Source of the DNA: Syntrophobacteraceae bacterium
GTDB taxonomy: Bacteria; Desulfobacterota; Syntrophobacteria; Syntrophobacterales; Syntrophobacteraceae
Direction of reading: 5' to 3'
DNA length: 64,000 nt
NCBI GenBank assembly: GCA_031292215.1
Contig: JARLHO010000068.1
Location: 1 to 64,000 of the forward strand
Made by a program: the position numbers and the translations under genes. A model generated the notes under the pieces. It was not told where the DNA came from and searched no databases. It was given only the letters and a program-made list of their open reading frames with translations. Positions 1 through 64,000 of the stretch are shown here, piece after piece; positions within the stretch are counted from its first letter, which is position 1, and every line of letters starts with the position of its first letter.

Positions 1-15
1 GTGAATTCCCATTTT

Positions 16-131
16 CACTCAATCTGAGAATTAACGTCCCCTCAGTATCATGCTCGATCCGCATCAGTCCTGCATTAGCACCACATAAGTCTCATCGATT
101 TGGCCCCCACTCTAAATTCTCAGATTGAGTG
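16..131. repeat. Short element bounded by 17-bp inverted repeats
   Basis: The sequence CACTCAATCTGAGAATT at 16-32 is repeated perfectly in inverted orientation at 115-131, enclosing about 80 bp with no reading frame. Motifs of the type TCAATCTGAGAATT are often found in the repeated ends of IS21-family elements, so this may be a remnant of such ends. That link is from memory of the family and is tentative. No transposase is visible. Confidence 0.45.
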
Positions 132-224
132 CCAACCCATATCCGGGGTATCGGCCCAACCACCGGCCAGTGGGGCTTGGCTTCGGAGGAAACCGCGAAG
201 GAGAAATTCTTACACAGAATCCCC

Positions 225-264
225 AAAAAACAAAAGGGGCTACGGCCTTTTTGCCGTAACCCCT
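225..264 (-). terminator. Intrinsic terminator of the tRNA pair
   Basis: A 12-bp stem with one mismatch (235-246 with 253-264) is followed on the minus strand by a T-rich tract read from the A-run at 225-235. It lies just downstream of the minus-strand tRNA-Lys and tRNA-Arg genes and would end their transcript. Confidence 0.75.
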
Positions 265-276
265 TGATTTTCCGAG

Positions 277-348
277 TGGGCCGCCAGGGTCTCGAACCCC
301 GAACCTCCTGATTAAGAGTCAGCTGCTCTACCGTTGAGCTAGCGGCCC
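277..348 (-). tRNA. tRNA-Lys (CTT anticodon)
   Basis: Read on the minus strand, the acceptor stem GGGCCGC pairs with GCGGCCC, the D-arm GCTC..GAGC is present, and the T-arm contains the TTCGAGA loop. The seven-base anticodon loop CTCTTAA gives anticodon CTT, which decodes AAG (Lys). The discriminator base is A and the CCA end is not encoded. It lies 15 bp downstream of tRNA-Arg and probably shares its transcript. Confidence 0.93.
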
Positions 349-363
349 GGAAACAATTCCGAT

Positions 364-440
364 TGGTACGCCCGGCAGGATTCGAACCTGCGGCCTGCGG
401 ATTCGAAGTCCGACGCTCTATCCACCTGAGCTACGGGCGC
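364..440 (-). tRNA. tRNA-Arg (TCG anticodon)
   Basis: On the minus strand the acceptor stem GCGCCCG pairs with CGGGCGT (one G-U pair). The anticodon loop CTTCGAA gives anticodon TCG for CGA/CGN arginine codons. The T-loop TTCGAAT is canonical and the 3' CCA is encoded, unlike in the neighbouring tRNA-Lys. Length is 77 nt including CCA. Confidence 0.93.
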
Positions 441-545
441 TACCGAAGAAGCGATAGTAACAAAGCTCCGCCTCCTAGTCAATGCAGAAACGAATCCAAT
501 CCGGTTTTTTGTTTTGCAAATACCGCTCGACATCTGGCGCAAAGC

Positions 546-755
546 TTACAATTACCCACACATGCGCCCACCTATCTCCTTTTGCAAAGTTGCAAATAAG
601 GGGAGCGAGCCCAGCCGGTCCATGCGCGTCATTGCAGCGGCTGGAGAGTAAATCCCCCCAACCCCCCTTTGCAAAAAAGGGGGGCGATCGGGCCAAGCCC
701 CTTTCTTGGGAGTCTCCGCTAAGGGGTAAGTGGGCGCATGTGGGGGTAATTGTAA
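546..755. repeat. Palindromic dispersed repeat, copy A (full length)
   Basis: About 210 bp with long inverted ends: the left arm begins TTACAATTACCCACACATG and the right arm ends with its near-perfect reverse complement. The centre holds a C-tract/G-tract hairpin (CCCCCC..TTTGCAAAAAA..GGGGGG). The same unit recurs near 17581, 18000, 32722, 45887 and 59152, always between genes. It fills the 441-907 gap upstream of the TtcA-like gene. No coding content is evident. Confidence 0.85.
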
Positions 756-907
756 GGGCGCAAAGGGGGGGGGGACGGCCCTGCCCCCGATACGATCGCT
801 CCTCGATATGCTTGCGCACCGCAAGGTTCGTAGCGTATATCTCTTACATTGAAAAATCTGTTAAGATGACAATGAACATCAATATACTTGGGGAAGCGGT
901 TTCAATC

Positions 908-1684
908 ATGGCGTTCGGGGATCGAGAAGTTCGAAGGTTGCTCGGAAAGGGGATTCACCATTACGGGCTGATAGAAAACGGCGACAGGATCGCCGTTGCG
1001 GTATCGGGGGGAAAAGACAGTATGCTTCTCCTGTGGCTGCTAAGGGAGAGGCTTTCTCGGGTGCCGATCGCCTATGAGCTTGTAGTCGTCCACGTCGATC
1101 CCGGGTTCGATACGGAGACCGCCGATCGACTCGAGGAGTTTTTGGGGCGTGAGGGGTTTCGCTACGAAATCCTTCGAACCGATTACGGCCTGAGGGCGCA
1201 CGGGCCGCAAAATCGCGAAAGTCCCTGTTTTCTTTGCGCAAGGCTCAGGCGCTCGGCGCTTTTCCGGAAGGCCCGGGAGCTGGGTTGCCCAAAGATCGCC
1301 CTTGGCCATAACCAGGACGACATGATCGAGACATTTTTCCTAAACATCTGCTACGGGGCCCAAGTTGCGGCGATGCTTCCCAAACAGGAGTTTTTCGGCG
1401 GCGAAATCACCGTGATACGCCCTCTTGCTCTCGTTTCGGCCGCCAACATTCTCAAGATGTGCCACAACCTCGGTCTGCCGGTCCTGCCGAATACCTGTCC
1501 TTCGGCGGCGAAAAATCGAAGGGGACAAATTCGCGGCGTGATGGAGGAGCTTTTCAGGACGAATTCCAAAGTGCGGGGAAACATTTACCACGCAATGAGC
1601 AACGTTAATTTCGAATACCTGCCCCCACCGCTTCCGGTCCGGGGAAAGCGTGGACCATCCGGAAAGCGGGGGGAAGCCGAGTGA
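908..1684 (+). CDS. TtcA-like tRNA 2-thiocytidine synthetase family protein
   Basis: A 258-residue PP-loop ATPase of the TtcA group, whose members use ATP and a [4Fe-4S] cluster to thiolate a tRNA cytidine (position 32 in the characterised enzyme). Visible motifs are the PP-loop SGGKDS (residues 33-38), a CxxC pair (C107, C110) and a later cysteine (C197) placed like the three cluster ligands of TtcA. The frame stays open upstream into repeat copy A, so the long version is spurious. ATG 908 follows a GGGGAAG about 11 bases away and matches the usual N-terminus; ATG 866 is the alternative. The stop overlaps the GTG of polA by four bases (GTGA), so the two genes are probably co-transcribed. Confidence 0.82.
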   Translation: MAFGDREVRRLLGKGIHHYGLIENGDRIAVAVSGGKDSMLLLWLLRERLSRVPIAYELVVVHVDPGFDTETADRLEEFLGREGFRYEILRTDYGLRAHGPQNRESPCFLCARLRRSALFRKARELGCPKIALGHNQDDMIETFFLNICYGAQVAAMLPKQEFFGGEITVIRPLALVSAANILKMCHNLGLPVLPNTCPSAAKNRRGQIRGVMEELFRTNSKVRGNIYHAMSNVNFEYLPPPLPVRGKRGPSGKRGEAE

Positions 1685-4452
1685 AGGGTAGCAAGAGCCC
1701 AATGAACCAGCAAAAAAACGACGAGATCCAAGACGAGCTGCAAGCCGAGCGGAAAACTTTTTTCATCATCGACGGAAGCTCCTATATCTACCGGGCTTTC
1801 TATGCGATCCGAAGGCTTGCCAATTCCCGTGGGATGGCCACCCAGGCGGTATACGGCTTCCTTACGATGCTCTTTAAAGTGATGCGGGAGCGAAAGCCTG
1901 ACTATATATGCGTCGTCTTCGATGCCCCGGGGCGAAATTTTCGCCATGACTTGTCCGCAGCCTACAAGGCCACGCGCCAGTCCATCCCCGAAGAGCTCAT
2001 TCCCCAGATTCCCTACATAAAGAAGGTGGCAAGGTATCTGGGGGTCCCCCAGATGGAACTCGAGGGCTATGAGGCCGACGACCTGATAGCTACGCTCACC
2101 CGCTGGGCTTCGGCCCGTGGGGTCGAAATCGTGGTCGTCTCCGGCGATAAGGATCTGCACCAGCTTATCTGCGATCCGGTCGTGAGGCAGTGGGACCCTC
2201 AAAACGATCGTGTCTTCGATGAGCGGGCAGTTATCGAGCGGTTCGGGGTAAGCCCTGCCCAGATTGTCGACTACCTGGCCCTTGTGGGCGATACATCGGA
2301 CAATGTCTGCGGGGTAAAAGGGGTGGGGGCCAAAACCGCAAGCCAGCTTTTGCAGAAGTGGGGCTCGCTTGAAAAGATTTACGCTCACTTAGAAGATATT
2401 TCGCCGGTGTCTCTCAGGCAAAAGCTTCTAGCGGGCAGGCAGGATGCCTGGGGCTCGCGCGACCTTGTCTTACTCCGGTTCGATGTGGCGCAGATGGACG
2501 AGTTGGAGGAATTTGCCCCTCTGGCTCCGATGCGGCTCGATCTCTATGGCCTTTGCGAGGAACTCGAGTTCAAGACCTTGGTCGACATGCTAAAGCGCGA
2601 ATGGAGCGACGACCTGGCTCAGCCGGTCGCCCCCGCGACGGCCGGCCGTGAAATCGTAGAGCATATTGTGCGGACCCGCGAAGAGTTGGCAGCGGTTGTG
2701 GCAACGGCCTCGACAAAGCCCGTTATCGCCATCGAAATCGAGACCGACACGCGGGAAGCCATGGGCGCCGGCATAGTCGCCGTGGCCCTTTGCTGGGAGG
2801 AAGGAAAGGCGTGGTACATTCCGGTCGGCCACAGCGGAGCGTGCGGCGAGCAGATGAGCGTTGCGGAAGCACTCGAGGCGCTTGCCCCGGTGGCTGGCGC
2901 TCGCTCGGTGAGAAAGGTCGGCCATGACCTTAAGTTTCAGCGCCTGGTGCTCAAAAGACATGGCGTGGCGCCGGGCGGGGTTTCTTTCGACACAATGATG
3001 GCAAGCTACCTTCTTAATCCGGGGGAACCGACCCACGCTCTTGACCGCGTATGTGCCGAGCGGCTGGGAGAGTCTTTGTGCTCGATGGAAGATGTGACGG
3101 GCAGGGGAAAAAACCTCACAAGATTTTCGGAAATCGATTTTCAAAAAGCGGTCGACTATGGCTGCCGCGATGTCGAGACGGTATTTCGCCTCGTGCCCGT
3201 TTTGCGGCAAAAACTGGATGAGAGCGGTCTAAGCGGACTCTACGATTCCATTGAGCTCCCCCTTACCGAAGTGTTGGCGGACATGGAGTACACCGGGATT
3301 TTGGTCGATGCGCAAAAGCTCGAAGACCTCTCCCTGGAGTTTAGCAAGGCCATGGACCAGATGGCCGCCCGTATCCACCAGATGGCCGGCGAAGAGTTCA
3401 ATATCCAGTCGCCCAAGCAACTCGGGGGGATTCTTTTTGAAAAAATGGGGCTCCCGCCGCTAAAAAAGACCAAGAGCGGTCCTTCCACCGATACGAGCGT
3501 TTTGGAGGAACTGGCCCTGGAGCATCCGATAGCCGAGCAGGTGCTGGGCTACCGCACCCTCTCAAAACTCAAAGGGACCTACGCGGACGCGCTCCCCAAG
3601 CTGGTCCGTCCCGAAACCGGCCGCATCCACACCTCGTTTAACCAGGCGGTGACCTCAACGGGCCGCTTGAGCAGCTCCAACCCCAATCTTCAAAATATCC
3701 CGATACGGAGCTACGAGGGAAGGCGGATTCGCGAAGCGTTCATAGCCCCCCCGGGCAACATGCTCCTGTCGGCCGACTACTCTCAGATCGAACTCCGAGT
3801 CCTTGCCCATTACTCCGGGGATGAAAGCCTTATGGAGTCCTTTAGAAATGACGAGGACGTCCACGCCAGGACCGCTTCGGAAATCTTTGGAGCAGACCTT
3901 GCCGATGTCACCCAGGAGATGCGAAGGCAGGCCAAGATGATCAACTTCGGCATAGCCTACGGCATGAGCGCCTTTGGCCTGGCGAAAAGGCTTCGCATTA
4001 GCAACCGGATCGCAAAGGCGGCAATCGATCGCTATTTTGAACGCTACAGCGGCGTTCGGCGCTTCATCGGCGAGGCTGTTAAAAAGGCCCTCGACCTCGG
4101 ATATGCGGAGACCCTTCTTGGCCGCCGGCGCGCCATCGCCGAGCTTCGGAGCAAAAACTTCTCGATCCGCCAGTTGGGGGAGCGTCTTGCCATAAACACT
4201 CCCATCCAGGGTACCGCCGCGGACCTCATAAAGAAGGCCATGGTGGATTTGAGCAAAGCGTTAAGAAAAGGAAATTCAGGGGCCCGGATGCTTCTCCAGG
4301 TCCATGACGAACTGCTTTTCGAGGTCCCGGTCGACAAACGGGAATCGGTGGAAGGACTTGTCCGGCGGGCGATGGAAGATGTTTATCCACTCGATGTGCC
4401 GCTAAGGATCGAAGTGGGTTGGGGGACAAACTGGACCGAAGCTCACCCGTGA
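1681..4452 (+). CDS. polA: DNA polymerase I
   Basis: A full-length 923-residue family A polymerase for Okazaki-fragment processing and repair synthesis. The N-terminal third is the 5'-3' exonuclease domain (FIIDGSSYIYRAFYA, then VVSGDKDLHQL). The C-terminal half carries polymerase motif A (DYSQIELRVLAHYS), motif B (RRQAKMINFGIAYG) and motif C (QVHDELLFEV). The middle 3'-5' exonuclease domain looks impaired: exo I reads EIET instead of DTET, and exo II reads HDLKFQ where the catalytic Asp is expected (NLKxD), although the exo III Tyr/Asp (YGCRD) remains. GTG 1681 is chosen because GGGGGGAAG lies five bases before it; ATG 1702 is the alternative. Confidence 0.97.
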   Translation: MKGSKSPMNQQKNDEIQDELQAERKTFFIIDGSSYIYRAFYAIRRLANSRGMATQAVYGFLTMLFKVMRERKPDYICVVFDAPGRNFRHDLSAAYKATRQSIPEELIPQIPYIKKVARYLGVPQMELEGYEADDLIATLTRWASARGVEIVVVSGDKDLHQLICDPVVRQWDPQNDRVFDERAVIERFGVSPAQIVDYLALVGDTSDNVCGVKGVGAKTASQLLQKWGSLEKIYAHLEDISPVSLRQKLLAGRQDAWGSRDLVLLRFDVAQMDELEEFAPLAPMRLDLYGLCEELEFKTLVDMLKREWSDDLAQPVAPATAGREIVEHIVRTREELAAVVATASTKPVIAIEIETDTREAMGAGIVAVALCWEEGKAWYIPVGHSGACGEQMSVAEALEALAPVAGARSVRKVGHDLKFQRLVLKRHGVAPGGVSFDTMMASYLLNPGEPTHALDRVCAERLGESLCSMEDVTGRGKNLTRFSEIDFQKAVDYGCRDVETVFRLVPVLRQKLDESGLSGLYDSIELPLTEVLADMEYTGILVDAQKLEDLSLEFSKAMDQMAARIHQMAGEEFNIQSPKQLGGILFEKMGLPPLKKTKSGPSTDTSVLEELALEHPIAEQVLGYRTLSKLKGTYADALPKLVRPETGRIHTSFNQAVTSTGRLSSSNPNLQNIPIRSYEGRRIREAFIAPPGNMLLSADYSQIELRVLAHYSGDESLMESFRNDEDVHARTASEIFGADLADVTQEMRRQAKMINFGIAYGMSAFGLAKRLRISNRIAKAAIDRYFERYSGVRRFIGEAVKKALDLGYAETLLGRRRAIAELRSKNFSIRQLGERLAINTPIQGTAADLIKKAMVDLSKALRKGNSGARMLLQVHDELLFEVPVDKRESVEGLVRRAMEDVYPLDVPLRIEVGWGTNWTEAHP

Positions 4453-4461
4453 TGGATGAAG

Positions 4462-4491
4462 AAAAAAAAGGGGGCAAAAGGCATGGCCCCC
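4462..4491 (-). terminator. Intrinsic terminator between convergent genes
   Basis: A GGGGGC/GCCCCC stem (4470-4475 with 4486-4491) is followed on the minus strand by eight T residues (the A-run 4462-4469). It would end the transcript of the small membrane protein gene at 4598-4891, and it lies just past the end of polA. Confidence 0.7.
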
Positions 4492-4597
4492 CCCCGGCCC
4501 GACTCTTTTATCCAATGGCCAAGCAGCCTGGCAAAAAAAAGCCGCCCGGGTTTTAAGCGCGGTGCGGCCTTTACTATTCTTTTTGCAGGAAAAGATG

Positions 4598-4891
4598 CTA
4601 AGCGGTCTTGTTTTTTTCCAGCTCGCTTTTCAGTCTTTCCACTTCCTGCTTGTATTTTTCAGCTTCCTCTTTCAGTCTGGTGTCTCCGGCGCCTTCCTGG
4701 GCATCGCAGCACTTCTTGAATGGGAGCTTTTCCTTTACTTCATCGTAGCCAAGATATGCGGCCATGGCTCCGCCGAGCAGCAGGATGAGCGGGATCGCGC
4801 CTGCGATGAAACCCATTACGCTATGAAACCCAATAATGACGCCCAAAAAGCCGAGGAACGCCGCAACGACACCGCCCACAAAAACCTTCAT
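4598..4891 (-). CDS. Small membrane protein with C-terminal coiled coil
   Basis: A 97-residue protein of no family that I can name. Residues 1-50 form two hydrophobic segments rich in Gly and Ala (MKVFVGGVVAAFLGFLG.., then FIAGAIPLILLLGGAMAAYLGY). A CC pair follows near residue 61, then a charged helix of heptad character (EEAEKYKQEVERLKSELEKN). It therefore looks like a membrane hairpin with a cytoplasmic coiled coil. A strong AAGGAGGT ribosome site precedes the ATG, and a terminator lies downstream on the same strand, so it is a real monocistronic gene. Function unknown. Confidence 0.75.
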   Translation of the reverse strand: MKVFVGGVVAAFLGFLGVIIGFHSVMGFIAGAIPLILLLGGAMAAYLGYDEVKEKLPFKKCCDAQEGAGDTRLKEEAEKYKQEVERLKSELEKNKTA

Positions 4892-5299
4892 GTCCTACCT
4901 CCTTCAAATTGTTCGTATCCAGGTATGAAAATTTGTCGAGCATGTTTTCTCAAATCAAGTTTTCCACCAAGCCGCCATTATCGTCAGAACTGTTGGAAAA
5001 TAGCAACCTAGCTGGAATAATGCAAGCATAAATTACCCTGTGAGCCGGGGGATTGTCCGGCGCCAAAAGCCGCGCCATGATTTCGGCTACCGGTTGCTCT
5101 AAGGATGTATACTGCAAAATTTAACAGCGCATGGCAACCATTTACCATTCACTAATCTATTGACATGGCGCCGTGGCCATAAGTATAAGTAAAGATTTAA
5201 GATTAATTAGCGCGGGCCCCTGCGCCCCGGGTGGTTCGCGTCGCAGGGCTTCTCTTAGCCCGGCCCGTTTTTCGATAGGAAAGGTATAGTAGCCGTATA
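4892..5299. other. Intergenic region between divergent genes
   Basis: About 400 bp without a gene, holding the upstream regions of the small membrane protein (minus) and the radical SAM gene (plus). A good sigma-70-like promoter (5160-5189) and a GC-rich imperfect hairpin around 5211-5268 are visible. I recognise no known riboswitch. Confidence 0.5.
5160..5189 (+). promoter_or_regulatory. Sigma-70-type promoter for the radical SAM-rng-hemL cluster
   Basis: TTGACA at 5160-5165, an 18-base spacer, and TATAAG at 5184-5189. The expected start lies about 100 bp before the ATG at 5300, giving a GC-rich leader. Confidence 0.6.
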
Positions 5300-7816
5300 A
5301 TGTTTGATCAAAATTTGACGTGTGTTGAAAGACCCGGCCGATACATTGGCCAGGAACTTAACGCTTACAACAAAAGTTTCGAGGACGCTTCGGTCCGTTT
5401 TGCCCTGGCATTTCCGGATGTCTACGAAATAGGCATGAGTCATCTAGGCCTTAAGCTCCTTTATCGTCAATTAAACGAAGCCGAGGGAGTGATGGCCGAC
5501 AGGGTCTACGCTCCCTGGCCCGATTTCGAGGAAAAACTAAGAAGGGAATCCGAGCCGCTTCGAGGAATCGAATGCGAGCACGCTCTAAGCGATTTCGATT
5601 TCCTGGGTGTCAGCCTCCAGTATGAACTGAGCTATACGAACATTTTGACCATGCTAGACCTTGGCCGCATCCCGCTCTACAGTCGCGAGCGAACCGTGGC
5701 CCATCCGTTTGTGGTCGGGGGCGGTCCGTGCGCCTTTAATCCCGAACCCCTGGCCGATTTTTTCGACTTTTTCGTCCTTGGGGAAGCCGAAGAGGTCCTG
5801 CCCGAGATCATTGGGGCGTACAGGGCCTGGAAGAGTGCAGGCGGTGGCTTGCGGGAAGGTTTCCTGGAGGCGCTGCGCGCCATACCCGGTGTCTATGTGC
5901 CTTCATTTTTTGCGGTCTCCTATTTTGAAGGGGGCGAAATATCCGCGGTTATGCCGAAGTTTTCAAACTACACCCGGGTGGTGAAAAGGGTCGTCCAGGA
6001 TTTTGACCGTGTGTGCCCGATTCCCGAAAATCCGCTGGTGCCGATTATAGACATCGTTCACAACCGCCTGGGCATCGAGATCGCAAGGGGTTGTACCCGG
6101 GGATGCCGTTTTTGCCAGGCCGGCTTTATTTACCGGCCCGTTCGCGAACGTGGGCCGGGGTACGTCATTGAGGCCGCAAGAAAGGCTCTTGCCGCAAGCG
6201 GCTTTGAAGACGTAGCGCTTCTTTCCTTGAGCACCGGGGATTATTGCCGGATACAAGAGTTGCTGGCTCAGTTGGTGGGAGAACTCGCCCCCCGAAGGAT
6301 CGGCGTCTCGTTTCCGTCGATGCGCGTAGGGACTCTTACCCCGGAGCTTATGGCCCATGTGAAAAAGGTTCGAAAAACCGGCTTTACCCTGGCGCCCGAG
6401 GCCGGGAGCGAGCGTTTGCGGCGAGTCATAAACAAGGGGATATGCGACTCGGATCTCCTCGATGCCGCCGGGGCGGCCTTTGACATGGGGTGGCGGCTAA
6501 TAAAGCTCTACTTCATGATGGGGCTTCCAGGAGAAACCGAGGCCGACCGCCAGGCGATCGTCGATCTGTGCATGAGGGTCCGGGAAAGGGGCAAGAAGAC
6601 CAAGTCGTCGATAAACGTGTCGATATCGACCTTCGTGCCCAAGCCCCTTTCTCCTTTCCAGTGGTCGGCGCAAATGGAGGGGGGGCAAATTGAGGAATGC
6701 ATCCGGCAGTTTAAGGATAGGCTGAGAAAGCCCGGTTTGAGATTTAAATGGAACAAGGCCGGCAGCAGCATTTTGGAGGCGGTGTTTGCCCGCGGGGACC
6801 GAAGGCTTGGGGCCGCGCTAAAGCGGGCATGGGATTTGGGGGCAAGGTTTGACGGCTGGACAGATCACTTCCGGGAAGACCTCTGGCAAAGGGCCTTGGA
6901 AGAAACCGGGCTTAGCGCCCGCTTTTTTGCCGAGCGCCAAAGAAGTCCAGAGGAAATCCTGCCCTGGGACCACCTGTCGGCGGGTGTGGATCGCAGCTTC
7001 CTGTGGAGTGAATATGAAAAGGCCATGGGCGAACAATTTACAGGTGATTGCCGGCAGGGCTCATGCTCGGTGTGCGGTGTCTGCGATCACGCGGGGATTG
7101 CCCCCTTTGTCCACAAAGAGGTTGCTCCGTTTCAGGAAAAGCCCGGCAATGGGCCCATCTCCTGCGGGGCCGATAAGGAATTTGTCTACCGGGTGATTTA
7201 TTCCAAGCTTGGGAAGGCGCGATTTTTCGGTCAACTGGAAATTGCCGCGGCTCTTGAGAGGGCGCTTAGACGAGCGGACCTTCAGGCGGCGTTTAGCAAG
7301 GGCTTTAATCCCCATCCGAGAATTTCCTTTGGCGAGGCCCTGCCGCTGGGTATGGAAACGATAGTGGCCGAGGCCTACATCGGGCTAAGCGAAAGGATCG
7401 ACACCGCATTGATGCGCGAGCGGTTAAACGGCCAGTTAAACGGGCTTATCCGGATATCGGTTGTCGAACGGATCGAAAAGAAACCGGCGCCCCACCCGGC
7501 AACCCGGGGCGTCTATCTGGTGTCGGGGTTAGAGCCCTCGCTCGCCCGAGCTCTTTTGGACATCTGGCCCCGAAGCGGCGCCACTGAGCTGACCAAAAAG
7601 ACAAAAAGGGGGGAGGCCACGGCAAGGCTGGACCGTGTGGTTATGGATATGCGAAAAGGCGGGGAAAGCTCCCTGGAAATGGATGTCTACGAGACGCAGG
7701 GGTTTTGCTTCAGGCCGATGGCGATTCTTGAAAGCCTTGCCGGATCGCGGGCCGAGGAGCTCAAAAACTGCCTGATTTGCAAAATTGGGTCCTACCGCTC
7801 GGAGACGAGGGAATAA
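5300..7816 (+). CDS. B12-binding-type radical SAM protein fused to DUF2344 (TIGR03960/TIGR03936)
   Basis: An 838-residue fusion. The N-terminal part resembles a B12-binding Rossmann domain (AFPDVYEIGMSHLGLKLLY). A radical SAM core follows with its cluster motif in CTRGCRFCQAG (Cx3Cx2C). A short Cys-rich linker (QGSCSVCGVCDH) leads to a C-terminal DUF2344 domain starting near FVYRVIYSKLGKARFFGQLE. The two halves are often separate adjacent genes next to rng; here they are one polypeptide. The substrate is not known to me, and linkage to RNase G suggests an RNA-related task (inference). ATG 5300 has only a distant AGGAAAGG. Confidence 0.88.
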   Translation: MFDQNLTCVERPGRYIGQELNAYNKSFEDASVRFALAFPDVYEIGMSHLGLKLLYRQLNEAEGVMADRVYAPWPDFEEKLRRESEPLRGIECEHALSDFDFLGVSLQYELSYTNILTMLDLGRIPLYSRERTVAHPFVVGGGPCAFNPEPLADFFDFFVLGEAEEVLPEIIGAYRAWKSAGGGLREGFLEALRAIPGVYVPSFFAVSYFEGGEISAVMPKFSNYTRVVKRVVQDFDRVCPIPENPLVPIIDIVHNRLGIEIARGCTRGCRFCQAGFIYRPVRERGPGYVIEAARKALAASGFEDVALLSLSTGDYCRIQELLAQLVGELAPRRIGVSFPSMRVGTLTPELMAHVKKVRKTGFTLAPEAGSERLRRVINKGICDSDLLDAAGAAFDMGWRLIKLYFMMGLPGETEADRQAIVDLCMRVRERGKKTKSSINVSISTFVPKPLSPFQWSAQMEGGQIEECIRQFKDRLRKPGLRFKWNKAGSSILEAVFARGDRRLGAALKRAWDLGARFDGWTDHFREDLWQRALEETGLSARFFAERQRSPEEILPWDHLSAGVDRSFLWSEYEKAMGEQFTGDCRQGSCSVCGVCDHAGIAPFVHKEVAPFQEKPGNGPISCGADKEFVYRVIYSKLGKARFFGQLEIAAALERALRRADLQAAFSKGFNPHPRISFGEALPLGMETIVAEAYIGLSERIDTALMRERLNGQLNGLIRISVVERIEKKPAPHPATRGVYLVSGLEPSLARALLDIWPRSGATELTKKTKRGEATARLDRVVMDMRKGGESSLEMDVYETQGFCFRPMAILESLAGSRAEELKNCLICKIGSYRSETRE

Positions 7817-7911
7817 TTTCGGTTAAAGGTGTGGAAGGGGGGAGCTTTAGAAAAAACTTTCCGCCCTCCCCGGTGAATCGAATTCTAGTGAAAACTCGCG
7901 GGGGAAACAAA

Positions 7912-9474
7912 ATGTCGGCTGAACTGATCATTAACAGCAATGCATTTGAAACTCGCGTAGCGCTGATAGAAAATGGGCAGGTTGCCGAACTCTATATCGA
8001 AAGAAGTTCAGACAAAGGGATTTCGGGAAACATTTACAAGGGGCGGGTCGTGCGGGTACTTCCCGGCATGCAGGCAGCGTTTGTGGATATCGGTCTGGAT
8101 AAGGCCGCCTTCCTCTACGTAACCGATGTCTGTCGGCCGATGGGCGAAATCGAGCAGCTCCTTATCGCCTCGCCGGTTGACGAGGGGGAAAATGGCGCCG
8201 GCGAGCCTCTCGGGGGGGACCGGGACGAGTGCAATGATATCGACCTGCACCGCGACTCCGGTTTGGTCCCGATAGAGGACAGGCTGCAGGAAGGCCAGGA
8301 GATCCTGGTGCAGGTGGCCAAGGAGCCTATTGGAACCAAGGGCGCCAGGATAACGACCCATATTACCCTGCCCGGAAGGAACCTGGTGTTTATGCCCACG
8401 ATGGATCGTGTGGGAGTCTCTCGAAGAATTGAAAACGAAGAGGAGCGAAAGCGCCTCCGAGACATAGTCTGTGAGATAAAGCCCCCCGATTGCGGCTTTA
8501 TCGTGCGAACGGTCGCAGAAGGGGCTGAAAGTGAAAAGCTTTGCTCCGAGTCCGATTTTGTGGCCAGGCTCTGGCAATCCATCCTGCGAAGGTCCGAAAA
8601 CGCACCTGCCCCCTGCCTGATCTACCGGGAGCTGGACATTACGCTTCGCGCGGTCCGCGATCTTTTTACCAAGGAAGTCGACAAACTCGTCGTGGACTCA
8701 AAGGTGGAGTATAAAAAAATTCTAAACTTCACCGAGACCTTCCTGCCGGCCCTTTGCAGCGAGGTCGAGCTCTACGGGGGAGAGGAGCCGATATTTGACG
8801 CCTACGGGATCGAGATGGAGATTCAGAGGGCTCTTAGCAAAAAGATTTGGTTAAAATCCGGGGGATATATTGTCATAGAATCGACCGAAGCCCTTACGGC
8901 CATAGACGTTAACACCGGCAGATACGTTGGAAAGCGCAGCCTGGAGGAGACGATTCTTAAAACGAATCTCGAGGCGGTAAAAGAGATCGCTTATCAGTTG
9001 CGGCTAAGAAATATCGGTGGAATCATCATCATCGATTTTATCGATATGGAAAAGGAGGCGAACCGGGAAAGAGTCTGGAACGGACTGCGGGCCGCCACTT
9101 ACAAGGACAAGAGCAAATCAAACATCTTGCGCCTCTCGGAACTGGGGCTGATCGAGATGACCCGCAAGCGCACCAAGGAATCCATCGGCCATATTCTTTG
9201 CGAACCGTGCTTTTACTGCGACGGCGAAGGCCACTTAAAATCCAAGCAGACGGTTTGCTACGAAATCCTAAGAGAACTCGAGCGGCAAAGGGAAGATTCC
9301 TACGGCAGAAACATGATCGTAATGACTCATCCGGAGGTCGCGGCCATGTTCTACGATGAAGAGCGTGCGGCCCTCGAACGGGTCGAGGAGAGAATGCACG
9401 CGACGATCTCGGTTAAGGCCGACCCGAACCTCCACCTGGAAAACTATGACATTGCAACGTTGGAGGCCGAATGA
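7912..9474 (+). CDS. rng: Ribonuclease G / E-type endoribonuclease
   Basis: A 520-residue RNase E/G-family endonuclease that cleaves single-stranded AU-rich RNA and matures rRNA and mRNA ends. An S1 RNA-binding domain near the N-terminus (SGNIYKGRVVRVLPGMQAAF) carries an acidic insertion (about residues 80-125). The DNase I-like catalytic part holds the two metal-binding Asp stretches (AIDVNTGRYVG and IIIIDFIDM), and the Zn-link CxxC lies in CEPCFYCDGEG. The frame opens at 7777, but ATG 7912 is preceded by GGGGGAAA and gives the family's usual N-terminus. The stop overlaps hemL by four bases (ATGA). Confidence 0.95.
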   Translation: MSAELIINSNAFETRVALIENGQVAELYIERSSDKGISGNIYKGRVVRVLPGMQAAFVDIGLDKAAFLYVTDVCRPMGEIEQLLIASPVDEGENGAGEPLGGDRDECNDIDLHRDSGLVPIEDRLQEGQEILVQVAKEPIGTKGARITTHITLPGRNLVFMPTMDRVGVSRRIENEEERKRLRDIVCEIKPPDCGFIVRTVAEGAESEKLCSESDFVARLWQSILRRSENAPAPCLIYRELDITLRAVRDLFTKEVDKLVVDSKVEYKKILNFTETFLPALCSEVELYGGEEPIFDAYGIEMEIQRALSKKIWLKSGGYIVIESTEALTAIDVNTGRYVGKRSLEETILKTNLEAVKEIAYQLRLRNIGGIIIIDFIDMEKEANRERVWNGLRAATYKDKSKSNILRLSELGLIEMTRKRTKESIGHILCEPCFYCDGEGHLKSKQTVCYEILRELERQREDSYGRNMIVMTHPEVAAMFYDEERAALERVEERMHATISVKADPNLHLENYDIATLEAE

Positions 9475-10778
9475 ACCACACTATATCCAAAAGTCTATAC
9501 GAGAAAGCCTGCAAATTGATGCCCGGGGGGGTGAACAGCCCGGTTCGCTCGGGCAAGGCGGTAGGATTTTCGCCCCTTTTCATAAAATCGGGCAGCGGAT
9601 GCCGGATCACCGACGAAGACGATAACGTCTATATCGATTACGTCGGCTCCTGGGGGCCGCTCATCCTCGGCCACTCCAACCCCGAGGTCGTGGCGGCGAT
9701 CGCCGGTGTCCTCGACCGTGGGACCTCCTACGGCATTCCGACCCGAATCGAGGTCGAAATGGCGCAAAAGGTCGTCGAGATGGTCCCCTCCATAGAGATG
9801 GTGAGAATGGTCAATTCGGGGACCGAGGCCGCGATGAGCGCAATCAGGCTCGCTCGGGGGTACACCGGACGAAAGAAGATCGTAAAGTTTAACGGCTGCT
9901 ATCACGGCCATGGCGACTCGCTACTGGTAAAATCGGGCTCGGGCCTTATGACCTTCGGGATTCCCGGAACCCCGGGGGTGCCCGATGAAATCGTGCGGCA
10001 CACCCTGTCGCTGCCCTATAATGACCTGGAGGCCGTGCGCGGGGCAATGAACGAGGTGGGAAAAGAGGTCGCCGGGATAATCGTTGAGCCGGTGGCAGCC
10101 AACATGGGGGTCGTTGCGCCCGCCCCCGGGTTTTTGGAAGGTCTCAGGCAAATATGTACCGAATACGGGGCGCTGCTCATTTTTGACGAGGTGATCACCG
10201 GCTTTAGGCTGGGGCCGGGAGGTGCGCAGAAGTATTTCGGGATAGCGCCCGATCTTACCTGTCTTGGGAAAATCATTGGCGGCGGGCTTCCGGTTGGGGC
10301 CTACGGGGGCAAAAAGGACATCATGGACCACATCGCCCCCTGCGGAGACATCTACCAGGCGGGAACCCTTTCGGGAAACCCCCTGGCGATGAGCGCCGGG
10401 TTGGCGATGCTCGGAGTTCTTTCCCGCGGGGAGATCTACGAGCAAATCGAGAGACAAAATGCATACCTTTGCGAGGGGCTAAAAGAGGCTGCGGCCGCGG
10501 CCGGTGTTCCCGTCACGCTAAACCGGGTAGGCTCGCTTGGATGCGCGTTTTTTACCCACGGACCGGTTACCGATCTCGAAAGCGCCGCCAAATCCGACAC
10601 CCAGGCTTATGCACTATTTTTCCAGGAGATGGTGGAGAGGGGCGTCTATTTTGCCCCCTCCCAGTTTGAAGCCTTCTTTGTGGGCGCGGCTCACACGACC
10701 CGGGATCTCGATCTCACCATCGAGGCGGCATCGGATGCCCTAAGGGTCGTTAAGCGGAAATGCTCCCCGGATTTATGA
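9471..10778 (+). CDS. hemL: Glutamate-1-semialdehyde 2,1-aminomutase
   Basis: A 435-residue PLP enzyme that converts glutamate-1-semialdehyde to 5-aminolevulinate in the C5 tetrapyrrole pathway, in the cytoplasm. The length is normal. The N-terminus (MPGGVNSPVRS) and the PLP-lysine region (CLGKIIGGGLPVGAYGG) are characteristic. The start ATG overlaps the rng stop (ATGA), so translation is probably coupled. The ATP synthase cluster follows after 56 bp, where TTGACT at 10786 could be a weak promoter. Confidence 0.97.
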   Translation: MNHTISKSLYEKACKLMPGGVNSPVRSGKAVGFSPLFIKSGSGCRITDEDDNVYIDYVGSWGPLILGHSNPEVVAAIAGVLDRGTSYGIPTRIEVEMAQKVVEMVPSIEMVRMVNSGTEAAMSAIRLARGYTGRKKIVKFNGCYHGHGDSLLVKSGSGLMTFGIPGTPGVPDEIVRHTLSLPYNDLEAVRGAMNEVGKEVAGIIVEPVAANMGVVAPAPGFLEGLRQICTEYGALLIFDEVITGFRLGPGGAQKYFGIAPDLTCLGKIIGGGLPVGAYGGKKDIMDHIAPCGDIYQAGTLSGNPLAMSAGLAMLGVLSRGEIYEQIERQNAYLCEGLKEAAAAAGVPVTLNRVGSLGCAFFTHGPVTDLESAAKSDTQAYALFFQEMVERGVYFAPSQFEAFFVGAAHTTRDLDLTIEAASDALRVVKRKCSPDL

Positions 10779-10834
10779 AAAAGATTTGACTGTAAAGGCG
10801 TTTATGTGGTAGTACCGCCGGAAATCATTCAATT

Positions 10835-11086
10835 GTGAAAAAAGGGATGAAGAAAGAAGACAAACAAACACTAAAGCAGGCCGTAATGGCCAGCACTATC
10901 GGATTCCAGGTGGCCTTCGCCCCCTTTGTCGGAATAGCCATCGGCTATTTTTTAGACTGGGAGTTCGGCACCTATCCGTATATGACGGTGATATTCCTGT
11001 TGGTCGGGGTCGCCGCCGCCGGCCTGAACTACTACCGTTTTGCCGTGGAGCAGCGCGATCAGGACAAGGGTCAAAAGAAGCAGTGA
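10835..11086 (+). CDS. AtpZ/AtpI-type small membrane protein
   Basis: An 83-residue protein with two membrane helices (FQVAFAPFVGIAIGYFLDW and MTVIFLLVGVAAAGLNYY) and a charged C-terminus. It matches the AtpZ/F0F1-ATPase assembly family, which precedes atpI-atpB in many anaerobes. GTG 10835 is used; ATG 10847 would shorten it by four residues, and neither has a strong ribosome site. Its stop overlaps the next start (GTGA). Confidence 0.78.
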   Translation: MKKGMKKEDKQTLKQAVMASTIGFQVAFAPFVGIAIGYFLDWEFGTYPYMTVIFLLVGVAAAGLNYYRFAVEQRDQDKGQKKQ

Positions 11087-11478
11087 CTCCGATTGACGAG
11101 AGCGAAAAGCTCCTGCAGCGAATCGAACTGGTTTCGGCAATATTGCTGATTGTACTTACGCTTGGCGCCGCGTTTTTTTTCTCGTGGAACTCCGCCTCGG
11201 GGGTTTTTATCGGTGGCGGGATTGTCGTCATAAGCTTCCAGGTTCTTAAGTGGCAGCTAAGGCGCACCCTCCAAAAACCAGGCAAGCTCCCCACCCGGGC
11301 GGCAGTGTTTCTTAGCTATTACGTCCGGTTTCTGGCAACGCTTTTTGTGATTTTTCTGGTCATGTATCTCGGATTGGCCAAGCCTTTTCCGATTCTGATT
11401 GGTCTTTCCGTGATGGTTTTAAGTATCGTGTTGGTTGGGGCGTTCGAATTTATCATGATGAAAAAGGAAGAGAGTTAA
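11083..11478 (+). CDS. atpI: ATP synthase subunit I-like protein
   Basis: A 131-residue membrane protein with four hydrophobic segments, in the standard atpI position between atpZ and atpB. AtpI-type proteins assist assembly of the c-ring. The start is GTG 11083 within GTGA of the previous gene; the stop is five bases before the atpB ATG. Sequence conservation in this family is low, so the call rests partly on position. Confidence 0.75.
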   Translation: MTPIDESEKLLQRIELVSAILLIVLTLGAAFFFSWNSASGVFIGGGIVVISFQVLKWQLRRTLQKPGKLPTRAAVFLSYYVRFLATLFVIFLVMYLGLAKPFPILIGLSVMVLSIVLVGAFEFIMMKKEES

Positions 11479-11482
11479 ACTT

Positions 11483-12196
11483 ATGGAAGAGCATGTGCTT
11501 CTGATCAACCTTATTCTTGAGAAACTGGGTGTCCACATTCCTCAATCTCCCCATACTTTTTCCGACTTCCTGCTGCAGCCGCACGTCACCTACACGTGGG
11601 TGGTCATGTTGTTTCTGCTTGCGGTGAGCGCCCTTGCCGTGCGAAGCATCAAGATGGTCCCCGATGGCGGACAGAATTTCTTCGAGCTGGTGATTACGGG
11701 CATCGAAGATTTTATGATCGACATTACCGGCGAAGACGGGCGCTTCATGTTCCCCCTGATCGCCAGCCTCGGATTTTTCATCCTGTGCTGCAATTACCTC
11801 GGGATGATTCCCGGATTTTTATCGCCCACCTCAAACCTCAATACCACCCTTGCGTGCGCTCTGATCGTCGTGGTCATGACTCACGTGCTCGGGGTCAAGT
11901 TTCATGGGGTCAAATACATCAAACATTTTCTCGGGCCAGTGTGGTGGCTGAGCTGGCTGATTTTGCCAATCGAACTGGTTGGACATTTCTCCAGGGTCCT
12001 CAGCCTCTCGATTCGTCTTTTCGGAAATGTTTTCGGTGAAGAACTCGTCTTAAGCATCCTCTTTTTCCTGGCCGGCCTCTACATGGCGCCGGTTCCGATG
12101 ATGCTGCTCGGGCTTTTTACCGGTTTTATCCAGGCTTTCATTTTCGTGCTGCTCTCGATGATGTACTTTGCGGGCGCAATCGAGCACGCGCACTGA
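11483..12196 (+). CDS. atpB: F0 ATP synthase subunit a
   Basis: A 237-residue inner-membrane protein forming the ion half-channels of the F0 motor. Multiple membrane spans are evident, and the essential Arg lies in the helix ELVGHFSRVLSLSIRLFGN. The C-terminus carries the FIQAFIFVLLSMMY segment typical of the family. ATG 11483 has the weak site GGAAGAG upstream. The F1 genes and subunit b are not here, so the synthase operon is split. Confidence 0.96.
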   Translation: MEEHVLLINLILEKLGVHIPQSPHTFSDFLLQPHVTYTWVVMLFLLAVSALAVRSIKMVPDGGQNFFELVITGIEDFMIDITGEDGRFMFPLIASLGFFILCCNYLGMIPGFLSPTSNLNTTLACALIVVVMTHVLGVKFHGVKYIKHFLGPVWWLSWLILPIELVGHFSRVLSLSIRLFGNVFGEELVLSILFFLAGLYMAPVPMMLLGLFTGFIQAFIFVLLSMMYFAGAIEHAH

Positions 12197-12248
12197 TAAT
12201 GGCGAATGCGTGGTGGGGAAGGCCATGTTCGCATATAGTGTTTATTAA

Positions 12249-12656
<408 letters not shown>

Positions 12657-12679
12657 GCCCCAAGTAACGGATTTTAGGC

Positions 12680-12720
12680 AAGGGCAAGCGGTGTTCGCGC
12701 CGTTTCGCCCTTTGTTTGAT
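12680..12720 (+). terminator. Terminator after atpE
   Basis: AAGGGC (12680-12685) pairs with GCCCTT (12707-12712), with an inner stem closed by a TTCG tetraloop, followed by a partly T-rich TGTTTGATTCTT. It separates the ATP synthase genes from rex. Confidence 0.65.
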
Positions 12721-12740
12721 TCTTGCCTTGGCCTTTTTGT

Positions 12741-12758
12741 GTGTGTAAAATCGCACAC
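12741..12758. promoter_or_regulatory. Possible operator upstream of rex
   Basis: GTGTGT-N6-GCACAC forms an inverted repeat (one mismatch) about 35 bp before the rex start. Rex sites are palindromes with TGTG/CACA half-sites, and Rex often represses its own gene, so this is a candidate. The spacing differs from the classic 18-bp TTGTGAA..TTCACAA site. Confidence 0.3.
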
Positions 12759-12791
12759 TTAGGCGCTTTTCCCCGCCTTCGAGGATATGTT

Positions 12792-13424
12792 ATGAAGTTC
12801 GCCAAAATCCCCATGGCCACCATCGTCAGGCTCTCGATCTACATGCGCGCCCTTGAGGAATTGCTCGATTGCGAGGTGGAAGTGATATCCTCCGAGCGTC
12901 TTGCCAGGCAGTGCGGGGTAAATCCTGCCCAAATCCGCAAGGACCTTGCCTACTTCGGGGAATTCGGGGTAAGAGGGGTCGGCTACCGGGTAAGTGAGCT
13001 TGTCGGCGAGATAAAGGAAATTCTGGGATTGAACCGCCCATGGAACCTGGCAATGGTCGGGCTTGGCAACCTGGGGTCGGCTCTTGTCAGACACGAGAAT
13101 TTTTTAAAGCACGGCTATGTCTTCACTGCGGCTTTCGACTCCGACCCGGAAAAAGTCGGACAAAAACTGCCAAACGGTCTTACCATAAATCACGTGGGCG
13201 AGCTCGAAGACATTGTGCGGGAGCGGGAAGTACACGTCGGCGTTATCGCCACCCCTCCGGCCTCGGCTCAAAGCGTGGCTAATCAACTGGTCCTTGCGGG
13301 AATCAATGGAATTCTAAATTTTGCTCCCGTGCAGATCCAGGTTCCCGATTGCTGTCGCGTCGAAAATGTCGATTTCACGATAAAGCTCGACTCCATCGCC
13401 TATCATCTTTCCGTTGCCGATTAG
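12792..13424 (+). CDS. rex: Redox-sensing transcriptional repressor Rex
   Basis: A 210-residue repressor that senses the NADH/NAD+ ratio. The N-terminal winged helix (about 1-80: PMATIVRLSIYMRALEEL, then ARQCGVNPAQIRKDLAYFG) is followed by a Rossmann domain with GLGNLGSAL. Length and both domains are normal. The frame opens at 12723, but ATG 12792 begins the conserved domain. In anaerobes Rex commonly governs energy and fermentation genes; its place after atpIBE fits, though a terminator lies between. Confidence 0.95.
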   Translation: MKFAKIPMATIVRLSIYMRALEELLDCEVEVISSERLARQCGVNPAQIRKDLAYFGEFGVRGVGYRVSELVGEIKEILGLNRPWNLAMVGLGNLGSALVRHENFLKHGYVFTAAFDSDPEKVGQKLPNGLTINHVGELEDIVREREVHVGVIATPPASAQSVANQLVLAGINGILNFAPVQIQVPDCCRVENVDFTIKLDSIAYHLSVAD

Positions 13425-13445
13425 TTCGATAGGGAGATATCGATT

Positions 13446-14474
13446 GTGAACAGGTTTGATCGGATTGGGGCAGAACTTGGAAAAAAGCCGGCGAAGTGGC
13501 TGGTAACGGGTGTCGCGGGGTTTATCGGCTCAAACCTTTGCGAAGCGCTTCTCGAACTGGATCAATTCGTGGTTGGCCTCGATAATTTCATCACCGGGTA
13601 TGGTCGAAATATAGAAGATGTCCGTGACAGGGTGGGGCGCAAGTGGGACCGGTTCGAATTTATCGAAGGGGACATCCGAAATATGTCCGACTGCCGCAGG
13701 GCTTGCTCGGGTGTCGACTACATTCTACACCAGGCAGCCTTGGGAAGCGTTCCGAGATCGATAGACGACCCCGTTACTACCAACGCGTGCAACGTGGACG
13801 GATTTCTCAATATGGTCGTGGCCGCAAGGGAGTCGGGCGCAAAGAGGTTTGTATTCGCCAGCTCCTCCTCTGTTTATGGCGACAGCGAAAAACTGCCCAA
13901 GACAGAAGATGAAATCGGTGCGGTTCTCTCCCCCTATGCGGCATCCAAGCTGATTAACGAGATCTACGCCGGTGTTTTTTCAAAGGTCTACGATTTCCAC
14001 TGGATAGGTCTTCGGTATTTTAACGTGTTCGGGAAGCGCCAGGATCCCGATGGGGCTTACGCGGCGGTCATTCCGCGCTGGATCGATACGCTTCTGAGGG
14101 GAGAGAGCCCTCTAATAAACGGCGACGGGGAGACCAGCCGCGATTTTTGCTATATAAAAGACGTGGTTCAGGCAAATATCCTCGCCGCCACGTGCGACAC
14201 GGCGGATTCTCTCGATAAGGCCTACAACATAGCCTGCGGCCACCGCACGACTCTAAACCGGTTGATGGCTCTCATAAAGGAATCTCTTGGTTCCAGCCAC
14301 CCCGGGGTGGACCGAATCGAGCCGGTCTACGGGCCTTTTCGAAAAGGCGACGTCCTCCATTCGCTGGCCGATATTTCGCGGGGTAAAAGGCTGCTTGGCT
14401 TCGAACCGGCATACACCGTAGACGCCGGGTTGCAGGAATCCATCGAGTGGTACGCAAAACAGGCGAAGCCGTGA
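13446..14474 (+). CDS. NAD-dependent sugar-nucleotide epimerase (UDP-GlcNAc 4-epimerase-like)
   Basis: A 342-residue extended short-chain dehydrogenase. The NAD-binding TGVAGFIGSN is at 21-30, the catalytic Ser region is SSSSVYGDS, and the Tyr/Lys pair is in SPYAASK. The overall pattern (NFITGYGRNIEDV, ALGSVPRSIDDP) is close to the WbpP/TviC group, which interconverts UDP-GlcNAc and UDP-GalNAc for surface polysaccharide. No other polysaccharide gene is adjacent, so the exact substrate is open. GTG 13446 has AGGGAG nine bases upstream, 21 bp after rex. Confidence 0.85.
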   Translation: MNRFDRIGAELGKKPAKWLVTGVAGFIGSNLCEALLELDQFVVGLDNFITGYGRNIEDVRDRVGRKWDRFEFIEGDIRNMSDCRRACSGVDYILHQAALGSVPRSIDDPVTTNACNVDGFLNMVVAARESGAKRFVFASSSSVYGDSEKLPKTEDEIGAVLSPYAASKLINEIYAGVFSKVYDFHWIGLRYFNVFGKRQDPDGAYAAVIPRWIDTLLRGESPLINGDGETSRDFCYIKDVVQANILAATCDTADSLDKAYNIACGHRTTLNRLMALIKESLGSSHPGVDRIEPVYGPFRKGDVLHSLADISRGKRLLGFEPAYTVDAGLQESIEWYAKQAKP

Positions 14475-14499
14475 GCCCCGAGCGCTTCCAGCAGCCTCC

Positions 14500-15192
14500 T
14501 CAGGCTTTTTCATCCAGGAATACGTGCCGTTTGTTGTCCTGATGATCGATACAATATATCAGAGCCCCCTTCTCGCCCAATTCCCGGATAACTTCGGGCA
14601 GGACCGCGCGCTCGATTCCGTATACTCTTAAGTAGACGATGCGCTTTCCTTCGGGAGCGTATTCGTAGCCGGTAAGAATACTTGCGATCCGCCCCTCATG
14701 CTGTCGGACAACATCGGTTAGAAGCTTTATCGAACCGGGAGTGTCGTCTATGCGGAAAGCGAACTGGACTCCCTTTTTCCCGAGGCCGCTAAGGCTTGTC
14801 AGTATTTTAAAAATGTCATAGCGGGTGATGATGCCAACGAGTTTTCCGTCCCCGTTTGTCACTGCTACCCCTGAAATCTCTTGCTCCATAAGTATCTGAG
14901 CTGTCTCTTCAACGGTAAAATCCTCCGGGACGGTAACGGCGGGCTTGGACATGATGTCTCGAACTTTTATCTTCGAGATAAGATAGAGAAGCTCGTGAAT
15001 ATCGAGCAGTGTCGCATCCGAGGCCGATGCCCGCTTGAGATCGGAATCCGAGAGCATACCCGTAAGCTTCCCATCCTTTAGGACGGGGAGCATGCGAACC
15101 TTATGTTCCCTCATAATTTTTGACGCATCCTGTATCGAGGCGTCTTCGTCAACGGTAAACGGGTCTTTGGTCATCCAGTTTCTTACAAGCAT
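14500..15192 (-). CDS. CBS-CBS-ACT domain protein (AcuB-like)
   Basis: A 230-residue cytoplasmic protein with two CBS domains (about 5-60, MTKDPFTVDEDASIQDA; and 78-135, MSKPAVTVPEDFTVEE) and a C-terminal ACT domain (about 143-215, FRIDDTPGSIKLLTDVV). CBS pairs bind adenine nucleotides and ACT domains bind amino acids or similar ligands, so a ligand-sensing role is likely. It resembles AcuB-type proteins of unknown target. It ends 25 bp from the convergent epimerase gene. Confidence 0.85.
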   Translation of the reverse strand: MLVRNWMTKDPFTVDEDASIQDASKIMREHKVRMLPVLKDGKLTGMLSDSDLKRASASDATLLDIHELLYLISKIKVRDIMSKPAVTVPEDFTVEETAQILMEQEISGVAVTNGDGKLVGIITRYDIFKILTSLSGLGKKGVQFAFRIDDTPGSIKLLTDVVRQHEGRIASILTGYEYAPEGKRIVYLRVYGIERAVLPEVIRELGEKGALIYCIDHQDNKRHVFLDEKA

Positions 15193-15501
15193 CGGGAATC
15201 CCCCCCCCGGGGTGGTTTTGACAGGCGAGTCGCAATTTTACAGGCCATGTGGACAAAAAAACCGATATGTCATTCTACCACGTGACCGAATGTCCTTGCA
15301 AAAAAAAAGAGGCAGTATCCCGGTTTGATTTTGATCAGGATTTTCGCAGGAGGCAGAAGGCGTTGCCGATACGATCGGCGATTTCCCGCCCCTTTCCATT
15401 CGCCGGTCTCGAAAGCCTTGCTTCATTTCCTCACAATTGCTATTTATTTCAATTGGCCAATAAATCTGAATCCTAAACTAGCGACAGCGGAGAGAGGGCG
15501 A

Positions 15502-16335
15502 ATGAAATTCGAAAGCACGCAGAATTATTACCTTGGCCCTGAACTGGGAGAGATCGTAAATATATCCATCGCCATGGAAAAGCCTCTGCTTCTCATGGGG
15601 GAAGCGGGGACCGGGAAGACCCGGCTGGCCTTTGAAATCGCCAGGGCTTTCGGGGTCAGTATGGAAGAGGCGCGCTGCAAGTCCACCTTTAAAGGCGAAG
15701 AACTTTGCTACGTATATGACGCAGTGCTGCGGTTAAACGATTCGCGGTTTGGAAGCGGGGAGTCCGGCCGAGACGTAAACGACATATGGGACTACCTTCG
15801 GTTCGGCCCCATAGGCAGAGCCTTTCTTTCCGAGGACAGAAGGGTCCTTTTGATCGATGAGATCGACAAGACCGATTCGGACACCCAGGACAACCTCCTG
15901 GACGTCCTGGAAGACGGCTCCTTCATCATAAGAGAAATAAACCATAAGGTTTCCGCCAGGCTAAAGCCCATAATTATCATTACGAGCAATGCCAAACGAG
16001 AGCTCTCCGATCCGTTTTTGCGCCGCTGTTTCTGCCACTACATTCCGTTTCCGGGACCCGAGGAGATTGCGATTATCGTGCGGCTTCATTATCCCGCAAT
16101 CTCCGATAAGCTTCTCGATGCCTGTCTAAGCGAGTTCTACCGGCTGCGTCAAGGGGGGTTCGAAAAACCGCCCGCAACCGCGGAGCTCCTCGACTGGATC
16201 GGCGCCCTGAACTCTGGTGAAGATTCCGGCGGACCCGGGGAGGGGAAGTCTCTTCGGCATGTGGGGACACTGCTTAAGCGTTCCCAGGATTTGTTGAAGT
16301 TTAGAGGGGTGGGCCAAAAAACTCCCTGGCGATGA
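15502..16335 (+). CDS. MoxR-type AAA+ ATPase
   Basis: A 277-residue AAA+ ATPase. Walker A is GEAGTGKT (about 34-41) and Walker B is VLLIDEIDK; a sensor-1 Asn sits in IIITSNAKRELSDPFLRRC. MoxR ATPases act with a VWA protein to mature or insert cofactors into metalloenzymes; the next gene encodes such a partner. The frame opens at 15325, but ATG 15502 has GGAGAGAGGG directly upstream. No obvious client enzyme lies nearby. Confidence 0.87.
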   Translation: MKFESTQNYYLGPELGEIVNISIAMEKPLLLMGEAGTGKTRLAFEIARAFGVSMEEARCKSTFKGEELCYVYDAVLRLNDSRFGSGESGRDVNDIWDYLRFGPIGRAFLSEDRRVLLIDEIDKTDSDTQDNLLDVLEDGSFIIREINHKVSARLKPIIIITSNAKRELSDPFLRRCFCHYIPFPGPEEIAIIVRLHYPAISDKLLDACLSEFYRLRQGGFEKPPATAELLDWIGALNSGEDSGGPGEGKSLRHVGTLLKRSQDLLKFRGVGQKTPWR

Positions 16336-16390
16336 TTCGCCCCTGACAAACGGACTTGCTGTATTTACACTCTTCCGGAGGGTTTTACCG

Positions 16391-17572
16391 GTGCTCTCGT
16401 TCATTCAACAGTTGCGCAAGGCCGAAATACCTGTAAGCGTTCGGTATATTCTGGAATTTTATGACGGTATCCTAAAGGGGCTCGCCCCGGATCTGGACCG
16501 GCTGTTTATTTTGGCACGTCTTGTTTTCGTAAAGAAAGTCGAGCACTACGACGCCTTTGAGAGGGTTTTCGCTGCTTTTTTTCTGGGCAAGGATTCCTGG
16601 CAAATGCCGGACTGGGAAAATGCGTTTGCCGGAAAACCCTTCGAGGAATGGCTGCGCGAGCAGGTGGAAAGAGGGGCGATCACCCCCGACGAGCTTCGAA
16701 CGTTTGATATCGAGGAGTTGCTGAAAAAATTCTGGAAAACTCTTTTAAAGCAGGATGGCGCCCACCACGGCGGCAGCCGGTGGGTCGGGACGGGGGGCCG
16801 GTCGCCCTTTGGTCATTCGGGGTCTGCGGGCGGAGGGGTGCGGGTCTACGGAAGGGGTCTGCATGGCACCGCGCAGAAGGTCATCGATCAAAGAAACTAT
16901 ATGAATTACAGCGGGAAATCCCCGCTGGCCGGCAACAATGTCAGCCAGGTGCTGGCTTGCCTTAAAAACCTGCAGCGCGCGGGACCCGAGAGTGAGCTGG
17001 AAATCGATGAGACTATACACCGGACGGCCAAAAACGGGGGCGAAATCGAGCTGGTGTTTGCCCGGGAGTTTCGAGACCGCCTGAAGCTGGTGGTGCTGCT
17101 CGATAACGGCGGCTATTCGATGGAGCCCCATCTGCAGCTCGTAAAATCGGTTTTCAGCAAAATCAGGGATAAGTTTAAGGATCTTAAGTACTATTATTTC
17201 CACAACTGTTTGTATGGGACGGTCTACGAGGACATGGAGCGGATGAAGGCCGTTGGGTGGGAAACCCTTGTCTCACGGGGCGCCGATACTCACCTCATTG
17301 TAATCGGCGACGCCAATATGGCGCCCTCGGAGCTTATGGCCGCAAACGGCGCGCTCTATTTCTATACTGCGGATCGAAGACCCGGCGTCGAATGGCTAAA
17401 ACAGTTGCGGGCGGCATTCCCTGCCAGTGTGTGGCTAAATCCGATTCCCAGGCAATACTGGTCGTCGGAAAGTGCGACGATCGGCCATATCGGCCGCATC
17501 TTCCCGATGGAGGATTTGACTTTGGCAGGCATAAGGAATGCGGTGCAAATACTCGGCCGGGGGCGCGACTAA
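16391..17572 (+). CDS. VWA (CoxE-like) domain protein
   Basis: A 393-residue partner of the preceding MoxR ATPase. The N-terminal half is helical (about 1-120); a Gly-rich linker (about 120-165) precedes a C-terminal VWA domain whose metal site reads LLDNGGYSM rather than the classic DxSxS, as in other CoxE-like proteins. CoxE is an accessory factor in maturation of CO dehydrogenase, but no CO dehydrogenase gene is present here. GTG 16391 has GGAGGG upstream. Repeat copy B begins a few bases after the stop. Confidence 0.83.
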   Translation: MLSFIQQLRKAEIPVSVRYILEFYDGILKGLAPDLDRLFILARLVFVKKVEHYDAFERVFAAFFLGKDSWQMPDWENAFAGKPFEEWLREQVERGAITPDELRTFDIEELLKKFWKTLLKQDGAHHGGSRWVGTGGRSPFGHSGSAGGGVRVYGRGLHGTAQKVIDQRNYMNYSGKSPLAGNNVSQVLACLKNLQRAGPESELEIDETIHRTAKNGGEIELVFAREFRDRLKLVVLLDNGGYSMEPHLQLVKSVFSKIRDKFKDLKYYYFHNCLYGTVYEDMERMKAVGWETLVSRGADTHLIVIGDANMAPSELMAANGALYFYTADRRPGVEWLKQLRAAFPASVWLNPIPRQYWSSESATIGHIGRIFPMEDLTLAGIRNAVQILGRGRD

Positions 17573-17580
17573 AGTCTTGC

Positions 17581-17736
17581 AAGTACCCACACATGCTTTG
17601 AATTACCCTCTTGTGCCATACGAGCAGACTTGAAATCCCCCCAACCCCCCTTTGCAAAAAAAGGGGGCGATCAGGCCAAGCCCCTTTCTTGGGAGTCTCC
17701 GCTAAGGGGTAAGTGGGCGCATGTGTGGGTAATTGT
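17581..17736. repeat. Palindromic dispersed repeat, copy B
   Basis: The left end (TACCCACACATGC) is rearranged, while the centre and right half match copy A almost exactly and end in GTGTGGGTAATTGT. It sits right after the VWA gene. Confidence 0.8.
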
Positions 17737-17766
17737 CAGTTTTCAAATGGGGGTAGGGGGGAGCTA

Positions 17767-17922
17767 CTAAATACCTCTCTTTAGCAGTAGTCTAAAACCA
17801 CGACCTTCTATTGGAGCGTGAAGTTGATTGTAGAGCTTGATGGCGGATAACATCATACAGATGTAGGCAGGGCAAAAGGTGGGATCGGAGACAAGATCTT
17901 TGAAAATGTAGGGTATCGGCAT
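17767..17922 (-). pseudogene. Small reading frame or gene remnant between repeats
   Basis: A 51-codon minus-strand frame from ATG 17922 to TAG 17767 reads like protein (PIPYIFKDLVSDP.., CMMLSAIKLYNQLH..). No close ribosome site is present and it is wedged between two repeat copies. It may be the tail of a decayed gene carried or cut by the repeats. The family is not recognised. Confidence 0.3.
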
Positions 17923-17999
17923 GCGGGTTTTTCGTCTCGATATTCTTACCTCGATTTTCTTGAGAATAGGGCGCGGAGTTTTATTCGTGCGGTTCGACC

Positions 18000-18093
18000 A
18001 GACTTGAAATCCCCCCGACCCCCCTTTGAAAAAAAGGGGGGCGATTGGGCCTAGCCCATTCTTGCGAGTTTTTTGCTAAGAATGGGGGGGATT
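18000..18093. repeat. Palindromic dispersed repeat, copy C (centre only)
   Basis: Only the central C-tract/G-tract hairpin and a diverged right flank remain (GACTTGAAATCCCCCCGACC..). The preceding 17920-18000 segment (GGTTTTTCGTCTCGATATTCTTA..) resembles the segment before copy D at 32655-32720, so the repeat travels with a second module. It lies at the 3' end of nadK. Confidence 0.65.
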
Positions 18094-18116
18094 GAGGTCA
18101 AGGCTGTGGGAGGAAA

Positions 18117-18968
18117 TCACTGCTGGCCCCATTTGAGCTTGGACCGTAAGATTTCGAAATGATTTACGCCCGGCGCCTTTATGAAGCGAAGCGGAGTGGA
18201 GGCGGCAGTAACTTCTATCTGGTCCAGATCCCTTATCGGGCATCCTATCTGTCCATCGCAGGTAAGGGTGACGTCCGTTGCCGGCTCTGCTACTTCAACC
18301 ATGACGGTGACGTCTGCGGGCAGCACTATCGGCCGAATGGTGAGGGTAAACGGGCAAATCGGGGTCAGGATGACCACGTGGGCGGTCGGGAAGATGATCG
18401 GGCCTCCGGCTGAGATATTGTAGGCCGTAGAGCCGGTGGGGGTGCAGATGATAAGGCCGTCGCCCCGGTAATGAGTGAGAAAATGGCCGTTAATGGTGGC
18501 GTGAAGGTCGATTATTCTGGCGAGCGCTGCCTTGTTGATCACGGCATCGTTTAGGACGCGATGGCTAAAAATCCGTTTTCCCTCGCGCCTGACCGATACC
18601 CGCAGGGCCATTCGTTCCTCTATTTCGAAATTGCCGGCAAGCATCTTTTCAAATTCGGCAAAACACGATTCTGCGTTGATTTCGGTTAGAAACCCGAGTC
18701 CTCCCAGGTTTACGCCGATTATCGGGATGGACCTTTCCTCGATAAAACGCGCAACGCTAAGGAAGGTCCCGTCTCCGCCAACGACGACGACAGTTTCTGT
18801 CTGTTCGGGGATGTCGATTTTTTCGTAGGTGCGGCTTACTCCTGAATTATCAATGTTTTCGCGGATAAAGACCTCGATATCCCGCTTGCCGAACCATTTT
18901 GCGAGTTGGTGGGCAAGAAGGGCGGCTTCGGGCCGCATGCGTTTATATATTATCGACACAAGGCGCAT
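18117..18968 (-). CDS. nadK: NAD kinase
   Basis: A 283-residue ATP-dependent NAD kinase that makes NADP. The catalytic GGDGT motif is at 64-68, followed by GVNLGGLGFLTE, the NDAVI element and the YRGDGLIICTPTGSTAYN signature with the second nucleotide-contacting GD. Length is typical. It is monocistronic on the minus strand, and repeat copy C abuts its 3' end. Confidence 0.96.
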   Translation of the reverse strand: MRLVSIIYKRMRPEAALLAHQLAKWFGKRDIEVFIRENIDNSGVSRTYEKIDIPEQTETVVVVGGDGTFLSVARFIEERSIPIIGVNLGGLGFLTEINAESCFAEFEKMLAGNFEIEERMALRVSVRREGKRIFSHRVLNDAVINKAALARIIDLHATINGHFLTHYRGDGLIICTPTGSTAYNISAGGPIIFPTAHVVILTPICPFTLTIRPIVLPADVTVMVEVAEPATDVTLTCDGQIGCPIRDLDQIEVTAASTPLRFIKAPGVNHFEILRSKLKWGQQ

Positions 18969-19154
18969 CGAAATCCTCCAAAATAGAAATCATACGGGCA
19001 TGGAAACGGGATTGTGTGAAAATATTTGTCAAAATTCTCCAGTTGCTCTACTTTGCATCGGCATGATCATTTTATTTGCCTATAGGCTGTTATTGTGGAC
19101 GAGTCAAGAGATTTGCCGCGCGCCCTGACCCGTCGATAGCGCAGAGGTGGCCCG

Positions 19155-20072
19155 ATGAAAGAAGAGAAACCAAACGCAGTCTCCTCCCAGACGATACTCG
19201 TAGTAGATGACGAGCCGCAGGCCTGCGAAATTCTCTCGGACGCGCTTTCCTCCTGGGGCCACAATGTCGAGGTAGCCTACGACGGCAGCGAGGCGCTGGG
19301 TAAAATCAGGGAAAAAAAGTTCACTATCGTAATAACGGACATGGATATGCCTCGAATGGACGGGATGGAGCTGATCGAGCACATAGCCCGCGATTATGCC
19401 CATATCGATGTAATCGCCATTACAGGCCATATAATGAAATATAAGTATACGGAGGTGGTGGAGGCCGGAGCTGCCGATTTCATTACGAAGCCTTTTTCGC
19501 TCAATGAATTCGAGGCGAAGCTAAATAGACTCATAAGGGAGAGGGGCCTGCGCAATCAACTCGAACGGCTCGCCGTTCACGACCCTTTGACCTCTCTTTG
19601 TAACCGCCGCTCCTTTGAGGATACTGCCCGCAGGGAGGCCATGCGCGCGGTCCGCTACCATCATACGCTTTTCCTTTTCTATATGGATATAGACAATTTC
19701 AAAAAATATAACGACCTGTACGGACACCAGGCGGGCGACGGGCTGCTCGTCAAAGTGGCCGAGCTGCTGACCAATTCGATCCGGGAAAATATCGACACCG
19801 TCTACCGCTACGGGGGCGATGAGTTCATAATGCTGCTTCCTCATCTGCCCGTCGACCAGGCGAGAAGAGTCGCCGAGCGCGTCTGCTGGAATTTTAACCT
19901 CTTGGAATTCAAACCGACGGCTTTTTCAATCGGTATAGCCAGGTTTATCGAAAAGTCGGGTTCTATCGATGGGGACATCGAAGACATGATTTGTCGGGCT
20001 GACAAGGCGCTCTATGCGGCAAAAAAAGAATATGGCAAAAACTGCGTTCATGTCGATTGGGAATCGTGCTAA
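19155..20072 (+). CDS. Response regulator with GGDEF domain (diguanylate cyclase)
   Basis: A 305-residue cytoplasmic protein. The receiver domain (about 13-125) has the acidic pair D18/D19, phospho-acceptor D62 and K112. The GGDEF domain (about 135-300) has an intact GGDEF at 220-224, so it should make c-di-GMP when phosphorylated. The inhibitory I-site RxxD is replaced by ExxD (ENID), suggesting no product inhibition by that route. No histidine kinase is adjacent. The start is the ATG at 19155 after GGTGGCCC; its ribosome site is weak. Confidence 0.93.
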   Translation: MKEEKPNAVSSQTILVVDDEPQACEILSDALSSWGHNVEVAYDGSEALGKIREKKFTIVITDMDMPRMDGMELIEHIARDYAHIDVIAITGHIMKYKYTEVVEAGAADFITKPFSLNEFEAKLNRLIRERGLRNQLERLAVHDPLTSLCNRRSFEDTARREAMRAVRYHHTLFLFYMDIDNFKKYNDLYGHQAGDGLLVKVAELLTNSIRENIDTVYRYGGDEFIMLLPHLPVDQARRVAERVCWNFNLLEFKPTAFSIGIARFIEKSGSIDGDIEDMICRADKALYAAKKEYGKNCVHVDWESC

Positions 20073-20115
20073 GAGTTTGGGGCGTCCAAAAAGAGGGCCA
20101 TTTACAATTAAACTC

Positions 20116-20144
20116 TTGACACCCCCCCATGCGTACTTTATATA
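20116..20144 (+). promoter_or_regulatory. Strong sigma-70-type promoter of the speD leader
   Basis: TTGACA at 20116-20121, a 17-base spacer, and TATATA at 20139-20144. It is the best promoter match I see in the window. Transcription from about 20151 would give a leader of roughly 360 nt before speD. Confidence 0.75.
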
Positions 20145-20513
20145 GGGCTGACTGCGAGGGCAAAGGCGCCCTTGTATTAAGTGGTGAGAATTGCTGGACT
20201 TAGTCAGGCGCTTGAAACCTGGCTTCAAAATGGAGATAGGCTGGCGCTGCCGTTGGATCTGCGGCCGATGCAGGAAGCGGATTCGGGCGGCTCCTTTTTG
20301 GCGTTCACTCGTGTGCGAGTCCACTATATGATGTGGCATTAAGTCCGCTCTTAACTCTGGCAGTGCTGAGTCCATCCTCGGATGGCTGAAAACGGGGACA
20401 CCCGAACACCGTTTTCAGAAAAGCTCACGGTGGCATCTCCGGCAACGGGCGGCAAATAGTCTCATTTTATTTGTAACGGGAACTTCTGGTTCTCATAAGG
20501 GGAGGTGACACCC
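20145..20513 (+). ncRNA. Structured 5' leader of speD (unidentified)
   Basis: About 360 nt between the promoter and the speD start. A perfect 10-bp stem CTGAAAACGG/CCGTTTTCAG spans 20386-20418. CACCG at 20407-20411 could instead pair with CGGTG at 20428-20432, which overlaps the first stem and so gives mutually exclusive folds. A CCATCC/GGATGG hairpin precedes it at 20372-20385. I match it to no known riboswitch. It may be a cis-regulatory leader or hold an independent small RNA. Confidence 0.4.
20181..20342 (+). CDS. Possible 53-residue upstream reading frame in the speD leader
   Basis: A frame from GTG 20181 (or GTG 20184) to TAA 20340-20342 encodes a plausible amphipathic peptide (ETWLQNGDRLALPLDLRP..). 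It starts about 30 nt after the predicted transcription start and lacks a good ribosome site. A frame of this length is not rare by chance, so it is offered only as a candidate leader peptide. Confidence 0.2.
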   Translation: MVRIAGLSQALETWLQNGDRLALPLDLRPMQEADSGGSFLAFTRVRVHYMMWH

Positions 20514-20954
20514 ATGGGCAAACCTGAATTCGGTTTCGGGGTCCATTTGATTTTGGATGGATACGGCTGTGACAGTGCGTCGCTGCAAGACATAAGCCTG
20601 ATCTACAATTTTCTCGACAATTACCCTACGCAAATGGATATGACCAAGATCATGCCCCCCTACGTTTTCCGGTATAACGGGCTGGTTCCGGAAGACTGGG
20701 GCGTATCTGGTTTTGTGCTGATCGCCGAAAGTCATATCAGCATTCATACATTCCCGGATAAGCAGTATCTGAGTATCGACATGTTCTCGTGCAAGCCTTT
20801 CGATACGGAAGTGGCGGTCCAGACCATAAAGAGCTATTTCAATATTCAAAAGCATGAGGCCAAGATACTGGACAGGGGCCAGGAGTTTCCCAATACCGTT
20901 CGGGAATCGGCCCAGGTAGTGCGAATGGACAGGATGCTAAAGCAGCGCCACTAG
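20514..20954 (+). CDS. speD: S-adenosylmethionine decarboxylase proenzyme
   Basis: A 146-residue prokaryotic AdoMetDC that supplies decarboxylated SAM for spermidine synthesis. It self-cleaves to create a pyruvoyl group: the cleavage site is E72-S73 in ESHISIHTF, with H78 and C93 at the expected positions of the processing/catalytic His and Cys. ATG 20514 has GGGGAGG eight bases upstream; the in-frame GTG 20505 lies inside that region. Spermidine synthase is not in the window, but the agmatine-to-putrescine genes lie just beyond in the opposite direction. Confidence 0.95.
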   Translation: MGKPEFGFGVHLILDGYGCDSASLQDISLIYNFLDNYPTQMDMTKIMPPYVFRYNGLVPEDWGVSGFVLIAESHISIHTFPDKQYLSIDMFSCKPFDTEVAVQTIKSYFNIQKHEAKILDRGQEFPNTVRESAQVVRMDRMLKQRH

Positions 20955-21088
20955 GGCCGGGCCGCGGTTCACAAGCCCCTGGTTTGAAAATTTTCGGGAA
21001 AATAAATTCGAAATCAGGGCGAGCGCCGGTTTGCAATAAAGAGTAGAATGGGGGCGAAGGTCTTCGGGCCTGTCGCCCTTTTTTTTGT

Positions 21089-21973
21089 CTAGTCGCGGTA
21101 GAGAAGCGACAGGTCCTTGTAGGCGTCGATGCGGCGGTCTCGAAGAAATGGCCAGTTGCGACGCACCAGTTGAGTTCTCGCCATATCGATTGGCGCAATT
21201 AGCACCTGCTCGCCATCCCCGCCTGCTTTGGCCAAAAATTCGCCCTGGGGGCCGGCGATGAAGCTGTTGCCCCAAAAAAGGAGCCCCTCGCTCCCGGCTG
21301 CGCCCGCCGGCTCGAACCCGACCCTGTTTGCACAGACAACAGGAATGGAGTTGGCGATCGCATGAGACCTCTGGATGGTCGTCCAGGCGTCGAGCATCAG
21401 CTTGCGCTCCGAATCGGGCTCGTTTGCGCCCCAGCCGATGGCCGTGGGATAGAGAAGCAGATCGGCGCCGGATAGCGCCATCAGCCGTGCGGCTTCCGGG
21501 AACCACTGGTCCCAGCACACAAGCACGCCCAGTTTGCCAACCGATGTGGAAATGGGGCGAAAGTCCCCGTCGCCGGGGGTGAAGTAGTACTTCTCGTAGT
21601 AGCCCGGATCGTCTGGAATGTGCATCTTGCGGTATTTTCCGGCTATTTCGCCGTCTTTTTCAAAGACCACCGCCGTATTGTGATACAAGCCTGCCGCGCG
21701 GAGTTCAAAAAAAGAGGCGACGATCACAATACGCAATTCCGCGGCCAGGGAGGCGAAGAGGTCGCTCGACGGTCCGGGGATCGGTTCGGCCAGGTCGAAG
21801 TGGGCGGGGTTTTCCGTCTGACAAAAATAAGGGCCAAGGTGCAACTCCTGGAGCAATACCAGCCGGGCCCCGTGGGATGCCGCTTTCCTGATGGCTGAAG
21901 CGCTCTTTTGCCTGTTGGCGTTGCAATCTTTCGTGCAACTTTGCTGGACGAGCCCCGTAACGAGTTCCTTCAT
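21089..21973 (-). CDS. aguB: N-carbamoylputrescine amidase
   Basis: A 294-residue nitrilase-superfamily hydrolase converting N-carbamoylputrescine to putrescine, CO2 and ammonia. The catalytic triad is visible as Glu in LLQELHLGPYF, Lys in KYRKMHIPDDP and Cys in LVCWDQWFPEAAR, and YHNTAVVFEKDG is typical. Its ATG at 21973 overlaps the aguA stop (ATGA), so the two are translationally coupled. The longer frame to 22009 is not needed. Confidence 0.95.
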   Translation of the reverse strand: MKELVTGLVQQSCTKDCNANRQKSASAIRKAASHGARLVLLQELHLGPYFCQTENPAHFDLAEPIPGPSSDLFASLAAELRIVIVASFFELRAAGLYHNTAVVFEKDGEIAGKYRKMHIPDDPGYYEKYYFTPGDGDFRPISTSVGKLGVLVCWDQWFPEAARLMALSGADLLLYPTAIGWGANEPDSERKLMLDAWTTIQRSHAIANSIPVVCANRVGFEPAGAAGSEGLLFWGNSFIAGPQGEFLAKAGGDGEQVLIAPIDMARTQLVRRNWPFLRDRRIDAYKDLSLLYRD

Positions 21974-23007
21974 TCCAGGACTCCTTTGGGCAACTGCATG
22001 GTGATGCAATGGAGCGAGCCGTTGCCGGTCAAAAGCGGCAGGCAGTTAACGCCCGTTGGCTTGCGGTCGGGGAAGGCCCGCCCGAGGATCTCGAGTGCCG
22101 CGGCGTCCTTGGGGGTCCCGTAGAGGGGGACAAGCACCGCATCGTTTATGACCAGAAAGTTTGCATAGGTCGCCGGAAGCCTGCGGCCGTCTTCGTCGTA
22201 GACTGCATCGGGCCAGGGAAGCGCAAAAACGCGATATGGTCTGCCCTCTGCTGTGCGAAGGACCCGTATTTGCTCGGCCATTTCCGCGAGCGGGCGGTAA
22301 TGCGGGTCTTCGGGAGCATCGCATGCCGTGTAGACAATAACGTCATCGGGGCATAACCGTGCAAGCGTGTCTATGTGCGAATCGGTGTCATCTCCCTGGA
22401 TGGCGCCGGTATCTATCCAAAGCACCCGTTTTGCGCCAAACTCCCGGGAGAGTACCTCCTCGACTCCGCTTCTGGAAAGATGAGGATTGCGGTTGGGGCT
22501 AAGCAGACAGGCCGAGGTGGTAAGAACTGTGCCCCGGCCGTCGGATTCAATGCTTCCGCCTTCGAGGACCACTCCTTGGGTCGCGAGTGGAGTTTTTCCA
22601 AAAGCCCCAAGCGTGGAAAGTTTGCGACTTATCTGGTTATCTAAATCGGAGCGGAATTTCAGGCCCCAGCCGTTAAAGACGAAATCGAGCAAAACCGGTC
22701 TATTTTCGGCCTCGTAGACGGTAATCGGACCAAAATCCCTGGCCCAGGTATCGTTTGTCTCGATCTCAAAGAGGTCGACGCGCTCAAGGGGCACCCGTCC
22801 ACGGGCGAGCCGGCGTTTTGCCTCCTCCACATCGGGGGCAGCCAAAAGCAGTCGCTCGGACCGCACGATTTCCCGTGCGATTGCGACAGTCACATTTTGG
22901 ACCGCCGAAAGATTTACCCATTCCGTGGCTTCGTGGGGCCACGCCATGAGGACCGCGTCCTGCTCTTCCCACTCGGCGGGCAGCCTGCGTTTATTTTCCA
23001 TCGCCAA
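21970..23007 (-). CDS. aguA: Agmatine deiminase
   Basis: A 345-residue agmatine iminohydrolase that makes N-carbamoylputrescine from agmatine. Signatures include MAWPHEATEWVN near the N-terminus, NDTWARDFGPI, DTGAIQGDDTDSHIDT, and the nucleophile C334 in GSLHCITMQLP. It is the first gene of the aguA-aguB operon, and with speD it gives the arginine/agmatine route to spermidine. The alternative start is ATG 23001. Confidence 0.95.
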   Translation of the reverse strand: MAMENKRRLPAEWEEQDAVLMAWPHEATEWVNLSAVQNVTVAIAREIVRSERLLLAAPDVEEAKRRLARGRVPLERVDLFEIETNDTWARDFGPITVYEAENRPVLLDFVFNGWGLKFRSDLDNQISRKLSTLGAFGKTPLATQGVVLEGGSIESDGRGTVLTTSACLLSPNRNPHLSRSGVEEVLSREFGAKRVLWIDTGAIQGDDTDSHIDTLARLCPDDVIVYTACDAPEDPHYRPLAEMAEQIRVLRTAEGRPYRVFALPWPDAVYDEDGRRLPATYANFLVINDAVLVPLYGTPKDAAALEILGRAFPDRKPTGVNCLPLLTGNGSLHCITMQLPKGVLE

Positions 23008-23319
23008 ACCAGTCCTGTGGTCCCCCGGACTATCCCGGGCGGTCGAGAAAGCTTTTTAGAAGCTGATGAAAGCTAAAACATTTATAAAACCACAACTGTT
23101 TGTTATTATCAAGAGCGGGCGGAATATTGCATCCAATTTTCCATGGACAACGTCTGAGCTGCTTGTTAGACTTGTGGCCAACCGATAAGTCCGGCGTTGT
23201 CCTCTGGGGGCAGGCTAATTGTCTCCGCGGTCGATGCGAAATTTTTACGGCTTGCGAACTGGAGTTCTCAGGTCAGGGCATCTATTTGCCTTTGGTTTAG
23301 TCATGGGAAAGAAAGTGAA
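23008..23319. other. Intergenic region
   Basis: About 310 bp between the divergent aguA and corC-like genes. It holds both promoters presumably, but I see no convincing consensus pair, hairpin or small gene. Confidence 0.4.
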
Positions 23320-24195
23320 TTGAAATTGGAAGAACCGACAGCCAAGGGAATTCAGAATTGGCTAAGAATGTGCTTTCGGCGCCTTGCCGGGGTTGAAAAC
23401 GCCGATGACGTCGAAAAAGAGATACAGCAGCTAATTGACGAAGGGGAGCAGCGCGGGCTTATCTCCGAAGATGAAGGGGAGATGATCCAGGGGATTTTTT
23501 CCTTTCGCGACACCATAGCCCGCGAAATCATGGTCCCGCGCACCGATACGGTGTACGCGGAGGCCGATACCACACTCTTTGAAATCATCAAGACCATTAT
23601 CGAGAGCGGACATTCAAGGATCCCTATCTTTCAGGACAATATCGACAACATCACCGGAACGCTCCATGCCAAGGACCTTCTTCAATACTGGCACACCGAC
23701 GATGTATTGATCCGTGACATCGTGCGCCCTCCCTATTTTATTCCCGAGACCAAAAAAATCAGCGAGGTCCTAAAAGATTTCCGAGACAATAAGTCTCATA
23801 TGGCCATCGTGATCGACGAATATGGCGGGACGGCGGGCATACTTACGCTCGAAGACATCATTGAGGAGATAATCGGCGAGGTTATGGACGAATACGACGC
23901 CGAGCAAAAACTCATCGTGGAGCACGAGGACGGGTCGATCTCCGTCAATGCTCGCCTGGATGTGGAAAAACTGGAAGACTTCCTTCATGTGGATCTGCCG
24001 CAGGGAGATTTTGAATCGGTTGGCGGCTTCATTATCAGCCTCATCGGGAAAGTGCCCGAGGTATCCGAAAAAGTTATCTACGAGGGCATGGAGATCGTGA
24101 TAGAGGCGGCTACGAGCAGAAAGATCGACAGGGTGCGCATTCGAAAAACGGGCGAGGAAACTTCCGAGGTGTCTTCCGGCAAAGAGTCGCGCTAG
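23320..24195 (+). CDS. CBS/CorC_HlyC-domain protein (CorC/TlyC-like)
   Basis: About 291 residues. Two CBS domains (about 65-185: REIMVPRTDTVYAEAD, IRDIVRPPYFIPE, then IDEYGGTAGILTLEDIIEEIIGE) precede a C-terminal CorC_HlyC domain (about 205-280). The protein lacks the membrane DUF21 domain, so it is the soluble CorC type associated with Mg/Co efflux. The start is uncertain: no in-frame ATG precedes the conserved part, and TTG 23320 with GGGAAAG upstream is the best choice. Pairing with lnt downstream is a widespread arrangement. Confidence 0.82.
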   Translation: MKLEEPTAKGIQNWLRMCFRRLAGVENADDVEKEIQQLIDEGEQRGLISEDEGEMIQGIFSFRDTIAREIMVPRTDTVYAEADTTLFEIIKTIIESGHSRIPIFQDNIDNITGTLHAKDLLQYWHTDDVLIRDIVRPPYFIPETKKISEVLKDFRDNKSHMAIVIDEYGGTAGILTLEDIIEEIIGEVMDEYDAEQKLIVEHEDGSISVNARLDVEKLEDFLHVDLPQGDFESVGGFIISLIGKVPEVSEKVIYEGMEIVIEAATSRKIDRVRIRKTGEETSEVSSGKESR

Positions 24196-24278
24196 CTCCT
24201 CTGTTTCTGTGTGGCGGATTGGGCTTGAACGCAACCTGGTATAAATCCATCTGATGATATCATTACACATGAATTAGC

Positions 24279-25808
24279 ATGTACGCCATATTGCTATCGG
24301 TCCTTAGCGGACTATTGCTTTCGGCCGGCTTTCCCAAGCCGGCTATGTTCTACCTGGCGTGGGTGGCCCTGGTCCCGCTTCTTCTGGCGGTTCGGGGAAG
24401 GTCCGCGAAACGGGCCCTTATGCTGGGCTATCTCTGCGGGTTTGTCCATTCCTTGACCTGCCTGTACTGGATCGATTACGCCATCTATCACTTCGGAGGT
24501 TTTTCCTTCGTTTTGTCCTGCCTTATCCTTTCGCTGCTCTGCGCGATCATGGCCATCTATCCGGCTCTTTTTGCCCTTGCCGCCCAAAAGTTCGAAGGAT
24601 TCCCCGCTCTCTATGTCTTTGGGCTGCCGTTTGTGTGGGTTACGCTCGAATGGATCCGGGCCCACGTGATCACCGGGTTTCCGTGGGCGGATCTCGGCTA
24701 CACCCAGACGCCGCTTCTCCACCTCGTTCAGGTGGCCGATCTCACAGGGGTCTATGGGGTTAGCTGGCTGGTGGTGCTTGCCGGCACCGTCATCTCGGGG
24801 TTTATCGCAAACTATTGCCGACGCTCCGGCGTAGTGGTGCTGGCCGGTATGATCGCGCTTGTCCTGACGTACGGGTTTGTTAGAGCCGCCCAAATCGAAC
24901 GGTTGGAGCATCTGCAGACTGCGTTAAACGTATCGGTCGTACAGGGCAATATCTCCCAGGATGAGAAGTGGGACCGCGCGGCGGTGGATAAAACCATCCA
25001 AACCTACGGGCGCCTGAGCGCGGAGGCCGCACGCAAAAATCCTGCGCCAGACCTTATCGTGTGGCCCGAATCCGCCATGCCTTTTTTTTACGGTATAAAC
25101 CGCACGCTTAGCCTCAAGGTCGAAGACGTCGTAAAAAACATCGGAAAACCGCTGCTCTTTGGAAGCCTGGGGGTTGCGCCCTCCGGCGGGAAGGTCCATC
25201 TGCTAAACAGCGCCTATCTTCTAGACGGCGGGGCCGCGCTCCTTGGCTCTTACGCAAAGCAGCACCTGGTGCCCTTCGGAGAATATGTGCCCTGGATGAG
25301 CCTGTTTAGTTTTGCAAAGAGCGCCTCCGTTGGGCCGGTGGATTTTGTCCCCGGAAAAAACCCGGGGCCGGTGATCTTAAAAGGGCTCCCCTTGGGAGTT
25401 CTTATCTGCTACGAGGACATATTTGCCGGGATTGCGCGCAAAACGGTTCAAAGAGGGGCCGAAGTCCTTATAAACATTACTAACGACGCCTGGTACGGGG
25501 ATACCTCCGGGCCCTACCAGGAGCTTGAAATATCGCGCTGGCGCGCGATCGAGTGCCGGGTCCCGCTCGCGCGGGCCGCCAACACCGGAATCAGCGCCGT
25601 CTTCGATGCCACGGGGCGCGAACAGGGCTCTCTTGCCCTTGACAGGAGCGGTTTTCTTACGTGCGCCGTTTATCCGATGTCTTATCTTTCGTTTTATGTT
25701 ACATACGGTGATCTTTTTGCCTGGCTCTGTGTTTTTTGCTCTTTTTGCGCAATAATACTCAGGCTTATGTTCCCGATCCGGTCTGCTTTTTCCGGAAATA
25801 AGAAATGA
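24279..25808 (+). CDS. lnt: Apolipoprotein N-acyltransferase
   Basis: A 509-residue inner-membrane enzyme that adds the third acyl chain to lipoproteins. Six or so N-terminal membrane helices (residues 1-200) are followed by a periplasmic nitrilase domain with the catalytic Glu (WPESAMPF), Lys (KQHLVPFGEYVP) and Cys (GVLICYEDIF), and a final membrane helix at about 470-495. Its presence implies triacylated outer-membrane lipoproteins. It follows the corC-like gene by 83 bp. Confidence 0.95.
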   Translation: MYAILLSVLSGLLLSAGFPKPAMFYLAWVALVPLLLAVRGRSAKRALMLGYLCGFVHSLTCLYWIDYAIYHFGGFSFVLSCLILSLLCAIMAIYPALFALAAQKFEGFPALYVFGLPFVWVTLEWIRAHVITGFPWADLGYTQTPLLHLVQVADLTGVYGVSWLVVLAGTVISGFIANYCRRSGVVVLAGMIALVLTYGFVRAAQIERLEHLQTALNVSVVQGNISQDEKWDRAAVDKTIQTYGRLSAEAARKNPAPDLIVWPESAMPFFYGINRTLSLKVEDVVKNIGKPLLFGSLGVAPSGGKVHLLNSAYLLDGGAALLGSYAKQHLVPFGEYVPWMSLFSFAKSASVGPVDFVPGKNPGPVILKGLPLGVLICYEDIFAGIARKTVQRGAEVLINITNDAWYGDTSGPYQELEISRWRAIECRVPLARAANTGISAVFDATGREQGSLALDRSGFLTCAVYPMSYLSFYVTYGDLFAWLCVFCSFCAIILRLMFPIRSAFSGNKK

Positions 25809-25851
25809 GAAGGTCGTTTAAAATTTCGATCCGCAACAGGAGGATACCCCG

Positions 25852-26998
25852 ATGAATATGGATATTTCCGAACTGAAAACCGCCCTCAAAGACCTTTTGC
25901 AAAGATTTCAAACCCTGGGAGGCTATCTTTGACATCGCGGGAAAAGAGGCCCGGACAGCCGAGCTTGAAAAGCTCATGGCCAGGCAGGACTTCTGGGATG
26001 ACCCCGAGTCCGGCCGCGATGTTGTAAAGGAACGTTCGGAACTAAACGATATTATTCTTTCCTGGAAAAATCTGGCTGCGGAGATCGAAGACAACGCGCT
26101 GCTCTTCGAGATGGCCGTCGAGGAGGAAGACGAGCTAAGTCTTTTGGAAGTCCAGCGCAAGCTAAAGGAACTCCGGAAAAAATACAGGGACATGGAACTG
26201 TGGCAGATGCTAAGCGATGAAAACGACGACAAGAATGCCATCGTGACCATCAACGCCGGGGCCGGGGGGACCGAGGCGCAGGACTGGACGGAGATGCTGC
26301 TTAGAATGTACCTGCGCTGGTGCGAGAGAAAGAATCTGAAAGTCGAGATGATCGACCTTCAGGAAGGCGAGGAGGCGGGCGTTAAAAATGTCACCTTCAC
26401 GGTTTCGGGCTCGTATGCGCACGGAATGATGAAGGCCGAATCGGGCGTGCATCGCCTGGTAAGGATCTCTCCTTTCGATGCCAGCGGCCGGAGGCATACG
26501 TCATTTGCCGCCGTTTTGGTCTTCCCGGAAATAGATGACCGGATAGAGATCGAAGTAAAACAGTCCGATCTGCGTGTGGACACTTTCCGGGCAAGCGGGG
26601 CGGGGGGGCAGCACGTCAACAAGACCAGTTCGGCGGTCAGGATTACGCACCTGCCAACAGGCATTGTCGTGCAGTGCCAGAATGAGAAGTCCCAGCACCG
26701 AAATCGCGAGATAGCCCTAAAAATTCTCAAAGCAAGGCTCTATGAGCGTGAAAAGCGGGCGCAGCAGGCAAAGCAACAGCAAACCCACGATAACTTGGAT
26801 GATATTGCGTGGGGTAACCAGATCCGCTCCTACGTCATGCAGCCGTACCAACTGGTAAAGGACCACCGCACAAATGTCGAGAAAGGAAACGTGGAGAGCG
26901 TTCTAGACGGCGAACTGGACGACTTCATCGAGGCCTACCTGTTCAGTTCGATGAGCCTGCGGGAAAATAGCGCGGGAAACGGTGGGGCCGCGGCCTGA
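25852..26998 (+). CDS. prfB: Peptide chain release factor 2, programmed +1 frameshift
   Basis: RF2 recognises UGA/UAA stops. The coding sequence joins 25852-25929 (26 codons) to 25931-26998 by a +1 shift, giving 381 residues. The 5' part starts at ATG 25852 after AGGAGG. The shift site reads CTT TGA C with the Shine-Dalgarno-like GGGAGG three bases upstream, as in the classic RF2 autoregulatory site. Downstream are the stop-recognition SPF motif (RISPFDASG) and the peptidyl-hydrolysis GGQ motif (GAGGQHVNKTSS). The shift is functional, not a mutation. Confidence 0.96.
25917..25932 (+). promoter_or_regulatory. RF2 programmed frameshift site
   Basis: The internal Shine-Dalgarno GGGAGG, then CTATCTTTGAC: the ribosome shifts from CTT to TTT over the in-frame TGA (25930-25932). 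Low RF2 favours the shift, which restores RF2 synthesis. Confidence 0.95.
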
Positions 26999-27039
26999 AA
27001 AGTTCCTCTCACCTTCTCCTGCCATCATGGCAGTCAACC

Positions 27040-27080
27040 AGTATAAAAAATAAAAGCGCCGGAGGGGAACCCCCCGGCGC
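27040..27080 (-). terminator. Intrinsic terminator after amt1
   Basis: The stem GCGCCGG/CCGGCGC with an inner AGGGG/CCCC pairing (27055-27080) is followed on the minus strand by a TTTTATTTTTTATA tail. It ends the ammonium transporter transcript and separates it from the convergent prfB. Confidence 0.85.
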
Positions 27081-27198
27081 CGTCTTCCAGGATTTATGAC
27101 AGCGCTACCTGGCAATTTTCAAACTACCACCGGTACTATCGGATTACAAGAAAAATTGCGCGCAGGAAAAGTTCGCGTTTCTGAGAAAGGGAAACGGA

Positions 27199-28494
27199 CT
27201 AGAGGCTGTATCCCACCTCGCCGTGAAGCTCCTCATCGAGTCCGGAATGCTCTTGGTCGACACTTACCCGCAAGCCGATCGTTTTTTCGAGAAACTGTCC
27301 TATCGCGTAGGTCGCGATAAGGCAGTAAAGCCCCACGGCGATTACGCCTGCAAGCTGTATTTCAAACTGCCCAGGGTTTCCGGCTATTAGCCCCGTTGCG
27401 CCGACCGTGGCAAAAAGACCCGTTGCCAGGGTCCCCCACAACCCGCCGACACCGTGGACCCCAACCACGTCCAGTGCGTCATCGTAGCTGAATTTGAATT
27501 TCATCCGGACCCCGAAAAAGCAGATTGCTCCGGAGACAATTCCAATGATTATTGCGTATCCCGGGGTTACAAATCCCGAGGCCGGGGTAACCGCGCCAAG
27601 ACCGGCCACGATGCCCGAAGCAAACCCCAGGGCGCTCGGTTGTTTTACGACCATCCATTCGAGGAGCATCCAGGAGCATGCGCCGGCAGATGCTGCTACC
27701 ATGGTTGCGGTAAAGGCCAGGGCCGCGGTCGAGTTGGCGGCAAGGGCGCTTCCCGCATTGAAGCCAAACCAGCCAAACCACAGAAGGCCCACACCCAATA
27801 GGGTCATCGTGAGGTTGTGCGGGACAAACATTTCATGGGGAAACCCGGTTCGCTTTCCGATAATGTAGGCAATTGCCAAAGCCGAAACTCCGGCCGACAG
27901 ATGCACGACAAGCCCCCCGGCAAAGTCCAGACCCCCTGCTGCCTGGAACCATCCCCCGCCCCATACCCAGTGCGCTAAGGGATAGTAGACGAGAAGCGAC
28001 CAGAGAACGAGAAAGGCGAGGTAGGATTTAAACGTCATGCGCTCTGCCACCGCGCCGGATATCAACGCGGGCGTGATTATGGCGAACATTCCCTGGAACA
28101 TGACAAAGGCGTATGTGGGAATGGAGCCCCGGACAGAGTTCACGGTCGTGCCACAAAGCATGAACTGGCTAAGGCCTCCGATAAACCAGTTCCCGTCGGT
28201 AAAGGCAAGCGAGTAGCCAATAACGACCCAGAGCAGACCAAGAATGCCCAGGGCGACGAAGGAGTGCATAAGAGAGCTCAGTACATTTTTGCGCCGTACC
28301 ATGCCGCCGTAGAATAGGGCCAGGCCGGGGAGCATAAGCAGGACAAGCGCCGCCGACATCAACACCCAGGCGGTGTCTGCGGGGTTTGCAACACCGGCTC
28401 GGGCGGCCATCGCCGGACGGGCGCACAGGAGGGGCAGGGACAAAAATGTCAAAGCAATCGTTACGGAAGGCAAGGATGCGGCCTTGGAACCCAT
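27199..28494 (-). CDS. amt: Ammonium transporter (first copy)
   Basis: A 431-residue Amt-family channel with a cleavable signal-like N-terminus (FLSLPLLCARPAMA) and eleven expected membrane helices. The Amt signature DFAGGLVVHLSAG contains the first pore His, and the second is in VHGVGGLWG. Its C-terminal tail (SGLDEELHGEVGYSL) is the PII-contact type. ATG 28494 has AAAGG ten bases upstream; ATG 28512 and an open frame to 28629 exist but look less likely. The divergent neighbour is a PII gene, and a second PII-Amt pair follows. Confidence 0.93.
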   Translation of the reverse strand: MGSKAASLPSVTIALTFLSLPLLCARPAMAARAGVANPADTAWVLMSAALVLLMLPGLALFYGGMVRRKNVLSSLMHSFVALGILGLLWVVIGYSLAFTDGNWFIGGLSQFMLCGTTVNSVRGSIPTYAFVMFQGMFAIITPALISGAVAERMTFKSYLAFLVLWSLLVYYPLAHWVWGGGWFQAAGGLDFAGGLVVHLSAGVSALAIAYIIGKRTGFPHEMFVPHNLTMTLLGVGLLWFGWFGFNAGSALAANSTAALAFTATMVAASAGACSWMLLEWMVVKQPSALGFASGIVAGLGAVTPASGFVTPGYAIIIGIVSGAICFFGVRMKFKFSYDDALDVVGVHGVGGLWGTLATGLFATVGATGLIAGNPGQFEIQLAGVIAVGLYCLIATYAIGQFLEKTIGLRVSVDQEHSGLDEELHGEVGYSL

Positions 28495-28889
28495 AGTGAA
28501 AAGACCTTTCATGGAGGATGTAGTTGTGGAAAAAGGTGGAAAGCACCAGGCCGTAAGGGAAAAGCAAGCTGCATACCGCGAAGATGTCGGTAAATCAAAT
28601 GGTTGATGTAAAAGACAAATTTGTCTCATCTCGCAATGGCGGCCCTAAAAAATGGAACAAATATGTATCTTCATGGTCAAATAAATCGGATATTGCGACA
28701 AATATGTTCCGGAGAGCGTCTCCATGGGGTCGGTTCGTGCATTGAAAAAAGGCAAAGATGTATTTATTCGGGGCCCATACTGCGACAAGCGAGCCGAAAG
28801 TAGCGCTACGCGTCTCATTTGTGATAATATGGCGACGCATTATTTACAAAAATGAACCTTAACCCGAAAAAGAGGCGAGGGCTAAAAAC
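28495..28889. other. Intergenic region between amt1 and the first PII gene
   Basis: About 395 bp of locally AT-rich DNA controlling two divergent nitrogen genes. Visible are a perfect palindrome GACAAATTTGTC (28614-28625) and the direct repeat ACAAATATGT at 28657-28666 and 28698-28707. These may be operator-like; no sigma-54 site with correct GG-N10-GC spacing was seen here. Confidence 0.4.
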
Positions 28890-29228
28890 ATGACAAAGAT
28901 CGAAGCGATCATAAAGCCTTTCCGGCTTACCGAGGTGCAGGAAGCTCTAACCGCGCTCGGCATTCAGGGAATGACAGTTACCGAGGTGAAAGGGTTCGGG
29001 CGCCAGAAGGGGCATGTGGAACTCTACCGGGGTGCGGAATACACTGTCAATTTTGTACCAAAGCTCTATATCATGACCATTGTTTCAGACGATCTTGCGC
29101 AAAAGGCTGTGGATGCGATACAAAAAGCGGCCTACACCGGCAAGATCGGGGACGGGAAAATATTTCTTTCCAAAATCGACGAGGCGGTGCGCATCCGTAC
29201 CAAAGAGACCGGCAGTGAAGCCCTCTAG
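28890..29228 (+). CDS. glnK: PII nitrogen regulatory protein (first copy)
   Basis: A 112-residue trimeric PII protein that senses ATP/ADP and 2-oxoglutarate and blocks Amt channels. The T-loop includes Tyr51 (YRGAEYTVNFVPK), the classical uridylylation site; the B-loop reads [10 protein letters not shown] and the C-terminus is RIRTKETGSEAL. ATG 28890 lies after GAGGCGAGGG. It is transcribed away from amt1 and has its own terminator, so it is a single-gene unit. It differs from the second copy at scattered positions, mostly in the last third. Confidence 0.96.
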   Translation: MTKIEAIIKPFRLTEVQEALTALGIQGMTVTEVKGFGRQKGHVELYRGAEYTVNFVPKLYIMTIVSDDLAQKAVDAIQKAAYTGKIGDGKIFLSKIDEAVRIRTKETGSEAL

Positions 29229-29263
29229 TCGTTGTAAGGCCTAAAATCCCATTGGTTGGCAAG

Positions 29264-29299
29264 GGGCGGGTCCGACCTACCCGCCCGCATTTATTTTTG
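29264..29299 (+). terminator. Terminator after the first PII gene
   Basis: An 8-bp stem GGGCGGGT/ACCCGCCC (29264-29271 with 29279-29286) followed by GCATTTATTTTTGG. Confidence 0.8.
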
Positions 29300-29581
29300 G
29301 TTAACCTCCGCTCGCCTTCCTTCGTTTTGTCGTTTCGAACTCCCCCTTGTTTACAGAATTGTCCTTGCCTGGGGTATTTTTTTTCTTTCCGGGAGGGGGA
29401 GTGGTTTTCTCAATTTCCTAAATCCTCACAAAAATGTTTCAAATATGTGTCCATTATTTGCGTTAGCACAATTGTGTGTTGATAATCGTCTGGGGAATCC
29501 TTTTCCGAAGTCACCTTTCTGCGGTTAAAACGTTAACAAATCAATAAGATAACAAAAACATTCAATATTGTAACAAGACTC

Positions 29582-29596
29582 TGGCATGTGCTTTGG
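29582..29596 (+). promoter_or_regulatory. Sigma-54-like promoter of PII-Amt operon
   Basis: TGGCATG-N4-TTGG matches the consensus TGGCAYR-N4-TTGC except for the last base. The position, about 95 bp before the second PII gene, and the nitrogen role of the operon both fit RpoN control. Confidence 0.5.
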
Positions 29597-29659
29597 ACCT
29601 TGTCGGCAGATTCGCCCGGTTGCAGGCTAAAGCGGTCTGTTTAAATAGCAAATGGCTAA

Positions 29660-30031
<372 letters not shown>

Positions 30032-30097
30032 TTTTTTAAGCGATTCATTCTGCGTGAGATGAATTTTTCAAGACTTGTTTGGTAGAGAGGAAATGAA

Positions 30098-31411
30098 ATG
30101 AAGAGGTTGTGGGCGATAGTTACTCTTGTCTTTTTGGGAACCTTTGGGGGCGCAGCTTGCGCTCTGGCTGCTGTGCCGGCTAAAATCGACACCGGCGATA
30201 CGGCCTGGCTGCTGATTTCCTCGGCCCTGGTGCTTTTGATGACCCCGGGGCTTGCCCTGTTTTACGGAGGCATGGTCCGACGAAAAAATGTGCTCGGAAC
30301 GCTTATGCACAGTTTTGTGGCAATGGGCATAATATCGGTTCAGTGGGTGATTATCGGCTATAGCCTGTCGTTTGGACCAGACGTTGGCCATTTCATCGGA
30401 AATCTTCATTGGCTGGGACTACACCACGTGGGGCTCACCCCGGATCCCGACTATGGAGCAACGGTCCCTCACCAGGCGTATATGATTTTCCAGATGATGT
30501 TTGCGATCATCACCCCGGCTCTTATCTCGGGGGCGATTGCCGAGAGGATGAAATTTAGCGCTTATGTCGTGTTCATGGTCATCTGGGCGTTTTTGGTCTA
30601 CGATCCGCTCGCTCACTGGGTATGGGGAACGGGCGGCTGGCTAAGAAACCTGGGGGCGCTCGATTTTGCCGGAGGCCTGGTGGTTCATATCAGCTCGGGG
30701 GTTTCCGCGCTTGCCTGTATCCTGGTTCTGGGAAAAAGGAAAGGCTACAAGGTCGAGATCATGGCCCCGCATAACCTTACCATGACGCTTCTTGGGGCGG
30801 CGCTGCTCTGGTTTGGCTGGTTTGGCTTCAATGCGGGCAGCGCGGTGGCCTCCGGAGCTCTGGCGACCTCGGCCTTTGTGGTAACCCACATCGCAACGGC
30901 CGCCGCGGCCCTTTCCTGGATGTTCGTCGAATGGATTCACAGGGGAAAGCCCACAGCCCTGGGCTTTGCCTCGGGGGCGGTCGCAGGACTTGTCGCCATC
31001 ACCCCGGCTTCGGGTTTTATCGGTCCCATGCCGGCCCTTCTTTTGGGGCTCATGGCGGGGGCAATCTGCTATGCTGCGGTAAGCCTAAAGCCGCGATTTG
31101 GCTATGATGACGCCCTTGACGTAATCGGGGTGCATGGGGTTGGCGGGACTTTCGGGGCGCTTTTCACCGGGTTTTTTGCCTCAACGCTCATAAACGGCGC
31201 GGGCGCAAACGGCCTTTTCTACGGAAATCCCAAGCAGGTTGGCATCCAGGCGCTCTCGGTCGGGTGTGCGTGGGTTTACTCTTTTGTGGTAACCTTCATC
31301 ATCCTCAAGGTGCTAGACGCTGTGATGGGCCTTAGGGTAAGCGAAGAAGACGAGTCCACGGGTCTTGATCTTAGCCAGCACGGCGAGGTGGGCTACACGT
31401 TTGAGGCATAG
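30098..31411 (+). CDS. amt: Ammonium transporter (second copy)
   Basis: A 437-residue Amt channel with a signal-like N-terminus (residues 1-24) and about eleven membrane helices. The pore-His signatures are DFAGGLVVHISSG and GVHGVGGTFG, and the C-terminal tail is SGLDLSQHGEVGYTFEA. It follows the second PII gene by 66 bp with AGAGAGGAA before ATG 30098. It is a paralogue of the minus-strand copy, with a longer loop around residue 110 (GLTPDPDYGATVPHQ). Confidence 0.95.
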   Translation: MKRLWAIVTLVFLGTFGGAACALAAVPAKIDTGDTAWLLISSALVLLMTPGLALFYGGMVRRKNVLGTLMHSFVAMGIISVQWVIIGYSLSFGPDVGHFIGNLHWLGLHHVGLTPDPDYGATVPHQAYMIFQMMFAIITPALISGAIAERMKFSAYVVFMVIWAFLVYDPLAHWVWGTGGWLRNLGALDFAGGLVVHISSGVSALACILVLGKRKGYKVEIMAPHNLTMTLLGAALLWFGWFGFNAGSAVASGALATSAFVVTHIATAAAALSWMFVEWIHRGKPTALGFASGAVAGLVAITPASGFIGPMPALLLGLMAGAICYAAVSLKPRFGYDDALDVIGVHGVGGTFGALFTGFFASTLINGAGANGLFYGNPKQVGIQALSVGCAWVYSFVVTFIILKVLDAVMGLRVSEEDESTGLDLSQHGEVGYTFEA

Positions 31412-31435
31412 TGTCGACTTTGGTTATCCGGGGGG

Positions 31436-31470
31436 GGGCGGGGGGCACGCCTCCCCGCCCGCTTGCTGTC
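31436..31470 (+). terminator. GC-rich hairpin after amt2
   Basis: A GGGCGGGG../..CCCCGCCC stem directly after the transporter gene, followed by only a short T-tract. A likely transcription end, though not a textbook terminator. Confidence 0.45.
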
Positions 31471-31667
31471 CTTTGCCTCTGCTTGGGCGGCCGGTTGGCG
31501 ACACGGTCTCCTTGCCGATGTGGAATGCGGTCCTGCCTGCGGCGGGACCGCTCGCTTTAGCCCTTGTCCGCCGGTGTGTGTTTTCTGTAAATGGAGCTTC
31601 GAGAGGCTTTGGGGCGCTCGCCGCTTGGGGTATTTTATAACGGAGGGGGTTTTGTGGGAGGCAGGGC

Positions 31668-32591
31668 GTGAATACAGATGTAGCTAAGGGGCGCGCGAGC
31701 TCGAAAGACACCGTAAGGATCGCGGCAATTAGCGACCTGCACTGCCGCAGGGATTCCAAACCATGGCTTCGACCGGTTTTCGAGCAAATTGCCGGTGAGG
31801 CCGATATCCTGGTCGTTTGTGGAGATATCACCGACTGGGGTAGAGCCGGGGAGTGTGAGGTCTTTTTGAAACAAGCCGCGCCTGTTTTGCAAAAGATCCC
31901 TGTTCTCGCGGTGCTTGGAAACCATGATGTCGAATCCGGAAAACAAGACGAGCTTGTAGAGCAGCTCCTATCCGCCGGTGTCTCGATGCTCGATGGAAAC
32001 AGCCTCACTGTCGGCGGGGTGGGTTTTACCGGTGTAAAAGGTTTTGGGGGCGGTTTTGGCAAGATGGCTGTGCAGCCGCTGGGGGAGGGGGCAGTAAAAA
32101 ACTTCGTAAGCGAATCGGTCTTGGAGGCCCAAAAGCTTGAAGCCGGCCTTTCGGCATTAAACCAGAAGTTGCCGCGCATCGCTCTTTTGCATTATGCCCC
32201 GATCCGGGAAACCGTGGCCGGTGAACCGCTGGAGTTATTCCCCTTTCTGGGATCGAGCGGCCTGGAAGAACCTGTAAACAAGTATGCTGCGACCGCTGTT
32301 TTTCACGGCCATGCGCACGCGGGGAGCCTGGAGGGAAAAACCAGCGCCAATGTTCCCGTCTATAATGTTTGCGCCTCCGTATTAAAGAAGCGCTTCCCCG
32401 GCCGCCCCCCCTTTTTTGTATTAGATGTTCCGGTGGGCAGCGGCGTGTCGCCGCAGACGGGTTGCCGAGCCCCGACCTGCCCGACTGGCTGCGCCGGCGG
32501 CCGCTCGGAGGGCAGTCCGCACCGGCTGCCGAGTGATGTGTTCACCGTGGTTTCATCTCGTCCAGTCAAAAACGAGCGAGGATTTAGCTAG
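31668..32591 (+). CDS. Calcineurin-type metallophosphoesterase
   Basis: 307 residues with the complete two-metal phosphoesterase set: SDLHC (about 24), GDITD (about 52), GNHDV (about 84), HYAP (about 180) and GHAHAG (about 213). The catalytic fold ends near residue 250 (PPFFVLDV). The last 50 residues are Gly/Ser/Cys-rich and unlike the rest (SPQTGCRAPTCPTGCAGG), so the true end may have been altered by a frameshift or by GC-rich DNA insertion. Substrate unknown. GTG 31668 is used. Repeat copy D lies downstream. Confidence 0.85.
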   Translation: MNTDVAKGRASSKDTVRIAAISDLHCRRDSKPWLRPVFEQIAGEADILVVCGDITDWGRAGECEVFLKQAAPVLQKIPVLAVLGNHDVESGKQDELVEQLLSAGVSMLDGNSLTVGGVGFTGVKGFGGGFGKMAVQPLGEGAVKNFVSESVLEAQKLEAGLSALNQKLPRIALLHYAPIRETVAGEPLELFPFLGSSGLEEPVNKYAATAVFHGHAHAGSLEGKTSANVPVYNVCASVLKKRFPGRPPFFVLDVPVGSGVSPQTGCRAPTCPTGCAGGRSEGSPHRLPSDVFTVVSSRPVKNERGFS

Positions 32592-32721
32592 GCGAAAAAC
32601 CCGATGTTCGGGTTTTCTATCGGCAGAGTAAAAGATTTCGGGTTATTCAGTACTCAGGTTTTTCGACCTCGATATCCTTAAGAACAGGGACGGAGTTTAC
32701 TCCGTGCTGTACGAACGGAGT

Positions 32722-32822
32722 TGAAATCCCCCCAACCCCCCTTTGCAAAAAAGGGGGGCGATCGAGCCAAGCCCCTCCAGGCAAATCTCCGGTAAGGGGT
32801 AAGTGGGCGCATGTGCGGGTCA
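32722..32822. repeat. Palindromic dispersed repeat, copy D
   Basis: Centre and right half of the unit (CCCCCCAACCCCCC..GGGGGGCGATC.., TAAGTGGGCGCATGTGCGGG). A flank at 32655-32720 (TTTTTCGACCTCGATATCCTTA) matches the module before copy C. It lies between the convergent ends of the phosphoesterase and DUF72 genes. Confidence 0.8.
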
Positions 32823-32838
32823 TCATAAGTTCTTCGTC

Positions 32839-33885
32839 TTATCTTCTCGCGTGATCTTTTTGCCGCGCGAACTCTCCGATAATCATTTGAGCCAACAACG
32901 GGGCATTTCCTGCCGCCCGGTTGTTTATTATGACATTTAGCCGCACATTTTTTTCCACCGCCTCACACATGAGCTTGGCGGTCTGCTCAACCATCGCGGG
33001 GCGAGTCCTGTCCTCCACGATCCGATCGAAAGGAAAGGCCCGGGCATAGGCGTCCTCATAGCGAACCCCCGCAGGGGTCATGAGCCGGATAACGGCTTGG
33101 CCCCCGGAGGTGATAAACCGGCTTGCCGCCTTTACAAACTGGGCCTTAAGGCTTGGCAGCCAGGTCCAATGCGACAATATCTGTCCTGCTCCATGCTTTT
33201 CGAAAACCTCTCGTACCGCCTTGCAGCAATAGCTCTCCGTTCGAAGTTCCACGTGGCGCCCGTTGCCCGGGGGGATGGCGCCAAAAAAGACATCGAGGCG
33301 CGATGCGAGTTCCTCTGGGGGCATCCGCTCGGATTGTCTCTGGTACTCCTGCTCGAAAATTATTCCTTTAAGGTTTGATCCAAGAAGAGCCGTGGCGGGT
33401 TCATGGAATTGGCGGATATATTTTTCCGAGGCCAGATAGTTTTCGTTGGGGACGTAGGAATTTCCACGCCGGAGCTTCTGAGCGAAAAACATCTGAGGCG
33501 CCTTGATAAACACCCTGTCTTCCGGTCCAAGGTGGATCGAATATTGCCTGAGGGTCTCGTGGCAGGCCGTAGGCGAGCCGTTTTCGAGAAGAGGCGCATA
33601 GAAGGTGAAATCTATTTCGAGCGTGCTGAAGTGGTGGAAATACTCCCGAACCGAATCAACGGGCAGAACCTGCTCACGGAAGCAGCTTTTGCCAACCTTT
33701 TTGGTGCGGCAAGTTATTTGCTCTTTGTAGAGCTCTTCGGTATAGATCTGGCCAAGCCAGCCTTTGTAGCGGTCGCTCGCCGTTCCAATGGAGATCAGCG
33801 GGTGAATGTTTCGGAAAAAGAACTTTTCGGCCGCCTGCAGCGCCGTGTGGTCTTTGGGTTGGCATCCGTTGTCCATAACCTTCAT
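32839..33885 (-). CDS. DUF72 family protein
   Basis: 348 residues of the DUF72 (YecE-like) TIM-barrel family. Recognisable stretches are the early ISIGTASDRYKGWLG (IGTSGWxYxxW-like), FTFYAPL, DRVFIKAPQMFFA, the HVELRTESY strand and the C-terminal NNRAAGNAPLLAQ. Family function is not established. The protein is longer than many members. It overlaps the upstream histidine kinase gene by four bases (ATGA), so it is translated with the kinase; a link between the two is inferred only from this. Confidence 0.85.
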   Translation of the reverse strand: MKVMDNGCQPKDHTALQAAEKFFFRNIHPLISIGTASDRYKGWLGQIYTEELYKEQITCRTKKVGKSCFREQVLPVDSVREYFHHFSTLEIDFTFYAPLLENGSPTACHETLRQYSIHLGPEDRVFIKAPQMFFAQKLRRGNSYVPNENYLASEKYIRQFHEPATALLGSNLKGIIFEQEYQRQSERMPPEELASRLDVFFGAIPPGNGRHVELRTESYCCKAVREVFEKHGAGQILSHWTWLPSLKAQFVKAASRFITSGGQAVIRLMTPAGVRYEDAYARAFPFDRIVEDRTRPAMVEQTAKLMCEAVEKNVRLNVIINNRAAGNAPLLAQMIIGEFARQKDHARR

Positions 33886-36422
33886 CCCGCCGGGAGTCTT
33901 AGCCGAAGGGTCGCGCCGTCTCCGGAGTTAACAACTTCAATGGCTCCTTTGTGCGCTTCGACGATCTTTTTAACTATTGGAAGTCCCAGTCCCGTCCCTC
34001 CTTTTCTGGTGGTAAAGAAGGGCAAAAAGATATCTTTTCTTATTTCGCAGGCTATCCCCGGACCGTTATCGATAACATCGACAATCAGCTCTTTTCCCCG
34101 CATGCGATGGACTATCCGTACCGGCTGAGAAACGGGGGAAGCTTCGATGGCATTGGTCAGCAAATTGATGAAAACCCGTTTGATCCGTAGAGGATCGAGC
34201 GGCAGGTCGGGGATGGAACCAAGGGCTTCGATCCTTAGTTGGATGTCTTTGGCATCGGCCAGAGGCTTTGTCACAGCAACACTTTCGGCCAGCAGGGGAC
34301 CGATTTGCTCGATCGATTTGCACAGTTCGATGGGTTTGGAGAAGTCGAGCATTTCTTCGACCATTTTCTCGAGCCTTTCGGTCTCCTTTAAAATGATTTC
34401 CGTTTTAGCCCAGCAGGGATCTGTTGGTTCGATGCGCCGCTGGACCTGTTTTGTAAACCCTCCGATAGCCACCAGGGGGGTCTTCATGTCATGGGCGACA
34501 CTCGAGAGCGCCCTGCCGATCCCCGCCAGGTTCTCGGCCTCTTTTAACGCCTTCATGGACCGTTCCCGTTCGATGAGTTTCCACATCCCGTCCATGAGAA
34601 GCGTCAACTGCCGCAGATCCGACTGGTCGTAGCCCCCACCCTTGTTGGCGACAACGGCCACAGCGCTCGCCCGTTCCCCGTCGCAAACCGGGATGCTCAT
34701 ACACCGGCTAAAAGAAGCCGTGGAAAACGGCAGTCCTTTTCCGGCGGCCTCGGTGTCCGAAATTTCATTGGCAACGACCGGCTGACACTTCTTTATCGCA
34801 TCGGCCCATGTCCCGGCCCCCTCGATCCGCGTTTGGGCAAGGGGTGGGGGGGCGGGGACCCCTGCGCACCAGTTGACGACTCTTTCTTCTTCATCGAGAA
34901 ATCCTATGGCGCCGGTCTCGCTTCTGGTGAGATGTAATTCCTGATCGAGCACGTAGCGTACGATCTCCTTTTCGGAGGTCCACGGGATCTGGCTGAGGTT
35001 TAACAGAGCCTGGAGTCTTTTTTCGTTTAGCCGCTGCGCTTCCTCGGCCCGCTTACGTTCGGCGATCTCGACCAAAAGGGACAGGTTTGCGTTGCCCAAC
35101 TCCTCGGTTCTTTCCCGGACCCGTATTTCCAGTTCCTCGTGCGTCTTGCGCAGTCTCTCCTCGATTTCCTTTCTCTCGGATATATCCAGGCAGTACTCGA
35201 TAATTTGGGCCACCTCCCCGGATTTATCCAGGATCGGGTAGCCGTGAACTTCCACGTATTTTGCCCTGCCATGTTGATCGTAGTGAACGTGTTCGGTTGT
35301 GAACGGCTTGCCCGTCGCGCGAATTTCCTGAAGGGGACAGGGATGTTCGTCGCCCGGGCAGGGTTTGCCTGTGCGGTGAAACAGGGAGTAGCATTTTGCC
35401 TCGGGCCGAAGAGCCTCGGGCATGGCCGCGCTATTTGCCAGCACAATGCTGTAGTCTTTGGCGTCCACGACGTAAAAAGGGTGGGAGAGCGATTCGAGAA
35501 CACTTCTTAGAAACGAGTTTTGCTCAACTATTTTTTCCTCGGCCCTTTTCCTGTCGGTTATGTCGCGGGCGGTCCCTATGAGGCCGGCGATGGATTCCTC
35601 CGAAAAAAGACAGGCGCACTGGAATTCGAAAAAGCGGTAGGTTCCGGCCTTTACCAGTAGCCGTGCCTCCCCGGGCGGGAGTTGCTCGCCGTGTAAAATC
35701 CTTTGCCTGCATTCCCGCTGCGTCTTACGGTCTTCGGGATGAATCAGCAGATTGCAGTCTCTGCCAATCCAGTCTTTGATTTTCCAGCCGGTTATTTTTT
35801 CGAACGCCGGGTTTAGCGAGGTAATGGCGTCATCGGCCCCGACCGTAAAGGTCAAATCCAGTGAACTGTTTATGAGCGAGCGGTACTTTTGCTCGCTGGC
35901 ACGAAGAGCCCTTCGGGCGGCGAACCCAGCGTCTATCTGCCTGCTTAGCCTCAGGTTTTTCTCCTGGAGTTCGGCCGTCCTGCCCTCGACCAATTCTTCC
36001 AGGTGTTCCCTGTGCCTTGCCAGTTCGAGCTCGGCTCTTTTCAATCGCACGGCGCACCCGATAGCTTTTGTAAGCGCCGCGCAGTTTAACTCCCCCTTTA
36101 GCAGGCAGTCGGAGGCGCCCGTGGCAAGGGCCTCCTTGCATATCCCCGTTCGGTCGTCGGGCAAAAGAAGGATCATGGCGGCTCGATCGCCCCGCTCCCT
36201 TGCTTTGCGCAAAAAGTCGAGGCCGATCGGCCCCCCCGGGGCATAACCCAGAAGGCAGACGTCATAGGGGTCCCCCAGGGCGTCCAACCCCGCCTCATAG
36301 GAACCGGCCCAGTCAAGTTTTGGCTGTTCGAAGGCGGACTTGGCCAGAAGGGCGCTTATGATGGCGAAGTCTTCTTTCTTGGCGTCGATGAGAAGTATTT
36401 TGAGTTTGTCAATGGAATCCAT
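33882..36422 (-). CDS. PAS/GAF sensor histidine kinase with degenerate receiver
   Basis: 846 residues, probably cytoplasmic. Order: receiver-like domain (about 5-125), helical linker (to about 175), PAS1 (about 175-295), PAS2 with a Cys-rich insert (about 300-425), GAF (about 480-625), HisKA with H644 (VAHDMKTPL), and HATPase (N-box NLLTNAIEAS, DNGPGIA, GGTGLGLPIVKK). In the receiver the phospho-acceptor Asp is Gly (G59 in CLLGY), though D13 and K109 remain, so it cannot be phosphorylated normally. The frame opens at 36662, but ATG 36422 with AAAGG upstream starts the domain. The stop overlaps the DUF72 gene. Confidence 0.9.
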   Translation of the reverse strand: MDSIDKLKILLIDAKKEDFAIISALLAKSAFEQPKLDWAGSYEAGLDALGDPYDVCLLGYAPGGPIGLDFLRKARERGDRAAMILLLPDDRTGICKEALATGASDCLLKGELNCAALTKAIGCAVRLKRAELELARHREHLEELVEGRTAELQEKNLRLSRQIDAGFAARRALRASEQKYRSLINSSLDLTFTVGADDAITSLNPAFEKITGWKIKDWIGRDCNLLIHPEDRKTQRECRQRILHGEQLPPGEARLLVKAGTYRFFEFQCACLFSEESIAGLIGTARDITDRKRAEEKIVEQNSFLRSVLESLSHPFYVVDAKDYSIVLANSAAMPEALRPEAKCYSLFHRTGKPCPGDEHPCPLQEIRATGKPFTTEHVHYDQHGRAKYVEVHGYPILDKSGEVAQIIEYCLDISERKEIEERLRKTHEELEIRVRERTEELGNANLSLLVEIAERKRAEEAQRLNEKRLQALLNLSQIPWTSEKEIVRYVLDQELHLTRSETGAIGFLDEEERVVNWCAGVPAPPPLAQTRIEGAGTWADAIKKCQPVVANEISDTEAAGKGLPFSTASFSRCMSIPVCDGERASAVAVVANKGGGYDQSDLRQLTLLMDGMWKLIERERSMKALKEAENLAGIGRALSSVAHDMKTPLVAIGGFTKQVQRRIEPTDPCWAKTEIILKETERLEKMVEEMLDFSKPIELCKSIEQIGPLLAESVAVTKPLADAKDIQLRIEALGSIPDLPLDPLRIKRVFINLLTNAIEASPVSQPVRIVHRMRGKELIVDVIDNGPGIACEIRKDIFLPFFTTRKGGTGLGLPIVKKIVEAHKGAIEVVNSGDGATLRLRLPAG

Positions 36423-37099
36423 CAAATTGCCTTTGGGAAAAATAGCAGAGTATTTCTGCTTATATAGTATCCGTGCGCGGCGTTTATGACAAGGAGCAAA
36501 ACCCGGGCCGGGCCGATCGGTATCCGATTGCCCGGGCAAGGCGTCCGGCTTGGAATTCCATGTAAACGCGCGGCAAAAAAGCATCGCGCGCGCAAGGGAG
36601 AAAAAACCCTTCAAAAGAAGTGGGCTCCGGGCAAGGCGGCGAAGATTTTCCGTTCTTTCCATATTTTTCTTTGTCTTTATTCATCGGGGGCCGGCATGTC
36701 AAGCCGAGCGAAAAGCGGGTGAGCGTGTGTGGGGCGCATCCTGAAATTTTTTTCCCGCGCCGCGAGGAGCTCGATCCCCTCAAAAAACCGATCGAAGCGG
36801 GGGGGCGGCCCATGGCAGCGGGAACTCTTCCGTGTCTTTGGGTCCTTATCGAATTTGAGAGCGAAAAAGAGCTAATGGCGTAGCGGAACTCATCCGATAT
36901 TTCTCGTAAGGGGAGAACTGTTCTTAAAAAAACCATGGGCCCTCATGCCTTCTGCGTTTTTACGATTTGAGCCTTCTATGCGGTTTCCCCCTGCGCCCCT
37001 CCGACGGGTATAGCTGTCAAGGAAACAGCTCGATAATTGTGGAATAAGGTATTTGTGAGTATCAATTAATTACCGTTTAAAGTAGAAGGGGATGAAAAA
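36423..37099. other. Long intergenic region
   Basis: About 680 bp between divergent genes. Several open frames cross it on both strands, but none has a ribosome site or protein-like character that I trust. The last 80 bp become AT-rich and hold the promoter region of the chemoreceptor gene. Confidence 0.4.
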
Positions 37100-38983
37100 A
37101 TGGCTATATTTAATAATCTCAAGATGCAACACAAGATGTTCTTGCCTAATCTGTTGAATATAATACTGCTTGGAGCAATCATATTTTTTGTGATAAATTC
37201 CAATGCCATGATTAAAAATCTATCCGGCGAACAGAGAGCCGCCGAGAAAACTACAAGCGCAATACAGGCTACTGCTACAGATATCGAATCATATATGAGC
37301 CGTGCTATGTCTTATACGGATCTTAGCCGTAAATATAATGAACTTAATAAAATAGTTAACAATAAAACAACATATGCAAGTCTTGATAAAGTGTGGCAAA
37401 ATGTCAATCAAATCAACAAGCTGCGCTCTACAAACAAAGACATTGGCAATAATATCGATAAATTACTCGACAATGCCATTCTGCAATCTAATAATTACAT
37501 TAAGAGTATCGTCCCGAAACTGGCTGATGAGAAAACGAGAGCCGGCGTCAGTACTTTGGAAATGTTGGTGATAGGCGGCGCAAACAACAATACATCATAC
37601 AGTTATCAATTAGAAGTACTGTTTGCGAAGATGCAGGGAGATATAACACAAAAGAAAGCGCTTTTAACCTTGATAGCCAAAGTGCTGCAAAATGTAGAAG
37701 TAGACATCAAGCATTTGGCTGGGACGCCTTTCGAATCTATGGCGGAAAAGTCAAGGGATAACCTTCTAAAGGTCAAGGACTTGACCGCTGCCTACATCAA
37801 AAACGCCGGTTCGGAGCATGTCCTCCAAATAGCCATGGCAGCCGATATACAGGCGAGCACCGCGGCTGTCGAAAACGTAAAGGGGATGAACAATCAGGAA
37901 CTTTTCAGTAAACTCAAGAGCTATTTTCGCGGCATGCTGATCATCATACTGACTGTTTCCATCCTGGGGATACTGATAAGCATATTCGTGGTGAGGTCAG
38001 TTTCCAGGGCGTTAAGAGATATTATCCACGGGCTTTCGAATGCCTCTCGCGAGGTTAACGCAGCTTCCGGACAGTTATCGGATGCCAGCCAGTCTCTTGC
38101 GGAAGGCGCCACGGAGCAGGCGGCTTCCATAGAAGAAATTTCGGCTTCGCTGGAGGAAATATCGGCGATGACCAAAGGAAATGCCAAACATGCCGGCGAT
38201 GCGGACAGGCTCATGCAGGGAGCCCAGCAGACCTTTGAGACGGCCAACTCGTCCATGGTGCGTTTGACTGCTTCGATGGAGGAAATATCTAGTGCGAGCG
38301 AAAAGACCTCAAAAATCATAAAGACTATTGACGAGATCGCTTTCCAGACCAATTTGCTCGCTCTAAACGCCGCGGTGGAAGCGGCTCGGGCCGGCGAGGC
38401 TGGGGCCGGGTTCGCCGTTGTCGCCGACGAGGTCCGCAATCTGGCCATGAGGGCTGCCGAGGCGGCAAAGAATACGACCTCGCTGATCGAAGGCACGATG
38501 AAAAAGGTAAAGGACGGCTCGGGGTTGGTGACGAGTACTAGCGAGGCCTTTGGCGGGTTGGGAGATTCGACCGAAAAGATCGCTGCCCTGATCGTTGAAA
38601 TCGCGACTGCCTCAAAAGAGCAGTCCGTGGGCATAGACCAGGTCAGTACGGCCATGAGCAGCACCGAGCAGGTTATACAGAAAAATTCGGCCAATGCGGA
38701 GGAAACGGCTGCGGCCTCCCAGGAAATGAGTGGCCAGGCAGAGCAGATGAAAAGCCTGGTTGCAAGGCTCGTTGCACTTGTTGGCGACGATGCCAAAGAT
38801 TTGCTCGCTGGTGCTGCCAAAGACCCGGTGAGTTCTCGGGCGGTAAAGCGAGTTCGCCCGAACGGAGCGAATGGAGTCGCAAAGGCGTCTGCCAGGCGCC
38901 CTGAAAAGGGTGCAAATGGAATGAAACACCTTGTTGACACTAAATTCGAATCTGATGGGCAAAGCGATATCGGCGAGTTTTAA
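37100..38983 (+). CDS. Methyl-accepting chemotaxis protein (mosaic composition)
   Basis: A 627-residue transmembrane chemoreceptor. TM1 is near residues 12-34 ([19 protein letters not shown]), a helical periplasmic sensor spans about 35-275, TM2 is at about 278-300 ([20 protein letters not shown]), and the signalling domain ends in a helical hairpin with the conserved tip [20 protein letters not shown]. No NWETF-like methyl-enzyme tether is present. The first ~640 bp are clearly AT-rich with A/T-ending codons, whereas the signalling half has the GC-rich codon use of the neighbours. The sensor half therefore looks foreign. Confidence 0.93.
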
Positions 38984-39005
38984 AGCGCTAAAGCTCTCGA
39001 TCGGG

Positions 39006-39035
39006 GCCCGCCTGGAAACGCGATTCCGGGCGGGC
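39006..39035 (+). terminator. Hairpin after the chemoreceptor gene
   Basis: The 10-bp stem GCCCGCCTGG/CCGGGCGGGC (one G-U pair) lies 23 bp after the stop. There is no T-run, so it may be a transcript-stabilising or Rho-dependent end. Confidence 0.4.
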
Positions 39036-39258
39036 TAAACGAGTGAATCCTCAAAATTATTTTCCTCGAAATTCCCATAAGTCTTGCCGGAACCCTTGAT
39101 TGCGCCGAACGGACCAGGTCCGCCGAGATGGAAAAAGCCTTTTTACTCGGGAGGGATTTGATTTCTAATTTAACGTCATTATATTCCTTTAGCTCCACGG
39201 GTTGGAGCGGGCGGTTGTAGATCCGGGGATTGCCGGGACGTTTTGCAGGAGTAACGTC

Positions 39259-39732
39259 ATGAAATATGGAGCGGGCGCCACTGATTATCTGTCGCGTATT
39301 TTGCTTGGATTTACTGCGGGCTTTTTCGCCACATTAATTTTTCACCAGTTGACCGTCTTGGCGCTTTGGGTTGCCGGCGTTTCGCCTTTTGCCCCTTTCC
39401 CCCTGGCCGCCACCAAGCCGTTTGGAGTTCCGGCAGTCATTTCTCTGGCCGTTTGGGGAGGAATCTGGGGTATTCTTTTCGCCTTTATACACGACTGGTT
39501 CCCTGCTCGCGCCGGCTATTGGGTGGCGGTTTTTCTTTTCGGGGCCATCTGTCCGTCTTTGGTCGCTTTCCTGGTGGTAATGCCCCTAAAGGGGCTTGCT
39601 GTTGGTGGGGGCTGGCATCCGCCCCTGCTCCTGACGGCATTTCTGGCAAACGGGATGTGGGGTGTCGGCCTCGGGCTGATTCTTATGTTTCTCTCGGGTT
39701 TGTTTGGAGCACGGCGTGATAGACTGGCATAG
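39259..39732 (+). CDS. Four-helix membrane protein, unknown
   Basis: 157 residues with four hydrophobic segments (ILLGFTAGFFATLIFHQL, AVISLAVWGGIWGILFAF, WVAVFLFGAICPSLVAFLVV, LTAFLANGMWGVGLGLILMF). I recognise it only as a type of conserved hypothetical inner-membrane protein found in diverse Proteobacteria. ATG 39259 with AGGAG eight bases upstream is preferred over the frame start at 39202. No operon partner. Confidence 0.7.
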   Translation: MKYGAGATDYLSRILLGFTAGFFATLIFHQLTVLALWVAGVSPFAPFPLAATKPFGVPAVISLAVWGGIWGILFAFIHDWFPARAGYWVAVFLFGAICPSLVAFLVVMPLKGLAVGGGWHPPLLLTAFLANGMWGVGLGLILMFLSGLFGARRDRLA

Positions 39733-40035
39733 CGCCACAGTTCAAACGATGTGCAAAAATGTTTTTGCTGGACATGAATGGTTGTCTGGGTTTGGGTGCT
39801 AGCTTTTGGATTCCCTGACTCTTTAATTTCCTCCACGGTATTTTTCCACAAATCCGCCGTACCTGGTACACTCTATGGTTCCGTTGCCGATGTCGATCGT
39901 CATGGACCTCCTTGGCTCGATAGGCATGACAATGGATTTATCTGGAGCCGGCCTTCCTCTGGTGAAAATTTCCCGGGAGCGGGAGGATTCGAGAAAAAGC
40001 GGCCTGGATCTTTTTTGCAAGAAGGGGTGTGTACC
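39733..40035. other. Intergenic region
   Basis: About 300 bp. The DUF1847 frame remains open through it, but no start there has a ribosome site, and the conserved protein begins at 40036. Nothing else stands out. Confidence 0.4.
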
Positions 40036-40746
40036 GTGGAAATGAACTGCGTAAAGTGCAAAGTCGTAGACAAATTGTGCAGAAAGCCCGATGGCCATGG
40101 ACCCGAATTTTGTCCAACCAAAAAGAAAACAGATATTATCGAAGAGTCGCTCCAGGAGTACGACAAGGCTGAAAATAGAGAATTTGCCAGACTGGCCTCG
40201 GTTCAGGAGGGGCAATGCTATGCGAACAGGGACAGCAAGCCTTACATCATGGAGCCGGTTAAAACCCGGATTGTCGAAGTCATCGAGTTTTCACAGAAGA
40301 TGGGCTACAAATTGCTTGGGATCGCGTTTTGCGGGGGAGTGACCCGGGAGGCGGGCGCTTTGACCGAAATATTTGAAAAACACGGCTTTGAAGTCGTGGG
40401 GGTTTCCTGCAAAGTGGGGGGCGTTCCCAAAGAGCGCATCGGGATAAAGGAAGAGGAGAAGATAAATATCGGGGAACACGAACCGATGTGCAACCCGATC
40501 GCCCAGGCCATGCTCTTAAATGACGCGGGAGTCGATCTAAATATTATGCTCTGTCTCTGCGTGGGACATGATTCGCTGTTTCTAAAATACGTCAAGGGCC
40601 CCACGACGATTATGGCGGTAAAAGACAGGGTCACCGGCCACAATCCCCTGGCCCCCGTTTATACGTCGGATTCTTATTACCAGAGGCTAAAAAAGCTTGA
40701 GATGGGGAGCGAGGAAGAAATGACGGCCAGACTCACGGTGAAATAA
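40036..40746 (+). CDS. DUF1847 family protein, probable metal-binding
   Basis: 236 residues. An N-terminal cluster of four cysteines (C5, C8, C15, C26: NCVKCKVVDKLC..FCP) looks like a zinc or Fe-S site. The rest is an alpha/beta domain with further Cys (GIAFCGGVTREAG, VGVSCKVGGVPKE, PMCNPIAQA, LCLCVGHD). It matches DUF1847, which is common in strict anaerobes and of unknown function. GTG 40036 has AAGGGG eight bases upstream; ATG 40042 is the alternative. The many Cys suggest redox chemistry (inference). Confidence 0.85.
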   Translation: MEMNCVKCKVVDKLCRKPDGHGPEFCPTKKKTDIIEESLQEYDKAENREFARLASVQEGQCYANRDSKPYIMEPVKTRIVEVIEFSQKMGYKLLGIAFCGGVTREAGALTEIFEKHGFEVVGVSCKVGGVPKERIGIKEEEKINIGEHEPMCNPIAQAMLLNDAGVDLNIMLCLCVGHDSLFLKYVKGPTTIMAVKDRVTGHNPLAPVYTSDSYYQRLKKLEMGSEEEMTARLTVK

Positions 40747-40791
40747 AAGCCCCCCGGGGTGCGAGTGTCCAATTTGCCTTCTTCGTTTGGA

Positions 40792-41493
40792 TTATTTTAT
40801 CGTTTCAGATATTTCTAACGCCTTAGCGTGCAAATCCATATCCCGATCGGCCGGGATTTGACCCTTCGCTGTTTCACCACGATAAGTTCTATAAACAGGG
40901 TAATTGCTCCCTTCCACCTCATTTCCCCACTGTTGCCAGTCACGTCTTTGTTGTCTTGCGAAAAGCTCCAGATACGGGCCGGGACTGCATTTTTCAATGA
41001 CGGGATAAAGCTCCTCGGGCTTTCTGGAGTGTTCGCGCTTTCTTGTCCGGATAATATTGGTCTGGGTCCTGCCAGGCTGTAATGTTCGAAAGCTTCCCCG
41101 CACCCCGAATAGAATTAACTCGGTAACATTGCGAAAGTAAAATCCAACGCCCCTTCCGTCGGGTCCGCCGTCTTTGCGGATTTTGTACCAGACGATATTC
41201 GTTTTATAAATGAATCCCCATCGTTGCATTACCTCCAAGCCTTCTTTCAAGAGGGCATTGGGAACCCAGAGATATAAATGAGATTGGGGGAGAGCCAAAT
41301 CGCGGACAGGGAGATCTTTTATTTCTTCAAAAGTCATCGTCCCGTATCGGGAAAGCCTTTTATGTTCCGGCGCCATTTTGCCGGTTCGATTTGAGAATCT
41401 CCACGGTGGATCGGCCAGGATCGTACCGAATGGCCCCAGGTTCGCGCTCTTTAAATCCAGGGAGGCCGGAAACTCCGAGATATCCGGTTTCAT
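40792..41493 (-). CDS. MT-A70 family adenine N6-methyltransferase
   Basis: A 233-residue methyltransferase with the DPPW catalytic motif (TILADPPWRF), the SAM-binding C-terminal PYLELFARQQRRDW segment and the MT-A70 core WVPNALLKEGLEVMQRWGF. Bacterial members methylate adenine in DNA and are often carried by phages and other mobile DNA. No restriction gene is adjacent, so it is an orphan methylase. ATG 41493 with GGAGG seven bases upstream is preferred over 41547. Neighbours are unrelated. Confidence 0.88.
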   Translation of the reverse strand: MKPDISEFPASLDLKSANLGPFGTILADPPWRFSNRTGKMAPEHKRLSRYGTMTFEEIKDLPVRDLALPQSHLYLWVPNALLKEGLEVMQRWGFIYKTNIVWYKIRKDGGPDGRGVGFYFRNVTELILFGVRGSFRTLQPGRTQTNIIRTRKREHSRKPEELYPVIEKCSPGPYLELFARQQRRDWQQWGNEVEGSNYPVYRTYRGETAKGQIPADRDMDLHAKALEISETIK

Positions 41494-41803
41494 TATGCGT
41501 CCTCCACGTATAGTGTCTTTGAAATCCCAAAAACCAGGATCGGGCATTGCTCATATGGGTTGTTTATGACCCGTAAGAAGCCCCACGACCTAAGCCATCA
41601 AAAATTTCCTGGAGTTCATCCGTTCTGGTAATCATTTGCTGACTGTTGGGACATTATCAAAAAATATCCGGAATTGATAATATTGATTGGAACGACTCAA
41701 TTCGAAGAACTCGATTTTGAGTAGCCGTTGATCCTGCGGGGTTGGAGCGGGGCTTGAAATCTTTAACCCAGCCCCTAAAGTCGTGATAAACTTTTTAAAC
41801 CAG
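41494..41803. other. Intergenic region
   Basis: About 310 bp between the methylase start and tRNA-Leu. I see no gene or strong structure in it. Confidence 0.4.
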
Positions 41804-41888
41804 TGCCTGGGGCGGGAATCGAACCCGCACGCCCACAAGGAGCAAGGGATTTTAAGTCCCTTGTGTCTACCAGTTCCACCACCCAGGC
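41804..41888 (-). tRNA. tRNA-Leu (TAA anticodon)
   Basis: An 85-nt class II tRNA on the minus strand. The acceptor GCCTGGG pairs with CCCAGGC, the anticodon loop CTTAAAA gives TAA, a long variable arm is present, and the T-loop TTCGATT is canonical. The discriminator base is A; CCA is not encoded. Confidence 0.94.
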
Positions 41889-42283
41889 GTAGAGCGGCAT
41901 GTACACAAAAGATGAGCATCGCCAGTCGCAGCGAGCCTTTGAACCCGGCAGGGCGCCGGCTGCACCTGCTAACTTATTATCTCTATCACAATTGGTATTC
42001 GCAGTCAAAGCCGTGAAAGCGTTCCGGGTAAAGTCGAACCGATACGTCGGGGATGGCTCGATAAGGCGGCGCCCCACAGATCCCTGCGGTTCTTAGGAAT
42101 ATGGACTGAGTTTTATCCGTTTTTCCCCAAAAGAACAACTCGACAGATCAAAAGTTGCTGTTTTCTCTAAAGTCCATGGATTCGGCGTCCGATACAGGAA
42201 ATGGATTATCGGGGAGCATTCCACCGGTGATGGGGCGATTTACATTCAGGGGAAAGCTCGTATTTGAAAAGGGGGGGAAGATA
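41889..42283. other. Intergenic region before the autotransporter
   Basis: About 395 bp. The autotransporter frame is open back to 42155, but the signal peptide and ribosome site place the start at 42284. No c-di-GMP riboswitch core is recognisable. Confidence 0.4.
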
Positions 42284-45200
42284 ATGGATTGGATAATGTG
42301 GGGCAGACGGGCGGCAATTTGGTTTTTGACCGGCGTATTCGTGGTTATCGCCGCTCTGTGCGGGTCGGTCCGGGTCAACGCAGCGGATCTGAGAGTAGAC
42401 GGGAGCCTGGGCGACTCTCCTTATAATGTCGTAGCGAGCATCGGCTATGACAATGAGTCGGTGGGTCTCAGTTCGCAGGGCGGGATAATGAATCAGTCCG
42501 GCTACACCAATACGGTCAACAACGCGCTCAGTGTGGGTCTAAACGGCGGCGCGAGCGGAACATACAACCTTAGTGGGACGGGCGCCCTCAAGGCGCTGGG
42601 GACCCTCGGCCTCCCGCAGACATCGGTCACCACGGGCTTTTCGTTCGAATACGTCGGCAGCAATGCAGGCGCGGGGACTTTCAATCAAACGGGGGGGACC
42701 AATACCATCATCGGCGGGGAGATGTTTGTCGGGTCCGACATTTTTTCCGGCTCGGGTAAGAGTTCCACCGGTGTGTACGACCTCAGCGGCGGGAGCATTT
42801 TAATCAGCAAATTAATAGAGGGTTCCAGCAACCTGGAGGGTTCCGGCGCCGAACTGATAGGCGACAGCGGCGGAAACGGGACGTTCAACCAGACGGGCGG
42901 GTACAATCTGTGCAACAATGGGGTGTTTATCGGGTCCGACGGCGCGTGGCGGCTGGATAATACCCTAATGACCGGTTCTACGGGCGTATACAATCTCAGC
43001 GGCGCCGATAGCGTCCTCAACACAGGCGGGGCGGCGATAGTCGGCGACAGCGCCGACGGCGGCGAGGTCGTGGGCGATGGCGGGGGTACGGGGACGTTCA
43101 ATCAATTTGGCGGGACCAATATCGCAACAGACGGCGGCCTGGCTGTTGGCTCCGACGTTTACGGGTCGGGCGTGGGCGGCGTAGGCGTGTTCAACCTTGA
43201 CGGGGGTAGCCTCGTTGCTTCCGGATTGCCTCAAGCTGTGGGCGGCGAAGTAATAGGCACATGCCGCGGAATCGGTACGTTCAACCAGACGGGCGGGACC
43301 AATACGGTTCTGGCAGGCCTGTTTGTCGGGTCCAACATCAATTATTCCCTGTCGCCGTCTCCAAGAACACCCGTGGGAGGCACGGGCGTATACAATCTTA
43401 GCGGCGGCGCCCTGACGGCCCGGGGGGGGGGCGCAGTGTACTACGGTCCGACGGTTTTCGTACCCGGCGAGTCCATAGGCGAAGGCGGGGGTACGGGTAC
43501 GTTTAACCAGACGGGCGGTACAAACACGGTCACGGACGGCCTGTGTGTCGGCACGGACTTGTTTCAATCGAACGAGGGGCCGGGCGCGGGCGTATACAAT
43601 CTCAGCGGCGGCGCCCTTAGCGCCGTTGGAAACGGGACGATCGGCTCGGCGGATTTCATGCCCGGCGAGACAATCGGCGACGGCGGGGGCGTGGGGACGC
43701 TCACCCAGACCGGCGGGACCAATACGGTCGCCGGCGGTCTGTATGTGGGTTCCGAAATATTGGGCAATAGCGCCGGAGGCGCCGGGGCGTACAATCTCCA
43801 TGGCGGCGCCCTGCAGGCGGACTACGAATATGTGGGCGGCGCGGGTACGTTCACCCAGACCGGCGGGAGCAATACGGTTACAGGCGCCGGCGCCCGATAC
43901 GGCATCGAAATGAACGGAGGCGTCTACCACCTGAACGGCGGGACCCTGACCGCCGGCGCAATCGACGGCAATCTCGACAACCAGGGCGGGACTTTCGTCC
44001 CCTCAAACGCCGGCGCCCTTTTGACCGGCGACTACACGCAGGGCAAAAACGGCGTTTTGCTGATAGATATAGCTTCGGCGAACAACTACAGTTCCCTCAA
44101 TATGGGCGGGACCGGCGCGGCGATCTTTAGCGGCGGCTCCATACAACCGGTGTTGCAGGGCGGTTGCGTCCCAACCCCCGGCGAAACGTTCGACGTCATC
44201 GGTAATGCAAAAAACATAACCGGCGCGCCCGTGGTTGAAAACTTCACCGCGACCCTGCTGGGAGTGGAGGGGAATACGGCCGACCCGGGGATGACGATCA
44301 CCGCCGTTCGCGACTACGCCAATTCCGGACTGACTCTAACGCAGAACCAAAAGCAGGTGGCGAACATGCTCGATAAGGTCTCCGGCGTTACTACCGGGGA
44401 CCTCGGGACCGTTTTGCACGCTATCGACTCCATCCCGGCTTCGAGTGCGAATCGTGTGGGCAATGTCTATCGGCAGATCTCGCCCCAGGTTGCGGCTTCT
44501 TTGGCCAACCTGGGTTTTGCGGCCTCCGCTTTTTTCCAGCAGGATCTAAGCGAACGGATCACGAGCCTTCGCTATGCCGGCCTTGCCGGCCAAATGCCGA
44601 GTGGCTTCGGCGCGAGCGGCCTCGCTTTGGCCATGAATCCCGAAGGGGCTTTAACACTTGCCGGCGCGGGCCCCGGCGCGGCTTCGAAGGCGAACGGGTG
44701 GAATTTCTACGCGGACCCGCAGGTTTTCTGGGGTTCACAGAGTTCGACCGCTCAAGAGACCGGCTATAGTTTTTCAATCGGCGGGCTTACCGCCGGGGCC
44801 GACTACCATGTATGCGACGATCTTCTCGTAGGCCTCGCTACCGGATACGGCCATACGGACGCGGGGTTCTACGATAACCTGGGCAACGTGCAAAACGACA
44901 CCGTGCCCGTCAACCTTTATGCAGCCTACTTCCCGGGGAGCTTCTACGCCTACGGCTCCGCCGGGTACGCCGTCAATCTTTTCAGTACGACCCGCCAGAT
45001 CGCGTTCGACTCGATCTATCGCGAAGCGTCGGGGTCTACAACCGGCGACATGTTCAACGGCTACGCAGAAACGGGCTACGACTTTAAGGCCCGGGGCGCG
45101 GTGCTCACCCCTATGGCAAGCCTCGCCTATTCGAGCCTGTGGATCGACGGATTCGGTGAAACCGGAGCGGATTCGCTCGACCTGAACGTCAATTCCCAGC

Positions 45201-45526
45201 ACGCCGACTCTTTCCAACTGGGCCCCGGCGTGAGGGTTGCGACCGCCCTTAAGTACGGCGCCGCCGTGCTCGCGCCCCAGTTCTATGCGAGCTACGAGCA
45301 CGAGTTTTCAAACGACAGCCGGGGTATCGACGCTTCACTTGCCAATGTCGGGGTCCCGTTCAGTTTCCACTCCCAGCGGTTGGGCGCCGACTTCGGGTTG
45401 ATTGGCGGCAGCGTCACCCTGTTTTCAGGAAAGAACTTTTCCGTGCGGCTCGATGCCAACGCGGAAATAGGACGCGCCAATTACAATGCCTATACGGTGG
45501 ACGCCGGGCTCGGTTTCCGGTTTTAA
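42284..45526 (+). CDS. Repeat-rich autotransporter (type Va secretion)
   Basis: 1080 residues. A long N-terminal signal peptide (WFLTGVFVVIAALCGSVRVNA, about 12-32) precedes a passenger of about eight imperfect units built on GTFNQTGGTNTV and GVYNLSGGAL, typically 50-70 residues apart, which predicts a beta-helix. A linker follows, then a C-terminal beta-barrel of about 280 residues ending in a terminal Phe (AGLGFRF). The passenger should be displayed on the cell surface, perhaps for adhesion. ATG 42284 is preceded by GGGGGGGAAG. The passenger DNA is strongly repetitive. Confidence 0.93.
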   Translation: MDWIMWGRRAAIWFLTGVFVVIAALCGSVRVNAADLRVDGSLGDSPYNVVASIGYDNESVGLSSQGGIMNQSGYTNTVNNALSVGLNGGASGTYNLSGTGALKALGTLGLPQTSVTTGFSFEYVGSNAGAGTFNQTGGTNTIIGGEMFVGSDIFSGSGKSSTGVYDLSGGSILISKLIEGSSNLEGSGAELIGDSGGNGTFNQTGGYNLCNNGVFIGSDGAWRLDNTLMTGSTGVYNLSGADSVLNTGGAAIVGDSADGGEVVGDGGGTGTFNQFGGTNIATDGGLAVGSDVYGSGVGGVGVFNLDGGSLVASGLPQAVGGEVIGTCRGIGTFNQTGGTNTVLAGLFVGSNINYSLSPSPRTPVGGTGVYNLSGGALTARGGGAVYYGPTVFVPGESIGEGGGTGTFNQTGGTNTVTDGLCVGTDLFQSNEGPGAGVYNLSGGALSAVGNGTIGSADFMPGETIGDGGGVGTLTQTGGTNTVAGGLYVGSEILGNSAGGAGAYNLHGGALQADYEYVGGAGTFTQTGGSNTVTGAGARYGIEMNGGVYHLNGGTLTAGAIDGNLDNQGGTFVPSNAGALLTGDYTQGKNGVLLIDIASANNYSSLNMGGTGAAIFSGGSIQPVLQGGCVPTPGETFDVIGNAKNITGAPVVENFTATLLGVEGNTADPGMTITAVRDYANSGLTLTQNQKQVANMLDKVSGVTTGDLGTVLHAIDSIPASSANRVGNVYRQISPQVAASLANLGFAASAFFQQDLSERITSLRYAGLAGQMPSGFGASGLALAMNPEGALTLAGAGPGAASKANGWNFYADPQVFWGSQSSTAQETGYSFSIGGLTAGADYHVCDDLLVGLATGYGHTDAGFYDNLGNVQNDTVPVNLYAAYFPGSFYAYGSAGYAVNLFSTTRQIAFDSIYREASGSTTGDMFNGYAETGYDFKARGAVLTPMASLAYSSLWIDGFGETGADSLDLNVNSQHADSFQLGPGVRVATALKYGAAVLAPQFYASYEHEFSNDSRGIDASLANVGVPFSFHSQRLGADFGLIGGSVTLFSGKNFSVRLDANAEIGRANYNAYTVDAGLGFRF

Positions 45527-45575
45527 AAATCCGGATGGAAGTTGCAAGCCGGGTTTCGATCCATGTGTTTTGTAA

Positions 45576-45851
45576 AAGCTTGAAAAAGCGCTGAAGAAAA
45601 AAAAGAGCCGGGTCGAGGAGTCCCGCCGTTTTAAGGACCCCGACCCGGATCACCCTCCGGACCGGGCTAAGGAGCAGCGCCGGGAACACCCGCAAGGCCC
45701 GATCGAGAACAACACAATCCTGCCGACACTCTCCTATGTCCTGCTAAAGACCATAACGCTCCCGCAGCCTGCAATAAGCCTTTTGAAGCAGCTTTGCATG
45801 TTCCCTCCGGCACACCCGGAAACCATGAAAAGGGCGCACTCAACCTTTTGA
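45576..45851 (+). pseudogene. Probable start-less coding remnant
   Basis: An open stretch of 91 codons after a TAA at 45573 has no plausible start in its first part, yet reads like a real protein: Lys/Arg/Glu-rich at first (KKSRVEESRRFKDPDPD), then TILPTLSYVLLKTITLP. It ends at TGA 45851, 36 bp before repeat copy E. It may be the 3' end of a gene cut by rearrangement. The family is not recognised. Confidence 0.3.
45597..45649 (-). terminator. Minus-strand terminator behind the autotransporter
   Basis: The stem CCGGGTCG/CGACCCGG (about 45610-45648) has its T-run (A-run 45598-45606) on the minus strand, so it would stop transcription running leftwards into the 3' end of the autotransporter gene. 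On the plus strand it can still act as a 3'-end hairpin. Confidence 0.5.
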
Positions 45852-45886
45852 AGGGGGCGCCCGTCAATCACCCCCTTTTCTAAAGC

Positions 45887-46088
45887 TTACAATTACCCAC
45901 ACATATGCCCACCTATCTCCTTTTGCAAAGTTGCAAATAAGGGGGGCGATCGAGCCAAGCCACTCCAGGCAAATCTCCGGTAAGGGGTAAGTGGGCGCAT
46001 GTGTGGGTAATTGTCAGCTTTGCAAAAAAAGGGGGGTGATAGGGCCAAGCCCCTTTCTTGGGAGTCTCCGCTAAGGGGTAAGTGGGCC
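45887..46088. repeat. Palindromic dispersed repeat, copy E (tandem one and a half units)
   Basis: 45887-46014 is a compact unit with both inverted ends (TTACAATTACCCACACAT.. and ..ATGTGTGGGTAATTGT). 46018-46088 repeats the centre and right half, ending TAAGTGGGC. The 46089-46449 remainder of this gap holds only the upstream region of the next gene. Confidence 0.8.
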
Positions 46089-46311
46089 GCGGTCGGCCGG
46101 GCTTGAACGCAACTTCGTATCACAACCACCAAGCCATGGAGATATCGGGGCTGTTCCAATCTCGGATCGGAAATCGATTCGCCTGGAAGCTACAAAAATA
46201 ATCGCATGGCGCGGTAATTGTGCTGACGTATAACTAAGTAGTATTACATGGAAAAAGTTTGCAATTAGTTTTTGTTTCAAACCATTGCAAAGTATTGTCG
46301 CTCAATGGCTG

Positions 46312-46340
46312 TTGACAGGAAGTCTAGCTGTTTTTACGTT
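46312..46340 (+). promoter_or_regulatory. Possible promoter of the small secreted protein gene
   Basis: TTGACA at 46312-46317, a 17-base spacer and TACGTT at 46335-46340. The -35 is perfect and the -10 is weak. Confidence 0.4.
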
Positions 46341-46449
46341 GTCTTTAACAAGTTTTCGTGCCGGATTCCGAGAGGGTCGCGGCGTATCGAAGGTGATTGT
46401 ATAGAGATGGTAACCATGGTTTACAGCAGATATACAGGAGACACATATC

Positions 46450-46692
46450 ATGAGAGCATATAAAAAGCTGCTTCTTGTTTTTATAATGGTGTTTACCGTT
46501 GCAATGGCCGGCGGAGGCATATTCGCGACAAACGCAAATGCCCAGTGCGGATTATGCGGGTTCAGTCTATCGTGGCTAAGCCCCTGTAACTGGCATTTCC
46601 CGACATGCTCCAGTTGTGCTCGTACCTCGGTGGCTCCTTCGAACATGCAGGCTCATAGTAATGGGGGAGAGCAACCGTTTCCCAATTATTAG
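46450..46692 (+). CDS. Small secreted cysteine-rich protein
   Basis: 80 residues. A clear signal peptide (residues 1-31, ending TNANA) leaves a mature part of about 49 residues with five Cys (33, 36, 46, 53, 56) in CGLCG and CSSC pairs plus several Trp. The CxxC pairs could bind metal or form disulfides. ATG 46450 has CAGGAGA upstream and a good terminator follows, so it is a real single-gene unit. I recognise no family. Confidence 0.7.
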   Translation: MRAYKKLLLVFIMVFTVAMAGGGIFATNANAQCGLCGFSLSWLSPCNWHFPTCSSCARTSVAPSNMQAHSNGGEQPFPNY

Positions 46693-46754
46693 GAGGAAAA
46701 CCGCCTGCCAATCAGGTGGGGGCAAATCGACCTTTTTTTTAAACTAAAAACTAT

Positions 46755-46787
46755 AAAACCCCGGTGGCGCTACCTGCCGGGGTTTTT
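46755..46787 (+). terminator. Intrinsic terminator
   Basis: The stem AAAACCCCGG/CCGGGGTTTT (46755-46764 with 46777-46786) ends in a T-run on the plus strand and an A-run on the other, so it can serve the small secreted gene and the minus-strand mutM fragment. Confidence 0.85.
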
Positions 46788-46806
46788 ACCATTTCATGCC
46801 GACAGG

Positions 46807-47245
46807 TCAACTTTGGCGGGCAATATTTCTGACATCGCGGGCAAAAAAAAGCCCTTTTCGGGCGATAAAATCGTCGGAATCCGCGGTGAGTCCGATCCAT
46901 CCGAGCATTCTCGGGTTTGCGTAGGAAAGGGACCCACCGGTTTCGAACGCGATCAGGAAGCGATCGTATTTGGGAGCGTCAGCGGGTGGTTCGAAGTACC
47001 GAAGACAGCCGTTCATCCCGAAGTGCGCGATCAGCCACTTGCCGCCGTCGGTTTTCGCAAAAAGATATTTTCCGTGCTGCCTGGTGGAAATAAAACGTTT
47101 GGCCGCTCAACTGCTCTTCGAGTTCAAAGGGGGTGAGTCCCCGCACTATACGAGCGTCCTTTACCCGTGCCGAGGCGATCTTTTGCCCGAGCGCCAATCT
47201 TTTGAAATATTTGGCCGAGGCGGCCACCTCCGGCAGCTCAGGCAT
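46807..47245 (-). pseudogene. Truncated, frameshifted formamidopyrimidine-DNA glycosylase (mutM/fpg)
   Basis: The minus strand from 47245 starts MPELPEVAASAKYF with the catalytic Pro2-Glu3 of Fpg/Nei glycosylases. After GQTF the frame is lost at a TTTT run (about 47094-47097); removing one T restores the Fpg-like HGKYLFAKTDGGKWLIAHFG and leads into FGMNGCLRYFEPP..YANPRMLGWI, ending at the 46807 stop. Only the N-terminal domain of about 145 residues remains; the H2TH and zinc-finger parts needed for DNA binding are missing. It is 13 bp downstream of the aminopeptidase. Either a decayed gene or a short Fpg-like protein with an error in the read. Confidence 0.75.
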
Positions 47246-47258
47246 ACTGTCCCTCGAA

Positions 47259-49916
47259 TCACACAGTCAAATAGGCCCTTGCCTGCCGGTGCACCGCCGG
47301 GCAGGTCCGATCGGATACGTTTGAAACGACCCGCTCGAGGGCGGACACCACCATTTGCTTAAGGTCGGGCTTCATTTTGCCCACGTGCTGAAAAGTGTTG
47401 AGCATTCGGGCGGCGTTCGTGTAGTTTACCGGCGCAAGCTCGATCACCAGGTCGGCGATCCAATTTATGCCCCGATCGCACCAGATCATCTCGTTATTGC
47501 CGGCCATCGTCAGAAAAAGCGCCCGGCACCAGGTGGGCTGGGTGATCTGGAAGGTTGGCCTTGCGCGTTCCTTTTCTATCTGTTCGAAAACGTCCGGACA
47601 GGCGCCGCCCGCTATTACTCGAAGATAATTGGCGTATCCGGTTATGGTCGCATGCCATTGCCGGTAGGTCTCCTCCAGGATGTCGAGCCTTTCGGGGGCC
47701 GAAGAGCGATTGAGCGCCGCCAGCGCGGTTACCTTGTCGTTTGCAATGGTTGCCCGGCGGAAGTGGTCAAGAATTATCCGGTGACTTTCGGGGGTGTCCT
47801 TAGCTGTTATGAGATCGAGCAGCACGCCTTTTAACTGTCTGGCCTCGATTCCTTCAAGGAGAGCGCTGGTAGACCAGGGAGCATAGGTGTCGAGATTTTC
47901 GAACTCTCCAAGAAGCTCTCGCTCGTACAGAGTGTGCACGGCGACCATGAGTTGGCGCCTTGCGGAAACGAGTTCGGGAAACCACGCACAAAATCTTCTG
48001 TCCATCGGCTGCTCGTCGATTCTTAGGAAAAATGCCTTGAGCGCCGGGGGAAGGGAGGCATCGGAGAGGATTTCACCGTAGAGGCCGAGCCAGAGGGGGT
48101 CTACCTGCGAGTTCTTTTCCCGTAGCTTCTTCTTTCGTTCGATGTCGGTTAGCATGCGCATCGCATTGACGCGGCAGTAGGCGTTCGGGTCGGTTCTCGC
48201 CTGGAGAACGAGGGTCTCGACGTTTGCGCTTTCGTCGACAAAGGTCCCGTAAAAGGAATAATCCCTGTTTATAGAAGCAAAAGCCGGCGGGGTCGGAAGG
48301 TGTTCAAAAGAGAGTTCCGCCTCCGGCGCGCTTAGCTCAAACACCCGGTCTGTGCCTGGAATGTCGACGCCCCGGGCGTCCACCAGGGCAAGCCTTATCG
48401 GGACGACAAACGGGGGTTTGCCATCACGGGTTTCCTGTGAAAACCGGACATGAAAGGCGCCCTCCTCCGGCTCCTGGCGGGTGGTTGCGCGCACCGCGGG
48501 ATAACCTATCCGGTAGAGCCACTCTTTCTTGAATTCATCCAGCCGCCTGCCGGAGGCCTCTTCGAAGCATTCGAAAAACTGGTCGGTATTGGCGTTGCCA
48601 AAGTGATAACGGGTAAAATAAAGAGTTTTTCCGGCCCTAAACTTTTCGTCTCCAAGGAGCAGGCGCAGCATGCGGATGACCTCGGCCGCCTTTACGTAGG
48701 TCACTCCGTCGATTAGTTCGTCGGGGTCGTTAAAACCTTCGCGGACGATCCGCCCGGCGTGTCCGGAATCTTCGATCGAAAGCGGCCCGAGCAGCGGACT
48801 GCGAATGCTCTCGACCTGGTTTAGCCTTACGACCGTCGGATCGAAAACATCGGCCATGAACTGCCTTTCGACATCGACGGTGAAGGCCTCGTTTAGCCAG
48901 ACGTCGAAGGGAGTCTCCATGGTGGTCTCGCTGCCGCACTGGTTGTGTTCGAATTCGTGAACGATCACGGCGTGGGCGTAAAACAGAAACTGGTCCATCG
49001 TGTCTTCGCCGATAAGTGCTGCGTCCGTGACTATTGTAGTGTTCCCAACGTTTTCCATCCCTCCGAAATTAGACCTGCTCATGCAGATCGTGCGATAGGT
49101 ATCCCCCGTGTATTCGTAGCCCTGGGTGGCCTTGATCCAGAGAACCGATTTTTTCAGGATGCTCATGGGGATTTGCGCCCCGCTGCTCTGGCCGGGGGGG
49201 ACGAGGTATTCGAGGTTGACCGCGCGGCCGTTGTCATAGACCACCCGGTCCCGTAAAACGTCCCATGTGCCGGCGCAGGCGATGAAAAGATAGGGGGCCA
49301 TCGGGACGGGATTATCGAAGGTAATGGTCTGCCTGCCGGGTCGATCCGCACTGGGAACGGGAACGCCGTCGGGGTTTAGCGCCCGGTCGATATTGCCGTT
49401 GCTTATGAGGTGGGTGTAGGAGGCGTCCCCTTCGAGAGTGGTCCTCATGGTGCACTTGGCGCGGCAGTCATCGAAGATGGCCATTATTTTCTGAAAGCCC
49501 CACTGCTGGCACTGAGACATATACTGCTGGGGAGCTCCGGGGGGAGTTACGTCCTTGTAGAGCCCTTCCAGGACAGCGTCGGAAGGGCGGCAAATCGATT
49601 TTGCGCGCACCGAAAAGCTTTGCCCCTTGCCCACCTTTTGCGGCAGCAGTACTACCAGTCCGTTTTGTGCGGCGAGGTACTCATAGTCGAGGGGGACCGG
49701 GTCCGAATCGGCCTCCGGGAGCCATTCGAGGCTTATTATTTCGAGGTCGCGGGCATCGAGTTCAATTCTATCGAGTTCTCGGGCCGCTGTCATGTGAAGG
49801 CGGTTTGTCGCCTCCACCCTGTCTTCGAAGAAGTTGATATATATGTCGAGGTGTTCCAACCGTACGGGAAGTTCACCAAAGTCGGCTTTCAGGTACTTGT
49901 ATCTGGAGTCGGGCAA
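47259..49916 (-). CDS. pepN: M1 family aminopeptidase (PepN type)
   Basis: An 885-residue zinc aminopeptidase that trims N-terminal residues from peptides in the cytoplasm (no signal peptide). The exopeptidase motif is GGMEN (285-289, usually GAMEN). The zinc site is HEFEH (320-324) with the third ligand E343 in WLNEAFT, spaced as in the family. Length and the C-terminal helical domain agree with PepN of Proteobacteria. ATG 49916 begins the conserved N-terminus, close after the dinB stop at 49944, so it is probably expressed downstream of dinB. The mutM fragment follows. Confidence 0.93.
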   Translation of the reverse strand: MPDSRYKYLKADFGELPVRLEHLDIYINFFEDRVEATNRLHMTAARELDRIELDARDLEIISLEWLPEADSDPVPLDYEYLAAQNGLVVLLPQKVGKGQSFSVRAKSICRPSDAVLEGLYKDVTPPGAPQQYMSQCQQWGFQKIMAIFDDCRAKCTMRTTLEGDASYTHLISNGNIDRALNPDGVPVPSADRPGRQTITFDNPVPMAPYLFIACAGTWDVLRDRVVYDNGRAVNLEYLVPPGQSSGAQIPMSILKKSVLWIKATQGYEYTGDTYRTICMSRSNFGGMENVGNTTIVTDAALIGEDTMDQFLFYAHAVIVHEFEHNQCGSETTMETPFDVWLNEAFTVDVERQFMADVFDPTVVRLNQVESIRSPLLGPLSIEDSGHAGRIVREGFNDPDELIDGVTYVKAAEVIRMLRLLLGDEKFRAGKTLYFTRYHFGNANTDQFFECFEEASGRRLDEFKKEWLYRIGYPAVRATTRQEPEEGAFHVRFSQETRDGKPPFVVPIRLALVDARGVDIPGTDRVFELSAPEAELSFEHLPTPPAFASINRDYSFYGTFVDESANVETLVLQARTDPNAYCRVNAMRMLTDIERKKKLREKNSQVDPLWLGLYGEILSDASLPPALKAFFLRIDEQPMDRRFCAWFPELVSARRQLMVAVHTLYERELLGEFENLDTYAPWSTSALLEGIEARQLKGVLLDLITAKDTPESHRIILDHFRRATIANDKVTALAALNRSSAPERLDILEETYRQWHATITGYANYLRVIAGGACPDVFEQIEKERARPTFQITQPTWCRALFLTMAGNNEMIWCDRGINWIADLVIELAPVNYTNAARMLNTFQHVGKMKPDLKQMVVSALERVVSNVSDRTCPAVHRQARAYLTV

Positions 49917-49943
49917 TTCGGTCCTCCTCGATCGAAAGGTGAT

Positions 49944-51101
49944 TCAAAAGGTGTCAAACATTGGCCCCCGCACGACCACATCCTCTGTAAAACGGCTGCG
50001 GAGCCGGTCCAGGGCGCGGTCCAGTCGCGCGCTTCGCGGGGTGTCCCGCCCCGATAAATCGAGTCTTAACTGGCTTGGGCCGGAAAAAAAGTTGGAAGCC
50101 CCGATGCCTATGAGGCGCACTTTCCCCGCCGGTCCTAAATCGGCAAAAAGCTTTCGTCCCACGGCGAAAAGGGTGTCTGTCGAATCGAATGGCTCAGGCA
50201 GGGTGCGGCTTCTGGTGATCGTTTTAAAGTCGGACATTTTAATCTTAAGGGTTACGGTTCTTGCCTTGAAACCAATCTTTCGAAGCTCGCGCCCCACTTC
50301 CTCTGCCTGGGAAAGAAGCACCTTTTTTAGCTCGAAGCAATTATCGGTGTCGCGGGCAAGGGTGTGTTCGGCGCTAACCGACTTGGGGGCGCTGCAGGGT
50401 TCAACCGGCGAATCGTCTATTCCCGAGGCCCGGGCATAAAGAGCCCCGCCCCATTTGCCAAGCCTTGAGTCCCAATAGCCGGCCGGAAATTTCAGGATAT
50501 CGGCCGCATAAACGACGCCAAGTTTTCGGAGCTCTTCGCCGGTCTTTTTCCCGACTCCGGGAATTTTTCCTACCGGAAGGCGCCTTAAGAATTCTTCGAC
50601 TTCTTTTTGTTCGATAATCATCAGCCCGTCGGGCTTTTTGTAGTCGGAGGCGACTTTTGCAAGGAATTTGTTTGGCGCCATTCCAATCGAGCATGAAAGA
50701 GAGACGGTTCGACGGACCAGCGATTTTATCCGGAGGCAAAGTGCGTGGGGGGCGCCATGGAGTCTTTCCGTCCCCGTGAGATCGACAAAGGCCTCGTCTA
50801 TCGATACCTGTTCGACTACGGGAGATATCCCCCGCAAAATTTCCATTACGGCGCGGGAAGCCTCTTTGTAGCGGCTCATCCTGACCGGGAGAAAAACTGC
50901 ATGGGGGCAAAGCCTTTTGGCCTGGAAAACGGGCATGGCCGAATGGACGCCGAAGCGCCTGGCTTCGTAGGATGCGGCGCAGACCACTCCGCGCATTTCT
51001 CCGCCCACGATTACCGGCTTGCCCGTAAGCCCGGGGTTGTCGGCCTGTTCAACCGAGGCGAAAAACGCGTCCATATCCAGGTGCATTATTTTTCTTCTCA
51101 C
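49944..51101 (-). CDS. dinB: DNA polymerase IV (Y family)
   Basis: About 385 residues. The error-prone translesion polymerase has its catalytic Asp/Glu in HLDMDAFFASVEQ and SIDEAFVDLTG, the thumb helix-hairpin-helix (PVGKIPGVGKKTGEELRKLG) and a complete little-finger domain. It lacks a beta-clamp motif that I can identify at the C-terminus. The frame opens at 51242 through a GGCAAAA tandem repeat; GTG 51101 (VRRKIMHLDMD) best fits the family, with ATG 51086 and GTG 51110 as alternatives. No LexA box was recognised upstream. Confidence 0.93.
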   Translation of the reverse strand: MRRKIMHLDMDAFFASVEQADNPGLTGKPVIVGGEMRGVVCAASYEARRFGVHSAMPVFQAKRLCPHAVFLPVRMSRYKEASRAVMEILRGISPVVEQVSIDEAFVDLTGTERLHGAPHALCLRIKSLVRRTVSLSCSIGMAPNKFLAKVASDYKKPDGLMIIEQKEVEEFLRRLPVGKIPGVGKKTGEELRKLGVVYAADILKFPAGYWDSRLGKWGGALYARASGIDDSPVEPCSAPKSVSAEHTLARDTDNCFELKKVLLSQAEEVGRELRKIGFKARTVTLKIKMSDFKTITRSRTLPEPFDSTDTLFAVGRKLFADLGPAGKVRLIGIGASNFFSGPSQLRLDLSGRDTPRSARLDRALDRLRSRFTEDVVVRGPMFDTF

Positions 51102-51123
51102 TTTATCCACTCTACAAGGATAA

Positions 51124-51172
51124 AGTAAAAAGCAAAAAGGCAAAAGGCAAAAGGCAAAAGGTGAAGGGAAAA
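51124..51172. repeat. GGCAAAA-type tandem repeat
   Basis: AAGCAAAAAGGCAAAAGGCAAAAGGC.. runs as a short seven-base tandem array just upstream of dinB. It could vary in copy number by slippage. Confidence 0.7.
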
Positions 51173-51437
51173 AAGATTGCCGGAGGCCGGTTTCGCGCGC
51201 GAGAACCGTGGAACTGCAAGGAGGAGAAAAGTTAAACCCCAAGTGACCGTTTCATCTGCCCAACTTCACCGCATGTGGTTCATCCCGGATGCTCTTCTCA
51301 ACTTCCCATCGAAGCTTTTTAGACTTCTTTTTTCCGCTGAGCTTCTCCCCCGGGCATATCAACTGGGCTTCTTACTCGGACCTCTCGGGGTTCTACTGGA
51401 AGTTAAGACCGGAAAATCCATTGTCAAGAAAATTTTT

Positions 51438-51995
51438 TCAGTAGCGGTTGAGCCCGGTGATTGCATCGCTTAGGATGCCGATGTAGGGCAGGTTGCGGTA
51501 AAGCTGGCGAAAATCGAGGCCGTAGCCCACGACAAACCGGTCGGGGACCTTGAAGCCTCTAAAGGTTATCGGGATCCGTAAGATCCGGCGAGCCTCCTTG
51601 TCGAGGAAAGTGCACACGCGGATACTCTTCGGCCGTCGGGCTTCGAGGTTTCGCAGCAGGTAGCCCGCAGTCATTCCGGTATCGATTATGCCTTCAATCA
51701 AGAGAACGTCGCGGCCTTCGATTACGCAGTCGAGATCTTTTGTTATGCGGGCGGCCCCGCTCGGGCGGTGCGCGTCCGCATAGCTCATAAGGGATATGAA
51801 ATCCATCTCGACAGGGATTGTAATCTCCTTTACCAGGTCGGACATGAAAAGGACACATCCCTTGAGCACGCCGACAAGCAGGGGAGTCCGGTCCTTATAG
51901 GCGGCCGATATCTCCCGGCCAAGCTCTTCGATGCGGCCGGAAATCGTCTCCCGATCGATCAAAATCTCCACAATGCCTTCAGGTTTATCGCTCAT
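51438..51995 (-). CDS. hpt: Hypoxanthine phosphoribosyltransferase
   Basis: A 185-residue purine-salvage enzyme making IMP/GMP from hypoxanthine/guanine and PRPP. The PRPP loop is VLLIEGIIDTGMTAG (about 97-111). The usual acidic pair ED before IIDTG is EG here (G102), a notable change. LKGCVLFMSDL, FISLMSYAD and the C-terminal DRFVVGYGLDF with the base-binding region are typical. ATG 51995 lies inside the end of the upstream gene, an 11-bp overlap, so the two are co-transcribed. Confidence 0.93.
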   Translation of the reverse strand: MSDKPEGIVEILIDRETISGRIEELGREISAAYKDRTPLLVGVLKGCVLFMSDLVKEITIPVEMDFISLMSYADAHRPSGAARITKDLDCVIEGRDVLLIEGIIDTGMTAGYLLRNLEARRPKSIRVCTFLDKEARRILRIPITFRGFKVPDRFVVGYGLDFRQLYRNLPYIGILSDAITGLNRY

Positions 51996-52950
51996 TTGCA
52001 ACCGGCTCGCCTAATAGTCCGAATTTGGCCATAAGACTGTAGAAATCCCGCTGATAGAAGAGCCGAATATTTATCTCCGGATAGAGGCGCCTCAATTTGC
52101 GCACCTTTCGGTTCTTGCGGGTCACCAGGCTTTGTTTCAAAGTGGTCAGTTCAATGTAGAGATCCTGCTCGGGGAGATAGAAATCGGGCGTAAACGCCTC
52201 CATTGTCTTTCCCTCGGCGTCGGTTTCCAACTGGAAGGTGCGAGGCTCGTATTCGAAAGGGATGTGGTAGAATTCCAAAAACCGCGCGAACTCCGATTCG
52301 GCGTCGTTGACATAGCGTCCGTTGCCCCCCTTTTCGGGGAGGTGGGGTTTTAGTGTGTTTTCAACTATCTTTTCCCTCGGCGCCTGCCGGATACCCATCT
52401 CTTCCACGGCGGTTACTATAATGTTTAGCGCCTGTTCGACCGATACGCGGTCCATTCTAAGGGTCAAATCGTAGAGGGTGGGGTCCGCGGCGCTAAGATG
52501 GTACAAGGCGCGTAAATACCGGGTACGTTCCGCTTCAAGGGTTCTCACCAGCCTTAGGGCATTTCTTTCGGACAAGCCTTCGCGGTTTTTTACCTGCGCT
52601 ACTCGAAATTTTCGCGGCGCCACAAATCGCACATGGAGCGTGCCGGGCCGGTCGCGAAAAAGCCCCTGGGCGCCTCTTTCAAGAACGACCAGGTCCTGCT
52701 CTTCGGCCAACTGGGCAATGAGATCCTGAAACAGCCTGGCATAGCCTTCGGTTTCCGGGTCGATTTTCCCGCCTCCCTTTGAAATCGCCTCCTCCACGTG
52801 AAGGAGCCTGGCTTCGTCCAGGTCGACTTCTCCCGAGAGTTGAACAAGCTTTGCCCTGTCGACAAGAGAAAATCCCAGCCGCCCGGCTATGCGGGCCGCC
52901 ACCTCTTTTCCCATGGCTCCAGGTTCTCTGAATACGGTTATTACCGCCAT
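51985..52950 (-). CDS. Cytidylate kinase-like domain fused to PD-(D/E)XK-like domain
   Basis: 321 residues. The N-terminal part (1-190) matches the cytidylate-kinase-like family (ITVFREPGAMGKEVAARIAGRLGF; ERGAQGLFRDRPGTLHVRFVAP). The C-terminal part (about 215-305) has the pattern of PD-(D/E)XK nucleases: ESEFARFLEFY, then TPDFYLPEQDLYIELT with D256 and E267, but the catalytic Lys position is Thr, with K272 nearby. Activity is uncertain for both parts. It overlaps hpt by 11 bp, which suggests a link to nucleotide salvage (inference). Confidence 0.72.
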   Translation of the reverse strand: MAVITVFREPGAMGKEVAARIAGRLGFSLVDRAKLVQLSGEVDLDEARLLHVEEAISKGGGKIDPETEGYARLFQDLIAQLAEEQDLVVLERGAQGLFRDRPGTLHVRFVAPRKFRVAQVKNREGLSERNALRLVRTLEAERTRYLRALYHLSAADPTLYDLTLRMDRVSVEQALNIIVTAVEEMGIRQAPREKIVENTLKPHLPEKGGNGRYVNDAESEFARFLEFYHIPFEYEPRTFQLETDAEGKTMEAFTPDFYLPEQDLYIELTTLKQSLVTRKNRKVRKLRRLYPEINIRLFYQRDFYSLMAKFGLLGEPVANER

Positions 52951-53348
52951 GCCATTTCGCTCAAGATGAAGGAAAAATCCCGCCCGTTAAGAAGTCCCGT
53001 CGCGCCCCCCCCCCCGGAAGGATTCCCGGCCCGGGGGAGACAAAAAAATTGCTCCCGTAAACACTTCGATCCGGGTTTTTCGCGGGAATCGATCAACTAT
53101 TATATCGTTTGTCGGGAAGAGGAAGGAAGAACAAACTGAGATGTTTTGCAGTTTTTCAGGACTGTTCCCGGTTTTCGGATTTATCCGCGCCAGCGCCTGC
53201 GCGGCCGCCATTACTTTCACTAAAAAAGGTTTCATGTGGAACCTTTACCCAACCGATATTGTTTTAGAGAAAAACTCGGGTCTCAGGATAAACGCGTTTC
53301 GGGTTATTTATCTATGAATCAGGTGGAAACACACGAAAAGGAGAACGG
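52951..53348. other. Intergenic region with long C-tract
   Basis: About 400 bp between divergent genes. It holds a run of about eleven C residues near 53009-53019 next to a GGCCCGGG-type palindrome, then AT-richer sequence leading to the Cache protein gene. No gene recognised. Confidence 0.4.
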
Positions 53349-53864
53349 ATGAAGATCAGGCGGTTGGTTTGTGCTGCGGGAATTATTTCGCTGATGGTGG
53401 TGGGGTTGGGAAGCTTTTCCTATGCCGGGGAACAGGCGACCCCGGGGGATATCACCCAGAAGGTAAAGGATGCGGCGGCTTCTTTGGAAAAATCGAAAGG
53501 AGCAAACTTGGCCGATTTCGATAATCCGAAAGGCCCCTGGGTCTTTAAGGACACCTATGTATACGTTCAGGATTGCGGCAAGGGGACCATGGCGGCTCAC
53601 CCCTTTGCAAAGCAGCTCGTGGGCAAAAATGTCGCGGGATTGCAGGACGTGAAGGGCAATTTCCTTACTGCCGAGATTTGTGCTGCCGGCAAGAAGCCGG
53701 GGGGCGGCTGGACCGAGTACTGGTTTCCCAAGCCGGGGGAAAAGACCCCTTCGCGAAAGGTCAGTTATGCCCTTGAGGCGCCCGGCTCTTCTTTGGTCGT
53801 AACCGCCGGAATGTATAGCGATACGCTCAAGGTGAGCGATCTTGACGGTCAACTGAAGAAATAG
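53349..53864 (+). CDS. Secreted single Cache domain protein (copy 1)
   Basis: 171 residues. A signal peptide (about 1-26, ending SFSYA) leads to a Cache_2-type sensor domain ([59 protein letters not shown]). There is no second membrane helix, so it should be a free periplasmic ligand-binding protein. Two Cys (in VQDCGKG and AEICAAG) are conserved in the second copy and may pair. It is followed after 89 bp by a chemoreceptor gene, and the whole pair is duplicated downstream, so the two proteins probably act together. Confidence 0.85.
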
Positions 53865-53953
53865 GCGCAGCGGGAAATCGGATATCGAATATACTGAAAA
53901 TGCTTGGAAATCGGGGTGTCTCGCAAGACACCCCCCCCCAAGGGAGTAAGATG

Positions 53954-55849
53954 ATGAGGATAAGCTATAAGATTGCGCTTTTGGTTTCAGTGGCCCTGCT
54001 TTTGTATCTGATTTCCTCCGCCGTCTTTTTCGTTCTTAACGGGAAAACAACGAAGTACTATGATTTTTCATCGAAAATTAAAGATTTCGATAACTGCCTG
54101 CTAACGACCATCATCCACGAGAAGGATTACAGCCTACATTTGGACGCTAAGAGCGCGGATGACGTCCTTGCAGGAAATACGAAGAGCAGCCAATATCTAA
54201 AAGAGATCGAAAGCCGCGCGGAAGGCGAGGGCAACGATTTCCAGGCTCTTACCGGGGCCCTGCAAAATTATCGGACGACTTTTCAACATCTGCAAAGAAA
54301 CAATCAGGACATTTATTCCCTCAAACGTGAAGTCAATAAATCTTTGGACCAACTCCTGGCCAAGTCCGCCGAAATCGCCGCGCAAATTAACACTATCCGG
54401 GGAATGACCCTCATGCAGGGCGGCAGCGAGGAAGACTCGAGTCTTAACTCTCTGATTGTGGCCACAAAGGCCATGGTGGCGGGCTCTTCGGAACTCGTTC
54501 TGGTTATCGACCGGGACCTGCTGCTCGATAACAACGAAAAGAGCTATTCTGACCAGTGGAAAAAAATATCGGCGGATTTGAACTCGCAGCAAAGCAACAC
54601 AACCGCCCTGGTCGGGATGCTCAAGGAAACCGAATTCAAGAGTTACGCAGCTCTAATCAACCGGGCGATTCCCTCGATGCTAAAAGATGCCCAGGCAATT
54701 TATAAGCTTTGGCTGGAGAACCGTGGACTTACGGCGCAATTGAACTCGGTGCGCGATGGAATCATCGCCCGTGACACCTCGATGATGGCTTCCATCAAAG
54801 AGCGTCTGGGGCAAATCGAGCGTAGCGGCCGACTCATGAACTTCGCTTCCATGGGAATAATCTTTTTGGTGCTGATCGCCGGCGGCATATTTATCGGACG
54901 CTCCATCACCATCGCCATCCGCAGGCTCAGCGAGCAGCTTCGCCAGGGGGCCGACTGGACGGCCATGGCGGCGGTCCAGATGATCTCGGCCAGCCATTCG
55001 CTGGCCGATGGAGCCTCCGAACAGGCCGCGGCCCTCGAAGAGACTTCCTCCTCTCTTGAGCAGACCGCGTCCATGACCAGGAGCAACGCCCACAATGCCC
55101 ATGGGTCAAACTCGCTCATGAAGGAAATCAGCCGGACCGTCGAACGGTCGAATCGGTCGATGCTAAAAGTAAAGGATTCGATGGCGGAAATCTCCCAGTC
55201 GAGCCAAGAGACCCAGGCCATTGTAAAGACGATAGACGAAATCTCGTTTCAGACAAATCTTTTGGCCCTAAATGCCGCAGTGGAAGCGGCGCGGGCCGGG
55301 GAAGCGGGGGCGGGGTTCGCCGTGGTTGCCGGTGAGGTGAGAAACCTCGCCATGCGCGCCGCGGATGCGGCGCGAAATACCGCGGACTTAATCGAAGCGA
55401 CCGTAAAAAGAGTCCATGATGGGGCCGCTGTGGCGGCGCAGGCTTACAATGAGTTTGCCGGCGTTACGAAAAACATCTCCAAGGCCGCCGAAATGGTCGA
55501 AGAAATAGCGCACGCCTCCGAAGAGCAGGCCCGAGGCGCCGAGCAGATCAATAAGGCTGTTTCGGATATGGACAAAGTGACCCAAAAAAATGCCGCAGAC
55601 GCCGAGGAATCGGCCTCCGTTTGCGAGGAACTGGGCGTCAGGGCAAAACGTATGAAGCAGTTGGTCTTCGATCTGGTCTCCCTGGTCGGAGGGACTAATG
55701 GGGCCGCTGCCGAAGAAATAAGCCCCGTCAAAAAGGCGGGGAAAAAGAGAGATAAGGCAGGCAAGTTCAGGGCACTTTTGGGTAGAGCCAAGGGGAAGGA
55801 TCGCGGCCGCTCGGAGGGAGCTCTTGAAGGTCGCCCGGAAGATTTTTAA
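53954..55849 (+). CDS. Methyl-accepting chemotaxis protein, pair 1
   Basis: 631 residues. TM1 at about 5-27, a helical periplasmic sensor of about 270 residues resembling the HBM type ([10 protein letters not shown] near its start), TM2 ([16 protein letters not shown], about 300-315), then a cytoplasmic signalling hairpin with the tip [20 protein letters not shown]. No C-terminal pentapeptide tether. ATG 53954 is used because AAGGGAG lies seven bases upstream and the paralogue also begins [12 protein letters not shown] 53951 is possible. The signalling half is nearly identical in DNA to that of the next receptor. Confidence 0.93.
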
Positions 55850-56266
55850 CGGCGGCGGGCGCCATGAAACAACGTTCCAACTTGTTCCCTTTGGATCCAT
55901 TCCACGACTTTCCCCCTCGGTCGGGGGGAAGTCGTAGAGCCTGCGGGAACGTTTTTTAGGTCCCGCGTTTTTACGGGACAAAACCCACCCCCGTTTTACC
56001 ATCGGTTCCGCTCGTTTCGCGCTATCCCGAGCCCGGGCTCTAAAAAGTTTGAACGAGCCGTTTACCTACCGCCTCATTCCGGCTGCGAGTTTGTTTTTAT
56101 CGGCATGGCGCCTCCATGGCCGCCATTACCTTCATCCAAAATGTTCTCATGGGAAAGGAGCGATCGACCGATCTTGATTTATGGGAAGCGTGGCCCTCAA
56201 AGCCCCGGCGTTTTGGGGGCTAGGAAACTAAATGGACTAACGGGTTTCGATCGGAAAGGGAAATAG
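55850..56266. other. Intergenic region between the duplicated pairs
   Basis: About 415 bp. A strong hairpin at 55904-55935 (ACGACTTTCCCCC with GGGGGGAAGTCGT) and a second one at about 55943-55966 (GCGGGA/TCCCGC around a T6 run) probably end the first receptor transcript. The rest is the upstream region of the second Cache gene. Confidence 0.5.
55904..55935 (+). terminator. Hairpin after the pair-1 chemoreceptor
   Basis: A 13-bp stem with one G-U pair and a six-base loop, 55 bp past the stop. Short T-runs follow only after the second hairpin. Confidence 0.5.
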
Positions 56267-56782
56267 ATGAAAATGAGACGGATTATCGGGGCGGCAGGAA
56301 TTATTTCACTAATAACACTGGGGTCTTGCGGAGTTCTCTTCGCCCAGGGCGCGGCTACTCCTCAGCAGGTCATGCAAAAGGTAAAGGATGCCGTCACTTC
56401 TTTGGAGAAATCGAAAGGGGCCAACCTTGCGGATTTTGACAACCCGAAAGGCCCCTGGGTATTTGCAGACAGCTATATCGTTGTGCAGGACTGCGATAAG
56501 GGAACCACGGCGACCCACCCCTTCGTTCCTAAGCTTATCGGCAAGAAAACCGTCGGCATGCAGGATGTCAAAGGCAATTTCTTTTTCGTCCAGCTCTGCG
56601 AAGCGGGGAAAAAACCAGGCGGTGGATGGATCGAATACTGGTTTCCCAAGCCGGGGGAAAAAACGCCCTCCCGCAAGCTAAGCTACGCTCTCCAGGTGCA
56701 GGGCACTTCTTTGGTAGCTCTTGCTGGAATTTACAACGACAGTCTCAAGCTTGACGATCTCAACAAGATGGTGGGCAAATAA
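56267..56782 (+). CDS. Secreted single Cache domain protein (copy 2)
   Basis: 171 residues, the same length as copy 1 and clearly its paralogue. The signal peptide ends near GVLFAQGAA. The Cache domain keeps [37 protein letters not shown] and both internal Cys. Differences cluster in the middle segment that should form the ligand pocket (THPFVPKLIGKKTVGMQ against [17 protein letters not shown]), which suggests a related but distinct ligand. The next chemoreceptor starts 98 bp downstream. Confidence 0.85.
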   Translation: MKMRRIIGAAGIISLITLGSCGVLFAQGAATPQQVMQKVKDAVTSLEKSKGANLADFDNPKGPWVFADSYIVVQDCDKGTTATHPFVPKLIGKKTVGMQDVKGNFFFVQLCEAGKKPGGGWIEYWFPKPGEKTPSRKLSYALQVQGTSLVALAGIYNDSLKLDDLNKMVGK

Positions 56783-56880
56783 GACTTGGATGCATCTGAC
56801 TTTGGAAGACCGCAATCGAAAACTTCGAAAGCGGCAAAGGGAATGCGGGTGGCGCAGACACTCGGCATGGGAGTTGACCG

Positions 56881-58797
56881 ATGAGGATTAGTTACAAAAT
56901 TGCATTGTTGATTTCGGTAGCTCTGTTTCTGTATCTGGTCTCTTCGGGCGTCTCTTACGTTCTTAGCCTGAAGACGACCAATTCCTTCAATTTTTTCTCC
57001 ACGATCAAAGACTTCGAAACCGGTCTTCTCAATACCATTATTCACGAAAAGGACTACAGCCTCAGTCTGGATGGGAAAAGCGCCGATGAGGTGCTTAGCG
57101 GTAATCAAAAAAGCAGTCGGTATCTAAAAGATATCGAGTCACACGCGGAAGGCGGGCAGGATTTCGGCGCCCTTTCCCAGTCTATTTTGAAATATCGTGA
57201 AACCTTTGAACAACTGGTAAAAAACAATCGGGAAATTTCGTCGCTAAAAGAGCGGCTCGACAAGTCTTCCGACGCTCTTATGGCCGCTTCGGACCGGACA
57301 TCGGGGGAAGTCAACAGCATTATCGGCATGGCCCTCACACAGGGTGAGGACGCCGATCCAACGCTTAACTCCCTCATCGTGGCCGCCAAAACGATCGTCT
57401 CGGGCTCCTCGGAGTTTGTCCTTACGGTGGACCGGGACCTGTTGCTAAATAACAATGAAAAAACATACCTCGAGCGTTTGGGAAAAATTTCACCTGTGTT
57501 GTTAAAGGAGCGCAACAACGTGACGGCCCTTGTCTCGACCATAAAAGATGAGGGGGTGAAGGGCTATCCCGAAGCGCTCAACAAGCTGATCCCGCACATG
57601 GAGAGCACATCTGAAAAAATTCATCAGCTCTGGCTCCAAAACCGGGAGCTTGTGGCTCAATTAAATGGAGTGCGAAAGCAGATAATCAGCAGCGACGCCT
57701 CGATGATCGCCTCTGTCAAGGAGCGTCTGGGGCAAATCGAGCGTAGCGGCCGACTCATGAACTTCGCCTCCGTGGGAATAATCTTTCTGGTGCTGATCGC
57801 CGGCGGCATATTTATCGGACGCTCCATCACCATCGCCATCCGCAGGCTCAGCGTGCGGCTTCGCGAGGGGGCCGACTGGACGGCCATGGCGGCGGTCCAG
57901 ATGATCTCGGCCAGTAATTCCCTGGCCGATGGGGCCTCCGAACAGGCCGCGGCCCTCGAAGAGACCTCCTCCTCTCTTGAGCAGACCGCGTCCATGACCA
58001 GGAGTAACGCCCACAATGCCCATGGGTCAAACTCGCTCATGAAGGAAATCAGCCGGACCGTCGAACGGTCGAATCAGTCGATGCTAAAAGTGAAGGATTC
58101 GATGGCGGAAATCTCCCAGTCGAGCGAACAGACTCAGGCCATTGTAAAGACGATAGACGAAATCTCCTTTCAGACAAATCTTTTGGCCTTAAATGCCGCA
58201 GTGGAAGCCGCGCGGGCGGGGGAGGCGGGCGCGGGGTTCGCCGTGGTTGCCGGTGAGGTGAGAAACCTTGCCATGCGCGCCGCGGAGGCGGCGCGAAATA
58301 CCGCAGACTTAATCGAAGCGACCGTAAAGAGAGTCCATGATGGGACCGCTGTGGCGACGCAGGCTTACAATGAGTTCGCGGGGGTTTCGAAAAACATCTC
58401 CAAAGCCGCCGAAATGGTCGAAGAAATCGCGCACGCCTCCGAAGAGCAGGCCAGAGGATCGGAGCAGATCAATAAAGCTGTTACGGATATGGACAAAGTG
58501 ACCCAAAAGAATGCCGCGGACGCCGAGGAAACCGCCTCGGTGTGCGAGGAGCTGGGCGCCAAGGCAAAACTTATGAAACTGTTGGTCTTAGAACTGGTCT
58601 CCCTGGTCGGAGGGGCCAATGGGGGCAGTGGGGAAGAAAAAAGCTCCGCCCCCCAAAGAGGGGAAAAGAAAACAGAAGTGAAACGGGGTGTTTGGGGCGC
58701 TCTTTGGGGTAAGTCCGAGTCGAGGGATGACGGCCGCTCCGAGAGGGGCATGGAGCATCATCGGGAAGAACAAAACGAGCAGGAAGCATCGTTTTAA
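56881..58797 (+). CDS. Methyl-accepting chemotaxis protein, pair 2
   Basis: 638 residues, with the same architecture as the pair-1 receptor: TM1 (about 5-27), an HBM-like helical sensor ([10 protein letters not shown]), TM2 ([16 protein letters not shown]) and a signalling hairpin. From about 57718 to 58560 the DNA nearly matches 54796-55640, whereas the sensor halves differ throughout. The Lys-rich C-terminal tail also differs. ATG 56881 has no strong Shine-Dalgarno (GGGAGTTGACCG upstream). A co-duplicated partner of the second Cache protein. Confidence 0.93.
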
Positions 58798-59151
58798 ACC
58801 AATGGGGGAGGGGCAAGCCCGGGTGTTGGGCTCAATTGCCAAAATGCGAAAATTGCAAAAGGGGGGTAACTATTGAATTAATTGCGAATTGGGGCTCAGT
58901 CGACTTGTCACTTGGAACCGCTCCATCTTGCTCTTAGTTAAACATACAAGGGCTTGGATCTACAGGGTTTGCCGAGGTCCCGGGGCGATGCCCCGGTCTA
59001 TGGTAGTCCGCCCTTTCAGCAAGGGCAGATGCCCATGCGGAGTTAACCGGAACCTGAATTATGATTATTGGCTCTATTCACCCCAAAGTCGACTTTTGCA
59101 AGAGGCTCAAAGGAAAGCTTTTAAAAAATCCCCCTACTCCCCTTTGAAAAC
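58798..59151. other. Intergenic region after the second chemoreceptor
   Basis: About 350 bp before repeat copy F. It contains a GGTCCCGGGGCGATGCCCCGG-like hairpin around 58976-58993 but no gene that I trust. Confidence 0.4.
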
Positions 59152-59486
59152 ATACAATTACCCGCACATGCGCCCACCTATCTCCTTTGGCAAAGTTGCA
59201 AATAAGGGGGGCGAGCGAGCCCAGCCGGTCCATGCGCGTCATTGCAAGCGGCTGGAGAGTAAATCCCCCCAACCCCCAATACTGTTCACTTAATAATAAA
59301 AATACATTCTGATATCTTAATTGGAGGAAGTCTTTTGGGACCATGCCTGCGCACAGAGAATAAAGTTAAACATTAAGTGAACAGTATTGCCCCAACCCCC
59401 CTTTGCAAAAAAGGGGGGCGATCAGGCCAAGCCCCTTTCCCGGGAGTCTCCGCTAAGGGGTAAGTGGGCGCAAGTGTGGGTAATCG
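59152..59486. repeat. Palindromic dispersed repeat, copy F, split by a MITE-like insertion
   Basis: The left half (59152-59276) matches copy A, including the GCGAGCCCAGCCGG segment. The right half (59390-59486) matches the shared centre and right end. Between them lies a 113-bp insertion with its own inverted ends. Without the insertion and its duplication this is a full copy like A. Confidence 0.85.
59277..59389. mobile_element. 113-bp MITE-like element with 18-bp inverted repeats
   Basis: CAATACTGTTCACTTAAT at 59277-59294 is repeated perfectly inverted at 59372-59389. The flanks carry the duplication CCCCAACCCC (59267-59276 and 59390-59399); removing one copy restores the uninterrupted sequence seen in the other repeat copies. 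It encodes nothing and is AT-rich, so it was mobilised by a transposase elsewhere. End sequence and duplication length suggest an IS4-type source (tentative). Confidence 0.85.
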
Positions 59487-59698
59487 CCAGTTTGAAACTG
59501 TACCCACCCTACCCATTACGGACTCTCATCAAAATTAATCGCATGGCGGTGATAAGAATTAAAGACAGTCAACACTGCTTTAAGATAGTATAGAGCGGTT
59601 TTTTCTTTTCCTCCTTGCGGGGTCCTTATAGACTGAAGACACTCTAAAAAGTGGGCGAAGGAAACCAATATGGCGAGTAAATAGCGAAGGGGGAACAG

Positions 59699-61495
59699 GT
59701 GAATGCGCTGACCCTGGTTATTGTGGCCTTGTGTGTTTTTGCCCTGGGATATCGTTTCTACGGCATTTTTATAGCCAACAGGGTGCTGGGAATCGATCCC
59801 GAGAAAAGGACCCCGGCCCATGTCCTCGAAGATGGGATCGATTATTGTCCCACAAACAAGTATGTGCTTTTTGGACATCATTTCGCGGCCATCGCTGCCG
59901 CAGGCCCCCTTCTGGGACCCGTTCTGGCGGCCCAATTCGGCTATCTCCCCGGCGCCTTGTGGATCATTATCGGAGCAGTCGTAGCCGGTGGGGTCCACGA
60001 TATGGTCATCCTTTTCGCTTCGATGCGCCACAATGGGAAAAGCATATCGCTCATCGCCGAATCCGAGATCGGAAAGTCGGCAGGCGTAGTAGCCGGGTTC
60101 GCCGTGATCTTCATTCTCATCCTGACCCTTGCCGGGCTCTCGCTAGCTGAGGTCAACGCCATGATGAACAGCCCCTGGAGCGCCTACACCGTCTTCTGCA
60201 CCCTCCCCATCGCCGTTATCATGGGTATCTGGATGCGTATGGTGAGGCCGGGAGATGTGGCGGGAGCAAGTATGGTCGGCGTCGCGCTCCTGGCGCTGGT
60301 AATCGTAACCGGCCCCTTTATAGCCGCTCATCCCGTTTTTTCCCACTGGTTTACCCTGTCAAAAAATCAATGCGCCCTTTTTATCGCTGTCTATGGTTTT
60401 GCCGCCTCGGCTCTGCCTGTCTGGCTGCTCCTGCTGCCGCGCGATTATCTTTCCACCTATCTAAAACTTGGAACCATAACCGCCCTTGCCCTTGGCATCG
60501 TCGTGGTGCATCCGTACCTGCAAATGGGGGCTTTCACCAAATTTATCCACGGAGGCGGGCCTCTTGTGGCTGCCCCCGGTTCGGTTTTTCCATTCCTGTT
60601 CATAACCATTGCCTGCGGCGCATTATCGGGCTTTCACGCAATAATTGGCGCCGGCACCACCCCGAAGATGATCGATAATGAAAAAGACATCATCTTCGTA
60701 GGCTATGGAGCCATGCTAACCGAGGGGTTTGTCGCAATAATGGCCCTCATTGCCGCCTGCGTGCTGGTCCCTTCCGATTATTTCGCGATCAATGCCTCTG
60801 CGGCAGTCTACAAGACCCTTGGCATGTCTCCGGTGCATCTTCCGCAATTGGCGAAAATGGTCCAGGAACATGTCCAGGGCAGGCCCGGGGGCGCGGTATC
60901 GCTTGCGGTCGGCATGGCCTATATATTTAGCTCGATTCCCTTCATGAAAGCGCTCATGGCATACTGGTATCATTTCGCGATCATGTTTGAGGCCGTCTTT
61001 ATCCTGACCGCCGTTGACGCCGGAACACGGGTGGGAAGATATATGCTCCAGGAAATGATCGGAAAAGTGATTCCAAAATTTTCCGAAGAAAGATGGATAC
61101 CCGGCATCGTCATAACAAGCGCTCTTTTCACCTGCACATGGGGGTACCTGGTCTACACCGGCAACATCACGATAATCTGGCCGCTTTTTGGCATGAGCAA
61201 CCAACTGCTTGCCGCCTGCGCTCTGATCGTTGGAACGACCATGATCATGGCGATGGGGAAAATGAAATACTCATGGATCACCGCCGTTCCGGGCATTTTA
61301 ATGCTGCCCGTTACGATGAGTGCGGGCTACTATCTGATAAAGCTAAATCTAGCGCAGGCTAATTACCTGTTGGTCTTATTCGCTGCCTCGCTTATGGCCC
61401 TTATGGCGATCGTTTTCGTCCTGGCCTTCAGGAAATGGATCTTGCTCTTCCGGCAGGCCAAAACCATGGGTAATCTGGCGCTAACCGCAAGGTAG
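59699..61495 (+). CDS. cstA: Carbon starvation protein CstA family transporter
   Basis: A 598-residue inner-membrane protein with many helices. Family marks include the N-terminal YRFYGIFIANRVLGID, the FGHHFAAIAAAGPLLGPVLAA signature and GAGTTPKMIDNEKDI. CstA/BtsT proteins import pyruvate or peptides. GTG 59699 follows AAGGGGGAACAG closely. A short upstream region after repeat copy F holds a possible TATAGA -10 element near 59590. No regulator gene of this family is adjacent. Confidence 0.94.
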   Translation: MNALTLVIVALCVFALGYRFYGIFIANRVLGIDPEKRTPAHVLEDGIDYCPTNKYVLFGHHFAAIAAAGPLLGPVLAAQFGYLPGALWIIIGAVVAGGVHDMVILFASMRHNGKSISLIAESEIGKSAGVVAGFAVIFILILTLAGLSLAEVNAMMNSPWSAYTVFCTLPIAVIMGIWMRMVRPGDVAGASMVGVALLALVIVTGPFIAAHPVFSHWFTLSKNQCALFIAVYGFAASALPVWLLLLPRDYLSTYLKLGTITALALGIVVVHPYLQMGAFTKFIHGGGPLVAAPGSVFPFLFITIACGALSGFHAIIGAGTTPKMIDNEKDIIFVGYGAMLTEGFVAIMALIAACVLVPSDYFAINASAAVYKTLGMSPVHLPQLAKMVQEHVQGRPGGAVSLAVGMAYIFSSIPFMKALMAYWYHFAIMFEAVFILTAVDAGTRVGRYMLQEMIGKVIPKFSEERWIPGIVITSALFTCTWGYLVYTGNITIIWPLFGMSNQLLAACALIVGTTMIMAMGKMKYSWITAVPGILMLPVTMSAGYYLIKLNLAQANYLLVLFAASLMALMAIVFVLAFRKWILLFRQAKTMGNLALTAR

Positions 61496-61604
61496 CCCGA
61501 TATCGCAACAGGGCTTGAGAGTACTGGATTTTATCTATGCATGCGTGCATTGATGTCGCCTCTGCCATTTGCCGTCTTTACCCGAAAACCCCGAGGAGAG
61601 AAAA

Positions 61605-62414
61605 ATGTTCGGACAGGTCCTTGCCAGGTCCCAGGATTTGATAGCCATTTACGGACTGAACGTGGTTTCGGCCGCACTGATTCTTTTGATAGGCCGCTGG
61701 GTCTCGCGGATCGTCCGTAAGCTCATTCATAACGTAATGGCCAGGACCAAGGTCGACCCGACACTCATCACTTTTGTTGCGAGCCTTTCCTATGTGGCCA
61801 TGATGGCCTTCGTAATACTCGCGGCCCTTGGGAAACTGGGTATTCAGACGACTTCTTTTATTGCTGTTTTGGGGGCGGCGGGACTGGCCGTTGGCTTGGC
61901 CCTTCAAGGCTCGCTTTCCAATTTCGCCGCCGGCGTTTTGATGATCGTTTTTAAACCCTTTAAGGTAGGCGACTTTATCGAAGCCGGTGGGGCCGGCGGG
62001 GAAGTGCAGAAGATCGAGATTTTCACAACGACCCTTAAGAGCCCCGATAACAAAATTATCATCATTCCCAATTCCAAGGTCGGCGGCGGCAACATCGTCA
62101 ATTATACCTCGGAGCCCACTCGCCTGGTGGATGTCCAGGTGGCATTCAATTACAAGGATGACATCGCAAAAATCGAGGAACTTCTCCGGGAGATTCTAGA
62201 TGGCGATAACCGAATACTTAAGACTCCGGCGCCTGCTGTCGGGATCGCCAAATTTAGCGAAACCAGCGTCCAAATTGCGGTGCAACCGTGGGTGAAAACC
62301 GCGGACTATGCCGGCGTAACGGGCTCTATCCTAAGAGGCGTAAAGGAGCTGTTCGATAGTAAAAGGGTGTTGCTCCCACTCGAGGATCAACCCGTTTTTC
62401 TCGCAAAAAAATAA
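61605..62414 (+). CDS. mscS: Small-conductance mechanosensitive channel MscS
   Basis: A 269-residue channel that releases solutes on hypo-osmotic shock. Three N-terminal helices end in the pore helix with the Gly/Ala pattern GAAGLAVGLALQGSLSNFAAGV, then the beta domain (FKVGDFIEAGGAGGEVQKIEIFTTTLKS; IIIPNSKVGGGNIVNYT) and the C-terminal cage. ATG 61605 has GAGGAGAG five bases upstream; the frame start at 61569 is not needed. It follows cstA by about 110 bp. Confidence 0.95.
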   Translation: MFGQVLARSQDLIAIYGLNVVSAALILLIGRWVSRIVRKLIHNVMARTKVDPTLITFVASLSYVAMMAFVILAALGKLGIQTTSFIAVLGAAGLAVGLALQGSLSNFAAGVLMIVFKPFKVGDFIEAGGAGGEVQKIEIFTTTLKSPDNKIIIIPNSKVGGGNIVNYTSEPTRLVDVQVAFNYKDDIAKIEELLREILDGDNRILKTPAPAVGIAKFSETSVQIAVQPWVKTADYAGVTGSILRGVKELFDSKRVLLPLEDQPVFLAKK

Positions 62415-62606
62415 CGTAAACCTCTTTTGCCTCCCTCCGGTGAGTTTTGGACAAGGTCCGGTTACCAATCCCGGCCTACAATCCTTGCGCCGGAGGGCGT
62501 CCCTGTTGCCGTAAGCGGTCTCCGCCGGGCGGTTTCAATCCTGCCCCGCCCGCACTACACATGTCGGACTGCATGCAAAACGGCGCCCATTGGTAAAATG
62601 GGTCGG

Positions 62607-64000
62607 CTAATCGTTTACCAAAAACCGGTGCGCTTCATCGGGGCTCTCATAGATGTGAGGGGCGACACCTCTATCCTCCAAGGCCTTCCCCAATTTCAAG
62701 CGCAAAAACGCGGTGGTGGTAAAGCGGCTAACTTTCGTGAAATAGCGTTCCATCAGATATTTCTGCATTTCCGAATAGGCGCCGATAAGATCGGGGTCGA
62801 TATGGAACCGATCGTAGTTGCCCACCGCATAGACTTTCCGGCCAAGCGGCTTTAGAAGATTTTCGATTGTGGACCTTACGGCCTCGATATCGTCACTGTT
62901 TTTGACCGTATATCCTGCAAGGTTTGCAAACATTATGTTGTTTTCCGCATCGTAGATGATGCGGTTTTCGAGGGTAATGGTCAGCAGCTCTTCTTTTAGT
63001 CCCATGGGCTCGGGTTTAAAGATTCGTTCATCCATAAGCCTGGGCGGGCGACCAATGACGGGTTTGAAATCGATAAGATCCAAAATATCCCTTTGGAGAT
63101 CTATGCCCGGGGCGATTTCGGTTAGCTCCAGCCCTTTCTTTCCCAGCCGAAAGACACACCGCTCGGTGATGTAGAGAATTTTTTGGTCCGATTTTGCAGC
63201 ATACGGCCCGCTGAAAGTCGTTTGCTCCACCTCGTCGATAAACTTGGCTACCTTCCCTTCTTTTTCGATGCCAAGCCGGGAGTTCTCGATGCGACATTTT
63301 AGCCCGCCGGCTGTAAACGTCCCCATAAAGACGGCTTTTTTGGAATTTTGACTGATGTTGATAAAGCCCCCCGCACCGGCTAGTTTTGACCCGAACCTGC
63401 TCACGTTCACGTTTCCGAATCTATCCGCCTGGGCCATTCCCAAAAAAGCCACATCGATGCCCCCTCCGTTGTAGAAATCGAACTGATAGGGCTGATCGAT
63501 GATGGCGGCGGCATTAACGCCTGCTCCGAAATTGAGCCCGCCGGCAGGAAACCCCCCTATCACTCCGGGTTCTGCGGTAAGCGTCATGAAATCGAGAAGG
63601 TTTTCCTCATAAGCAATATTTGCCACCCCTTCGGGCATGCCGATTCCAAGGTTTACCACGCAGTTGGGCTTTAATTCAAAAGCTGCGCGCCGAGCGATAA
63701 TTTTTCGAACATCCATCGCCATCCGGGGAAGAGATGTCAGGGGGATCCTCGTTTCTCCGCTAAAAGCCGGGTTGTATTGCTCGACAATGGTTTGCCAGTG
63801 GTTTTGCGCCCGCGCGACAACGACGCAATCCACAAGTATGCCCGGAATTTTGACCTGTCGGCAATTAAGGCTTCCGGCTTGAGCCACTCTTTCCACCTGT
63901 GCGATCACAAAACCTCCGGAAGTCCTTGCCGCCGTGGCAATCGAGAGGGACTCCAGGGTCAACGCTTCCTTTTCCATCGTGATATTGCCGTCCGTATCGG
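62607..64000 (-). CDS. Acyl-CoA:carboxylate CoA-transferase, partial (propionate/acetate type)
   Basis: The minus-strand frame continues past the window edge ([19 protein letters not shown] is internal in this family), so the 5' part is missing and 464 residues are visible. It belongs to the Pct/YdiF class I CoA-transferases that form a glutamyl-CoA intermediate; the Glu is in [14 protein letters not shown]. After [16 protein letters not shown] the usual family ends, yet here about 130 further residues follow (from [22 protein letters not shown] on), a C-terminal extension. It could activate propionate, acetate or related acids. Confidence 0.85.

Follow-up and report, generated by a model that had tools for sequence, protein, structure and literature searches.

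In chemotaxis that depends on periplasmic binding proteins, Tar and Trg are receptors with four-helix-bundle sensors, and their partners are bilobal proteins that are common to ABC transporters and encoded elsewhere. In phosphate chemotaxis of Pseudomonas aeruginosa, the chemoreceptor CtpL, which has a helical bimodular (HBM) sensor, reads ligand-loaded PstS and binds no ligand of its own (PMC5126104, PMC6321045), and a review of receptors activated by binding proteins presents their partners as bilobal (PMC6321045). The HBM domains of McpS, McpQ and McpK, on the other hand, bind organic acids directly (PMC5126104). As for Cache domains, a preprint states that more than 90% of them are fused to signalling modules and that the stand-alone form, discussed only for heme-bearing Cache proteins, is highly unusual (PMC12889525). 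In PscD, a Cache chemoreceptor for acetate and propionate, the carboxylate is held by Tyr90, His103, Tyr143 and Lys156 (PMC5062169).

Here we describe a locus in which a free Cache protein and a helical chemoreceptor are encoded side by side. The window, i.e., the whole 64,000-nucleotide stretch of Syntrophobacteraceae DNA analysed, contains at positions 53349-58797 two tandem copies of a gene for a secreted single-Cache protein plus a gene for a chemoreceptor (Table 1). The setting is unusual for sCache_2, which is usually, though not obligatorily, built into a membrane receptor and is found here in separate proteins.

Two tandem Cache-chemoreceptor pairs

Table 1. Positions, in the window, of the genes and domains of the two pairs
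Feature	Position	Strand	Description
Cache protein 1 gene	53349..53864	+	171 aa; signal peptide and single sCache_2 domain; Pfam PF17200, E 7.5e-21
Chemoreceptor 1 gene	53951..55849	+	632 aa; PF00015, E 5.6e-42
Domain order of chemoreceptor 1			TM1, ~270-residue helical sensor, TM2, MCP signalling domain; TM segments by hydropathy
Receptor 1 periplasmic sensor domain	54035..54841	+	six helices; HBM/TorS-like fold predicted (AlphaFold2)
Receptor 1 signalling half	54850..55600	+	start set at onset of high DNA identity to receptor 2 part ~57771-58530
Cache protein 2 gene	56267..56782	+	171 aa; signal peptide and single sCache_2 domain; PF17200, E 2.8e-20
Chemoreceptor 2 gene	56881..58797	+	638 aa; layout as receptor 1; PF00015, E 2.5e-42
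Receptor 2 periplasmic sensor domain	56956..57762	+	by alignment; ~55% identical to receptor 1 sensor

The arrangement agreed with a preliminary description of this DNA, in which each Cache gene was closely followed by a chemoreceptor gene and the Cache proteins had a signal segment only: the gaps are 86 bp in pair 1 and 98 bp in pair 2, and the sole hydrophobic segment of either Cache protein is N-terminal. Both Cache proteins passed the 25-bit gathering cut-off of PF17200 (75.1 bits for Cache 1 and 73.2 bits for Cache 2), and the signal peptide of the second contains a lipobox-like LGSC. The MCPsignal domain was present in both receptors, and a Pfam search carried to E = 1 found neither HAMP nor Cache domains in either. 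Promoter and terminator scans gave nothing better than shuffled sequence. In the genome of the source organism, a relative of sulfate reducers, the sensor family was confined to the two receptor genes of the window and all other Cache matches were located in frames of >500 aa; CheW-family genes and flagellins were also found in this genome.

The sensor had been noted as helical and different from Cache, and its fold was predicted with confidence to be the HBM fold of McpS and TorS. The six-helix AlphaFold2 model of the receptor 1 sensor (pLDDT 90.1, pTM 0.84) had its best structural match in McpS (2yfa; Z 20.6, 2.4 Å over 233 residues), with Z values of 18.0 for TorS (3i9w) and about 16 for the TorT-TorS complexes (3o1h/i/j), compared with at most 12.9 for unrelated rows. 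In sequence, the sensor is about 9% identical to McpS, a comparison with the sequences of solved structures returned coiled-coil noise only, and HBM PF16591 was matched partially at 16.7-19.7 bits, under its gathering cut-off of 29.8 bits, and by 2 of 20 members of the sensor family at E up to 0.1.

Copies 1 and 2 are 64% identical in the Cache protein, 55% in the sensor and 72% over the whole receptor. The one pair that a congeneric genome carries is closer to copy 1, with 77% identity in the Cache and 66% in the sensor; since both parts of copy 1 are nearer to the congeneric pair than to copy 2, the earlier proposal that the pair was duplicated as one unit is supported. Not included in that description was the near-identity of the two signalling halves, which are 92-93% identical (mostly 94-99% per 100 bp of DNA), whereas the sensors are 64% identical as DNA and the sliding DNA identity before the boundary is 54-72%.

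Recurrence and joint divergence of Cache and sensor

Whether the two genes separate freely in relatives had been raised in the preliminary description; for this sensor family they did not. When a profile of the family was run over 395 Desulfobacterota genomes, a standalone sCache gene immediately adjoined the receptor gene in 22 of the 25 independent testable cases (25/28 with the window pair and a genome that contributed to the profile included), versus 1-2 of 40 control genes for further MCPs in these genomes (Fisher p about 4e-13 to 5e-12). In the reverse direction, an MCP was located immediately downstream at 22 of 27 testable standalone-Cache loci of Desulfobacterota/SAR324, 19 of these 22 having this sensor family and one having a second Cache interposed before the MCP. 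A swapped order with adjacency kept was seen in five genomes, all of one family, where the Cache gene is downstream of the receptor gene, and adjacency spans many families with different signalling classes. The pairing of Cache and helical receptor is real and widespread in Desulfobacterota, its carriers including the cultured Desulfoferrobacter suflitae DRH4 and Desulfospira joergensenii DSM 10085. Three relatives have the soluble Cache paired with a dCache receptor instead, and one locus has the sensor family with no adjoining Cache gene.

A link of all standalone Caches to chemoreceptors was ruled out, as no MCP immediately adjoined the loci of Acidobacteria, Gemmatimonadetes and Gammaproteobacteria. 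The neighbours of those non-Desulfobacterota Caches that were tested include dihydrodipicolinate synthase, a glycosyltransferase and, twice, a histidine kinase.

Co-variation of Cache and receptor sensor across relatives, anticipated earlier as support for the pairing, was observed: their distances correlate with a Spearman coefficient of 0.67-0.71 over 33-39 pairs (permutation p about 0.0005 or less), compared with 0.10-0.11 for the sensor and the signalling domain of the same polypeptide. In addition, a C-terminal tail of the Cache protein, which follows a G-[IV]-Y motif, is present in 15/15 partners of one sensor clade and missing from most of the other. Cache and helical sensor are probably a unit held together in evolution, with signalling domains exchanged. 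The correlation itself could arise if one uninterrupted stretch of DNA were transferred as a whole and recombination occurred in the conserved signalling region; the proteins need not touch in that case. That the pair is held by co-transfer only, the Cache gene and the 5' half of the receptor gene recombining as one block and their products acting separately, would fit the location of the sensor at the receptor 5' end, adjoining the Cache gene, and the identity break in the window, which falls at the sensor/signalling border. However, we consider this very unlikely, given that in the five genomes with swapped order the Cache gene is beyond the receptor 3' end and still accompanies the same sensor family, and that adjacency persists in so many families despite their differing signalling classes.

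A probable two-part carboxylate receptor

Alignment of Cache 1 to PscD (5g4y) placed Y70, H84, Y124 and K137 at Tyr90, His103, Tyr143 and Lys156, respectively, and these four putative carboxylate residues were invariant among 36-41 paired Caches. Judged from these residues, simple acids (acetate or propionate, for instance) are plausible ligands of the secreted Cache proteins, and full conservation of the pocket suggests that ligand binding matters. In the sensor family, by contrast, the alignment contained no conserved arginine and a single mostly K/R position (K147, 83%). The latter observation bears on the possibility that, in the manner of McpS and McpK, the ligand is bound by the helical sensor itself, with the Cache as an independent or additive scavenger or delivery protein that just shares a putative operon. 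The organic-acid binding by HBM domains and the rank of McpS as top fold match speak for direct binding, but it would account poorly for an adjacency specific to this sensor family and for Cache distances that track the sensor and not the signalling domain, and we regard it as unlikely.

The pair is probably a two-part periplasmic carboxylate receptor, in which the soluble Cache would be the ligand-binding half and would dock on the helical sensor. By this mechanism, 1) the ligand of the secreted Cache would be a small carboxylate, C2-C3 acids (e.g., acetate, propionate, pyruvate or lactate) being the likeliest candidates, 2) the Cache protein, ligand-bound or free, would dock on the HBM-fold sensor of the receptor encoded next to it, and 3) docking would shift the helical sensor, sending a signal across the membrane to the chemotaxis kinase. 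We infer the ligand binding, the docking and the direction of the response, the docking by analogy with TorT on TorS and PstS on CtpL. A functional two-part sensor, as the preliminary description had suggested, is strongly supported by the two-way adjacency relative to the control, the swapped order and a distance correlation that links Cache to sensor but hardly links sensor to signalling domain; exclusivity did not stand, in view of the Caches outside Desulfobacterota that have no adjoining MCP. A fused single-chain AlphaFold2 model, for which the Cache and sensor of locus L084 were read through stop codons as one chain, had both domains well folded and a pTM of 0.59, so that their mutual position is not confidently placed; its alignment was shallow, with six paired rows, and it represents a dimeric receptor as a monomer.

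A Cache that docks as an antagonist or adaptor, modulating the receptor (e.g., blocking it when ligand-free) and not serving as the main ligand-binding part, seems highly improbable. Accessory periplasmic modulators of sensors are known, such as QseG with the kinase QseE (PMC12691602), and the fully conserved carboxylate pocket is the sole point favouring the two-part receptor over such a role.

For the two-part receptor, it appears rather likely that a receptor of HBM fold uses the free Cache as its periplasmic binding protein, that the couple is a portable Desulfobacterota input unit on varied signalling domains, and that duplication in the window has given two versions of the pair, tuned to distinct small carboxylates. 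Two residues lining the pocket differ between the copies: at position 72 Cache 2 has V where Cache 1 has Y, and at position 107 it has F where Cache 1 has T.

Comparison with known sensors

Recurrence of the pairing across many related bacteria points to a kind of chemical sensor in two parts that has so far gone unreported. A literature search of partial coverage found no published pair of a soluble Cache and an HBM chemoreceptor; a Campylobacter paper was set aside as a precedent, its subject being tlp2-phoX. If the proposal is true, a free Cache dedicated to a helical receptor would be a new class of binding partner, and a testable function would be at hand for a set of secreted Cache proteins that lack one. 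The pair would also be a compact model, of two proteins, in which to study the reading of a docked protein by a helical sensor, and a candidate for the finding of acetate and propionate by anaerobic acid oxidisers such as Syntrophobacteraceae.

PscD, McpP and Adeh_3718, sCache chemoreceptors for C2-C3 carboxylates, share the Cache family and the carboxylate-holding residues with the window Caches, but in them the Cache is an integral part of the receptor, located between its two membrane helices, whereas that of the window is a separate secreted protein. McpS and McpK have the HBM fold predicted for the window sensor, McpS being nearest to it in structure; they bind organic acids directly, whereas the window sensor has the low identity to McpS and the below-cut-off Pfam HBM score given above. 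Tar with MBP and Trg with sugar-binding proteins, the comparison drawn in the preliminary description, are alike in principle as binding-protein-dependent chemotaxis (PMC6321045). CtpL-PstS combines an HBM receptor with a periplasmic binding protein, as proposed for the window pair, but PstS has two lobes and is a transport binding protein, whereas in the window the soluble partner consists of one Cache domain, its gene adjoins that of the receptor, and the pair includes no transporter. In TMAO sensing by TorT-TorS of E. coli and Vibrio, TorS has the fold predicted for the window sensor and a dedicated periplasmic protein, TorT, senses for it; however, TorS is a histidine kinase and TorT is bilobal, whereas the window pair joins an MCP to a single Cache domain.

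Cache-receptor pairs and the putative Cache pocket

The four genes formed two tandem pairs, with the Cache gene first in each, and copies 1 and 2 were 64% identical in the Cache proteins and 72% in the receptors. Each Cache protein had an N-terminal hydrophobic signal segment and a single sCache_2 domain, and each receptor had a domain of about 270 residues flanked by two membrane helices, then the MCP part; no HAMP domain was reported by Pfam in either receptor. Gene calls, Pfam and fold prediction agreed with the preliminary description of a signal-peptide-only Cache protein followed by a chemoreceptor with a different, helical sensor. The signal peptide of Cache 2 (window 56267-56340) contained a lipobox-like LGSC, from which this protein might be membrane-anchored; Cache 1 had no cysteine there.

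Genes of the two pairs and their Pfam matches
Feature	Position	Strand	Domain match
Cache protein 1, 171 aa	53349-53864	+	sCache_2 PF17200, E 7.5e-21
Chemoreceptor 1 (MCP)	53951-55849	+	PF00015, E 5.6e-42
Cache protein 2, 171 aa	56267-56782	+	sCache_2 PF17200, E 2.8e-20
Chemoreceptor 2 (MCP)	56881-58797	+	PF00015, E 2.5e-42

The closest named relative was a Syntrophobacteraceae MAG. In the source genome, the sensor domain was confined to the two window receptor genes, and the other Cache matches were all in frames longer than 500 aa. Because this genome also carries CheW-family genes and flagellins, chemotaxis is plausible in the source organism. This Cache type was also found C-terminal, after the signalling domain, in an MCP of locus L087 (4582-6420; Cache 49% identical to the window's) and in one of the source genome (G000:C160:37653-38624; L080, 5651-7147, - strand), and similar frames occurred in several congeneric genomes. 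Since no membrane helix separates the two domains in these MCPs, their Cache is predicted to be cytoplasmic.

The closest solved relatives of the window Cache proteins were 4k08 (Adeh_3718) and 5g4y (PscD). Ligands of PscD are acetate, glycolate, propionate and pyruvate; their carboxylate is held by Tyr90, His103, Tyr143 and Lys156 and surrounded by Trp92, Phe126 and Trp145, and McpP and Adeh_3718 share all seven residues (PMC5062169). The four carboxylate-holding residues aligned to Y70, H84, Y124 and K137 of the window proteins, and these were invariant in all 36-41 paired Caches covering them; a small carboxylate is therefore the likely ligand class. The pocket lining differed between copies 1 and 2 at positions 72 (Y versus V) and 107 (T versus F), with F126 in both, so the two copies possibly bind different carboxylates. 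Downstream of the module (window 59699-61495 and 62607 onward; L078, 2608-4620) lay a CstA-family pyruvate/proton symporter and a CoA-transferase, which fit acid metabolism as weak evidence.

Adjacency of the two genes in relatives

The sensor profile, run on 395 Desulfobacterota genomes, matched in 24. Of the receptor genes whose flanks were long enough, 25/28 had a standalone sCache as immediate neighbour, or 22/25 once the window's own two genes and one genome that had gone into the profile were left out. For this sensor family, the possibility that the two genes separate freely in relatives was contradicted by this count. A standalone Cache was nearby in 2/40 other MCPs of the same genomes (Fisher p, 4e-13 to 5e-12); one of these two was the Cache of the module itself, lying on the opposite strand, and the second (L256) was another Cache and helical-receptor pair. 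One gene lay between receptor and Cache in L171, and no Cache gene was found beside the receptor of L181 or the weak partial sensor match of L185. The Cache was downstream of the receptor in five genomes (L170, L172, L174, L175, L177), all from one family; gene order has changed there while adjacency stayed.

Conversely, scanning the Cache alignment against 84,980 species genomes yielded 79 loci. An MCP was immediately downstream of the standalone Cache in 22 of the 27 testable Desulfobacterota/SAR324 loci (counting L117, where it follows a second Cache gene), 19 with the window-type sensor and 3 with a dCache-type sensor. The other five were L092, with a helical receptor 2.3 kb further away past unrelated ORFs, L135, with the MCP on the other side of the Cache, and L113, L089 and L124, the last two with less than 1 kb of contig left. 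By eye, one of the L092 ORFs (6516-8823) resembled a Fic protein and another an acetyltransferase; the ORFs are possibly an insertion that left Cache and receptor in place.

Cache loci outside Desulfobacterota had no MCP as neighbour, and in L148 and L156 the standalone Cache adjoined a histidine kinase that weakly matched dCache_1; MCP pairing is not the sole setting of such proteins. The sCache gene was directly upstream of this kinase in both, and of a dCache-type chemoreceptor in L099, L118 and L130, perhaps a second sort of Cache and receptor pair. Tandem standalone Cache genes or two-Cache-domain proteins were observed in L044, L045, L047, L059, L072, L076 and L117, some with no receptor nearby.

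Co-variation of Cache, sensor and signalling domain

The pair co-varied across relatives, which the preliminary description had named as potential support: Cache and sensor tree distances of 39 non-redundant pairs correlated with a Spearman coefficient of 0.71 (0/2000 permutations, a test that does not remove shared ancestry), versus 0.14 and 0.10 for the signalling domain with Cache and sensor, respectively. When the signalling domain was defined more strictly (33 pairs), the Cache-sensor, Cache-signalling and sensor-signalling values were 0.67, 0.22 and 0.11, respectively. In the 11 pairs of one signalling class, the Cache-signalling correlation was 0.63, in line with what is expected in the absence of swapping. 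All 15 partner Caches of one sensor clade had a C-terminal tail of about 14 residues or longer, and most of those of the other stopped right after G-[IV]-Y.

As DNA, the sensor regions of the window receptors were 54-72% identical and the signalling halves mostly 94-99%; the break coincided with the end of the sensor. The signalling halves (54850-55600 and 57771-58530) were almost identical, and the sensors 64%. This points to recent gene conversion or to strong homogenisation of these halves, sharply bounded where the sensor ends. Distance correlations, tail co-variation and this identity break together therefore define the inherited unit as Cache plus helical sensor, with signalling domains exchangeable or homogenised. 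Cache gene and sensor could travel together merely as a contiguous DNA block, but the reversed gene order argues against this as the whole story.

Predicted sensor fold and related systems

The sensor alignment (20 members, 265-276 residues) had F83 and W226 invariant with few other such positions. The sensor had no conserved arginine, K147 (83% K/R) being its only conserved basic position. Its Pfam HBM match was partial and sub-threshold, and searching solved structures by sequence found nothing. For the window sensor, AlphaFold2 predicted six helices, two of them long (pLDDT 90.1, pTM 0.84), and the best solved match was the McpS HBM domain (Z 20.6, 2.4 A over 233 residues), followed by the TorS sensor (Z 18.0) and TorT-TorS complexes (Z about 16), against Z <= 12.9 for unrelated helical proteins. 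From model and scores, the fold is therefore HBM/TorS-like by prediction, despite a sequence distant from known HBM members.

Two-part sensing is most likely: the periplasmic Cache protein would bind a carboxylate and dock on the helical sensor, which would alter what the receptor signals to the chemotaxis kinase. In a single-chain Cache-sensor model (L084, read through stop codons; 28 rows, six paired; one protomer of the dimer) both parts were folded (mean pLDDT 90.9), with a pTM of 0.59 and no confident mutual position.

The sCache_2 domain, HBM-like fold and MCP are known kinds of parts; a soluble Cache with a helical receptor is an unusual arrangement. A preprint puts the share of Cache domains fused to signalling modules at more than 90% and treats stand-alone Cache only for heme-bearing types (PMC12889525), and the binding proteins that activate receptors are bilobal in the description of a review (PMC6321045). 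No report of a soluble Cache paired with an HBM-fold chemoreceptor was found in the open-licence papers searched; given this and the unusual arrangement, we call the pair, with its putative function, a new variety of binding-protein-dependent chemoreception. Among known systems, the HBM receptor CtpL recognises PstS carrying phosphate, and TorS, whose fold is the one predicted for the window sensor, reads TorT (PMC5126104, PMC6321045).
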